Below are positions 1-64,000 of a stretch of DNA of 64,000 nucleotides, piece after piece (position 1 is the stretch's first letter; each line of letters opens with the position of its first letter). Source of the stretch: Siphlonurus alternatus (taxonomy: Eukaryota; Arthropoda; Insecta; Ephemeroptera; Siphlonuridae); the NCBI GenBank assembly GCA_949825025.1, contig OX463779.1, positions 33,986,203-34,050,202 on the forward strand. Direction: 5' to 3'. The position numbers and the translations under genes were made by a program. The notes below the pieces were generated by a model, which was not told where the DNA came from, did not search any database, and saw only the letters and a program-made list of their open reading frames with translations.

Positions 1-289
1 GTTAATCAAATGGGACTACAACAATCGATTCTTCGTGTTATCTTACCCTTAAAAAAATAACATGATAAATAATAAAATAATTAAAAGATGCTAAATATTT
101 AATTATTATACTCTACAACTAAACGTATAAAAAAATAAATTATGCTGTGAAAGTATCATGCGCAGGATTCAGTGAAATTTATTTTACCTTTTTCATGGGC
201 AATTCGCAATAACATATTATAAATTATAGAAATTATAATCATAAATTTATGATTATAATTATTGGTACTGTTGAAACCCGAAATATCAT
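1..289. other. AT-rich intronic or intergenic DNA, no gene seen
   Basis: I see no coding exon, RNA gene or clear repeat here beyond short AT runs. If the spectraplakin exon at 44.2 kb is real, this stretch lies inside that gene's first intron. Confidence 0.4.
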
Positions 290-303
290 ATATTTTTAAT
301 TTT

Positions 304-340
304 GGTTGGTTGGTTGGTATTTTGGGGCAATTGACACATT
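304..340 (-). mobile_element. 37-bp 3' end of a retroposon with 14-bp target duplication
   Basis: A 37-bp insert is flanked by a perfect 14-bp direct repeat, ATATTTTTAATTTT, at 290-303 and 341-354. On the minus strand it reads as a short unique piece ending in a CCAA-type microsatellite tail. The same roughly 31-bp core recurs at about 18155-18186, also flanked by a direct repeat. Long target duplications plus a simple-repeat tail fit severe 5' truncation of a SINE or LINE. The family is not identified. Confidence 0.65.
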
Positions 341-570
341 ATATTTTTAATTTTATTATATCAATAGGAAACTTTTTATGCAACGTACATGAAAATTATT
401 GTACCCTGTCCCTTTAATAATAATAATATTAATACTGTACTGTACAGTGTATATACAATACATGTGTGCAAAATGTTTGCATGATGTAGGTATAATTTTT
501 ATCATTCTACGAAATACCAGTTTATTATATGGAAATACCTAAGATGCTGTTATATATTATAATATATGGT

Positions 571-1002
571 AAATTGTCTGAGGGTATTCTGTCCAAGAGT
601 GTTTCGTCTAAGGGTATTTCGTCTAAGGGTATTTCGTCTAAGGGTATTTTGTCCGAGGGTATTTCGTCCAAGGGTATTTTGTCCATGGGTATTTTATCTG
701 AGGGTATTTTGTCCAAGGGTATTTTGTCCAAGGGTATTTTGTCCTAGGGTTAATTGTCCAAGGGTATTTTGTCCTAGGGTAAATTATCCAAGGGTATTTT
801 GTCTGAGGGTATTTTGTCCTAGGGTATTTTGTCCAAGGGTATTTTGTCCTAGGGTTAATTGTCCAAAAGGGTATTTTGTCCTAGGGTAAATTATCCAAGG
901 GTATTTTGTCCTAGGGTAAATTGTCTGAGGGTATTTTGTCCTAGGGTATTTTGTCTGGGTATTATATCTGAGGGTATTTTATCAAAGGGTATTTTCTCCG
1001 TT
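571..1002. repeat. 15-bp minisatellite (GGGTATTTTGTCCAA-like units)
   Basis: About 430 bp of tandem 15-bp units of the form GGGTATTTTGTCCAA occur with variants such as GGGTTAATTGTCCAA and GGGTAAATTATCCAA. In the middle (about 745-930) the variants alternate and suggest a 30-bp higher-order unit. Because 15 is a multiple of three, several frames stay open on both strands and translate to five-residue repeats. I regard these as repeat artefacts, not a protein: there is no plausible start context, splice signal or flanking coding sequence. Confidence 0.9.
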
Positions 1003-4000
1003 TATCCTAATTTCATAGATCTAAACTGTACGTATAATTACATGACAGAAGGTACGAATTTAAAAGGAGAATTGGCATGCTGGATTACTTTTGTATTCAT
1101 TTAATTAACATTATTAGGCATACATAATTAATTTTAATAGTGCACCATATATAACACTCATCTCATTAGCATTGAAATTTTCTTTGTAACAATTTTGCAG
1201 TACATTCACGTTTTACTTTCTGATGGAACTTGACTACAGGCAATTGAAGTAATGTTCATATTTTTATCTTTTTCACCTTAATGTATAATTTACACAATTA
1301 TGCATTTAATTTAGCTGAGAAATATATTTGCGAGCGTAAGCATCTTAATATGAAAAAATCTTTATTCGAGAATTCGTTAATTAATGTGATATAAAATTTA
1401 AGTGGTACATACATACAAACATGCATGTGCATGAAACTACTTTTATTTTTTATGTTTTACAAATTTCTTAAATTGCATAAATATGTGTAACGTTAGTAAC
1501 GTACATTACATACAACATATAACCCTCCAAAAATTGCTCGGTCAATTAATTTAAATAGCAGGCAAAATATTATAAAAACTTAATTAGGGAACTTATTGTT
1601 ATTCAGAAAAAATTCTCTAATATTGAATAACGGTACTTCTTAAAAGCTAATTTTTAACATCATTTTAATCTATAATATTAATAGGAAACTAATATAATTT
1701 CATGACAATATTTTAATGATTTTTATAGTAAAAAAAAAATAATTATACCTGAACAACGTGAAAAACATACTAAAACCACAACATGTACTGTACTTCAATG
1801 TTAATGATGCTGATAGTATTTTTATTTCTTTCCTTAGAGAGATAATTGTTAAGCTAATTATCTAGTCTCCAAAAGCTTGCAATTTAAATATTATGTTCCA
1901 TATTTAGATAGTTAAGCAATTTTGTGAAGTCTAAAACTGCTATAAAGACGCAGAACGTAAATACATGAAAAACAACATCATTTTTAAAACATTTATAATT
2001 AAAACATTTATAAATATACAGCTCACTATTAAAAATAGAGAGTAAAATGTCAAATTAAAATACAATTTGAAAAGTAGCATAACATACCACAATATTTTTA
2101 ACTTTTAATTATTCATACAGCCTCAATAATTAGGAACTATATAGAATAAAATTCTTTGTATTATATAAATTATAATAATTATTACTTGTTTCAAGGATTC
2201 TTGGGTGAATAATTATTTAATTTTCTGAATTTTCAAATATGTAAATCATTGCTTTTTATCTTTATAATAACGTTAGAATACAAAGAAAAAAATTTAAGGT
2301 AAATGAGACCTTATATAGTTATGGTGAGGTTAGACTAAAATTTGTAGTTCCATTCTTAGTTTTATGTTTAATTATAATATATATTCATTTCTATGAAAAA
2401 AAAATCTGTGGAAAAAAACACAAAAATGTCGCGATAGATATTTCCAATTTTTTTTTTTTTTTTTTTATGTAAAAGACAATGTATTACTAGTATTTACATT
2501 TCGTGACATCTTCTAGTTCTCAAGGTAAATTCTTTGGTTTATTATACACAGCATGTCAAATTTAGTTTTATATCTTGACCACATTTCCGAACTTTGACAT
2601 TTCGAATGTTAGTACGTCATTCAAAGTAACAAAAACACAGCACAATCTCCTTGTAATTAGCATAATTATTAAGTTTGGAGCCGTGCGAGGCTTCAATTAA
2701 CTTCCAACTGGTGGGCGGAGGCAGCTGTATGGACACCGACAGTCGCTAGCAACGAGTACGCAAACCTTGCGCCCAAGAATCTCTCACAATGTAGGTACGT
2801 GTTTAACGCGAAGTCTTTGTACTAGCCGCACTACTCAAATAAACAGATAATTAATTCCCATTAATATAAAAATATTTAATGAATCCTAATATAGACACAT
2901 TAAAATTACTTCGTACGTCATATAAACTTGCAAAACTGTTAAATTTGAGCACGTCTGATTTTAAATTATATAATTTACAAAAAAAAAATGCATTCTTTTC
3001 ACAGTCATATTATAATTATATTATATGAAGGATAAATGTAGGTAATTTTGCAAAAACGTGAGGACATATAAATGAAAAAAAAAACAAAAAAAAAATTCAC
3101 ATGAAACATAATTTTTAAGCACATTTTTGTATACTAGTGGCAGAACCAACTTTTTATAATCTAATAATATGATTTTTTTCTAACTTCTACAGAAAATAGA
3201 TAAATTTTTAAATTAATTTGTACAATTGCAAAAATTATTTTTCACTTTTAGTTTGAAACATTCATTATAACATATTAACATATAATATATATGCACTATA
3301 TTGTTATAAAACTGAGGGACTTGCAATTATTTGCAATATAAATAAATAACCAAAAAACACACTAATTCTATAAAAATGACAAGCAAACATAATTTGATGC
3401 ATCATTTTTATAATCTAATATACTACGTCATGCAGAAGTTGAAATTTTACAATTTTTAGAAAAAAATCTTATCTTTATTTATTTTATAACGTCATAATAT
3501 ATTTTTAATTTGAAGAAAAAAAAAAAAGAAAAACAACATTAAAATTGTTTACCTCAGAGATAAACGATATAATGCCTGATTTTGAATGCATTATATTATT
3601 TGGTATATAATAGTTTAACGAATTTGAATAATTAATGTTTAGTTACATCATGCAGCTCTTAAAATATTGACGTCATTGCATAAACATTTTACCTGAGTAA
3701 TTCTAAAAGTACAGCATTGTTTTAGTATCAGAACTTTTGCTACTGGCTATAAAGTACAAGTGTTATAGTTGAGTCATACTGACACAATCGAGGAGATTTT
3801 CAATACCATCTCTTGATGCTTTAGGTAAATTTACTAACAATTTTGAAATACGTAACTACAAAAAGAGCAAAAAAAAAAAGTTTTATTACACAAATTTCTT
3901 ATATATTTTTTTGTTAAATTAATCTTACTACTATCTGACATCCCATGGTTATACATATCTTTTTAGTGGGCGGGTGGTGGTTTATCCGAGAAAATACACC

Positions 4001-4223
4001 GCCGGTGACATGAAAGAGTTTCCACTAGTGATCTAATATAGAGAAAAGACCCTCAGGCGACCAAGCAGAAGTGACTATACGACGACGACACACCTATAAT
4101 TAAAAGTCTGCGTTTTCAAGCACTCGGACTTTAGCCTTGCGTAAATGACGTTCTTGCTTTTGTTTTCTACTGCATATAGGTTTATGGTTTTTATCCTCAG
4201 GCATAATTTTCATATATAAGGCC
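1003..4223. other. Long AT-rich stretch without recognisable exons
   Basis: This stretch is very AT-rich with poly-A and poly-T tracts (for example 2448-2466). GC-richer islands lie near 2680-2790 and 3965-4110. I see no coding exon. The islands could be conserved regulatory DNA or old repeats. Confidence 0.4.
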
Positions 4224-4231
4224 ATATGTAG

Positions 4232-4426
4232 CAGGCTCGGACTGGCCATAAGACTGGGTCAGAGATCCCTGACTAGCCTCTCCACTTTTTAACACAGATG
4301 GTATACAGAAGTGGCCTCAGACCCCCTTCCAGGTGAATTTTGAATTTGACCCCCTTCCAGATGGCCCCTGCTGCCTGTAATGCCTATATGGCTCTGGCTG
4401 ACCCGTAGCTTCCCCGTCCAGGCCTG
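4232..4426. mobile_element. hAT-type MITE, 195 bp
   Basis: The left end reads CAGGCTCGGACTGG and the right end, reverse-complemented, reads CAGGCCTGGACGGG, so these are imperfect terminal inverted repeats starting with CAGG as in many hAT elements. The flanking octamers are ATATGTAG (4224-4231) and CCATGTAG (4427-4434), matching at six of eight bases, consistent with a decayed 8-bp target duplication. The interior is non-coding. Confidence 0.65.
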
Positions 4427-4434
4427 CCATGTAG

Positions 4435-7400
4435 AGTTAGTTTATTTAACCAAGTCCATAAATTTAGTAAATGCTTGTGACAGCTTATGAATAAAAATGT
4501 AAATCATAACAAAAGAAATATAAATAAAGCTTAAGTTGTGTACAAATGAATAAAATTTAAATAGGAATTAAATGACATAAAATTAAATCAATACAGGATA
4601 CGCCAGAATAGCTGACGTGATAAAATACTTTACACGCAAAGGTGAGTACAAAGTATACAAAAAAAACTGTTTAAATTGTTTTTCCGTATTGGACCATAAA
4701 TGAAATGAAATCTTATGGCTTAATTATACATGCATGATTACACTTATTATAATATAAAATATAATTACACGTAATATCCTATTTTTATTAGTTTTGAGCA
4801 ATGAACCAATTAAAAAACTTACAAAAAACTTTTTACACGATATTTAATATTTTTCTTCTATATTTTTGTTTATCTAAAGAATTAATTCCTTGCATTATAT
4901 ATACTAATTTCAAGAATGTGAAGAAGCAGTTGATCTTTAGCCATTAACATATTATAGTATTATCAATTGCCAGCTATTTACTAAAGTATATAAAATCTTT
5001 AATTTATATAATTATCCGGGCATGATATACAAAACACGTAATTATCATAATTATGACAACATTATATTTACTTAATTTGAAATTATATAACACAGCATTA
5101 CACGGCAAACATATTGGCAAAAAGAAGCAATTTTGTTTTAATAATTATATTATTTAGTTGCCAACTAAGTTAATTTAATATAAGGCTGTTCAAAAATCGA
5201 TTCAAGCAAAGGAAATCAATCTGATGATGAAATAAATATTATTCGCTATAGCCTCCGCGCCCTCTGCTGGTATTGATTAATTCTGCAATGAATGTATTCA
5301 AAAATTCAAAATTTAATTGGCATTTATACAATACATACTTACATGCAGTAATATTATACATATATTAATTTTTCATGAGTTTCATGACTGTTTCTTATAT
5401 ACCCACAATTTTATAAAAGTAATTTTCTCGACCTTTTAAGTGCAAAATACTTCATAAATTATTAATTACTTGCGTCACTTATATACGTGATACTAAAAAA
5501 GAATGTATCGTGTATCCACATATTTTAACTTCAATTTTATTATAGTTAATAAAGTACTTATAAAAAGATCATGTACATACATAATTATTGTTGTATATAA
5601 TAAAGTATTATTATAAGAATTTTATAGAATATATATAAAAAATATAAAATTTCGTCACATTATATAATATAAAACATTCAATTGATAACTATTCAAATTG
5701 TTATTATATATATTACATTATATTTTATTGATATTCAATCCTCAAATAAAGTAATGTGTTGCTAGTCATTAAATGCAATAAATATACGGTGTAATAAACC
5801 AATATTACAATTATTACATGTCGTTCGTTATACTAGCTCCTCGCGTGTGCAAGTGCAGCGCATGCAAGCGATCGAGATTCGATTTGTGTTGTTGTCGGTT
5901 GTCAAGGTAACCTCCTGGCCACGTGACATAATTGCAATGACACTCTCAATCTCAAATTTGAATGCACCGTCATCACGATTTGTAAACTTTTGCTTCAAAG
6001 AACACAGGGTGTAGGTGAGACGGGTGAGGTGCAATATGAAAATAAATAATCTTTACGCGCCAGACAATTTTACAGTAAAAATAGCCTCCTGTTCTTTGCT
6101 GCCATCTAGTGGTTTATTCTTCTACTACTTATAATTTGTTTACTTTCCGAGGCTCAATCAAAATTACATTATCGTATTTTTGAAACAATAATAATGTTCC
6201 ATCGTCAATGTGATAATTTAAAAAAATAATAATAATTAAATTTATGTTTCTATGCAACAAAAGGATTACAACAAACATAATGTATTTCCTTTCATAATTA
6301 ATTCAACAATTAATGCCTCTCAGGATATTATATACGCGTATATGTATACGGCGAAGGATTTTCATGAGAGTGATTTATGGCAATAAAATTTAAAGGTTAA
6401 ACTATGCTCTAAATTACACTCAACTATAACTCTGAAAGTTTACAGTATTTAACTTTTTTTATTGTATGACGAATAATTGTCATGGAGAATAATATTTTTT
6501 TTTTATATTTATATAAAAAATAATTTTTATAAAATCCATTGCATAAACTTGCATAATTCCTAATTTACTCACACACAGAATAGCCATATTTGAATATAAT
6601 TATGATAATAAAAAAAAATAATTAAGAGACCATGGAAAACTTGAAAAAACTCGGTAAAAACGCTGTATATGCCACAAATGCATTTTCTCATTGCATTTAA
6701 TTACTAATTATGAATATTTCCTAATAAAGAGGAAGTTTTGTATCCATGAAGCTGTTTTCACATGTATACGATAATACCGACAAAAAATTAAAGAAAATAA
6801 TTCAGGCATTTTTTTTTATTTTTTTTTTATGACAGTTTTGTTAAAAACTATTTACATAAAAAAATGCATATTATACTCATGCGCACACGCTTAATTGCAT
6901 TGAATTAAATTCAAGCATTGGGATATTACATTTTTACATTGCATGCTGAAAGTCATGTATGGTAACAACAACATAAAAACAAGAATACAACAAAAACACT
7001 ACGTTAGATTACACAACAATTAAGTGCTGTGTACAGAAAGTCATGCTCAATAATTAAGCTCTCACGTCTGGCGGAAATGCGAATTGTTGCACGAGACGTT
7101 ACATCACGAGATACCAGGCAAGTGAGAATTGCGTCACACCGGGTAATTTGGAGACAGATGCGACACGAGCTTCACATATTATTATTATCTCTGGAATGCA
7201 GACCGAAAACAATTGCGAGTAGGAGGACCACCGTGTGCAATTTTTAACTGTTCTTTAATTCGTAATGAAACTGAAATGGTCATGGTCCTCATGGGATTAA
7301 ATTAAACGTTTAAACGGTATTATCATGGTGTGCGGGAAAATAAAAATTATACAATAAAATGATTTAAATTGCAGATTTTTTTTACTTATTATATTGTGCA

Positions 7401-10400
7401 GTTGTAGGGTGAAATCTATATTGCCCATTTTAGATTTTATTCTTCAATAAAGAACTTAACAAATTAGACATTTTTTTCCATCAAATAATAATTAATGATT
7501 AACGATGTAATTTTATTTCTAAAAAATTAAATATTTAATTAATTCTTCACTAGTAGTATTGAAGTCCCCGCTTATGTACATGAGACTATTTATACGTATA
7601 TTGAAACCACTTTAATCAAATAAAGAGTTATTGCAATGCAGTTATTTATTAATATATATTATTATATTGATAAAATTGATAGATTTATGTATTATATTTA
7701 TTTATTTACATCAGCAAAAAAGTAAAAATTATATGAGCCCAGTTACCAGTAGTGTTGCAGATGAACTCTAAACTTTTACAATATTAATTGGAATGATTTG
7801 CAGTAATAAATATAGCTAATTTACCGTAAATCTTAAATTAAACTGCCAAGTTTCATGTTCGTTTGCTGGCATGGCATTGTGTGAAATATGAATATAACAA
7901 GCTAGTTTTATGCATAGGAAATTTATGAAACTGATGATGACGATGATGATATGTCATGTTATATTACAAGAGTAGCAATTTAAAACTATTTATTACATAA
8001 AAAATATTATAATAATGTTTCCTGACATGTATTGAAAATTCACCTCGAGGCTTGTGAATTTGATATAAAAAACAATTGAAAATAAAATGCATTGTTTTTT
8101 TCAGGGTGACCCTAGGCTATCTAATAACATCCGGATACTATAAGTACCGAGCATTAATTTTGTTATATATAATTTTGTTATTATTTATATCGATGGCTCT
8201 AAAGTGATGGTTAAAATGATATCTTATGTATTTCTATACGTCTTAAGTTTTGGTATTAACAACTGCTAATGCATAGGCTGAGTGCCATACATTATACTCT
8301 CTCATTATACTTTATAAATATACAGTATATGCCCTCTGCTTGTTACCCTTAATATGTTGTTAGCAAAAAAAAAAAAAACAAAACAAAAAAAGAGAAAAAA
8401 AAAAAAAAAACATTTTTTGTTCCAATTATGTCAAGATGGTTGCATATCTACTAGGTAATCATGGAGCAGTTGAGGTTAACATAAGAAGCCCTCGATGCCT
8501 ACCTATAAAAATAAACAACCCACTATATATTTTATTATTTCAGAACTATGAATATTATTATAAGTAATAAACAGTGAGATAATTTTTCAATTTCCTGCAT
8601 TATAAACTTCATTACTCGCCATATTTTTGTTTGCACTTGCATCCATTGTTTACTTTGATGTAAAATTAAGATAAGTAAACAATGCTAAACAAGTCATTGA
8701 GATGTACATTGTAACAATGAATGAGTGAGTGTCATCATTACGAATATCATTGTCAAGTCATGACATTTTACGTCATTGTTTTTATAACATTTGAAAGGTC
8801 TTAATTAAAATTATTTACATCTCTCTGTTTAAGATAGATAGATATGTTCATAAAAACACACACACTGACGATTCTCAAGTACTTTGATGATAGCTTTACA
8901 CGTTTCGGAAGCACACAATGTTAAAGTTGGACTACAGTCTTAATTTAGTCCCAGACTACCACTTAAGTCCTGAATTAGAACTTTACTATCTTAAAATTCA
9001 TTTAGTTGGTGATACAAGCCCTTATTCAATTATTCAATTAAGAGCATAATAACAATCATATAATAACTGGAACATAATTAAGCGGATGGTGAATATTGGA
9101 AATGAAGTGTGCAGAATCATTTCTATACATGTATTTTGCCTTAAATTACCAAAAACTATTCATCCAGATGCTATATTTTACTGTATATTAAAATATTAAT
9201 TCTGACAGAAATAATATATTTTCTGCCTTATGTATCAGAGCAAACAATAACACTATAGCTGATAAGAAATTAATTAAAGTATAAAAAAATGATAAAATGT
9301 GCAAGAATATGTTGAATATTATCTTACGTGATATATTTGGTAAAATTAGCAGATTTTGCCAGCTGTGAATTATTGCGCGGGATTTCCTCGCTATAATGGT
9401 CAGAGGTCACCAGTGCGGCAACGTCCGTCTGCATGTCTGCCAGCACCGCATGATCTTATCAAAGTCGTGCTCAAACTTGGTCCAGCGCAGCCTCCTGTAT
9501 TCTTTAATCTCAGATGATTCGGGATAACGTATAAATTACTGAAATTAAAACAAGAATGAACGATCGATCTCAAAACCAACATAATAATTTAATTTTTAAA
9601 TTGTGCCAATTATAACCATTTAACATCAAAATTAAGCTGTAACGAAATAAACAAAATACATTATAAATATTATTATTATTATACCCTATTTTTCGAAAAA
9701 AATAAAAAAAAAAACACAAATATTTGTATGTTTCATTTGTTGTGTAAAGTGAAAAGCTAATATATAGGTTGCACACGTATTATATTCCAAATTATGAACA
9801 GAATCAAAATCTTCATTAAAATTTCTAATTATTTTAAATACAAAATTGAACATCATTGTTTTATGACGACCATGATGAGGATAAATAGTTTATATTAATG
9901 ACTTCATTATAAACCCATCGTAATTATACTACACTAATAAATTATGTAAACAAACATTGAAGTATACCAAGAATTAAAGCATGTAATTCAACTGCTTACA
10001 ATGCAAGAGTATATACTTCCGATTAAAACGCCCTAATGACCCAGCATACGTTTTCTCTTCCTCTCTTGCACCTAATTATTCATTCCAAACACTGTAAATG
10101 CGGCCCACGCCCAGTCAAAAAGAGCCGAGGCCAACGATACAATATAGGAAATACGAACCAAAAAAAGCAGTCGATTGCTTTAGGGATAAACATAAATCGT
10201 AAAATATCTTTAGTGAAAATTATAATTGTTCAATAACTCCTATAAAAACAATAATTCAAATTTTTATCACGCAATGTTGCCTAATTTTTTTTTCTTGTGT
10301 AACATTTTTTTATATACTTTATATTACAAGGCCATAATTACAATTATACCATAAAATAAATATTTGTGGTACACCAATTGTAAACAGTATACTTGTATTT

Positions 10401-10777
10401 TATACTATAATGTTCACTTCTAGCGCATTGCGGATAAAAAGAAAGTTAAAAAAATAGAATCAGTACAGCACACACAATTGTTTTATGTGTAATTGTGTAT
10501 ACAGAATACTAGAAGCGTGACAGAAATGTCAAATTACATTCCACACATTAAGATAACTTGGCTCATATGAATTATATCTCATAGATAACAGTTAATAAAT
10601 TCCACAGACGATTATTATTAACAGCCACTTATTATCACTATATAGCTGCTATATGAGAATCAAACTATCGTATTATACAATTAAAATCTTTGTGGTTTAA
10701 ATTACAATACAGACCAAGTCAGCTGATTTTACGGTGTTCCCAAAGTCCGATCCAAACCTATGTAAAAAAAAAACTCG
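4435..10777. other. AT-rich non-coding stretch with GC-richer islands
   Basis: No exon can be supported. GC-richer islands occur near 5830-6040, 7080-7240 and 9365-9520. An A-rich tract lies at about 8363-8412. A minus-strand open frame at 5828-6034 has no family resemblance or splice context. The 9.4-kb island is listed separately as a possible relic. Confidence 0.4.
9321..9524 (-). pseudogene. Possible frameshifted coding relic, unidentified
   Basis: On the minus strand, a GC-rich island reads in one frame as ESSEIKEYRRLRWTKF...DKIM. After a one-base shift near 9450 it continues as VLADMQTDVAALVTS...EEIPR. Both segments are charged, helix-like and protein-like. An acceptor-like tract ending in TTTCAG lies just upstream (9543-9548 region), but in this frame the first triplet after it is TAA. 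No family was recognised. It could equally be chance in GC-rich regulatory DNA, because the opposite strand is also open here. Confidence 0.2.
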
Positions 10778-10980
10778 AAATCACCCTTTTGACATTAAAG
10801 AAATTTTGTAAAGGAAAATGAGCTCTTGATTCATTATCAGAAGACCCCTAAATGGAGTCCGGGTAGAAGATGTTTTTAAATCACCCTTTTGACATTAAAG
10901 AAATTTTGTAAAGGAAAATGAGCTCTTGATTCATTATCAGAAGACCCCTAAATGGAGTCCGGGTAGAAGATGTTTTTAAA
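10778..10980. repeat. Perfect 100-bp tandem duplication
   Basis: A 100-bp unit starting AAATCACCCTTTTGAC is repeated head to tail with no differences that I can see (copies at 10778-10877 and 10878-10977, plus AAA). Lack of divergence suggests a very recent duplication or an assembly artefact. No coding content. Confidence 0.9.
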
Positions 10981-12991
10981 ATTATAGATTTATGTTTAAT
11001 AGTAAAGTTACTGAGAAGAGATTCAATTTTGCTAACACAGTGGAGAGTGGCTTATCGAGAAAATTTTCCCGCTATAATATTTATAATGTTCATTTAAAAA
11101 AATTGCAATGGTCTTTATTCAGTTCTTGATGGTTAAATGTATGTATAGAACATTAAAAAAATAACATTAGTATTCAGGTTTTCACTCCAAGAATCAGTCT
11201 CACGAAAAGACCTAGTTTACATTTTTTGTTGTATATTGTTTACATGCTGCACAACTCGTGAATATGAATGATAAAATCTTTCTTAGATCATAAGATTTGG
11301 TAGAAGTCTTTATATATTGCAGGCAAGATGTCAAGATGTTCACAACACTATTTTCATCAATAACAACATGCAGGAGCTCAGTATATACGCTTTGTTTGAA
11401 GTACAGATAAGATTTTTTTCTAACATTATTTAAATATTTCAACATAACAATAAAAGTGACATCTTTATAAGCTCAAGGATTTGAAGCTTATGTGAAGAGG
11501 ATGTTGTGAACATCACAATTTAATTGTACTCTATAGCTTCGTTCCCTCCGTATTGCATTGCGGATTTAGTTCTATGTGTATTTTTTTTTTCTAACAACCC
11601 AACGCCAAAAAAATTGTTGTAAACTTCATGCAGACGTAATAGCTAACGTAACTAAAAATCAATTCAGTTAATGGCTATTTTTTCATCTATACAAAATATA
11701 ATAACATAACTGCCATGTACATAATACGCGTAATTACATATTTTTAATGAGCTTGTGCTCTCCTTTTTGCTTTAATGGTTTACATCTTTGTGTTGTGAAA
11801 AATAGGAACGAAACTTACACAAAAAAAAAAAAAAAAAAAATATTTATATTTAACATCAGTATCAAATTTTAATTCAGCATCAGTTGGGACTGTTGATGGG
11901 AGAGACGATACGATTCACTATACGATTTGCAATTCAGGTAATTCTGCATAAAAACAAAACAATAGCGTGAGTCTGTGTACTTTTGATCCAAGCTTAAAAA
12001 GTTGCATATATTACAGGTCAAAAGCATCTTCATTTAATTGTTATTTGTATACTTTTAATTGTTGCAAGCAACCTAAGCTTTTTTCTTCGTTTTTGTTATG
12101 GTTTACAGTTAATTTTTTTATTAGAACTAATAAAAAAGCACTAAAAAATAACTAAATATTAAGTACTGACATTTTACATTAAAATTGAATACGTTTTAAA
12201 ATGTTTTGCTAATAAATGTGAGACGCTGAGAGTTGCAGTAAACTCTTAAGGCCGGAAACTGAGCGTGGAGGAAGTGCTCTGTGAGGACAAAAAGCGAGAG
12301 TTTATTTCTGGCTGCGCACTCTTGTGTGCCGTAGTTTTATGTTATACTGGGACCCAGTCACCAGGGCCCGCAATAATCATGGCCACGAGGAACTTAGCTG
12401 TGATTCAATGTTACACCTGATTAAATTTCCAGTTGTCCACAGCTTTTTTCTTGCAAACATACGAGTGCCATGCTCACTTTAAATAATCTGAGCCTGAAAA
12501 AGGTCAGTATCAAACAAACTGAGACTCAAAGCCAAATCAGTCCAGGAGTGCCTTAAATACGCAATTTCCATATCAGAAACCCACCCTTAATTATATAAAT
12601 TCGTATTTTCATTGTGATCTTTTAAAAATATTGCAAACAAAATGTGAAATGTTTTGGAAAAAATCCAATGAAACTAATTTATAGAAATTCAAAGCAGATT
12701 AGACGTCATTTATTTCTAAACAAAGCAACTGTTAAATGCAAAATAATTGTATTGACTAGGCCCTCTTAAGACAGTTCCAGGTTGGTTGGGCCTGGGTTTA
12801 CGTTCCGCCCTGAAGGTAACGCTGCGGACTGTCAGGTACGTCTCTTCCCCGCATGGTCAGTGCGCGGAACGGACGATCCAGCAGACAGTGCACGAAACTA
12901 AACATCGAAGAGCCTCCTTGTCTTGCATGCTTGCCAGCATGTTAAATACGCGGCGAGCTCGGTGGAGCGTGGAGAACAATCTCGGTATACA
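10981..12991. other. Non-coding stretch with a GC-richer island
   Basis: AT-rich up to about 12240, then GC-richer sequence to 12990. The later part carries a strong plus-strand donor-like site, CAGGTACGT, near 12832-12840. No supported open frame precedes it, so I do not call an exon. Confidence 0.35.
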
Positions 12992-12999
12992 GGGTGAAC

Positions 13000-13174
13000 C
13001 AGGGGCGGATCCAGCCCGCGGCTTTGGGGGGGGCGGTGCCCTATCCCGCAATGTTAAATTTTGGGGTGGGAGGGGGGCGATGGGTGGGGGGGTGGTAATA
13101 CCTTCAATGTATTTTGGGGCCTTTTGGGGGGGGGGGCGATCGCCCCCATCGCCCCCCCCTTGGATCCGCGCCTG
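13000..13174. mobile_element. hAT-type MITE, 175 bp, with perfect 8-bp target duplication
   Basis: Terminal inverted repeats CAGGGGCGGATCCAG (left) and, reverse-complemented, CAGGCGCGGATCCAAG (right) enclose a G-rich then C-rich interior with long mononucleotide runs. The octamer GGGTGAAC occurs at 12992-12999 and again at 13175-13182. A CAGG... terminus and an 8-bp duplication are hallmarks of hAT transposons. No transposase is encoded, so this is a non-autonomous copy. Confidence 0.9.
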
Positions 13175-13182
13175 GGGTGAAC

Positions 13183-13878
13183 ATATTTAGTGTTATTACT
13201 GCCGAGTTACTTCTCTCAAGAACATTTCCGCGTTACATTTAATAATAAAATTATAGCCAATAGCTGCTGGGCTCGTCAATGTTTCTGGTAGCCAGAAGCT
13301 ATTTTAACAAGCTTGTTTGGCCCAAAAGGCAGTCTTTATGAATTTTGTTATTGGCATGGGAAAGAATAGATGATTTAGTATAACATTGGAGTAGGATTCT
13401 TTAGTCCCATGTGGAGAATTTATAATTATTACGGGTTTGAAATCAATACTGATGATTTTTAAAACGAAAGCATCTCATAATCCATGCATTGCTAACACAG
13501 AAATAGGTAAGATTTCTTCTTATACATCGACCTTGATTCAATAAGATGTAATCGTATTAAATATTCAAGGTATACACTTTTTATTTTATCTGCATATCTG
13601 ACATTTCATGAGAAATAGACAAATAAATTCCTAAACCTTTCATTTGCCAAACCTTAAAAAGCTATTGTGATTTTCAAGGAGAAATGTATAATATTATCAT
13701 CTGGACTAAAATAAATCAATCGAAGTACTAATAATAAAAAAAAATATGTAGAATATGAAATCACATAAATTAAAAATAATAAACATTTAAATTTTTATTT
13801 CACATAGTTATAATACATAGTAATAATAGTTATGATGTGTACAGTATAACATGCATATATAATATATTATGTGTAGCT
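13183..13878. other. AT-rich non-coding stretch
   Basis: No exon or clear repeat was recognised between the hAT element and the ATATT array. Confidence 0.4.
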
Positions 13879-13879
13879 A

Positions 13880-14047
13880 ATATATTATATTATATTATAT
13901 TATATTATATTATATTATATTATATTATATTATATTATATTATATTATATTATATTATATTATATTATATTATATTATATTATATTATATTATATTATAT
14001 TATATTATATTATATTATATTATATTATATTATATTATATTATATAT
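13880..14047. repeat. ATATT pentanucleotide microsatellite
   Basis: An almost uninterrupted array of the 5-bp unit TATAT/ATATT, about 33 copies. The open frame across it (repeating YIILY) is a by-product of the repeat and not a gene. Confidence 0.95.
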
Positions 14048-14052
14048 TATAT

Positions 14053-17000
14053 ATATGTGTAGTCTTTGGATGTAAAGCTATTATTAACATTATTGGTAAT
14101 AATATGCCATCAATATATATACTATGCATGTATTATTATTATGTATATTAGTATTCCTAATTATCATACCTGAATAAACATATTAGCCTCAAGGATTTTT
14201 ATATATTATGTACACCGTTATTGGTACCATTGTTTCGTATTATTGAACTTTTCAATTCATTTACTGCATGGCTTGAAGAATTAAGAGCAACTTTGCTTTC
14301 TACATACGAATCTAAATAACTGTGCTGTCATCGTTCAATGCCAAAACATTTCACTTGAGTGAAGCCACTCACAACATTGCATTTGTATAACATCATTAAT
14401 ATTAACTATCATATGGATTCGACTATCACATACGTGAATTAGTTATTCTGCTATATGAATGAAAGCTCTTTGTAACAAGTTCATATAAATAAAAGTACAG
14501 TTTTCATCTTAGAAAATTTCTTACCCTCGTAAAGTTGATTTAGAACTCATGCATTGTTCGTACAGCATGTGAAAGCTGTAACATGGCCATGATCTATGGT
14601 CTGAAAGTTCTTCAGAAGAGGACTGTATACTTGAGGACTAAAATTCTGAAGTGGGACGTTTCAGAGGGTAAGGTTGAGTTTATATCCTCTCACATTTTCA
14701 GTATCGATTAGTGGAACTGTGCTGCAGCCAAATACGCATGCACGAAAAGTTTGCATGGCAAAACTACATTCAAAATATTTAATATTTGATCTATTTTCAA
14801 CTGCATACACTTCATATAGATTATATATTATAGATGCAGATTAGTCTTATTTTATAATTATTCTCTGATTAATATAGTATATATAGATCTCGATAAAGAA
14901 TAATTTATATAATATATTCATTTAATAAAATAAATAATATAATATCAGATAATTTTATATTTCATTTGCAATAAATTGAAGTTAGCCAGGTATGTGGTAT
15001 GCAATATTGAGGTGCAACGGCTCACATGCAGCTGTTCATGTGCACTGTACTGCAGTAATAGTAATAATAATACAATAAAACCACCAGCGGCGCGCGTGCT
15101 CCGAGCCAAGCATGAAATTTGCTTCGGTCAGCTGATTCGTAGCTATGGAAGCGCAGTTATGAACTGCTTCTTTCAGCTCGTACTTATCACTAGCACTTTT
15201 CAGAGCAAAATAATAATTTTACAAGCCGAAGCGGAGACATCAGAGAGCAGAGAGAGGTGATGTTCTTTTTGACGAACACATGAAAATTTCCGTATGAAGA
15301 ATCAAATGTAGGACTAGGCAGTGTGTAATAAAAACAGATTTAAAACAATCCCTTGCTGATATATACGCGTAATATTACATTAATTAATTAGTTCTTAATA
15401 TTCAGCACTGTATACATTGCAAAATAATTCAACCACGGATTCAAATTTAATTTGCAAACATTGAGTTTGGAAAGTGTAGTGTATATTATTATATTAGTTG
15501 CAAAACATCTCTTAAAAATTCTTATTACTGATTCAACTGAATGTATTGACAAAAAAGAAATTACTATATATTTAACCAAGACATCATAATTGAAAGCTAT
15601 ACGCATCCAGATTTTCTATTTCTAAACGTGCAAAGAGTAATATAACATACAGTAGAAGATATTTGCGAGGTTTCCGTCATCGATAGATCGCTAAGTCACG
15701 AACTTCTGAATGTCAACTCTTGTTCACGTTCTTAGCTTGACAAACATTAACTTTGACTAAGCCGAAGATTGAGCAGAGAACAGAAAAACTGCATGACAAA
15801 CAAGCTGTGAATAATAGCCGTACTTGAGCCCAAGGTGTGTGGACCCTCTTGGGGCTAAAATCCCACAAATTTGGTGATCATGCTAAGTTGGTAAGCACCA
15901 TGTTCGCCAACTTGGAGTATGGACAGTCATGAGAGCAAACAAAACGATTCCACACACCAATAAGCTCTTTAAAACCAGGTGATCTCAGTACATGAGTAAA
16001 CACGACTTTTGTTATTGTAAAGCATTATTTATTCGTTTTTTATGTATATCATCGTCACCCAGCATAACAAACTAATTTAAATTATAAAATGAAATACGTG
16101 AAATGCATGACAATGCATGAGTTATAAGATATAGCATTTTTCACATATCATTTAACCTTAATTCATTAAGTTACAAAATTCAACTATTTGATTTTTTAAT
16201 TTCCATTGGCCAAATAGGCAAATTAATAAAAAATTAACAAAAATTAAAAATCAGGTAGAATTTTTATTTGTCTGAATTAATGCTTTCTTTGCTTATAATA
16301 TATAATATATACTTGTTTGTCTTTAATTATCACAGAACACACACCAAGAAAAATGAGTTTAATATCTAATTATATATTTTTTTTACATTAATCCATCGTT
16401 AGAAATTAATCTACATGGACCAAACCTCTAAAAGAAATTACGATGTATTTCGAAGATATAAAACATCCTTATATAATAGTTGGCTGTAGTCCAGAAAAGT
16501 ATTTTAAATATCAGGCAGTGAAAAGAACACTCCATGGACCACACATAGCTTTCAACAAGAAGAGTTGAGGAGGAAATCATGATGTAATGACAACAATGGA
16601 CAACAATGCACGGCACTGAGAGCTTTGTCATGCGGGAAAGAGTGGAGACTGGAGAGGTTTCTGGCCACACGTGAGCTCAGGTGTGTATACAAACGGCGAT
16701 GTTTGCAGAGAAAAATTAAACAACAAACAAACTTTTGGCGACAAACTTTTGGGCATATAACTGAGTGTTTCTCCATCATTGCACTGATTAAATAGGGTTC
16801 ATATATTTACTATTGTAATGGTATAAATGACAGCAAATAATGGCCGGTGAGTATATGATTGCACAACAATAAAAATAGTTAAGATAGGGATAGGGAGTTT
16901 TATGGCATATTAAACAACAACCAGCGATATAATATATATTGTATGATTTTTCTATTTCAACTAAAATCTAACATAAAAAAGTGCTATTTACTCTGTATAA

Positions 17001-18132
17001 TATTTTTTTGAAGAAATCCAACATTTAAAAAAATTCTGGAAAGACAATACAATTTAAGATATAATAATAAAAAAAAATATTGTATTTATGTTAATTTCTT
17101 TTAAGAATAAATTTAGTGAATATTTAAAAGAACAATTGCGTGATGTCATTTTTAGTCCATATTATAGTTATGAATTGTTAGTTTGTTTTCATTCTACATG
17201 ATTCTACATAGTTATTAGTTATAATGTAGCCGGTAAATGTTTTCAATACAATGAATACAATTTATTTAAATGAGTTGAAGACACTGGGTGTCAAATAAAG
17301 CAACACAAAGTTGTTGTGAACTGTTGTGTATAGCTTAGCGAGGTGTGAACTGCTGAGGTGATTATCGTCTCCTGCTGACGATTGTCACGTGTGTCTCGGA
17401 GGCTCAGAGTGAGAGAGTCACGAGCCACGCCTTCGTCCAAGGGGAGGCACGAGCCAGTGACATCATTGTGGGTGTACAACTTGTCGCAATGTTAATGACA
17501 TCACCCCTGAGTAGGGAGGATGATGGATACAGAGGAGTGCCAAAAAAATGCATACAGTTATTACTTATTACATAAGTCTGTTCAACACCGTACATATACT
17601 TGCATAAAGTAAATAAAGTTCTTCTGGTTCTTGATTATGAAAATATTGTGTACAATTATGTGCATCAAACGTAATATAAATATTATATAATTAATTTTCC
17701 TGTTTTTGTAAAATCAAATTTTATTTCGATCATTGCATAAGCATAGATCAGGTCAATTAACTGTTACTTAAAATACAACTATAGTATTTTTATTTCTGTT
17801 AGTATAAGCAAATGTAAATATTTCCAGATTTCCAACACAATTATTGCATGGCTATAATGAAATCTTATTTTATGCAGCGGGATAAAAATCCTTCCACGCA
17901 AAAGCTCCTTTGCATTGCATGTAAAACATCACGTTTCTTATCAGACATTTCGGTAACATGAAAGCATCGTTACAGTAAACACGAGGGAGCCATTGCAGTG
18001 TCAATAATTGGGGTTTATGGTGTTGAACTTCGTTATAAATATTAGTTTATAAGGGCACTGTGAAGAGCAAGAAAGGTCATGTCAATTTAAATGACTGTCA
18101 CGTTATAATATTTACATTTATTAGAGAACGTA
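14053..18132. other. AT-rich non-coding stretch
   Basis: No exon was recognised. GC-richer patches lie near 15000-15200, 15680-15960 and 17330-17530. The last has TGACATCA-type motifs. Short open frames in these patches show no family resemblance. Confidence 0.4.
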
Positions 18133-18148
18133 ATTTTGCAGGTCCCTA

Positions 18149-18204
18149 TGATTGATTGGTTGGTATTTTGGGGCAATTGACACATTTTCGTCATGTATGC
18201 CCCC
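18149..18204 (-). mobile_element. 56-bp 3' end of the same retroposon family as at 304-340
   Basis: The insert is flanked by a perfect 16-bp direct repeat, ATTTTGCAGGTCCCTA, at 18133-18148 and 18205-18220. On the minus strand it runs from GGGGGCATACATGACG into the core shared with 304-340 and ends in a CCAACCAATCAATCA tail. The different truncation points and different target sites show two independent insertions of one family. Confidence 0.7.
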
Positions 18205-18220
18205 ATTTTGCAGGTCCCTA

Positions 18221-19652
18221 AACGTTTATATTAAAATTAAATACTATCAAAACTACAAAATATTAATTTAATACTAGATTTTTCTAACTCCCTTTAATAA
18301 TTTTATTACATTTTAAAAAGAAATAAGAATATTCAAAGATGTTATAGTTTTTAAACTAAAAATTTAGAAACTTGAAAGGATAAGATATAGTTTTGCTTGG
18401 TGGCGTTGGTGATGACTCATTTATTTATTTAATAAAAAATAGGTAAAATCTTGACCTATCTTAACATAAAATTTGTAAAAATTTAATTCTGATGTGTAAA
18501 GATTGATAACATACCGACACTAAGTACTCCTGACACTCCACTACGTGCGTGTAATAAAACATACAGTATATTATAATGCATCAGCTAGGTGGGTATTAAG
18601 GGTATATTATACACTCAGGTCATGTGACATCATTAGCTCGCCTACACTTGCTTCATGAGGCCTGACGAAGACTGCATACACGGTAGCTGTGCCACAAGAC
18701 ATCTGAGCTGGCATTACTTTGTTTATGTCACGCCCAGCACAATGTGTCGTTAGATCTGCATCAGCACCTTTTGTGACGGACAATCCTGATGGATCAATAT
18801 TTTGTCAACATATTGAGAGTATATGATTTGTTACCGTAATAACTTTAAAAAAATACCACCTTAAAACAGGCACGGAAATTAAATGTTTTTATAGCGAGTT
18901 GGAAATACTGGATATTAACAAACTTGTGAATTAATTACTGCATGCATAATTTTTATCCAAAAATAATTATTTTTATGATTATAAAAATTAATTGCCATTT
19001 AGTAGCTGTTTTAGTGACGCTTAAAATAGCCTAAAAAATGAAGACATAATGTAAGATAATTGTGGTAATATTATTTTTGCATTTATTTTTATCCATTCAT
19101 GAATTTATCAATCAAATGGTACAGAAACGTGGTGATTGAAAAAAAAAAAGTAAATAAATTAATAAATAAAAAAAATCATACTTTTATATGGACTTTGATT
19201 TATTAAATTAATAATGGTTTACCTACAGAAATAAATGGAACCCACTCCTCCATACCTACTGGCATATTATGTCAGCGTGCATGTTCTGTATCTCATCTCA
19301 TCACTCTCCCTGACGTGTTTTACATCAAACAAAAGCATATCGCGAGCAAAAGTGACGTCACAGAGTCGTGAGCCCGAAACATAACAAATAATAAAAATGA
19401 CCTCAGCTATCATAATAACAAATAACCATAGGTATCATATCATCACAGGTATATTCAGGTATAGAGCTCAGCTTAAATCATCCATGAGAATAACATTACA
19501 CTCACCACATATATGGCATCATAGTACAGTCATGAACCGAAACATAATATAACAACAAAATAATAATACGCAGGAATACAGTTTCGTGAGATGATGAGTA
19601 TTCAATATGTAATAGTGCCTTGTTTTTTTACTTAATTGTTTTTAAAATATTT

Positions 19653-19683
<31 letters not shown>

Positions 19684-22600
19684 CAATAGAGCTATACAAA
19701 CTTCAAATACAAAGCAATCTAAATTAAACAATAATGCTTGTGGGTATTAATTAATTTCGAAATAGAAGCAATTAAGCAAGACAATATTTGACAATATAAT
19801 TTAGAAATATAACACTTTTTAATAGCTTATATATATATTATAGCTATATTTTTTTGACGATTTCAAACAATTTGTCAATATAAAAAACAAAAATGTACTA
19901 AATAACTTTAACAAAGTTCTTTGTTTTCTAAATTGATTTGAAACTAAAACCAAGTGTTGATTTCCAAATTGTTATTTGGCGTTGTATAATAAAGTGGTTT
20001 GATTTAATATCAAGGCCCAGCGTGAGTGTAATTTGCAGTTCGCCACGCGCCAGCTGAACGTGATTAATAGGACAAACACGCAGCTGAGGAGTCTGTGAAT
20101 TAATTACTTTCCAGCTAGCACTACAGCAATTGCTATCAAAACAATAATTACACCGAGATAACTGACGAGGTCACAACAATTTGGAAATAATTTTGACCGG
20201 AAATGATAATGGTACTATCCATAAAAAATTAAAAATAATAAATTTTCAATATGGGTTGATTCTTGCAACAACTTTATTGTTTGTTTTTTTTATCTATGTT
20301 TCTGTTTTCTTTGCAACATAAAAACAGTTGTCTGTACTGAAAATGGCAGACATTTTATGTACCCCTATATTTAATATTTAATAACCTATAATAAATATGA
20401 CACAACGCAAATATTTTTTCCAATTATTTTTTAATTTGTGTTGCACCATCGTGCGTACTGTTTTAACTGCCAGCAGTCTCCAGCTGGAGTCTGGAGGTCT
20501 AGACGAAGTTTGTTCTTGCGAGCGATGAGTCACCAGTCCAACCACGTTATTGATTTTCAACATGGAGTTCCCAGAAGAAACTTTTAAAGCATTTGACACA
20601 CAGCTCCACATTTCTACGGGTAATAAATATAATACCATTTACTAATATTCTTGTATATAGCTGGCTTAGATTTGCTAAATTGAGAACAGGCAAAATGTAT
20701 AATATTATAATATATAGTACTTATTTTTGAATAATAGATGTACTACGTTTGCATGAGACCAACTATTATACTAGTTTGTGCTGAAAGTTAAAAAGATAAA
20801 TAAAATCATATTCTATTTAAATGAATGTGTAGTAAGGCAAAAATTTGTTAACATTCTTTAAGGAATGCAAAGTGGTAATTTGACTGTCCTTCATAATATT
20901 ATGTTAAATTAAATTTAATAAATAATTAAGCACACAGACAAAGTAAAATATTTATAATGCTTTTATTTCATTGCTAAAACAAGTTTTTAGGGCAATACCA
21001 TTTCTTAGTAAGGAGATCCTAACTTTTTTTGTTATCTAAGTGAAAACTTGTTGCTATGAGGCCCATAAAAATAAAGTTTATTTTTTTGAGTGTTTCTAAA
21101 GATATCGAGCAAGCAATCAGTTTTTACGACTGCCAAATTGGTGTAGAACATGCTAATGCTTGATTTTGCCGCCCTTGCTTATATGAGGATTTCCGCCCAC
21201 ACAGGTGGAGCAGGAATCCACGTCCGTCCGCTCTCGATGATGTCACGTGGTATTCTTAACGATCGTTCACCTGAAGATATATTATAAGGCGCCGTAACAG
21301 CAGCAGCTCCAAGGTACCGTATTATGTCAAGTTAGCATCGACGGAAATAAGCTTCTATAATTATTAAACTCAAAGACAAATATTATAAACGTTTGTGTTT
21401 ATGTACCTTGAGACAGCTCAAATGAGGTGATCTTGAACTATTTTAATATTATATAAGATTGGATGATCATAATGCTTTTTTTACCTTCCAGTTTGCAAAT
21501 CCTATTATGCCGCCAAGCGGTGTAACATTTAGACTATTCCGAAGTGTATAATATATATAAAAAATATGAAACTGAAATTTATTAAAAGGAATTTATTGAA
21601 AATGTTTCCAATTAATTTATTTAAATTATCCCAATTTTTGTTATATCATTTTAAACTTCAAGTAGAATAATATGTATATTAGACACATGGAGACTATTAT
21701 ATTGACAACATATTCATAAATGTAAAGTCATATGATATGAAAGCTTATGATATAATCCTGAGGTACCCGGAGTATATTCAACTTTTCCTTAAATATGTTG
21801 ATTAATTCTGAACCGTCACTGTATACGAATGATAATATGCCTAGCTTATATGACATTATATTATTTATTGGAATTGACATATTCTGCAATATTTTACTTT
21901 TACTTACAATTTTTTATTCATGCTGAGATTCAGACTTTTTTAACATTCAGTTTTCTCATGATATGTATATACCAAAATAATATAACATTATAACATAATT
22001 TTTATTATATAGTTTATAATATAGTTTATATTCAACTCTTATTTCAAGACCCTCATATCCCCAAATATTTTCAACCCATTGTGTAAATCTTATTTGATGG
22101 GTTTGTGCAGTGAGTGAATAATATGAGACTGTTATTCTGACAATTTGTTTTATGACATGTTTTGTGTTTTTTTTTTAAATTTTATGTATTATTATTTAGT
22201 AAAAGGTTATTTTACCACTTCTTGTGTTCTGGTGCTTCGTATAGTCATAGAGTTAATATTAAACGTATAGTGCCTTGTAAAATAACCCATTTCACCATTC
22301 TTGTTTTGTAATATGTTAATATGTACATATAATTGGTGAAATAAAAATAAAATAAATCAAATAAAATAAAAGGAGAATAAAATTTTACGACTGCTATAGA
22401 TTGTATCTCTAATTTTAAAAATTTAAATCAACCCAATTCATTCCAATTCATACCAATTCTGTTCATTTAAACTCTGCAGCATAATATAATATAGGATTAC
22501 CATCACATTCCTTCTGCATTGCATGCTCTATGTTCAGTGCATGCAGCATAAGGATGAAACTTTATCGATCGAAGAAGTGTGACGAATTATCAATCGATGA

Positions 22601-23866
22601 ATCTCTCAATGGCCCAGGTGGTATAATAGTTTGGATTAGATCGTGAATCGTGATTTCAGCAGTGAAGAACGACGGCAGCGATCGTCACGAGCTTGACAAT
22701 AAGGGTCAATTTACCATATCATAGCGTGGTAAAATAACATCAAAGTTTCGTCGAACGGTCTGTAGCTCGTTCATGAATAAAGCAAGTGACACTCAAAGTA
22801 AAATATCACCGCCTGTGGTTTGTAATAACGACTTGGTGAATAATGATGACCCCTTCACTCGGGTTATTGACCATTACCCTCCTGATGTATTCCATTGTTG
22901 AAAACAGAAAACACCTAGTTACATAAGGAGCAGCAAGTGATTGTTCTAGTTTTTTATTATTATTTCATGTTTACACAACAGTGAAAGATAAGGATTTTTA
23001 AATTTTATACTATGGCATGTCATGAAGTTTTTTCTTTTATTTCCATACTTTTATTAAAATTCTGCATGTAAACTTGTTATTAGATTTGCGTTTTACATCC
23101 TTTTTGGGGTGCATATTATGTTCATATCAATTAAAAAAATACATGATGTTGATAGATACATTATAAGAGTATATTATTAATATAAAACTGGAATTTTCAT
23201 TACAATAATACAGTATATAATATAAAAATTATATCTAAAAAAAATTGCTGCATTATTATAACGGGGTCTATAAAACAAAATAGTTTTTTTCTTATAAATA
23301 TTTTTAAAGCACAAATGGTTGCATTTTATTATATTATAGCCTTCGGAAAAGGTTCTTTTCATATGAATGACAAAAAACATAAAAAAAAACTAATTTGTTT
23401 GTCATCGTGGTTTTAGTTTCAAAATTAATAGCAAGTTTTGAAAAAAAAAAAAAAAATTAAATTAATAAATCAAAGTCTAAATCTTTTCTTTTTCTTTTTT
23501 TTTTTTAGCCTCAGTAACTTCATAAAAAAATCTTCAGGTTTTTAACCTCATCACTGCATGTAGTGTGAATCATTCTAACTGCTTCATTGTACACAAACAT
23601 AACATTAATTTTCTTGCTAGTCATTTTTTATATCAATCATTATTAGTAATGAGTCATTACATGGATCAGAGGCCCCGTGTGAAGATGTTTTGGCGGCCCG
23701 AGCTTCATATTATGTTGAGAACAGGTGGCGTACAAATTAGAATTCCATTCGAAGAAATAGCTTCCTATTTTTATATTTTCATTCAGAGAAACAAAAAGTT
23801 TACAAAAAGTTAAAATGGAAATTTCTTCGTCATTATTTAAGAAGACATGCAGATAACACGCTATAT
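18221..23866. other. AT-rich non-coding stretch
   Basis: No exon was recognised. It includes a 28-base poly-A run (19656-19683), a TGACGTCA palindrome at 19353-19360, and GC-richer islands near 18640-18780, 20030-20110, 21170-21320 and 22500-22760. Confidence 0.4.
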
Positions 23867-23867
23867 T

Positions 23868-24029
23868 ACTCAAATTCAAATTTTAATTTCCACAGCATGG
23901 ATCACGTCAATTGTTACATAAAGTGTATAACATACAATTAGAATTAAGTATGTTACATATTTAATGTAATAATTGACGTGATCCATGCTGTACAGCCTAT
24001 GATCGAAATAAAAATTTGAATTTGAATAC
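23868..24029. mobile_element. Small hairpin MITE-like inverted repeat
   Basis: Two arms around a short spacer near 23937-23948 match as inverted repeats, including CAGCATGGATCACGTCAATT at 23893-23912 and its complement at about 23971-23990. Similarity continues outward through TTCAAATTCAAATTTT-like sequence with a gap in the left arm. Ends are approximate and no clear target duplication was found. No coding content. Confidence 0.6.
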
Positions 24030-27000
24030 TTAATTTTAATTAACATTAGCTTCTAAAATTAATTTAATTAATACATACGTACCCATCCTACCAAACAACA
24101 GTTAAAGTTACAACTATTTTCTATAAAATTAATATAATATTTAAAATTGTGTTTCTTTTTAAACATCATGCACGTCGTCAGTACAATGAATTTATTGTTT
24201 ATAAAACAACTGAAAAGGTGTTGCACTCCAGTATCCACATGAAAATTGAACAAGCACTTGATCCTCTGGACCTATAATATAATTTTTAAATTTTTACAGC
24301 TTACGGTTGTACGTTAATTTGCAAACAAACTTATGAAAAAAAAATGTATTTTATATATTTGTTCTGCTTTACTTAATTGTTATGGAAATAATTCAAATAA
24401 CATAGGTATTAACTAAAATAAATTCTACTCTTTATATACTACTATAATTGCGTATTTAATAATCTGCCGTATAATTGCTTTTAGAAGCGTGACGTCACGA
24501 TACTCGTGTATAAATATGCAAAGTAATGTATCTGTTGACACTAAACACCACTCTCTAGTCATGCAAGTGTATAAGACTAACAATTACCCAACGTTCGTGT
24601 AAAAAGTGTTGTTGCTAGATCATAATTATAACCTGCAGAAATATTGAAAACAATACGCACCAAGACACTTGCACGATTGTGGATCATGATGCCATATGAA
24701 CGGTTTCATTTTTTTAAATTAATAATACTTCTAACCAAAAAAATTGATAAAATAATGCACAATTTCTCCCAGATGTCAAGTCCAATTCACACGTTACACG
24801 ATACCCTAATTAACACAATCAAATTTCAATAAAAATAACATGATATTTAAACTCCAGACTGCACTTAATATTATCTCAATCTATGTTACCTCCTTATCTT
24901 TAGTACCCTTGACTATACGTAACAATCAACACTAGAATCGAGAAGTAGCCTCAATGACGTAATAATACTGAAGTCATTTCTATGAAAATTTGTATTTTTT
25001 TTTTTAACCCACACATAACTGCATACAATATAGCTAATTATTTACATATAGAGCTAAACTTACAAGGTACTTATTGAGTTAATACCTTTTACCATTACAT
25101 ACATGATATTTAAGCCTACTGTCGGCATTCTAAATATTATTAGAGCTAATATTACAGTCACGATTCCACGAAGAGACGTTGAGAGTTTATCAATTTTAAG
25201 CCATCTGATATCTTTATGTGTCAAATCTGTACTTTATGAATAATAAGCTTATTTATCTAACTGCATGTATTAAAACTAATGACATCACAGCATTAGTCTT
25301 GTCATTTAAGATACAATGATACACAATAAGAAATATTTACATAGCTACCTGAATTTTTATTCTTCAATGTCCACCTACACGCATGCACAATATCTATAAA
25401 CGGACTTAATGTAATTTTTACCGTATATAAAGTTGAATATTTACATTTCCTTTATCGATGCTTAATTGTTTTATGTTAGAATTTTCAATTTTGTCTACAA
25501 TATTAAGAAAATAAAAAATATATAGACTTGGCAAATTTATACTGTATATAGTTGAAGGGGAAAATCTTTGACTTATGTTGTATGATTAATTTTGTATTGT
25601 ATGAACATACTGTTTAAATTTTAATGCAATGCACGTCCTATAATATTTAATAAGCCAATTATTAATTAACAACCTTATTGTAAAATATTTATATTTAATG
25701 AATATAAATATTCTAATATTTTTGGGCGAAATAAATTAACTAAATAAATTAAATTAATTAATATTATTAAAACGAACATGTAATATATATATATATAATA
25801 TATATTCATTTTATAGTTACTAAACATAATGGTATATAATGGTATGTAGGTGGTTAAGTTTCATAAACCGATTACATACATATTATAATGTGTTTTTTTT
25901 CCTACTACAAGTTATTTTATTGAAATAAGAGTGTAATGATCGTGTTTAATGTCTTGATGTATAGTATCAATCATCATCATTACTATAACTCTATCTATAA
26001 TACACCGTTGGATTTAAAATCATTTAGTCATATTATATTTAAAAAATAATATTTTTTATCATGCACAATTATCAAAATCCATATTAAAGACTCTAAAGTG
26101 TGTCACACACTGCTTACGCATTGTCTGTTCCATGAAGACTGACCATGAAAATAATCCATGATAAATGGATTATTTTAACAAATATATACAAAAACTATCA
26201 TTTCTGTAACATATTTCATTCATATCTGGAGTCATAGCAATTTCCTCATGCCAAGATAAGAAGCAATCCTGTCGACACCTTAGTATGTTTTGGTTGCGAA
26301 GATATCACCTGATATATCGCCTGATTGGAACATAGAACGATGTACTTCCTTCGCGTTACTGGTGCTGTAGTATCAGTCCAACTTATAATATGGAAACTTG
26401 ATCCGTAGAGTGACGTAAAAGCACTAATATTTTCGTATATCAGATATCGAATTAAATTGTTCTCTATAAAGAAAATTCGTTCTGCAAAACTCACGAAGTT
26501 TTACAAAATAATGATCGACAAACCTCATGGATTATTTTGGTTTATCACAAGTATCAGATTTATGTTGTTGTTGCGTAATTTTTACAAATAAAAAAAAAAT
26601 TAGTTTTTAAAATATGATTTGGGTGACTAAGAATTTTAATATATATGGCTGCACTGTACATAAAATAAAAAGTATAAACTATTTTAATATTCTTCACTTA
26701 CAATAAATTTTAATGAGAATTCATTATAAATAACAATATTTTAATTGTGTGTGCGGCTAAAAATATAACAGTGAAAATAATAACACAACAAAAGTTATTG
26801 AGATACTAACTCATATTAAAGTAATTAGTTCTTGGAAACATTTCAAAGAGCGTCCGGGACAAAAAGCCAGAGGGTAGGCCTGCTGTCTTTAATTGTATTG
26901 TTGATGAGGCAACTTTTATTTTGCACGCTATTAATCACAAAAAGTTGATAAACTAGTTTTAGTTATGAGAAAAATATAGACTTAAATTATAATTATAAAA

Positions 27001-27195
27001 AGGAAATCATTTTTTAGCATTTTAATTTAAGTACGGTTGTGATGTGTTTTTAAATCTCACGCTCCAACCTTGGGCAAATGTCACATAATTTTTTATACGT
27101 TGTTTCAACATTTACATTTTTTTTTTATACGCACCATTAAACTTTAATTTTCAGCATTCCGTTTTATTTTTCTTCTTTATCTGTGAATAGGAATT
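24030..27195. other. AT-rich non-coding stretch
   Basis: No exon was recognised. A TGACGTCA palindrome at 24490-24497 sits about 20 bp upstream of a TATAAATA box at about 24510, which could form a small promoter, but no transcript-like ORF follows. Confidence 0.35.
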
Positions 27196-27910
27196 TAGTC
27201 CAGGATAGACTTGAAATTAGGTCGGCAAAATTAGTTGCTAACTTAAACTTCACCCATATGTTCTTATGACCTATATGAACCCACAGTAAAAAGTCCCGTC
27301 AAGTCCCCCCTGGCCTTCATGGTCAAACCCGGGTTTGTCCCGGATTTCAAAAAACATTTTTTATCTCAACAACTACTTATCGCAGACCAATGCAAAAGGT
27401 ATCAAAGCAAAGTTTATTAACTACACAGCAAGGAAAAAAATACCTCAACATTACTAATTGATTTTATTATGCAAATAATTAGCAATTAGTGAGTTTATAT
27501 CCACCATTCATGATTTTGAAAGTAAACTACGCCGAAAATATGCAAGATATCAATTTTGAGTTTATTACAAATAATTAGGTTTATTTAATAACGAACTCAG
27601 AGCTTTTTATTTTATAGCTCTAGCACTCATAGATCGTGAGATAGTAGGGAGAGAAGTGCGAAAAACAGGGGCGGGCGGGCATCATTACAAAGGGTATAGC
27701 AGGTATACCGCCGCCTCTCTCCATACAAAATACATTGCAGCGGCGCCGCTCGCTCGAGTCTCACTCATCCCCTGCACTCTCTCTTTCGACAATACTATCT
27801 TAAATTTATCAAAATCATAACAATTATATAGTTATGGGATGTGAGATGACATTGCTTTGATATTTTTTGCAATATAATATGTTATATATATATACAATAT
27901 ATATATAATA

Positions 27911-27984
<74 letters not shown>

Positions 27985-30185
27985 TAAGTAAGCAAATACT
28001 TAGCAATGTAATTTATATAATAGCACACACTCAGAAATGTATTTATGATAGTCGAGTTCTAAGGTTAATAATAATAATTTTATTTACATAGAAGTAATGC
28101 AAGAAATAATTTGGAAAATTAACATACTTATTTGAAAATGATCATAATATTGAAATAATCCAAAAGGTGGTACAATGAAAAGATACATAAATATATAAGA
28201 AGTAAAGATACTGACTGCTGTTATAGTTGACTATTATTTTTAACTGCTCTCGTGTCATTACAGTCATTACATCTGGCTAATATACCGGGAACTAAAATAT
28301 TACAACTATAACATATATAATAACATAATTTACAATACTTTTTCCAGTATATATTTGTTCCATGAATATTAAAAGTGATAAAATGATTATTGTCACTAGT
28401 CTTGGGAGATGGTGAATCACTTTGAAAATTATAGTACCTTAAATATATTTCCTTATATTATAACATAAATTTTCAGCAAAAAGAAATGAAGCCAAAATCT
28501 GTCTAGTTTTTAAGATATACAGGATACAAGGATACAAATATTAATAGTGAGAATATCATTGGAAATATGGCAGCCATTAGTCAAATCAGCATCTTTTTTA
28601 ACTAAAAAAAAATTAATATCTCAAAAACTGGACTGAATATTATAATTACTTTTTTTTACTTCAGAAAGTGAACAGTCATTTTGTGTTCCATGTTCTGATG
28701 TAAACTTTATATTTTTTTACCATAAAAAAAATAATTACACTATAGTGACAATAATCCTTAATATCATGCAACTGACTGCTAGGATATTGTCATATTGGTC
28801 TTTTCTAATCATGTTTGTTAGAAGAACTTGTTAAACTAATTTCTGCACATGCACTTATTGATTTTTCTTTAGTCTTTTATAAGATAATTATAAAAATGTG
28901 ATTGCTGCATATAATATGACGACTGATTGACATTTAATTATTTCTAGTTGGACTAGTTTTAATGTTTGGGCAAGAGGCAAGAATATATAAAATTCAATGC
29001 TAATTCAAAGAACTAAATACTGCTCATATATACATGCATCATTCATTGTGTGCATGCATGGATATACCAAATTACCACTTTATAATTTTGTGAACGACAC
29101 AATTAATACATAGAATAATTATACTTCGATCTCGATGTATTCAATAAAATGTTGTTGACAGTATTTCGGGTATTTCCTTCAAAAAGCAAGTTTATTGTAC
29201 CATGCATACACATAATGAATTAATATAGCCTGGAACAAATACATAATTACTGAATTTTATCATAAAAGAGTTAGTATAAGAGAAGACGCGATTCGATCAC
29301 TGCAAAGGATATATGAATAAGTAAAATAGTTAAAGTTTATGTTTATTGCGTTAAATAATATATGTATATAAATAAACATAAACAAAAAAACTACAAAGAA
29401 ACTACTATCATGGCATTAAGTAAAATAGGAAATCTATCCTGAATACAAAATTAGATAAAAGAGTGATACAAGCTGCCTACTTGATCATAATGATCAATAT
29501 GGCGTATACAATTTTACTTACCCTCCTCCCCCAATCCCATAACTATATAATTGTTATGATTTTGATAAATTTAAGATAGTATTGTCGAAAGAGAGAGTGC
29601 AGGGGATGAGTGAGACTCGAGCGAGCGGCGACGCTGCAATGTATTTTGTATGGAGAGAGGCGGCGGTATACCTGCTATACCCATAATAATGATGCCCGCC
29701 CCTGTTTTTCGCACTTCTCTCCCTACTATCTCACGATCTATGAGTGCTAGAGCTATAAAATAAAAAGCTCTGAGTTCGTTATTAAATAAACCTAATTATT
29801 TGTAATAAACTCAAAATTGATATCTTGCATATTTTCGGCGTAGTTTACTTTCAAAATCATGAATGGTGGATATAAACTCACTAATTGCTAATTATTTGCA
29901 TAATAAAATCAATTAGTAATGTTGAAGTATTTTTTTCCTTGCTGTGTAGTTAATAAGCTTTGCTTTGATACCTTTTGCATTGGTCTGCGATAAGTAGTTG
30001 TTGAGATAAAAAATGTTTTTTGAAATCCGGGACAAACCCGGGTTTGACCATGAAGGCCAGGGGGGACTTGACGGGACTTTTTACTGTGGGTTTATATAGG
30101 TCATAAGAACATATGGGCGAAGTTTAAGTTAGCAACTAATTTTGCCGACCCTCCCCATATACTTTTTCAAGTCTATCCTGGACTA
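27196..30185. mobile_element. 3-kb foldback element with about 650-bp inverted arms
   Basis: The arms at 27196-27840 and 29534-30185 are near-identical reverse complements, with a few substitutions and small indels. The outermost matched bases are TAGTCCAGGATAGACTTGAA on both ends. A TA dinucleotide, or the triplet ATT, is present at both boundaries and may be the target duplication. The 1.7-kb interior is AT-rich with a TA dinucleotide array (about 27891-27980) and no ORF, so the element is non-autonomous. Superfamily not assigned. The arms include a GC-rich block unlike the surroundings. Confidence 0.85.
27891..27980. repeat. TA dinucleotide array
   Basis: A run of TA repeats with minor interruptions inside the foldback element, next to its left arm. 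Confidence 0.9.
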
Positions 30186-33100
30186 ATTACAGTACCTAAG
30201 ATACAGTATGTAGATAATTCAGTTTCCGTTTGCCTAATAGAAGAAACCATCAGAATACAAGGGTTCAACCGTTTAATACAGTATAATATTTTGTTTGAAA
30301 AATGCTTACGTATGACATATATACGAAGAATCCCAAGAAAAATTATGTTAAAGATTGATTGCATTGCAATTTTGATATTTTCAACATAATACATTATATT
30401 CTGCAATGTAAAATAGAAGTCCTCAGAGGTTTCTCTATAGCTGTATACGTAAAACTGTCCTTTAGCAACAACGTAATGAGCGACTCACGCAGCTGTTATC
30501 CATAAATACTGTGATTGAAAAGGGGTGTGGCACGTGTGTACCATGTGCTCCTCCGAGAGCCGCGACACTCGCAAAATAGACGCGAGGCTGAAACGCGTGC
30601 CAGAGAGAGAACGTGTAGTTGGACAGGCGCGTGTACTTGGCGTGCTACCGTGTGGGAAGAACAAATATAAAACAAGCTACCGCGGCTCTCAGACAAAACA
30701 CTCGTTGTAATTTTTGCGCCTATCTTCCAAGTAGTTGATTAAAATTTATAATTATGTGTGTGTGTTTATACACCTATCAGACACTATTACGGAAAACTGT
30801 CAAAACTCATAAGTGAATCACTGATAACCGAGTTTTTTTTTCTTCTGGTGCTAAAGAAATATCAATATTATTATGTTTTTAAATACGAATTAAAATTAAG
30901 CTACATCATGTCATTTATCATCTTTTATACACTTTTATAGATCGTCCAACTCTCACATTGCCAGTGAAGTTTCAATATAATTTATCAAATCTTATGACGT
31001 GGAGGGTGGAGGGAATGTGCTACGAACATTATAATATAATATTGGTGTGACCATGCACCATCATCTGAGCAATATCACAACGGGTGGGCCGACAAGACAA
31101 GTCTGATAGTTATCTCTAGCTAACAGTATTGAGCTTGTGTTAAAGACATTTATTTTAGACCCCTGACAGCCCCTCCATCACTATGCAAACTTATTACGAT
31201 AGCAACTTCCGGGTGGTTTAAGCGTAGGACCAACAGCTATTAAAAATTATGATATATATATATACGCGTACTTGTATTTAAATTTAATGTTCCTAGAACC
31301 TAGAACAATACTCAACACAGCACTCATTTACATCTTATATGGACCAAATAAATTATAAATTAGATATTTTATGAACTCGTTGCATAAAAAAAAACTTGAC
31401 GACTTTTTACTATAGTATAAAAATTAACACTTTTTGATTATTTTAAATATCAGTATATCACTAGCATTTGGACTCAGTATTTTCAAGGGAGAAGCGATTT
31501 ATTATGTCAACTCGATATTATTTTGCGACTTATAGCATATCTGCATGGGACCGCTCTGGCATATATTATATAATATTATCACATTTTTGCCAAACAGCCC
31601 CTGCAACTCTAGTAAAAATATGCCACCTCTTGACGTTCTCCAGGCGGGGGTGGCGCAGGTGTGGCCACAACACCGAGGGCCTCCTGCTCGTCGTGGCGCG
31701 GTGACGCTCGGGTTACACTCTCACGTTGCCACCTCGCGCCAGTCAGCTGTGACCGCTAGGTGTGCTCGAGAATGACTACGACTATTCATCACCCGCACAA
31801 TGCCTCAGCATTACATAGAACTATTGACATTATGATGGCTTTATGTTGGAGACATGAGAAATTATTAGTCTCGTCAGGCAAAGTAAAATCAACAACTTCT
31901 CATACGAATTTCTTTATAAAAGCATTTATTTATTTATTTTTTTTAATTAATACTGAATTTTCTAAAATTATGCAACATATAGCAATTATAAATTATAGCA
32001 GCAATTCTACTTTTTATTGAGACATCTTACGTTAGATCGATCCATTTAGACATTCTAATGCTGCTCTGTGTTCTGTACCGTATTATGTATCTTCAAAATG
32101 AAGCAACGCCTATATTCTCAATAACTAGAGTATTTTTTTTTTTACTGTGGTTGAAACCTCATAAAGGGTCAATGAAGATATTTTCATCACCATTATATGT
32201 TATATTGTACTGGACCGACATACAAAATTGATGACTATATTTATATACTAAAAGTAACGATCTATTCAACAGTACTTAATTATTACTATAAGGATAACAG
32301 CTCGAGTGGGTGGTATGACTAACGAGTGTTCTCTCGCTGACCATGTGACCTTGCGTGAACATGGGCGTGTCACTTTCTGTCACTCGTGCGGTCATTCTTG
32401 ACAGTAAGACTATCAAGTTTATTTTTGTTTTTTACTATGCCACTATCTTTTTTATGTTTACCTCATTTTAAATTATTTTTGATTAGGAAGATTGGGTGGT
32501 CCTGACATCTAGCTCATGCAGCTATATAATACCAAGTTAATTATTAGCTTTTGAAATGGCGAGAAAAGATAACTAATTAGTGGTCAATTCACTCTGTATA
32601 TATACTGTAATAAAAAAATCAACTTAATCTTCATTATTAAATAAGAACTAATATATAGATTAATCATGACAATTAAAGGTATTTATGTTTTATGGTGTCA
32701 AAGATCATTAAATGCAATTGCCATGCAACATTTCAAAAGGTTAAAATTTAAGTAATGGGTTCAATCTTTGCACATTAACTAATTGTAAGAGTTCTACAGC
32801 AATTAATTTCTTTTCACCGCAACATATTATAAGTATAATTTTAAGCCTAAAGCAGTTACTTTTAATTTTAAAAACTTATTTATAACAACAATTTTATAAT
32901 TAATACTTCAACTTTTGGCCGTCTTAACATCCTGAAATTAAAAATTACATAGCAAATTAATTAAAAAATGTTAATAAATTTTATATTAATTATTCCTAAG
33001 TTACTTTGGGCTGTTCTATCAGCCACACAGGAGACGCACACATAAAGAATTTATGTTACATACCAGCCTAGGTGGATGTAAAAAGTTCCTCGACATGCGA

Positions 33101-33810
33101 GGTATGTCGGCTCGGGAGGTGGAGACGTAATCGATATACTGGTATAAACGTAGTACGTATATATACACAGTCTGGGCCTCTTCTGTACCCTTAGCTGGGA
33201 CACTGCAGTGCATGCGCCTTCAGCAAAGTTCCTTGGCAAACACCAGCCCAAGAATAGCAGAGAAACGATGAAAAGCTTGGGAGTAAAAAAAAAATGTAGC
33301 GTATACGGGTTTTGAAGGCAATATATACTGCAATGCTATTCAAGCACTCGTTCGTAAAATATTCATAGAGTGTATCAAGAAGTTTTGAAGTAACAAAAAA
33401 GTGTAGAATTTTATGAATTAATTTAAAGAAAACAAATAGATATTATACCTTATAGATATTATAGATTTTTTTTAAAGTGTTAAGTTTAAAAAAAAAAAAA
33501 TACAAGTTAAGTACAGAAAAAAATATTGATACCTATTTTTAAAATATATTATTATATTCCTTGTTCGAACTCATAACTTATGAAATATGAAGGTTCAATA
33601 TTTTTATTCTGTGATGATAGCTCTATAAGATTCTCTATATATATTGACGGTTTTGCCATTGTATCCTATAATATTTTTGCCTTCATTTTTATTTATTTAT
33701 TTTTTTTAAAGTACAGGCAAAAGAAAATGAAATGATACTAGAAAAGCAACTCAATTATCTCTATAATAAACCTCCTACTAAATATGAAATATTTGTCATT
33801 AAATTTTTTC
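30186..33810. other. Mostly AT-rich non-coding stretch with GC islands
   Basis: No exon was recognised. GC-rich islands occur at about 30520-30720, 31600-31790 and 33000-33250. The first contains TATAAAA (30666-30672) followed 25 bp later by a TCAGACA initiator-like site, a weak candidate promoter on the plus strand. Open frames on both strands of these islands have no family resemblance. Confidence 0.35.
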
Positions 33811-33817
33811 TTTACAA

Positions 33818-34162
33818 TTAGATTACATGCAGATCATATTGACCTTTACTTTGAGAGTACTTCACGCTGACAATTTGACGCGGCTCCATGGGAATTAAAC
33901 TGCTGAGATCGATTTGCACTATCTCTGACCCGTGACACGCAGTCTGCTGGACACTCCGGAGTTTGGGGTCAACGACCTTGTCAGCTGATCCAGTTCCAGA
34001 GGACCGCAGTATCGACCACTCAAGTTTCGAGACACGTGGCGGGTACCAGGTGCTGCGAGACGACACCAAGCTGTCACCCTCCAAGACCTTGTCCAGCTTC
34101 CCAAAGCCGTCAAGTCTTGCGTTTGAGATAAGTTTCTTATAACATTGCAGATACCATAATAG
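33818..34162 (-). other. Unidentified coding-like open frame ending in a stop
   Basis: A minus-strand frame runs without a stop from about 34162 to a TAA near 33818. It is markedly GC-richer than its surroundings. It reads through GFGKLDKVLEGDSLVSSRST, SKLEWSILRSSGTGSADKVV and IDLSSLIPMEPRQIVSVKYS, a mixed, soluble-looking composition. There is no in-frame ATG near its left part and no convincing acceptor. If real it would be the last exon of a minus-strand gene or a processed fragment. I do not recognise the family. Chance openness in a GC island is the alternative. Confidence 0.3.
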
Positions 34163-34176
34163 ATAGAAATTGTATG

Positions 34177-34322
34177 AAGCCGGTATTACACGATAAAATT
34201 TTTCTAATTATTGTATACAATTTTTCCTTTCAAGAAAACTTAAACTCTATTTGTTTGTATGGAGATGAAATTTTCTTGCAAGGAAAAATTGTGTGCAAAA
34301 TTGTATCGTGTAATACCGGCTT
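34177..34322. mobile_element. 146-bp hairpin MITE with AAGCCGGTATTACACGAT termini
   Basis: The two ends are perfect inverted repeats of AAGCCGGTATTACACGAT, and much of the interior also pairs (for example AAATTTTTC and GAAATTTTC segments). No coding sequence. No clear target duplication, so the superfamily is not assigned. It lies directly beside the coding-like frame at 33818-34162 and may limit it. Confidence 0.8.
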
Positions 34323-37300
34323 TACTCTTTGGAGCTTCTACTGTATAGTTATTATACGACATAAATTTATATCAAATATTGAACTAGGTATTGATTCTAC
34401 AAATATACATGTGGATTATTATGTATAATTGTATATTATTATGTATCAAGACTGTATCATGCATTATATCACCATCAATTTGCTAACCTTGGCTTTAATA
34501 TATAAAATAAATATTAAAAGAATACGTACATCAATTTATCAAATTCCACAGTAAAATTTAAAATGTCACCGATCATGCATTCAAGTTTAAGTTGTGTAGT
34601 TTTCATTAATCCAAATGTTGCTTAGTAAAATTATAACCTGTATTTATTCAACGTGTTTTTTTATATTATTTCCCAAAACAATTATTACTAAATAATAATA
34701 ACTAATTTATATCTTATGTATGTACTATAAATTATATTATATGCATTCTTAAGCTATTATCCTGTTGCTACAATAATATCTGCTGCAATTAATTCTAAAC
34801 AATGCTATTTTAATTTTTAAACTTCTTCTTGTGCTTTTTGTACTACCTCACATTTCTTATATATAATGCATGTCGAGTTATCATCATATTTTCACTCTGT
34901 TTTAGTTGTAGATTTATGTAAGACTACCCATTTTATTTTTTTACATTATTTAAACAATATTTAGCATTTTTAGCGTTATTGTGTTATTTGAACGATTCTT
35001 TTAGCGTGTTAGCTTTTCACATACTTTTTTTAAGATCTCACGAAAGGGGGGAAGGGGGGGGGGACGAGCTACAGGAACACGTGTTTAGAGTTTAAAATTT
35101 TTGATACTACAATACAAACATGACAGATAATCGCAAGGAATAGACAGCTAGGAATAGACGCGAATGTTTATCAGGGCCTGCGTTAGGTAAATAAAGGTAA
35201 GATCGGTAACAATGTTTGCTAGGGTGAAGTTTATATCGATTTTATTTGTAACCAATCTTCTGAGAGTAGATAAAAAGAATAGCTGGTTTACCATGTATTA
35301 AGATTAAGCATTATTTGTTGCCCGATACATCACATTTTCCCAATATGTTTTTTAAATACTTTTGTGTATTATGCTAAAAATCATACCTTGGAAATAATTA
35401 GATTATTTTTAATATATTGCTACATACAATATTGTGCAATTACGACTTCGGCGTTACAAATAAAAAGTGAGGTAACTGCAGCAAAATATAACAAGTATTT
35501 CAGACTGCATGACTAAATATATTTTAATTTCACTAATTTCCAAAACTAGTTTTCTTGCTATATATACTCGATCGCTATATACTAAATATAGTTGCACTTC
35601 CACTCCTCATTATCTAAACATTATTGTTACAATTTTAAACTCTAAAGAGGCTTACAGAGAATTCTTGAGGGCTGTCTACAATGTGCCACAAATAGACGAA
35701 TCCTCGTTCCCACCACTCTGTTTCCCAGTATCTTCTTCTATACTGTATACATACACTAGCATCACCTCTTATGTAGCAGCTCGTTGTTGTAGTTACGCGT
35801 CCTTTAACAATGAAAATTTGTAACAATGAAGATGACTGAGAAACAAATTAACAACCGAGAAAATAATTTTAAGTCTGGGTGGCTATAGAAGTGGTTTAAT
35901 AATAAATATAACAATGATGATAATAAAAATAAGCGAATTCATTATAAGTAATGTATTATAAAAGATAATATATATACCGTTATTTTTTTAACTTAAAATA
36001 CATAATTAAGAAATTATGAATGTCTGTTTGAGAATAATTTCGAGACACACCTTATTTTGATGCATGTTATTATGCAGTGGTAGCAACATCACAAGAAAAT
36101 GTCCAGTTTTGATTGTTAAGAAATGTGCATTATTTGTTTGTAAATGACTCGTCATAAATTGTGTTCAAAGTATATAACGTTTAACGTTAAATTATCATGT
36201 TTATTTGCATATGTAAATGACACATAAAGAAACCGTATGCATTATATAAAACAAATGTTTCGGTATATTTACGAGCATATTTACATTTATTTACATTATT
36301 TCTTCCTTGAAACCTATACATTGTTTAATAGAGCACATCTTTATTCATTAATGATTAAATTATTAGTTATCTTTCTTGTATATTATTTTATTTTCATGAT
36401 TTTGATTTTTTAATCCAAGAAGAATCCTAGCTATGATGGCTGATGAAATTAATATATAAAATGAACAGTTATAATTTAATATACTTATGAAATCTACTTA
36501 ATCTACTATGAATTTATATTACAGAACCAGCATAAATAATTCATCATATATAATAATAATAATTTTATATAATTTTATTATAGAGATGTAACTAACATAT
36601 TTCATTCACAACTTCGTTTTTCTGGTTATACCTACACAGTTATCTTACAAGAAAAAAAAAAAAAAATGACATCACTTTTCCTTATTGCATCCACTGCAGA
36701 TATTATACATTTTACTGATTTTTAATGTATGCAAATAAGGACTTCTTAGAAGTATCATTAAATTCACTGGCATTGCTTGGTCCTATAAATACGAAAAATT
36801 GTAAGAGACGAAAAAAGGTATACACATAATTGTAATTTGACAATCTTGCTGGTATTTTATTGATAATTTTTGTTTCTCCTTACATGAAGCACTCACTGCA
36901 TGTGTGATAAATTACAATGTTGTCCCAATAAACAACGAATAAAGAGCTTGAATGTGTATGTACTAGATTTGGCATGTGTTGTAGAGTAGAAGGTTGGGGC
37001 AGCAGGTTGTACGTCCGTACGTCGAGATGAGGTGAAGTCCACACCCCGGCGTGACGTCACCCCCCTGATGACATCACTGCAACGCGATCTCACCCAGCTG
37101 ATATGCAAGCAAGCTCCCCTCGATGTATGGCAGTACGCCCCGTCGTATAAAACAAGTCGTGCCAGAGTACCATTGAAAAACCGCAATTATTACAAAGTAC
37201 CTGCATGTTGGGATAAATTCTATCAATAAACTCAAGTCATGACTGGAACATTAAACTGTATACTAATATAAATGTAATAATACTATGGAATCATGTTGGA

Positions 37301-37949
37301 TATAAAAGTATACGAAATTAAACTTTCAATTATTAATTCAGTTTTTCCTTTTCAGGGAATCATAAATTTCATTATGATACTGATGTGTGGTATATAATAT
37401 TTTTTAGGGCAACATTCTGCTATAATTTCTTCATAAATCCATATATCGTATGAAGCAAATATGTAAATAACAAAGTTAATTATAGTCTGTTATAACTGAC
37501 GATATTAATAGACAAGTCAACATGAAAAAAAAAAAAAAAAAAAAAGAAACAAACAAATCAAAGGTCAGATAATAATAGATTTTTCAAAGATTCTGAACAT
37601 AAATATAGGATTTCTAATGAGAATAAAAAAATTAAAAAATCTCTTGAACTTTGATTACAAGTTTTATGACGTCGCTATAAAATTCGTGAGGCATTGTAAA
37701 ACAATTAAAACAATTGAAGTATAAATAGGCCTAATATATGTAATTATTTGAAAGCCTTGAAATTTTCAGTCACGAAATGCACCTTTACCATCTTGCAATA
37801 TTTTTTATTTTTATAATATTTTCGTTTATACGCATAATAGCTAAATCATCAATCTTTTCCAATTTAAACTGAACGAATTTCTATTTTTAAATCATAGCCA
37901 TAAAAATTACTTTTATTATATAAACATTTTCACCTTTTATATTTCGATT

Positions 37950-37982
<33 letters not shown>

Positions 37983-39112
37983 TCAAATCTACACAAATCT
38001 TAAGTACACGTTTTTCGTGTTAAAACCATTAAAAAAAAAATTAATTTACAACGAAATAAAACATTTTTATATTTATGAATACAAAAAATACATTTCATTC
38101 ATTAAAAAGTTAAATGGAAAACTTATCGTAAACTGGTCTGACATTATTCAATAAAAAAAGCAATATATTTAACTTAAATTATAATATAAATATATGTAAA
38201 TAAATCCTCGCTAATTAAACTAACCAATGGATGAAAGACATAAAAAATAGAAAGGTGCTGAGATTTTCATATCTACCATAGCATGCTACCATCGTCATAA
38301 TATTGGATGTGGTTTTTAGAAGTTGTAAAACGATATATAAAAAGGTGCGGGTACAGCATATTCTTGAATATATTTTTTTTCTATATAATGTTTATTTTAA
38401 GTGGCTGGTCCTACTATACTTTTATAATATGTAGATTTAGGCAGCAAGTTTTTTTCCCCTTTTTATTCCTTGTAACTTCACAAAGAAGGTGGTCTACAAT
38501 AAAGCCAGGGTGTTGGTAAGGTGAACAAACCCTGAGTTACGTGGATGCCAGGAAACGTGATTCCGTATTCCGTTAGTTCACTTTTGTAACGACGAGACGA
38601 GTTTGCTTTCCATGATGATATTATTACTTACTACTTTATTTCTTCGTTTATATATGGCTAGAATATACTATACCTTTATGGTATCTTAGTTGTCACAATG
38701 CAATCCGATATATTATATAATGAATACAATATTTACTGTTATTTTCCTATAAATATAAAGAATTTTGTATGTTGTCACTTTAATGCCTCTCATTACAATT
38801 AATAACTGCATAATATAATGATATACAGTATAATATGTAACCGGTTTATGAAGCGTAATAATAATTTACACATGAACATTATTAAAATTTATATAATTTA
38901 AATTATTATAAACACCTGACATAAATCCATTGAATTCAGTTCATAAGCTTGAATAATAATACTAATCTAAAAAAATTCAGTCAAGGTTCTTCTAGGTCTA
39001 ATTAAAACCTAATGATGGCTCACTAGTTATATGTGACGCGGGACTCGCGATGCGACTAAAATAATTAATAGAGGAATTATTGCATTTCGCCTGCGGTTCC
39101 CTGTGACGTCAC
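34323..39112. other. AT-rich non-coding stretch
   Basis: No exon was recognised. A GC-rich island at about 37000-37230 holds TGACGTCA (37052-37059), TGACATCA nearby, and TATAAAA (37146-37152). A G-run lies at about 35046-35063. Poly-A and poly-T tracts occur near 37527-37544 and 37962-37983. Confidence 0.35.
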
Positions 39113-39245
39113 AAGGGGGCGTACCATTCAGGTCCTCAGCTGGAGATGATTGGCACCTGGCCTTGAGTTTTTATTCCATTTCCTGCAGGTATCTTAGCAG
39201 CAGGTGCGAGTTAAAAGCCTGTACCACCAAAAGGTACGCCCCCTT
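39113..39245. repeat. 133-bp segment bounded by AAGGGGGCGTACC inverted repeats
   Basis: AAGGGGGCGTACC at 39113-39125 is the exact reverse complement of 39233-39245. The interior is GC-richer than the surroundings and non-coding. A TGACGTCA palindrome (39104-39111) lies just outside the left end. It may be a small MITE, but no target duplication is visible. Confidence 0.5.
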
Positions 39246-39908
39246 TTTGCTTTGAGAGGCCCACGAGCTACCGCAAGCACATGACAATAGATTTGATTTT
39301 TTATGAGATGTTTAAAATTTCAGCTCTTCTTTTAACTTTTAGATTTTATCAAAAAAATAAAATCAAGTTTCTGTTTTTATCTCTACAGAATACAGTTCTA
39401 TTAAAAACTTAAGATATTTCTACCTTTTTCTCCCTTTTACAACAAAACTTTTGTAATTTTCTTTTTTAGGTTGATATTACATAAGGTTACATTTGAAAAA
39501 AAGTTTTTGTCTATTCAGTACAAACTAACAGTGTGAAAAATCGATGTGCCGAACCAATTTAGTTAGGAATTTTTTTTGGAGAATTCACATTTTTTTTTTT
39601 AATTGATAAATTGTAAAACTTGCACTATACATTAAAATATATATTTTTTAAATATATGACATCATCACAATTATTACAAGTCTTCAGGGTAATTATTGTG
39701 TTCATCGTTTCGGTCTCGTGGGTGGTACGACACGACATGCAATTTTTGTGCTCTTAATTTCTTTAGTACACACTCAAAAGGTTACGCGTTGTTCCAGCTG
39801 AAATTAATTAAGGAACGAAACAAAATGCCATGTAATTAGTGCTGTCTACCACTTAAAAGTGTTCAACTAGCTTAGTAAATATAGCATTTTAAAAGGTATT
39901 ATTAAGAA

Positions 39909-39938
39909 CAAGATCCCTTTACTAGTAAAGGGATCTTG
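39909..39938. mobile_element. 30-bp perfect palindrome flanked by 8-bp direct repeats
   Basis: The 30 bases form a perfect palindrome with half-site CAAGATCCCTTTACT. The octamer ATTAAGAA abuts it on both sides without gap (39901-39908 and 39939-39946). An inverted repeat inside an 8-bp direct duplication is the signature of a hAT-type insertion, here reduced to little more than two joined terminal repeats. The alternative is chance or a recombination product. Confidence 0.6.
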
Positions 39939-39946
39939 ATTAAGAA

Positions 39947-42900
39947 TGCAGAAAAAATTGTTTGGAGAGATATATAAAAGGCGTGCACGCGCTTTTGCAG
40001 CAAAATTTATTTAATTATTAACATAATGCTCTGATAGGACGATTTAATAATTTTCCAACAAAATATATTTTGGATTAAAAAAAAAAATCCTGACACGTAT
40101 TATACACATCACCCTTACAATTAATAAACTATAACATGACCTAAACTATATAGAGAAAAACAAATGACTGATTTCTCCAAGTCAATCTATTTTAAGCTGC
40201 ATCGCAGGGAGTCCTCAACAAGCTGCAGTAATGTAAACAGTAGAGCGTCAAATTCTGGTCTGGCGAACACTTGGAGAACAATAAAGCACCTCGAGGTACT
40301 GATGGTGGCTGGTGCAATGCACTTTGCTGGTGAACATGTCAGGACAAGAGGAATGCGAGAAGAGCGAGACCCGTGGGACCGCCGGCCGGTCGCGGGACAG
40401 GTTTGCGACATGGGACGTTGCTACCGTCGCTGCTCGCAGTCTCATATACATTCGATCGCATTGTCTTTGTAATATATATATATTATATAGAGGACACCGC
40501 GCGTGATCACAGCCGTATTATAAATCTCCAGTATATGGCCTACACTAATGCACGATTAAAATAATTTATAAAAAACTTGATATTTTTAAAATAAAATTAT
40601 TAAAATCATACTTAAGGTTATAGCTTAATGAGTTAGTTGAAAAATAAAATTTAAAAAAAAATGTAAAAAAGGAAGTATGTATACACAGGTCTATAATGTA
40701 TGCTATTGGTATTATAATATGCAAACAAGCAAGAACATGAGTTATTTACATCGATTTTATTTTCTCATTATTTTGTGTATAATGTATATCCATGCACAGG
40801 TGGAACTCCTAGGGGCTATATAGGATTCCTTTCTTTATTCTGCTCTTTAATTACATTATGAATAGTATTAAAATGGCTTATAAAATGTGGGATTTCCAGT
40901 CTTATTATTAAAGATTTTTTTTTTTTTAATATTATAATAATTATCTTAGGTACTGTGTAGAGAGAATAATACTGTCCACTGGAGCGCAATTCGAGTGTTT
41001 CAAGTCCATTTACTCCGTAACTCGCGAATCTTTTTGTCTCTACTGCAATACATGAGCATGTACCCGGTATGTATTACTAAAAATGCTGTATTTTTTATCA
41101 CTCTTATCACCTGTTATCAGTATCAGTAACAGCAGCTATGTATTCACCTTTCAACGGTGTAATTTAATTGTCTTTAAAGTTTATGACGTAATCTCTCTCG
41201 CTTAATTTTGTTGCCCACCAAATTTTAATTTTTCCAATGCATTTTAGTTACCATCACGATCGTTATTATATTACGTTGGCACTTTTCCAAAATCCCATTA
41301 TATAGGAAGCAAGCAGCACACTGCATTCAGAGGGTCAAATATAAAGGGAAGAAAATTTGAGGTAATCTTGCTTGTAAGTGCTGCTGCAGTGTTTTAGCTA
41401 ACACAGAGGAACAATCGTAGCAAAGATGAATTGCCGACATTAAAAAAAAAAAAAAAAAATGTATAAAGAACGGTAACTTTTCCTGTGACGACTTTTCTTA
41501 TATCAGAAGTCTACTTTACTGAAATATTATACTATATAAAGTCTCATTTATATTGCAATTCACTGTACCACAACCGGTATAATAATATGTGGTTGAGTAT
41601 TCACAGGAAATGCACAGACTGCACTATATTATAGCAAGCTAATTGCACTTGCAGCAGAATTACTTACATACCAAACTGCATTGAAGTGGAAGTAACACTA
41701 TTGTATATAACATTCATAAAATTATTAGAAAAAAAAAAAGGAGTATGCGGGTGCAGCACTTCAAAAATATATAATATAATAATATAATATACAGGTTAAT
41801 GCAGACTATAATAATTCAATGAACTTTAATGATGACGTTTTATATCAATATAAAAAATATACTTTTATAAGTTGATGAGTTTTACTTGTCTTTATAAATT
41901 TTAGAAGACTTCAAACAAAAAGTATTGAATATCAATATCTCAATTTCCAATCCAATTATTTATGTGTATTCCCAAGTGTATAGCTTGAAATTTATATAAC
42001 ACGATTTTATATAATTTTTACTTATTTTACTGTAACGTAAAATATTCTGAGTTCGTTTCTTCTAGACAGACAGGTATATAGAAAAATAATAATATGCTCT
42101 GAAATCACGCTTATCACGTTCATCCTCGTGACTAACAAAATTCACAGACCGAGGGAAAAAGAAATGGTGCGTGTCCATCAAATTTTCTTCAACCAGCTCT
42201 TCAAAAAATCACGCTCCAACCCTCACATCTACCTTTATACGGTAAGGTAATATATTTGGAACTCTCTGAGATAAAAAACATTGGTTGATAATATATCGAA
42301 AAACTCAGAACTTGTACATAGTCATTCAGAAGGTTGAGGTATATTGGTGCCTTACCGTACCAACCCCTTTTTTTAAATCTCCCTTCCCTGCTTGATGGTA
42401 ATTAACTAACCACTAGGTCAAGCAATTAACAAACATCAATCAAAGCTATACACATCAAATTCACGCGCTCTACTAATATAAGCTATGTGAATAACCGAAC
42501 AGAACTGGAACGTTTCTTTGATACCATCAAAGTGATTAAAATCTTCAATAATTAATTTAAGAAGTTTTTTATAGTTTTTGATTCTTTCATATTGAAATAC
42601 CGGTTTAAGTCATGATACCGTGTACATTTTGTCCAGATAATTGTTTATTATACACGCGTGTTAATTAATTAATAAAAATACCACCATTCTCGTAGAAGCT
42701 TTATAATTACCACTGCATAATTATTTCAACTAAATATATACGTAAAATATTAGTGATTGGCTAATAAGGAATCTGCAAAATTTAGAATTAAAATTTTCAG
42801 GGAAAACAATTTTCTTTGGCAGTGTCACAGGCATAATATAACGAGTAATAAAACTGCAAAATTTATAACTTTTATTTTATTCAGGTGCAATATATAAGAG

Positions 42901-44148
42901 TTCCGCTTTTTTATGTTTACAAAATCGGACCCATTACTCTGTCGACTCGCCTATTAACAAACACCGATTTTATAGCAATGTAACCATATATTGGACCTCG
43001 CCTTCTTTTTGAAAGGGCTTGTTGCTGTTAATTTAGTCAGTCTGATGATCTTTATTGCCATTTGGGCGTGCGTATTTTGTACTGGAGCTTGATACTTGCA
43101 TTCCCCACGGGCAGAAATCGTTCGTGAGTGCTATAAATATAGAGCTTCTACATGATGCGGCTTATTGATTGTCCCACGAGTTTATATATACGATATATCT
43201 GAAGAACCTTGTTGGTTTCAGAACTCAAGTATATAGGATATATAGGTACTCGGAAGTTATATAAATTGATTTAAAAAACGTCGCACTGCGGAGTAAAGAT
43301 CCCGTAGGATCAAATCAGGGTGAAAAAATCATTTGAAATAAAATGCTATTATGTTGTAAAAATTACCTTCGGGAAAGTGCCTTTCGTACTACACACAGAT
43401 GAGAAAAGAATAAAGATTAATGATTGTGATAAAAATATAGACATCAGGTATACAAAAATAAAATTCACTTACATGTAGTAGCTAAAATAATTATAGTGTA
43501 TTGTATATGATATACAATACATGATATACTGTACTAAAAGGAATTGCATTGCAAATACGTTCGAAAAAAAAAGTAAATAAAAATTAGTTGCCTTCACAGA
43601 CAACTGACAGAAGAGAGAGATTTTTTTTTATCAATTGTTTATAATAATAACGTCTACAGGTATAAAAGCATGTTAAATTTAATGATTAGGTCAAGGTCAT
43701 CGACAGTGAATACCTAACCCAACATGACCTTTTGACATGACGATGCCTCCGTGGACATTTTGCCACGCGATTGACGTATAATACAAGCATCTATCAAATG
43801 ATGATGATGATTTTGACGAGATAATTACGATAAAATGTTGACTTTGCATATAGTTTTTATCACACAAGCCGAGTTACATTTATTGTTGAAACAATCCTGA
43901 AATCATTTTTTTAAATTTATGTATAGTTTATAAAAAAAAAATATTCGAGGGCCGGCAAAAGAAAATAAAAAAAACTATCAATGAACGAACGTAGTATATA
44001 CGGCGGTGTACGGCACGTAGTATGCATATATAATCCATATTCGGGAGCATATAATTATGATATCCAGTACGTTCGTATTATGACGTAAACTCATAGCGCA
44101 ACATCAAGCATCACCCATGTAAAAAAATCAATACCATAATTTACTTAC
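39947..44148. other. Mostly AT-rich non-coding stretch
   Basis: No exon was recognised. A GC-rich island spans about 40200-40520, where frames are open on both strands because of composition. It may be a regulatory element. A 23-base near-palindrome lies near 43499-43521. Confidence 0.35.
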
Positions 44149-44251
44149 CAGCAATCCTTAGAACAGCCCTATCTGCAGGATCAAGTTGTAATATACTTAA
44201 GGGCTTGTCCTTTGCCCATTCTTGCAAGCTTTTATCAAATGTAAATTCCAT
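44149..44251 (-). CDS. shot: Alternative first coding exon of a spectraplakin (short stop / MACF / dystonin)
   Basis: On the minus strand a short exon starts at ATG in good context (AAAACAATGG) and ends at a consensus donor, CTG/GTAAGT. It encodes 34 residues plus one base, MEFTFDKSLQ...LQLDPADRAVLRIA. In spectraplakins a variable N-terminal leader ends in a sequence of the type LDPAERAVVRVAD just before the first calponin-homology domain. The leftover G fits the expected Asp codon. Spectraplakins are giant actin-microtubule crosslinkers with several alternative promoters and long 5' introns. The next exon, starting DERD...QKKTFTKW in the family, is not in the window, so the intron would exceed 44 kb. 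Assignment rests on one short motif plus phase. Confidence 0.6.
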
Positions 44252-44560
44252 TGTTTTAAGTTTTGTGTAATTTTATTTATATATCACATTACAAAAACAC
44301 ATTTCGTTCGTTGCATTTCACTTAATGATAAAGCTAAATTGATTAAAATACATGTTAAATTTGTTAGCTTCTGAAACACAAGTCACTTTATCACTGATTC
44401 AGCCAGCTGAGTGAATGTGAAGCGGCCCTCCCTCTTTCCTCTTGCAAGCGTGTCGTCTGCTAGAGCGCAGCAGCAGCAGCTGATGATTTTGCTCCAGTTC
44501 GACGCCGCTTGGAGCAGCACTATGCAACCGTAGCAAGACCGGCAAAATCGCTCAACCGGA
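44252..44560 (-). promoter_or_regulatory. Probable 5' UTR and promoter of the spectraplakin exon
   Basis: The 300 bp upstream of the ATG include a GC-rich patch (44400-44560) unlike the surroundings, with a CAG/CTG repeat. A minus-strand TCAGTGA at 44391-44397 resembles an arthropod initiator. There is no TATA box at the expected distance, so this would be a TATA-less promoter. The transcription start is inferred only. Confidence 0.35.
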
Positions 44561-46873
44561 CCTTTCTTAATTTTTTCTCTCCCTGTACCATCATTTAATT
44601 AAAATTTATTTATTTATTATTATTTTTGTTTTATTTTTAAATTTTTTTGCAAGTGTTTTCTTTTTTTAAAATCACTTAAAATAGCTAGAGCTTATATATT
44701 ATTGTCATAAATTTAGAGCGTTATTTTAACAATCCGCTGCACTCCATAATAAATAAAATATTACATTTATTATTTATACTTCTGTCCCTTATATATTTGA
44801 TGACTACTTCCTATTTCCCCTCACTTCATTCTGACGCCTCCCACACTTACTCATTTTCACGAGCATGACACGGGAACTCGCACCAGAGAACTGACTCGTC
44901 GGTGTTTACAGCTCGTTCACTACTGAATACTTTCATTGCTTGCTTTCCTCTTCAGTATACTGCAGCCTTTTAAAAAAAAGCAAAGCAAGCGGCACGTAAT
45001 TTTAACTGTATATTATTTCTCTCGCGTTTTTCTTTTACACCCGAAGTGACCAAGCCTTTAGAACGAACTGTGGCAACGACGCGGCGACGAAGTAAAAACT
45101 GTACACAGCATACTGCCAGACATGACGAAGTGACGTAGGAATTATCGATCGTATATACGCGCTCTAGAAAACCTTTTATTTTGACTAGACCGAAACCCAC
45201 CCCAAATGCATTTCGTTAACTCATTGAGGGAGAGATTTAAACGAATAGGGGTGAAAATATATCAAAGAGTCGTCTCAGCCTCCGCGTCTATATATTATGC
45301 GCTCCCTTATTTTTTTTCCTGACTATTGCAGGAATATAAGTACAGTATTATTTACAAAGAATAATCCAATAATCATAATTCATCTCTGTATACCCCAGGT
45401 ATTTAATTAAATACACAAACAAAAAAGCGGACGAGGACAAATATAGTTTATTAGTATAATATAAAAGCTTAATTATGTTTGAATATTAAAAAAAAAATCC
45501 TTTTCGTAGGTATATATTTATAGTACGAAGAAATATATATAATAATTAATATATATATATAATTTGTCAATTATACAACTAATAATAAATTCTTAAATTG
45601 TATTGTGCAATGTATCAATAAATAATATATTTATACACATAAAAAAGTGTGCGTCTCTGCAAACTATATATACATATATGATCATCGTGAGTATCATGAC
45701 TTTAAATTTAATGTGAGGACCCTGAAAACTGCATGTACAACGCATGATTATAAAATATTATAATATAATAATATAATATATTATAAATTATAATATATTA
45801 TATTATTATATTATAATATTATATATTATATTATAATATTATATTATATTATAATAATATAAGATTTTGAAATGAAGAAAACTTCTTTAAGATGCACATT
45901 TCAATATTATAAATGGTCAAAAACTGCAGATTCTGGTGATATATTTATTTTTAAAATCCTACGTATGTCATATATATGTAATGAAATATGTATGTGAAAA
46001 TCGTAAATTTCCCATAAGGTCCAATGTATTAGAAAAAATATACACATAATCAACAACCAACAATACACTAGGAATGTGAGTTTGTTTACTTTTTGCTTTA
46101 ATTAACATATTTTTGCAAGTGGTCTATTGAAAATGTAAATTTGAAAAACTTTGAAATCTGTTATAAATTTTACAGTATAATTTATTACCATTTTATTAAT
46201 TGTCATTGTTGGCAAAAAAACATCTGATTGATGATATGGTTTAGACTTGAATGCCCTTGCCAGTTAAAATTATTTACGTCTCAACTTTAATTTACAATAG
46301 CACTATAGAATTTTTGTCTTGAAGGTCATTGCCCCAAGTATATAATAAAAAAAATATAACATTTTTGTTTTTAAATTATAATACAAAAGGTTTATAATTT
46401 TATATAAGCTTGTATGTTCATATTGCCAATAAATCCTAAATGTCTGCACTTAATCTCGTAACCCACGAGCTTCCGATCATGTAGATTATAAATCTTGACC
46501 GGTTTCTGTACTTCATGTTTCCATCTGAACAACACCTGCATACCCATGACTTGTCCAGCCTTAGGCTATACAACAACTTTTAACTATTTTTGTTGATGTT
46601 GATCAATGAGTACAATATAGTATAAATAATAATATTTTTGCAACAATCTTCCAAATATAACAGTATTTTTTTACTACTATAAATAAAAATAAAATAAAAA
46701 CAAGTATAATAAATATTTTTCTTTTCTAGTGAACATAATTAAAACCCGTTTCCCAAGTTCTCAGTATTTAATAGTTTAACTTTTAGAAACAATGCGAGGA
46801 AAGTAAAGTATTCATTAATACTAAACCAAAAAAACTACAATAAAAAATAAAAATAATAAAATGAATGTATTAA
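44561..46873. other. AT-rich stretch, no gene recognised
   Basis: A GC-richer patch at about 44980-45200 has a minus-strand open frame without family resemblance. A palindromic AT tract lies at about 45750-45862. No exon is supported. Confidence 0.4.
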
Positions 46874-47532
46874 AGTAGAGTGAGCGATTTCATTTTTTGG
46901 AATATTTTATTTTCTAAAAATAGTTAAACCTGCATGCCTTCTACTGACAGTACTGACAAATGAAAACCAAAAAATTCCATCTCAAATAGCTTCACCACAA
47001 AAAATTCCCAAAGTTGGTGTTTCAACATAGCCTTTAACATATCATCCTTATGGAACAGAAAACATCTTTTTACTCCAACTTCGTCTGAACTATGGTACCA
47101 ATTAAATAAAAATACGTACGTAATCTATGATGAATTCTTTAATGGATTTTCAATTAATTTTTTTTACGGAGCCGTTTTTCCGAAAAAAAATATTGAAAAT
47201 TTTGCGGGTTAATTCCCATAAGGATTTTCAATATTTTTTTTTCGGAAAAACGGCTCCGAATTTTTTTTTTTTTTTAAATCTATTAAAGAATTTATCATAG
47301 ATTACGTATATATTTTTTAATTGGTACCATAGTTCAGACGAAGTTGGAGTAAAAAGCTGTTTTCTGTTCCATAAGGATGCATGTTAAAGACCTCCGAAAC
47401 ACCAACTTTGGGAATTTTTTGTGCTGAAGCTATTTAAGATGGAATTTTTTGGTTTTCATTTCTCAATAGAGGGCGAGTTAAACTATTTTTAGAAAATAAA
47501 ATATTTAAAAAAATGAAATCGCTCACTCTACT
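46874..47532. mobile_element. 659-bp foldback element flanked by TTAA
   Basis: The arms at 46874-47200 and 47224-47532 are imperfect inverted copies separated by about 23 bp. Both ends read AGTAGAGTGAGCGATTTC inward and are flanked by TTAA (46870-46873 and 47533-47536). TTAA duplication is typical of piggyBac-type insertion, although the termini do not start with the usual CCC-like bases and a TA duplication cannot be excluded. Non-coding. The inner ends form a strong stem containing CGGAGCCGTTTTTCCG. Confidence 0.8.
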
Positions 47533-47853
47533 TTAAATAAAATATATTATGTGAATTATAAACAAAATAGGGTGGGCGATAGAACAGCGCCTGAAATGCT
47601 GACAACTTTTTCAGCCCTGAAGAGTTGCGGGTTGCGTTGCAACAAAATTTTCGTTAAAAAAAATTTGGAAAGACACTGCCAAATTTTAATTGACAGTGAA
47701 AAGAGATAATTAAATAATTTTGGCTTATTTATCATAAATAAAATAACGGAACGGGGATAGCAAAAATACATATATTATTATAAAAGAATATAAAATTGTA
47801 TAATATCGCTCTCAAATCAAAGCCACTCGATCCCCCTCACTCACATCCCATCC

Positions 47854-48128
47854 CAGGCGCAGTTCCAGGAGGGGGGGGGGAGAGGGGAAAGTCGCCCCCC
47901 CCCCCCGAAATTTCAGATTTAACATGGACAATATATAGGCATTTCCTCCTCTCAATTTTATTTTAACTATGTCGGCCTTACGTGTTACGTACGTGCCCCC
48001 CCCCCAATTTTGTATTTAACATATAGGCATTTCTTCCACTATTTTTTTTTTAACATTGGCCTTATGAAGAGCCCCCCCCCCCCCTTCCTCACTCCCCGAA
48101 ATTTTACTTTTTTCTGGATCCGCGCTTG
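47854..48128. mobile_element. Decayed hAT-type MITE, 275 bp
   Basis: The left end reads CAGGCGCAGTTCCAGG. The right end, reverse-complemented, reads CAAGCGCGGATCCAG. The interior has G runs then C runs and AAATTTTA/AACAT motifs like the element at 13000-13174, to which it is probably related. The flanking octamers TCCCATCC and CCCTAACC match only partly, so the target duplication is eroded or absent. Confidence 0.5.
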
Positions 48129-50878
48129 CCCTAACCCTATGTATGAGAGATGAAATTTCAGTCACATTTTTCTTTTGGGAGAGCTATAGAGGTGACAGTT
48201 AATCCTATCAAATACTGTTATCAAAGAACACAGTCAGCTCTGTCAGATACGAATGCTACGTCATTAATTTTTTTATCACACTAGCTGTATCATATAATAT
48301 TTTGAGTCAATCGAGATAAAACTTATTGCAATAAGTGATATATGTTCACGGGAGTAAAAAATCGTAATGTTACCAAATTATAGAAACACGAGTTTCCCAC
48401 CAGCTACATTAAAGATATCTCAAATTACCCTGTGCAGTGATGCACTTTATATTGTGTGTGGTTCTCCAGGCTTATATTTGGACATCACTTTGACCCTTTG
48501 ATTAAAAGTAAAGGTGTCCATCCTGACTGAGATTTTCCAAGTTTTTTTCAGCCTCACCTTAAATTAAACGAACGCATAATAGGCCGTGGCCACGCATGCA
48601 CAATAAAATTATTTAATTATTCCCTAGTTCCTATGTATAGTATACCCATTATACACCGCCTTAATTGAGCTTTATTGTAACTCACGAAGTTGGTTGGGGA
48701 AAAAAATCATAGCAAGGTGATGACGAGACTTGGGCTGGACTTATATTTACATTATTTACGATCGTACACTCATGCACTGACCATTTTAACGTTTACGTGA
48801 TTCCTATTAATGACAAACGCAGTGATGGCTTATAGAAAAATCATTGGGAAGGCTTCTAGTTCAACTGACAATATAATATATAATCGATAATAATATGTCA
48901 AAGAAACAGAATACGCATAACTATAACAATTATTAATTAAAGGATTAATAAGTACTAAGTACTAATAGCATGTATCTAATAAAATGAATGTAAATCATTT
49001 TTCGAATATACATTATATATATATATTATATACGTGTACTATTGAAAAATGCGATTTGTGTATCCATTGTACGTTTGGCATACAACAATAATATTTCTAC
49101 AGTGAATTAATTTGACTGCCTGTACTGAATACAGTCCAATACACCAGATTCAAGGGAGAAAAAGGTGGGTTGGAGTAAGGGCAAAAATGTTAGCACCTTC
49201 TATCTGATCGGTTTCAATCTCATAAAGAGATAATCTTATTATTATTATTTTTTTTTTTAGATTTGCACAGGCACATAATTGTAAATTTACACTATTTAAT
49301 TTAATATTTAAGACAGTGAAAGAATAAAAAATATTTGTAAAGAAAAAAAATAAATAAATAAATAAATAAATAAAAGAAAATGAAATAAAATTTTATTTTT
49401 AAATAAATTTTAAAACAAATTATGTATATTGTTCCTAAAAGTACATAAAACTGCTGCATAAACATAGGTAATTATAAAAAGTGGCATAACATTGATATTT
49501 AGATATTTACTCTTAAATTGTTTAAAGCCTAAAGAAGAGTTTTACAGGATTATTTAATTACAGAAATATTAAAAAAATAAATAAATAAATAAACTGGTAA
49601 CTGTGGTCAGCTACATATATTTATAAATTAAGTTCAATGGCCAGTATGTATATATAGTACAAGTATATACAGCAATTTTATTTTTGTTAACTATAAAAAA
49701 TTATGCCACAGTTAGGCTATAGCTAAAATAGTCACAGCCTAAATGAACTGTATTACAATAATTACAGTAACGACAAATTAACTGAGCATTAAAAAGACTG
49801 TTCATTTCGTTTTTACTATATTGTCAATTAAATAATAAATATAAACACCAATTATTATTATTATTATTATTTAAAAAAAAAGGCCACCCCATCGCACAAA
49901 AATTTACTTTGAAGCATTTCTCATTTTGTTCATTCATTATAAGGCAATTATTAGTAAAAAAAAATACACAGGTCTGATAATTCAATATAATATATAAGCA
50001 CAGTGTATTTTATATTCTTCATTGCAAGAATATTATTGTTATGATATTTCTGGCAAGTATTAAGTGATCCATTTTTTATTTTTATTATCAATTGAAAATT
50101 TGCGCCACAAGGTTGAGTGACACAAATAAGACATACACTAAATACTTTATTTTACCAGCTGTGTTTTTTTCCTTTCAGTCTAGGAAGTCTAGGTTATATT
50201 AGTGCTATATCACTAAACATAGCTGCTACCAGACTAAGCAGCAGCACACTGATTAATGAATAAAATTGCACATCATGCATACTTATTTGAGCAATCACTC
50301 ACACCAACTCGTTTTTCTTCCCCCTTCATTTTATGTACTTTTCCAATATTAAAAACGTTCAGTCTTTCAAGCCTAGGAATATGCCAGGAAATAGATTATC
50401 GATCTCAAAATTCTTTACTGCAAAAATGGATAGAGGGTGCAAAGTCATGCTATATTCTTAATAAAAAGGATAGGGTAAAAAGAGGCATGGGTTCAAACCT
50501 GAACTTTGAATAACTATTTAGCAATACTTCCTGGCATCTAAAAAGCAAAAAAAATCAGTGGCATAATTTTACACTCTCTATTCATTTAAGCAATGAAAAA
50601 ACTTTGACGTTGATCCTTATATAATTTTTGCTCATTTTCATTTCTGTTACGGGTTAAAAGATTCAGGACAAGAAACAAAAGGAGTCAGAAAAGCACAATT
50701 TCTAGGTCTGTGTATTATATGATTTGATAGACTCTATAATTTTACATAGAATTTATTAAAAATATTGTTGACTTCATGGAAAAAAAAAAAAAAAAAATCA
50801 ATTTAAAAAATAAAACATGATTTAAAATTAAAAGGGATTTCTGCCATGACTAAAATAGCAAGGCAATATGAGCATTAC
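48129..50878. other. AT-rich intergenic DNA
   Basis: No exon was recognised. Contains short AAAT repeats (about 49347-49375), an ATT run (about 49853-49871) and several poly-A tracts. It separates the spectraplakin promoter region from the 3' end of EI24. Confidence 0.45.
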
Positions 50879-50884
50879 TTTATT
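50879..50884 (-). terminator. Candidate polyadenylation signal of EI24
   Basis: AATAAA on the minus strand, about 235 bases downstream of the EI24 stop codon. It is a plausible 3' UTR length, but other AT-rich variants nearby cannot be excluded. Confidence 0.4.
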
Positions 50885-51118
50885 GGCATATAATACAAAG
50901 CACAGCAGCAAACTATTATTTTGCTATGATGACAACACACAGCATTGATATTTTTTACTTAAAAAGAGATGGCCTTAAAAATGAGGTCCCCCATATCAAT
51001 TATATTATTAATAATGATTTGTACAATAGGACAGAGAGAAAAAGTAAGATTGTTAAATAGAAAGGATAAACTTTCCAAATCACACAAAATAAACACACTC
51101 ACATATATTCCGTAACAC

Positions 51119-54044
51119 TCAGAGTTTTTTTTTAGTTTCTGTAGTTGCCGAGACAGGTGTCGCCACTGGTCTGATTGTCTGGTTGAAGAGAAGGTTGGAG
51201 ACGGCAATCACAGGCATGAACAGCTGTAGCGGGTACTCACTGAAGGCAAGACAGGGTGTTTTAGGACACAGAAGGAAATGAATCACGAGAGAAACTTACC
51301 AAGATCCAGTGACAGGCTCTGCCTCGTTTCCACTGATGATAAACAAGGGAAACAGGATAGAGAAGACGCACCCACTGAAACAACAAAATATAAAATACAT
51401 AATATATTCATATAACTATTAAATTTCAAAATCACTTTAATTGAACATTAAGTACCTATGCTAAAGAAACAAATAGTACAAAATGAATGTCCCTAATATC
51501 AAACGTCTATATACAATATTATGATGATTCTACTTTGCCATCTTATTGCTTTTTGTTATTATGAAGATGGAAAGTTTAAAAATCATACAGTACTATCATT
51601 TCGCGTACATTAAGTTTAAATAGCTTGCAAATATATAAAAAATATAATGGTATTAAATATGAAGGTTTAAATTCCATACACAAGCATATTGCATTATTAT
51701 ACAAATATTACAAACAGTTTTGTGCTTGGAAGGCTAAAAAAAAATCATTATACTGCAGTAACAGCTTGTTGCAGAGCAATTTTTGTGATTTTTAATTTTG
51801 AACTGCTCAACATAAATATGTACGAATTTTTGATGTACCTGATTATATAGTTGGTGGGTAGTGCAGTCAAGACAGCTAGAGGCAGACCAAAGCCAACAAA
51901 GTATGGCCATTGGGTCTCAATGAAGGTGAGACGTCGGTGCAGCTCCCAGCCCATGTTGAACCACTTGTACTCAAAGGCATACAGTGAGTACAGCAGACAC
52001 ATGTGCACCTGGTAGAGCAGCTGGCCAAGGGGGGCTATTGGCAGCTTGCTCACCACCATACTCTGTGAAGCATCATGAACATATTTAGCCTAACACAGGT
52101 CTTGTAGTAATGTATAAAATAAAATATTACAGTACTTAGTTTGTTATTCCTAAACTGTACTGTACATATTGTACCTAGCTCATTCTGATCTTCAGTGGAA
52201 AAATTACTACAGTTAAATAAACAATTTGTGTAGTGAATGCTGTTACCTGCACAAGGAAGAGAGCTTGAACGAGGATGCTGAACAGAGTGTCTGCAATGAG
52301 CTTGCTAACACTGGACATCATCAGCGGACGTCCACGACTGTAGCGGTACGCCGAGTCTGCAATGTCCTGCAGATCATACCACATTACAGTATTGTATAAT
52401 TATAGTCATTTAGCTGTTGGGTATAACACGGCTGACAAGCGCAGACCAAGAGAAGTGGGGGAAGGAGAGTTGCTTGGGAACTTCTTTTCTTTTTATTATT
52501 ATCATTGGCATTATGAAGCCAACACCCCAAGAAATTTCAATCTGGATCTGCGCCTGATGGCTTCTAAACAAAAATCAGTAACTTGCCTGGAACCAGAGGC
52601 TGTTGATGAGTTTGCTGAGTAGAAACAGTGGCAGAACCCACACAGCTCCAAAGGTCCAAGACAAAAGAGGTTTGGTCCACTCCCACACCAATTGATCTGT
52701 GCCAAGAATTCGCAGTACAAATCTGATCATAGGTAGCAAGCCATACTCAAAAGCAAGTATGCTGAGCCAGAACACTCCACCATTCAGCAGGCAGCATTGT
52801 ACAGTGCGCTTTAGCACTTTTGGCTCCCTGCAACATTAGAAATAGTGGTTATTATTTTGGGTATTTTAAATGGAAGATAAAAATCTTAATCATAGGCATA
52901 CACCCAAAAAGTTTTCTTCCCTGCACTACAAAAAGATTGTCCCACACTATTATTTTACTGTATGCTCTCTAGATTTCAGTACGTATACTATAAAGAGCCA
53001 AAACTCACTCTTGCTTCTTCTCTTTACTTTCATGTTTTGATGGTGGTCTGGCACGAACAGGAGTTTGAAGAGCCCTCTCCTTAATATTTTTATCAAGATA
53101 AAATAAGATTATGGAACCTCGCAAACTGTCCGTAAAGCCACGGACTATCGCACATCCTATATTCTGAAATCAAAAAGAAAATATTAATACGGGCCTAGTT
53201 CATTTTTTTATATATATATATATATATAAATACTGAACTTCTTACGCAACATCTGAAAATATTAGAAATAAACACACACAAAAAAAAAAAATTATGAACA
53301 TATTAGGTATGAACAGTGCAAACTTAATTGGGATGAACATATTAGGTATGTAACCGCAAAGAGCAGAAGGAATCTTGAGTTTGTAATGAGGAATCTTAAG
53401 GGGGCAGGCAGGACAGTAAGAGAAAAAGCATACAAGTCTCTGATTAGACCAATAATGGAATATGGATGTAACGCATGGGACCCGTATAGAGCAAAAGGGA
53501 AGAAAGAGATGGAAAAGATACAAAGACGAGCAGCAAGAAGGGTCTTAGAAAAGGGGAACTGGAGCTTTATCTGTGATAAAAACAAAATTTATAAGGGAAG
53601 AGAGAGTGTGACTAGAATGATAGAGCAACTGGGATGGGAGGATCTGGAGGAAAGGAGGAAGCAAAGTAGACTGACAGCAATGTATAAAATAACTAGGAAC
53701 CAAAAGGGCTGGGAGGAGCTTATAGCGATCGTACTGAGGAAGGGCGTTATAAAGGTAGGAGGGACCATGATTGGAAGCTGGAGTATAGGAGAAGCAAAAA
53801 TGATGTGGGCAAGTATTCTTTTTTGAGAAGAACGGTGAGGGAGTGGAATTTGTTGGACTCTGGGCTTGTGGATGCTCGGAGTGTTGGTGAGTTCAGGGAG
53901 GGGCTGAGAGAGTCAGCCGCAAGCAAGCGAGCCACCGTGGTGGAATACCCACAATAGCCGCAAGCAGTGGTGTATGTATGTAATGTGTGTACACACTGCT
54001 ATTTAATCTAATCTTAATCAAAAACTTACTTTGATGCTCCCCAT
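51119..54044 (-). CDS. EI24: EI24 / tank, ER membrane autophagy protein
   Basis: Seven coding exons in minus order: 54044-54030, 53163-53009, 52827-52587, 52366-52247, 52062-51839, 51374-51300, 51239-51119. Phases agree and give 316 residues, close to vertebrate EI24. Family-typical stretches are [12 protein letters not shown] (about 68-79), [19 protein letters not shown] followed by DIADSAY (about 119-144), [35 protein letters not shown] and [16 protein letters not shown]. About six hydrophobic segments fit an ER multispanning protein. EI24 (PIG8, fly tank) is a p53-inducible ER protein needed for autophagy. The intron after exon 3 uses a GC donor (CAG/GCAAGT). Intron 1 contains a non-LTR fragment. 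The five-residue first exon is the least certain part. The gene lies head to head with TARBP1. Confidence 0.9.
53294..53350. repeat. 18-bp direct repeat pair
   Basis: ATGAACATATTAGGTATG occurs at 53294-53311 and again at 53333-53350, immediately left of the non-LTR fragment. It could be a small tandem duplication formed at insertion. Confidence 0.7.
53351..53990 (+). mobile_element. 5'-truncated non-LTR retrotransposon fragment (C-terminal RT region)
   Basis: The plus strand encodes the thumb and C-terminal part of a CR1/jockey-like reverse transcriptase: [72 protein letters not shown] frameshift near 53755 moves the ending [14 protein letters not shown] and the final ATVVEYPQ (stop at about 53955) to another frame. 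A GTATGTATGTAATGT tail follows, as in LINEs with microsatellite 3' ends. No polymerase core is present, so the copy is dead. It lies antisense in EI24 intron 1. Confidence 0.85.
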
Positions 54045-54745
54045 TGGAGAGACTTTGTTTTATGTCCAAAATAATGCAGGGTTGTGCAAAATTGATTGAG
54101 CTAATTGTTTTACAATTTTAATTTTCTGGCACATGAAGCCTTTCATTAATGTTTAGCAACAAAATATTCAAAACTTTTGAAAAAATCACAGTGTTTAAAG
54201 TTTAAATTATAGAAAACTTTATTTCTTCTTGTTCAAATAGAAAATACGCATCAGCTGTGTTCTTTAAAAATGGCCACATTTGCATTGCTACCATCTAAAT
54301 AAAATATCTTTAAAACTGAAATATTTAGATCCATCCCTGAAAAGCTTAAAAATATTAACATCTGAGGTATTTTTTCTCTTTTAAAATTGTTTTTGCTATT
54401 AATTATGAGGAAAATTTTGTATTTTATAATTTAAAATAATTTTTTAGGAAAAATTAAAACTAGAATATATTTTTATTATGTTGGTGTCAATAAGTATCAG
54501 CTGACCGGCAAACACGAGTTATGCATACACGAGGACGAGGTGTTCTGTAACTTCTGTAAAGTAAAGTAACTGTGTAAAAAGTTGTTTTCGTGGAATAATT
54601 TTATTTGATTTTGTTAATTCTGCTTCAAGTTTCAGTTTAAAAAGTAAAAGTGTAATAATTAATCAAATATGGTTTATTTTTTTTTTACGTAAAATAGAGT
54701 TTATTGGTGGACTCTACTGAAGAAACGGAACCATAAAAATTCACC
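54045..54745. promoter_or_regulatory. Head-to-head intergenic region of EI24 and TARBP1
   Basis: The start codons of the two divergent genes are 701 bp apart. The region is AT-rich with a slightly GC-richer patch near 54500-54545. It must hold both 5' UTRs and promoters, so a bidirectional promoter is likely. I see no TATA box or initiator I would trust. Confidence 0.45.
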
Positions 54746-57700
54746 ATGGATTCATTCTTATTTCCAAAAGAAGTTTTTACTGCTTGTTCTTCGGAAGAAA
54801 AGAATAATATATCCAAATCTTTAGATAGCACAATCAAATCTTTTATACCTTTGCAAGATAACTTGGATAGACTTAAAGATTTGAACAATATATTATCTGT
54901 TAGACAAAATCTTAATGCTAGCCTTGCAGCCAATGAACAATGTGATGAAATTTACAAACTTCTAGCTATTGAATCACTTCTCCTATTAGAAAAGCATGTA
55001 GACAATAACCAAGAAATTTTACAAATTTTAATAAATATTTTTGGAAGCTCTCTACCTATGCTGCATAAAGCAAACTACATTGAAATAATTGCAACAACAA
55101 TATCTAAATGTAAAACGGAGTTATCAAATTTCTTTGATCGCCAATGGCTTGATGGATCTATTATTGAAAATTTCAAACCAAAGACATATTTAGATTTATT
55201 GGAGAATATTCTGTCATCAATACTGCAACATCAAATAAAAGATAAGCAGTTTGACCACTTACATGATGACTCGATGCACACATTACTTTTGTGTCTGTCC
55301 TCGTGCAACATTGATAGTATTAGTTCTCACACAACAATGAGCATACTGCCAAAGTTGATGGACTATGAACACCAGCCACACCTGCTAGAGAAATTGTGGG
55401 AACTTGTTGCGAGTCAAGTGAATGAGAAAGATGGCAAGTTGTTCATGGAAAAAGATGCAGCATTTATGCTCCTCTGCTCATTGATAGAATTTTATCTTCC
55501 AGCAGAAACTTCCACCCAAGAATCCTTTATTCTACAAAAAAATGAATTCTGGAAAATCATTCAATGTGGTATAATTCACAACGACCAAGTTATTAGAAAA
55601 CAATCTAGATATTTGCTGAAACGTGCAATTGATTTTGTTTCAAATAACAAAATATCAATCAAGACAGATTATTTCAACTGGAATAATCAAACCTCATCAC
55701 TAGAAGATTGGGACCAATTCTTTCTAGTAATTGAAAGCTTAGAAGAAAAACAAGTTCATTTAATTAAACCAATGTTCCCATTAGTAGATAATTTATTTAA
55801 AACCGTAGACATGAACTGGGCTTTGAGTGCCTTATATCAAGTGATCAATCATGACAATAATTTTATTGTAAAATGGGGGATCAACTTCTTTCTACAACTT
55901 ACTCCTACTGAAGATACAAATGCATTTACATTTCAAAATATTCTTCCAGCTTTAAATAATGCAATTATTTATCACAATGACTCTCTCAACCTTTCTGAAA
56001 TTAATATTGGACTTAGAAATTTATTACAAAATATTGCATTAAAAAAAAATGTGAATTTCTTCAAACAACTGCTAAGGTCACTTGCATCAATACCATGGGC
56101 ACCAGTGCCTTTGTACCAAGTTAGTCAAGCCCTTGGAAACTTGCCAAGTTTTCCTGCATGGGACACTGAGGATCTTCTTGTGCTGAAAAAATTTCTAATT
56201 GAAGCCTTAGCATCACACAACATCTTCCTGCGAGCTGCAGCCCAATCAATGTTACTTCGAGGAATGCTTGCTCTTACAAATACTGAAAATCTTGACATGT
56301 CCACTCTTGCTGATGTTCTTGCAACATTCAACAACTCAGAAAGTTTAGCTCGAGGGCATAAAGATTGGGCATTAACAGTTGAATGGCTACAAAACAACAT
56401 TTCCCCTGAAACAGCAGAAAATTTTGTAGTCATGTCAATAAATTATGTTACATCTAATAATGAAAATAGTGAAAGCAATGAAAAAAATGTATTAAACTGT
56501 CACGCAATAGCTAGAACTATCATATTGCTTTGTGATGCTCATCTATTAAAAGAAGAAAATTTCTCATTTTTGATGAGAAAAATGATAACTCAGCTTGATG
56601 GTTGTGAGACGAGACTCTACATGTGTCAACGTGATGTAGATTCAAGTCTAGATCTTCTTACAAACTTACTGGCCGAGTGTGGAACTCAAAAGAATGGAAG
56701 TGACAAAACAAGAGACCTCATTATATCCATTGTGGCTCCAGTTTTATCTGGTATGTTCTCTTACCTCCACACACGCCTCAGTGCACCTCTTCAGCTGCAT
56801 GATTTCCACTCGGTTCAAATCTACACAGCAGTGCTGGCAATGATTGCTAGTAGTTCTCAACTCTTTGCTAGTATTCTTCATCAAGTACCAGCATGTTTAG
56901 AAACGGCAACAGCAATTTTAAACAACAAGAATCTAGAGCTAGCAATGCAGAAATACTTTGCAGCAAAATTTATTGAATGGTGTAGCAACTGCTGCATTAA
57001 CAACAACTTGAGTTCTTCCGACAGGTTTGTTTAAGTTTTACAACATATTTTTAGTAATGTTTAAATATTCTTTCTTTCTTCTTTTTTATTTTTATTTTTT
57101 TTATTTATTCTTTTTGTTACTAAATAATCTTTATCCTCCTCAGCTCTTCTGCACTAAGAAGGCAGCTTGAGGCCCACATTACCAATGCTGTGATTACCGA
57201 ATCTCTCAACAACTCTTGTCCGAGACCTGCAGCCTCGGAGCTGACTCGTGACCTTCAGACGCTCTGGGGTCGCATCACGTCTGGCCAGCTGAAGGCTCTC
57301 TGGTCCACCGTCAATAATCTCCTGCATCTCCCAACCTCGGCACTCCACGAAAGTCTTCCATGTTCTGACGTCATCAGCCAAGCCGTGGAAGGAATTGAAG
57401 TGGGAGGACCAGAAATTCTGCCACCAATCATGGCAGTCCTGACATACTTTTTATATAAAGAACAAGACATTAACTTAGTTAAATCAATACTGAACAAATG
57501 CTATTCTCTTAGCTTTGAATACCGTAAAACTGAATTGTTTTGGCTGGCTATAAAATCTTTTATTAAAATGACTTTCAGTAAACATATGCTTCAAAGAAGT
57601 GATATCGTACAAGAATTGACAAAGGTAGTTACTGTGTATGATTAAATTTAATAATACAAACCCTCATTATTTATGTATTAAATTTATAGCTAATAGCTTA

Positions 57701-60700
57701 TTACAACAAAGAAATCTGCATGAATTAACATCTTGCAATTTTTATTTTTCCTCCCCTTCCTCCACATCTCCCAGTAAATATAAAATTGAAAATAATATTG
57801 TAAATTTTTACAGCTTGAAGTGTCAACCGGAAAAACAAAGTGACTGTAGCTTTGTAAACATTTATAATTATATTTGTTTACTATTATTATTCACTAAATT
57901 TTTCATTCGTAACTTTCCCATCCAAAACTCATTTTAATTTTTTTTTGTAGCCATAATCTGCATTCTTGTTAGCATAACTTGTGCACCAAGTCATATTGTT
58001 CCTGTCTTTTTACAGTTTGCCGAGGCTTTGTTTGAGCACAGTCAGCTGGTGTCTGGCCTCTACAACCTGGTGGTTCAGCAAGTGACCTCCCAGGTCCAAG
58101 TGCCATGCCCGATCACCAGGACACTCGTCCTTGTCCTTGCCAATGGCCTTGCATTTGGTCCTGTGGTGAAAAAGGACCAGAAAATTGTCAACCAGGCGTG
58201 CCTCTACATTGAGAGCCTTGGAGATGAACTCCCAGCCAACTCTCTACTACCTGGGTGAGTTAAAAAACATATTGGTGCATTTTTAAAATGCTCAAATGCC
58301 TTGCCTTTAGATTCTTAAAATCCAGCAGTTATTAATTGTAATTTAAGCTTTAATAATTAATATGTGTAAAACTAACTATGTATTTGTTTAACAAAGAGGA
58401 TAGATATACATTTGATAGAAAAATATTTGTTGGCAAGGGAGTTACTTTGAGCTCATTTCCTTTCCCAGTAAATCTTTTCTATCGTATGTAAATAAAAAAT
58501 ACTAGGAATATTCATATCCTCTTTTTGTAATTTTAGTTTTATACTTTAAATAAATAAATTGACAGTTACTGTAACCTAATCACTGTCTTCCCACAGGTTG
58601 TGCAAGGCCAGCCAGGAAGTACGAGCTTGCTGTTTTTCCTTCATTCTAAGGGCTGCTTCTTTAGACCCAGCTCTGCTTGAGAGTGTGGCTCGTGAGCTAC
58701 TGGATCAAGAGCAAGTGAGGGCGAGTCGTAAGACAAGATACTTTGCAGACTCTCACATGCACCGTATCAAGCATAGATCCGTGCAAGCCCTCCTGCTGAT
58801 GGAAGCTTCACTGTCACAGGTGGGAGTAAAATTACATTTAAGTTAATTTACTGTGATTAATTTTTTTTAAAGATTTTTTTTTAAATCCTGATGCAACATG
58901 AAATTTCATTTTTTAGAGAAGATAAAAATGTTAAATGAATACAATACATAATTAGCCTATATCCTTGATATTAACCCTTAATGTTTTTGGCAATATTACT
59001 AGCAAAAACAGTTTTAAACTAACAATGCCTTGTTTTTTCTATACAGGACTTGTGCTCGGATCTGCTGGGCTGGGCGTGCTCCAGCCTGGTTGAAGACAGC
59101 CACCAGCCAAGCGTACGCTACCTCCTGGAGTGGCTGATCATGCGTCTGCTGCAACATGTGCCAACCCTGGAGCAGACATTCCTTGAGAGTGTGACATTGG
59201 TGAGTAACCCTGGAGATTTTAGTACTTTTTTTTTTGCGGTTTATTTTAGTCTTCAATTTGTTTGCTTAAATACGTGTTGGATCACTAAAATAAATTCAGA
59301 AGCTTTGACCTCGGTATTTTTATATTTTTTATCGTTAACTAAACAATGTTCTTACATCAATTTATTGCTTTGGGTATAAACTAAAAGACTTCCTTGAAAG
59401 CTCATAAATAAATGGTTTTCTGCAGGCGTCGGTAAAGCGCCAGGGCAGCATGGCCTCATTCATCTCCATCCTCTACCTATGGGTGCTGGCATCAGCTGAG
59501 CAAGGAGCAGACACAGAGCTGGCGAGGTTGGCACACCTAACCTCCCAACTAGTGCTGCCTTGGACAATGGTGCAGCACTACAATATCCGGCTCTATGCCC
59601 AGGTATGATCTTGTCAGTAAAGACCAGACCGTCAGGGATAGTGAGAAAATCATGAGATAATGATTTAGAAAGTTAAAATTTTTAATAAATTATGCATGTA
59701 TGATGTTATATCAAGAGGTGTTGTCAATTTCCTCCAATACATGTATTCACAAAGTATCCACTATTTGTGACACTTATTTGAGTATTTTTCAGAGCTCTGT
59801 ATTGTTATTGTTGCAGTGTTGATATCCACTAGGTATAGATTGTGATTTAACTTTTTCTTTTTTTTTTAATATGTACTGCTGATCAATGTCTTTATATTGA
59901 AATTTAAAGCAAATTTTTTAAATTTACAGTTCCAAATTTATCACTTAATTAATTCAAAGTGCATAATAGAGTAACATGTGTCTCTCGTACTTGCCTTCAG
60001 GTGGCTCTGCTGAAGACGTGGTCCGTGTGTGAGAAGCACGGAGTGTCTGATGTTGTGGTCAAGTTTGCATCGCTGCAGGAGGCTCTGCAGACCAGTCTGG
60101 AGCAGGGTAGTGGGGCTAAAAACGCACTGCGCCTACAGGAGGAGTTCTACTTTAGCGTTTTCAGCCCAACTAGACACTTCACTCTTGAAGTAAGCTGACT
60201 TAAATCCCAGGGGCAAATGCTTATTGTCATAGTTGTGACAGTAAAAAATTTAGACAAATTAAAAAAAAGTTGTAATAGTAAAAAATTTAGACAAATTAAA
60301 AAAAGCAACTACATACTTCAGTGTTCAATCCAATGTGGTAAAATGTAATTTAGAAATAGTTTGAAGCTTTCATAACTTTGGTGTTACTGTTGGTGAAGTT
60401 AACATAGCTGATATCTTTATATACAGTAAATTTGAGCAATCAATTTACATGAATACACATCCCCCCCTCCACCCCCCTCTCCTTTTTCCTTCCTACCACA
60501 ACTACAGTGTGTAGTTTTTACAATCTAGGAATACTATATATAGTTAGAGTTTTTTCCCTTGCATATATGTATCGATCAGTACACATCAAAATTGTCATGT
60601 CCAACATCACCAATGTTAACTGCTAAACAATTTTGACTGATTTAGTACATTCATATATATATATTTTTTTTAATCAAACCCTATTGGGTACTTCTATTTA

Positions 60701-63700
60701 CTAATTACATACTACTTTGAAACCCCGAACCTTCCGAAACCCTAACTTGAGCGTTTCGCGGGCTCTTCCGGAACGGGGGCGGCCACGGCCTTGCAAATCC
60801 ATCCTGGCATTTGCCTGCGGCTGAGGGAAACGTGGAACCCTCAGCCAGGATGGACGCTACAGCTTTTGTCAATGAACCGGAAGTGCAATGGTCCAAAGCC
60901 AGGGGAACCACATAGTGGAAAAGCGCAATGATTTACCCCTGGGTGGGAAACGTGGTTTTTGTTGAAAATGGTCACCCATCCAACTACTAACCTCGCGCGG
61001 CGTTGCTTGACTTCGGTGATCTGACGAGACCTGGTCAAGCGCACTGCGCTACACCTCCCACGTTTTGTATGTATGCATATTTTGTATGTACTAATACAAT
61101 AAAAACACATACCGTTCATGAAGAATATAACAAACATTTTCAGTGATTAGTTTCATTCTATTAATAATGTGAGCAACGATAATCAAGCAAAACTTCTGAC
61201 TTTTGTTTGTATATCACTTCAGACTATTTTCTCCGAGCTGCCTCGCCTCTCCAATGTCAGCCCTGACGAGTGGATCTCGCCCGGCATGTTCTGCTGTGAC
61301 GACAACTGCCCATTGCCCCTCAGAAACCCAGACGATGTACTGATTGGATGCAAAGTTGCCAGCTGGATCATCAAATCTACAGGTATGGGCAAATCTGTAG
61401 GCTATTTCAATATTACAGTACTGTTTTACATGACATTTATTTATATAAAAATGAACTTTAATCATTTTTGATCATTTTTGTATCATTTTAATGTAAAAAT
61501 GTGCAATTATAATTAAGAAAAGTTTTGCATAGTTAAAAATGTAAATGTAAATTACATTAAATATAGTGATGAGGCAATTTAATAAATTACTGTAGATAGA
61601 ATTTGCATAGAAACTTGGATTGAGATGCAATATTTTAATTTTATTTAATTTGACATGTGTTATTTTGAGCCAGGTGGAGGTCCAGTTCAGGATGAAGAGG
61701 AGGAGAGCTGTGGCTCGATCGTCCAGCGGAAGGTCACCCCTTGGAAGAGCATGTTCCCCGAGCAGGCATCAAGAGAGAGACGACGGGATGGGACCCAAGG
61801 AGGGCTGGTGGTGGTAGCCTCCCTGCTGGACCGACCTCCTAACCTGGGTGGGCTGAGCCGAACCTGCGAGGTTCTGGCAGCCTCGGAGCTTGTCCTGGGC
61901 AACGTCAGGGTCATAGAAGACCCCATGTTCCAGTCCCTCAGCGTCTCAGCAGAGAAATGGATGAACGTGACAGAGGTGTGTTGCACCTAATTATTTTAAT
62001 GCTATGTTTGTATGATACAGTATACAATAAGTTGGATTATCCTTGCACCACTCATATTTATTTGTCTTTTACCTGAAAATACAATCATAATTACAATCTT
62101 TGATGATTTTTTACATCAGCTTTCGTGTTGAACCTTGGCACCACAGTATAAAATCGCGATATTCAGTTCCATAGCAGCATTCACTCTTATATCCATAGAT
62201 CCGAGTTTCGCCTTTTCCAAGGCTCATCAGTATGGCTTGTAAGAGGCTGCTACTGACTGCCGAAGCAGTCAGTTCGCAACTGATGAGAGACGGGAGAGAG
62301 CACCGGCTTTTATTGCCAGCTTGCTTCCCCCACCTCTCACCATGACGTCACTCTGCTTCCCCATTGGTCGTGTTAACAACGGCTTCTAGAACTTTCAAAA
62401 AGTTACTAGAGAGGTCGTGGCACGGACCAACAGAGTAGCAAAGCAGACATTATACTGCATGGATAATTTATAAACAGTATAAATTAATGAGTGAATACAA
62501 AAACGTTCACTCATAGTGATATTTAGATCCATGCAGTATAATGTCTGCTTTGCTACTCTGTTGGTCCGTGCCACGACCTCTCTAGTAACTTTTTGAAAGT
62601 TCTAGAAGCCGTTGTTAACACGACCAATGGGGAAGCAGAGTGACGTCATGGTGAGAGGTGGGGGAAGCAAGCTGGCAATAAAAGCCGGTGCTCTCTCCCG
62701 TCTCTCATCAGTTGCGAACTGACTGCTTCGGCAGTCAGTAGCAGCCTCTTACAAGCCATACTGATGAGCCTTGGAAAAGGCGAAACTCGGGTCTATGGAT
62801 ATAAGAGTGAATGCTGCTATGGAACTGAATATCGCTATTTTATACTGTGGCGCCAAGGTTCAACACGAAAGCTGATGTAAAAAATCAACAATCTTTGATA
62901 TTGTTCCACCCATGTTTGTAAATGCTGTTGATGTTTAGAGACTATTCTGCAAGTTATACATTTCTGTATTTCACAAAAATATTTTTAAAGCTAGTAAATC
63001 ATTCTATACAACTACTGTATACATAAGGTATTGCCTGTGGAACAGGCACAACAAATATAATAAACCAACGTAGCATATGATTTTACCATATTACACTAAC
63101 CATCTGGTGTTGCCTACAGGTTCGACCCCACCAGTTGCCTGCATACCTGGCACACATGAAGCGCCAGGGCTACACTTTAATTGCAGCTGAGCAGACATCC
63201 CGTAGTGTGCCTCTTCAGCACATGCCCTTCCCCAAGCAGACGCTGCTGCTATTAGGGTAGGTGGTTCCCCACTGATATTACTCCAAAAAGTCAGAAGAAT
63301 TTTTAAAAGTATTGACAATTAAGATGGCAAAATGCATGAATACCAATATTCAATTAAAATATACATACTGTAGCTGCTTATTCATACTACCACCATTAAA
63401 TTTTTATTATCAAAATCAAGCCCAGGAGCCATAAAGTTGTTTTTTTGCTAGCATAAATTATATTTTTCTTTGATTCGCTATGCATGGTAAACTTGATGCC
63501 ATCTAAAAAATCTTAAAACTTTCTCCCACCAATCAGATCTTGTGAGACTAATTTGAAAGAAATAAAGACAAATTTGAACTTACTTTTAATAATTAGTTTT
63601 ACATTTTCACCGTCTGTCTGTTTTAGGAATGAGAAGGAGGGCATCCCTGCCGAGCTGCTCCCTCTACTGGATGTGTGTGTGGAAGTACCTCAGCAGGGTG

Positions 63701-63807
63701 TGATTCGCTCCCTCAATGTTCATGTGACCGGAGCCCTCTTCATCTGGCACTACTTCCAGCAACACCACCTCACACCACTGCCCCCCGCCTCGCCCGCGCC
63801 GGCTTAG
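54746..63807 (+). CDS. TARBP1: TARBP1, SpoU-family tRNA (Gm18) 2'-O-methyltransferase
   Basis: Eleven exons: 54746-57024, 57144-57624, 58016-58254, 58597-58819, 59047-59199, 59426-59602, 60001-60189, 61223-61382, 61674-61975, 63120-63256, 63627-63807. All junctions are GT-AG with matching phases, giving 1506 residues (human about 1620). The start has a strong context (TTCACCATGG). The first 1300 residues are helical repeat-like sequence typical of TARBP1 and yeast Trm3. The C-terminal SpoU (SPOUT) domain shows motif 1, [13 protein letters not shown] (N1357, R1363), motif 2, LLLLGNEKEGIP (about 1443-1454), and motif 3, [18 protein letters not shown] (R1474, N1477), the last two forming the trefoil-knot S-adenosylmethionine site. 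It methylates the ribose of G18 in tRNAs. Exon 1 is intronless and AT-rich, whereas exons 2-11 are GC-rich. Intron 7 holds a SINE and intron 9 a ribozyme-bearing foldback element. Confidence 0.95.
60239..60304. repeat. Short tandem duplication in TARBP1 intron 7
   Basis: A unit of about 37 bp containing GTAAAAAATTTAGACAAATT occurs twice in a row near the start of intron 7. Confidence 0.7.
60716..61065 (-). mobile_element. 5S-rRNA-derived SINE (SINE3-like)
   Basis: On the minus strand the head (about 61056-60970) matches the internal promoter half of 5S rRNA: GTCTCGTCAGATCACCGAAG, then AAGTCAAGCAACG (A-box/IE region), then GGTTAGTAGTTGGATGGGTG followed by ACC (C-box region). Such 5S-derived heads define SINE3 elements transcribed by RNA polymerase III. 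The roughly 270-bp body has an internal stem (CCATCCTGGC pairing with GCCAGGATGG). The 3' end is approximate and no target duplication was found. It is much GC-richer than the intron and antisense to TARBP1. Confidence 0.75.
62093..62103. repeat. Left target-site duplication of the ribozyme foldback element
   Basis: ACAATCTTTGA directly precedes the element and is repeated exactly at 62888-62898. The next base, T, also matches, so the duplication is 11 or 12 bp. Confidence 0.85.
62174..62250 (-). ncRNA. Hammerhead ribozyme motif, left arm, probably weakened
   Basis: This is the mirror of the right-arm motif. The minus strand has CTGATGAGCCTTGGAAAAGG then CGAAAC, then TCGG and ATC before TATGG. 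The base before the UC of the cleavage triplet is A instead of G (plus-strand T at 62200), so stem III loses its C-G pair and keeps only the conserved A-U pair. The AUC triplet itself can be cleaved in principle. The cleavage site would be between 62198 and 62197. Confidence 0.7.
62278..62367 (-). promoter_or_regulatory. Outward promoter in the left arm
   Basis: Mirror copy of the right-arm module: CCAAT (62363-62367), TGACGTCA (62343-62350), AATAAAA TATA-like box (about 62308-62314) and TCAGTT initiator with +1 at 62281, all on the minus strand. Transcription would enter the left-arm hammerhead. Confidence 0.55.
62624..62713 (+). promoter_or_regulatory. Outward promoter in the right arm
   Basis: CCAAT (62624-62628), TGACGTCA (62641-62648), a TATA-like ATAAAA box (62678-62683) and an arthropod-type initiator TCAGTT (62708-62713, +1 at 62710) are correctly ordered and spaced, with the TATA box starting at -32. 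An RNA starting here would reach the hammerhead about 30 nt downstream and run out of the element after 178 nt. Confidence 0.6.
62741..62817 (+). ncRNA. Type I hammerhead ribozyme, right arm, intact
   Basis: The core CTGATGA is at 62761-62767. Stem II is GCCTT/AAGGC (62768-62772 with 62777-62781) closed by a GGAA loop. GAAA follows at 62782-62785. Stem III is two pairs (A85-T92 and C86-G91, last two digits) with a TCGG loop, then the GTC triplet with cleavage after 62793. Stem I pairs CCATA (62756-62760) with TATGG (62794-62798). After an internal loop, CTCTTA (62746-62751) pairs with TAAGAG (62802-62807), and GCAGC pairs with GCTGC (62813-62817). All conserved core residues are present. The very short stem III is typical of Penelope-like and retrozyme hammerheads, which often work as dimers. 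Confidence 0.88.
62888..62898. repeat. Right target-site duplication of the ribozyme foldback element
   Basis: An exact second copy of ACAATCTTTGA, abutting the right end of the element. Confidence 0.85.
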
Positions 63808-64000
63808 TTCACTTCTCTTTAATATGTGAACGTGAGTAAAATCATTTTATAACATGACTATTAAATCAGGTTTATTTATTTAAAGAAGATAGAAACACAT
63901 ACGATAGAAAAAGATTTGTTGGGAAGGAAGATATTCAAGATTTTAGCCGTCAGTGACCCAGCAAAAAGAGAACAATTAATTAAAACAACGCTATGCATGT
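63808..64000 (+). other. TARBP1 3' UTR, incomplete
   Basis: AT-rich sequence after the TAG stop. I see no AATAAA before the window ends, so the polyadenylation site is probably beyond it. Confidence 0.4.

Follow-up and report, generated by a model that had tools for sequence, protein, structure and literature searches.

A type I hammerhead motif in an intron of TARBP1 in Siphlonurus alternatus belongs to a mobile element, not to TARBP1 itself. The element is a copy of a dispersed family with a non-coding 554-bp unit, which is arranged in tandem and head to head between short direct repeats, generally carries an extension at one of its two ends, and is nearly identical from unit to unit within an insert. 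The family is probably non-autonomous, retrozyme-like and mobilised by Penelope-like elements (PLEs), with the hammerhead as the RNA-processing part that would cut multimeric RNA into 554-nt units. A retrozyme-like unit and a PLE insertion signature are thereby joined in one genome, in which PLE arrays with open frames of 869 residues are also present, and the question of what mobilises animal retrozymes therefore becomes directly testable. A limited search of the literature found no earlier description of a retrozyme-like family with a PLE insertion signature.

The TARBP1 insert and its hammerhead motif

The features discussed below are collected in Table 1; "the window" denotes the whole 64-kb stretch of DNA that was analysed. 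An earlier note on this DNA had placed the hammerhead inside TARBP1, in sense orientation, and the intron bears this out, as the TARBP1 frame runs uninterrupted across it; the Pfam TARBP1 domain PF25050 was found in the upstream exon frame (54746-57031). A lamprey or other vertebrate source, suggested by the exons, was rejected, as a protein search pointed to insects; among named relatives the mayfly Ephemera danica came nearest, with 46% identity over 69% of the query, and the top hit overall gave 40% over 98%. The insert is 783-784 bp long, starts at 62104 or 62105, ends at 62887, and is made of two 361-bp inverted arms with three differences between them. The CCAAT, TGACGTCA and AATAAAAG words that precede the hammerhead are candidate promoter motifs. 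Elsewhere in the window, a 5S rRNA-like sequence upstream in TARBP1 (60941-61062, minus strand) scores 41.3 bits, over the Rfam cut-off, and is probably a 5S-derived SINE or pseudogene. An open frame of 184 residues with no Pfam match lies just upstream of TARBP1 (53272-53826, plus strand); to the eye it resembles the terminal part of a LINE-type reverse transcriptase (RT).

Table 1. Features of the mobile insert and its surroundings (window positions; unit positions refer to the 554-bp unit)
Feature	Position	Strand	Remarks
TARBP1 intron holding the insert	61976..63119	+	1144 bp; exon frame unbroken across the intron
Target-site duplication, left copy	62093..62104	+	ACAATCTTTGAT; 11-12 bp
Whole mobile insert	62104..62887		inverted arms between direct repeats; 62104 may instead belong to the repeat
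Left half	62104..62463	-	unit 360 down to 1, no tail (blastn layout)
Second hammerhead, left half	62174..62250	-	antisense to TARBP1; HH9 21.2 bits at 62175-62248
Head-to-head junction	62464..62473		ten bases without blastn assignment to the unit
Right half	62474..62887	+	unit 501-554, then 1-360, no tail (blastn layout)
Promoter-like words upstream of the hammerhead	62624..62684	+	CCAAT 62624, TGACGTCA 62641, AATAAAAG 62677; mirrored in the left half
Type I hammerhead, extended stem I	62741..62817	+	predicted cut 62793/62794; manual reading and descriptor
Target-site duplication, right copy	62888..62899	+	ACAATCTTTGAT; flanks the insert end

The motif has the make-up of a type I hammerhead, with a CUGANGA/GAA/UH core, three helices and an open stem I. 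In particular, CUGAUGA starts at 62761 and is followed by a stem II of 5 bp (GCCUU-GGAA-AAGGC) and then by GAA. Stem I is built of three helices in succession (GCAGC/GCUGC, CUCUUA/UAAGAG and CCAUA/UAUGG), whereas stem III has 2 bp (AC-UCGG-GU). Because a C sits at 62793, directly after stem III, the cut is predicted between this base and the next. The intact core, the three stem I helices and the cut position had all been claimed in the earlier note, and each was recovered when the sequence was read again. Moreover, a strict type I descriptor run over both strands of the window matched this site only, and at its three stringencies 6, 1 and 1 of the dinucleotide shuffles of the window (n=800) held any match. 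A looser descriptor gave two matches in the window, the second at 57377 on the minus strand, and found matches in 8 of 300 shuffles. Fold z-scores of the region are -3.0 (68 nt) and -3.9 (90 nt).

An Rfam scan of the window at the gathering threshold did not report a hammerhead. The top hammerhead-clan model by E-value was HH9 (RF02275), one of the amniote intronic hammerheads; it scored 26.0 bits against a cut-off of 52 (E 6.6e-4). Taken together, the score below the cut-off and the descriptor result indicate that the motif, as read from the sequence, is a genuine hammerhead of a weak form with a short stem III. The minimum-energy fold of the isolated sense RNA is not the hammerhead; it is a competing structure in which CUGA pairs with UCGG. 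The antisense copy in the left half is one base off the sense copy, and its second stem III pair is C.A, not C-G.

The earlier note also proposed that TARBP1 pre-mRNA could cleave itself at this motif, in competition with a duplex of the inverted arms. The competing duplex agrees with the predicted structure: in the minimum-energy fold of the insert (-747 kcal/mol), 358 of the 376 pairs are mirror pairs between the arms, and the sense hammerhead lies wholly inside the arm-arm duplex. Its antisense is encoded in arm 1 and would be transcribed before it. As the hammerhead is predicted to be buried in this way, effective self-cleavage of TARBP1 pre-mRNA is unlikely, and the proposal that the motif serves to cut this pre-mRNA is not supported for what is one of 124 core matches, placed in an insert bounded by direct repeats. 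A functional hammerhead that controls the splicing or level of TARBP1 pre-mRNA by cutting it would have parallels in the conserved intronic hammerheads of amniotes, which are retroelement-like and for which a role in mRNA biogenesis is suggested in the accessible part of PMC6155905; the intronic position, the intact core and the sense orientation would suit such a function. It is nevertheless highly improbable here, given the number of core matches, the youth of the insert with its direct repeat, and the predicted sequestration; moreover, unlike the amniote motifs, the window motif scores below threshold and sits in a recent multi-copy insert, not at a conserved single site. The TARBP1 copy is a recent, short product of the family and is now a passenger of the intron.

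The 554-bp family and its insertion signature

The genome of S. alternatus (456 Mb, 102 contigs) holds 124 hammerhead cores with at most two mismatches (65 + 59), compared with 0 + 0 for a reversed-pattern control; a hammerhead pattern had 0 matches in viral contigs. The arm has at least 45 matches in the genome, with 40 of 238 candidates scored, and recurs every 553-555 bp within arrays; the unit is therefore 554 bp long. It is composed of the 360 bp seen in the arm and a further 194 bp, the last 54 of which are retained in the window copy, and up to nearly seven units stand in tandem. The longest frame around the unit, in all six frames, is 78 codons between stops, or 38 if an ATG start is required. 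A PLE-like ORF beginning at the ATG of the hammerhead was considered and rejected, since this frame stops after 38 codons. Likewise rejected was the idea that insert ends fall on conserved codons of such an ORF, since the PLE ends examined in the same genome lie at the real ORF start, at -1 to +2 and +29 to +40 relative to the ATG. A palindrome (ATGAGTGAA/TTCACTCAT) occupies window positions 62487-62514 (unit 514-541), shortly upstream of unit position 1.

The structure of inserts was compared at 23 loci, namely the window, the 14 loci with all other listed arm matches, and eight further pairs. The 100 hammerhead places listed, of the 124, form 51 clusters, 28 of which hold a single core; all but one of the 23 loci (L021) fall among these clusters, and one-sided, single-core and distant clusters are under-sampled in the set. 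The layout is head to head at 20 of the 23 loci and one-sided at three (L018, L020 and L021, the last with flanks that match within a TTA tract). Head-to-head inserts consist of a minus half, a variable junction and a plus half; a half may be shorter than one unit or as long as nearly seven. At one such junction (L060, 334-396, minus strand), a stretch scores as a type III hammerhead with 34.6 bits (cut-off 48.5, E 3e-4), more than the type I form, and an upstream GUC in the unit might be an alternative cut site.

At 18 of the 20 head-to-head loci, a direct repeat of 9-14 bp, a few bases of which may be the element's own, stands at the outer ends; L009 and L013 have no clear direct repeat and, together with the three one-sided loci, were left out of the 18-locus count. 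Matched flanks share 12.3 bases on average, compared with 5.5 in 306 mismatched flank pairs, of which three reach 9 bases and none reaches 11; the repeat of 9 at L064 is thus within the control range. The left flanks of the inserts are 82% A+T, compared with 68% for the window. An assembly artefact, or a fold-back DNA transposon with a hammerhead arisen by chance, would also show the long inverted repeat and short spacer of the window copy. Either is hardly credible, given the three differences between the arms, the direct repeats outside them, the recurrence at many loci with a variable number of units, and the low chance probability of the hammerhead.

The two ends of an insert differ in a regular manner. 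Exactly one end carries a tail, an extension of about 30 bp that brings it to unit 384-395, in 17 of the 18 two-ended inserts, and the no-tail end of these lies at unit 358-362 in 14 loci and at 329-347 in three. The exception is the window copy, with a tail at neither end. If each end took its form independently, at the frequency seen, the probability of at least 17 such inserts among 18 would be about 7e-5, for loci that are not a random sample. Since the layout and the one-sided tail recur between a single pair of direct repeats, they arose with the insertion, and the one-tail pattern constrains models of PLE insertion.

Comparison with Penelope-like elements and retrozymes

According to the accessible part of PMC3846280, PLEs are marked by head-to-head inverted pLTRs, duplications of 8-10 bp and an optional tail of about 31 bp at one inverted pLTR, and promoter motifs occur in their pLTRs. 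The PLE protein cuts and extends both strands at AT-rich targets, with two RT start sites that bound the tail and no difference in start site between strands, and it achieves insertion in vitro without a need for hammerhead cleavage (PMC11167929). The 554-bp family shares with PLEs the head-to-head and tandem layout, short target-site duplications, AT-rich targets, a hammerhead upstream of the end points and, in all two-ended inserts except the window copy, a one-sided tail within the range of about 30-40 bp (PMC11167929 and the accessible part of PMC3846280). The palindrome of the unit recalls those at the 5' end of rotifer pLTRs, as far as the latter are described in the same part of PMC3846280. 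In contrast to PLEs, the unit lacks an RT or endonuclease frame. Without the telomerase-like RT and GIY-YIG ORF, the family is therefore at most a non-autonomous relative of PLEs.

PLEs themselves are present in the genome. With a PLE RT sequence as the query, 131 RT matches were found, including tandem arrays with an open frame of 869 residues; a GIY-YIG Pfam search gave two matches. Repeats spaced about 2910 bp apart, many with the 869-residue frame, occur at C1:419114-434545 and C9:2379385-2406631, and no hammerhead core was found in the examined copies of these repeats. When the base before the ATG is counted as 0, PLE ends near the ATG lie at 0 (L037 and one side of L033), +2 (L034) and -1 (L047, L049 and L054), and those downstream at +29 (L033), +35 (L026), +37 (L043) and +40 (L044, L049, L050 and L054). 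One end of each kind is thus present at L033, which belongs to the 869-residue family but is incomplete; its direct repeat measures 12 bases (AATAATATAAAT), compared with 5 and 7 in two cross controls. The C9 copies, if they form a single array, end at +2 and +35, and an (AT)n tract hides any duplication.

Minimal hammerhead-like cores were read by eye in the PLE families of L043 and L044 (reverse strand), at positions 418 and 347. From these cores it is 87 and 173 bases downstream to the ATG, compared with 126 bases from the core to the no-tail end in the 554-bp unit; the cores recur one period on (2899 and 2746 bp); Rfam gave no hammerhead at these two loci at E<=1. At L056 (C6:2426300-2430400), a partial PLE-like frame of 275 residues is carried by repeats that recur about every 1940 bp and are perhaps a shortened PLE family.

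Comparison of the unit by blastn with 34 loci (L023-L056; 32 from the PLE and GIY-YIG queries) gave no match below E 1, and no ORF-bearing PLE with the sequence of the unit was found among them. Two of the 100 listed hammerhead places (124 in total) lie within 15 kb of any of the 131 RT matches, both on the opposite strand, and none of those listed is in line with an RT match within that distance. These results weigh against mobilisation by PLEs. They also bear on a different view, in which the arrays are not a separate family but pseudo-LTRs left over from an autonomous, ORF-bearing PLE that has lost its body. In a rotifer, pLTRs do occur solo or, with duplications, on either side of unrelated sequence (accessible part of PMC3846280), and the hammerhead, promoter-like words and end points are placed where a PLE pLTR may have them. 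However, a unit repeated up to nearly seven times in tandem, with no frame above 78 codons and no ORF-bearing copy among the loci compared, makes this view very unlikely.

The other relatives to be considered are the animal (non-LTR) retrozymes, which, as far as the available text of PMC7229834 and PMC7761336 goes, are non-coding tandem units with a type I hammerhead and a weak stem III. All these features are found in the 554-bp family. Its unit, however, is longer than the published 150-450 bp; a head-to-head layout and a tail are not mentioned in the available retrozyme descriptions (PMC7229834, PMC7761336); and animal retrozymes seem to be without promoters in the portion of PMC7761336 at hand, whereas promoter-like words occur in the 554-bp unit. 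In the available passages of PMC7229834, PMC7761336 and PMC8969392, PLEs are named only as likely candidate movers of animal retrozymes. The family is built like a retrozyme, and its insertions look like those of a PLE. The lack of an ORF keeps it from being a PLE in the strict sense, and its unit exceeds the size range published for retrozymes.

It could also be an ordinary animal retrozyme, moved by LINE or unknown machinery, whose inverted layout and end asymmetry were produced by later recombination. The tandem non-coding unit, the type I hammerhead with a weak stem III and duplications of more than 4 bp are all known in retrozymes (available text of PMC7229834 and PMC7761336). Later recombination is an unlikely source, however, for a layout and a one-sided tail of about 30 bp whose end points are nearly constant across 17 of 18 inserts, all of them within one pair of direct repeats apiece, and the same end pattern is seen in a PLE copy of this genome (L033).

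A proposed cycle and the uniformity of units

Mobilisation by PLEs can be given a more specific form, which is put forward tentatively: the family may be a retrozyme that uses Penelope machinery, in which a PLE protein reverse-transcribes a 554-nt circle made by the hammerhead lap after lap, priming on both strands of a single staggered cut, with one start at the tail site and one at the no-tail site, leaving head-to-head arrays. If true, this reading would settle what moves animal retrozymes and would account for the one-sided tail of PLEs. In the cycle favoured here for the family, a tandem copy would first be transcribed, perhaps from the unit's own promoter, and hammerheads one unit apart would cut the RNA into 554-nt monomers, which, by analogy with the retrozyme literature, a host ligase may close into circles. 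The RT/endonuclease of a PLE, the putative helper, would then bind the unit RNA and cut AT-rich DNA with a stagger of about 12 bp; cDNA would be primed on both cut strands, starting at unit ~392 (tail) and ~359 (no tail). Each cDNA would cover less than a unit or go round it several times, and the 5' ends of the two would be joined head to head.

Units within an insert are nearly identical. Over about 360 positions, arm copies at the same locus differ by 0.59 on average (71 pairs), compared with 3.69 between loci (1010 pairs), and none of 2000 label shuffles gave a within-locus difference as low as that observed. Opposite halves differ by a mean of 0.76 (34 pairs), with a maximum of 11 at L057. 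Where a variant occurs at only one examined locus, every copy there has it: 9 of 9 at L022, over both halves, 4 of 4 at L011 and, at one site, 5 of 5 at L019; similarly, a base in the stem I loop is common to both window arms and absent from the other 22 examined loci. This uniformity fits a bottleneck of one unit at each round of transposition, such as copying from a circular monomer would produce; gene conversion, or the copying of a linear transcript from an array that was uniform beforehand, would have the same result. At L022, all nine units have a C.A mismatch that breaks stem II, so that some insertions may not require cleavage.
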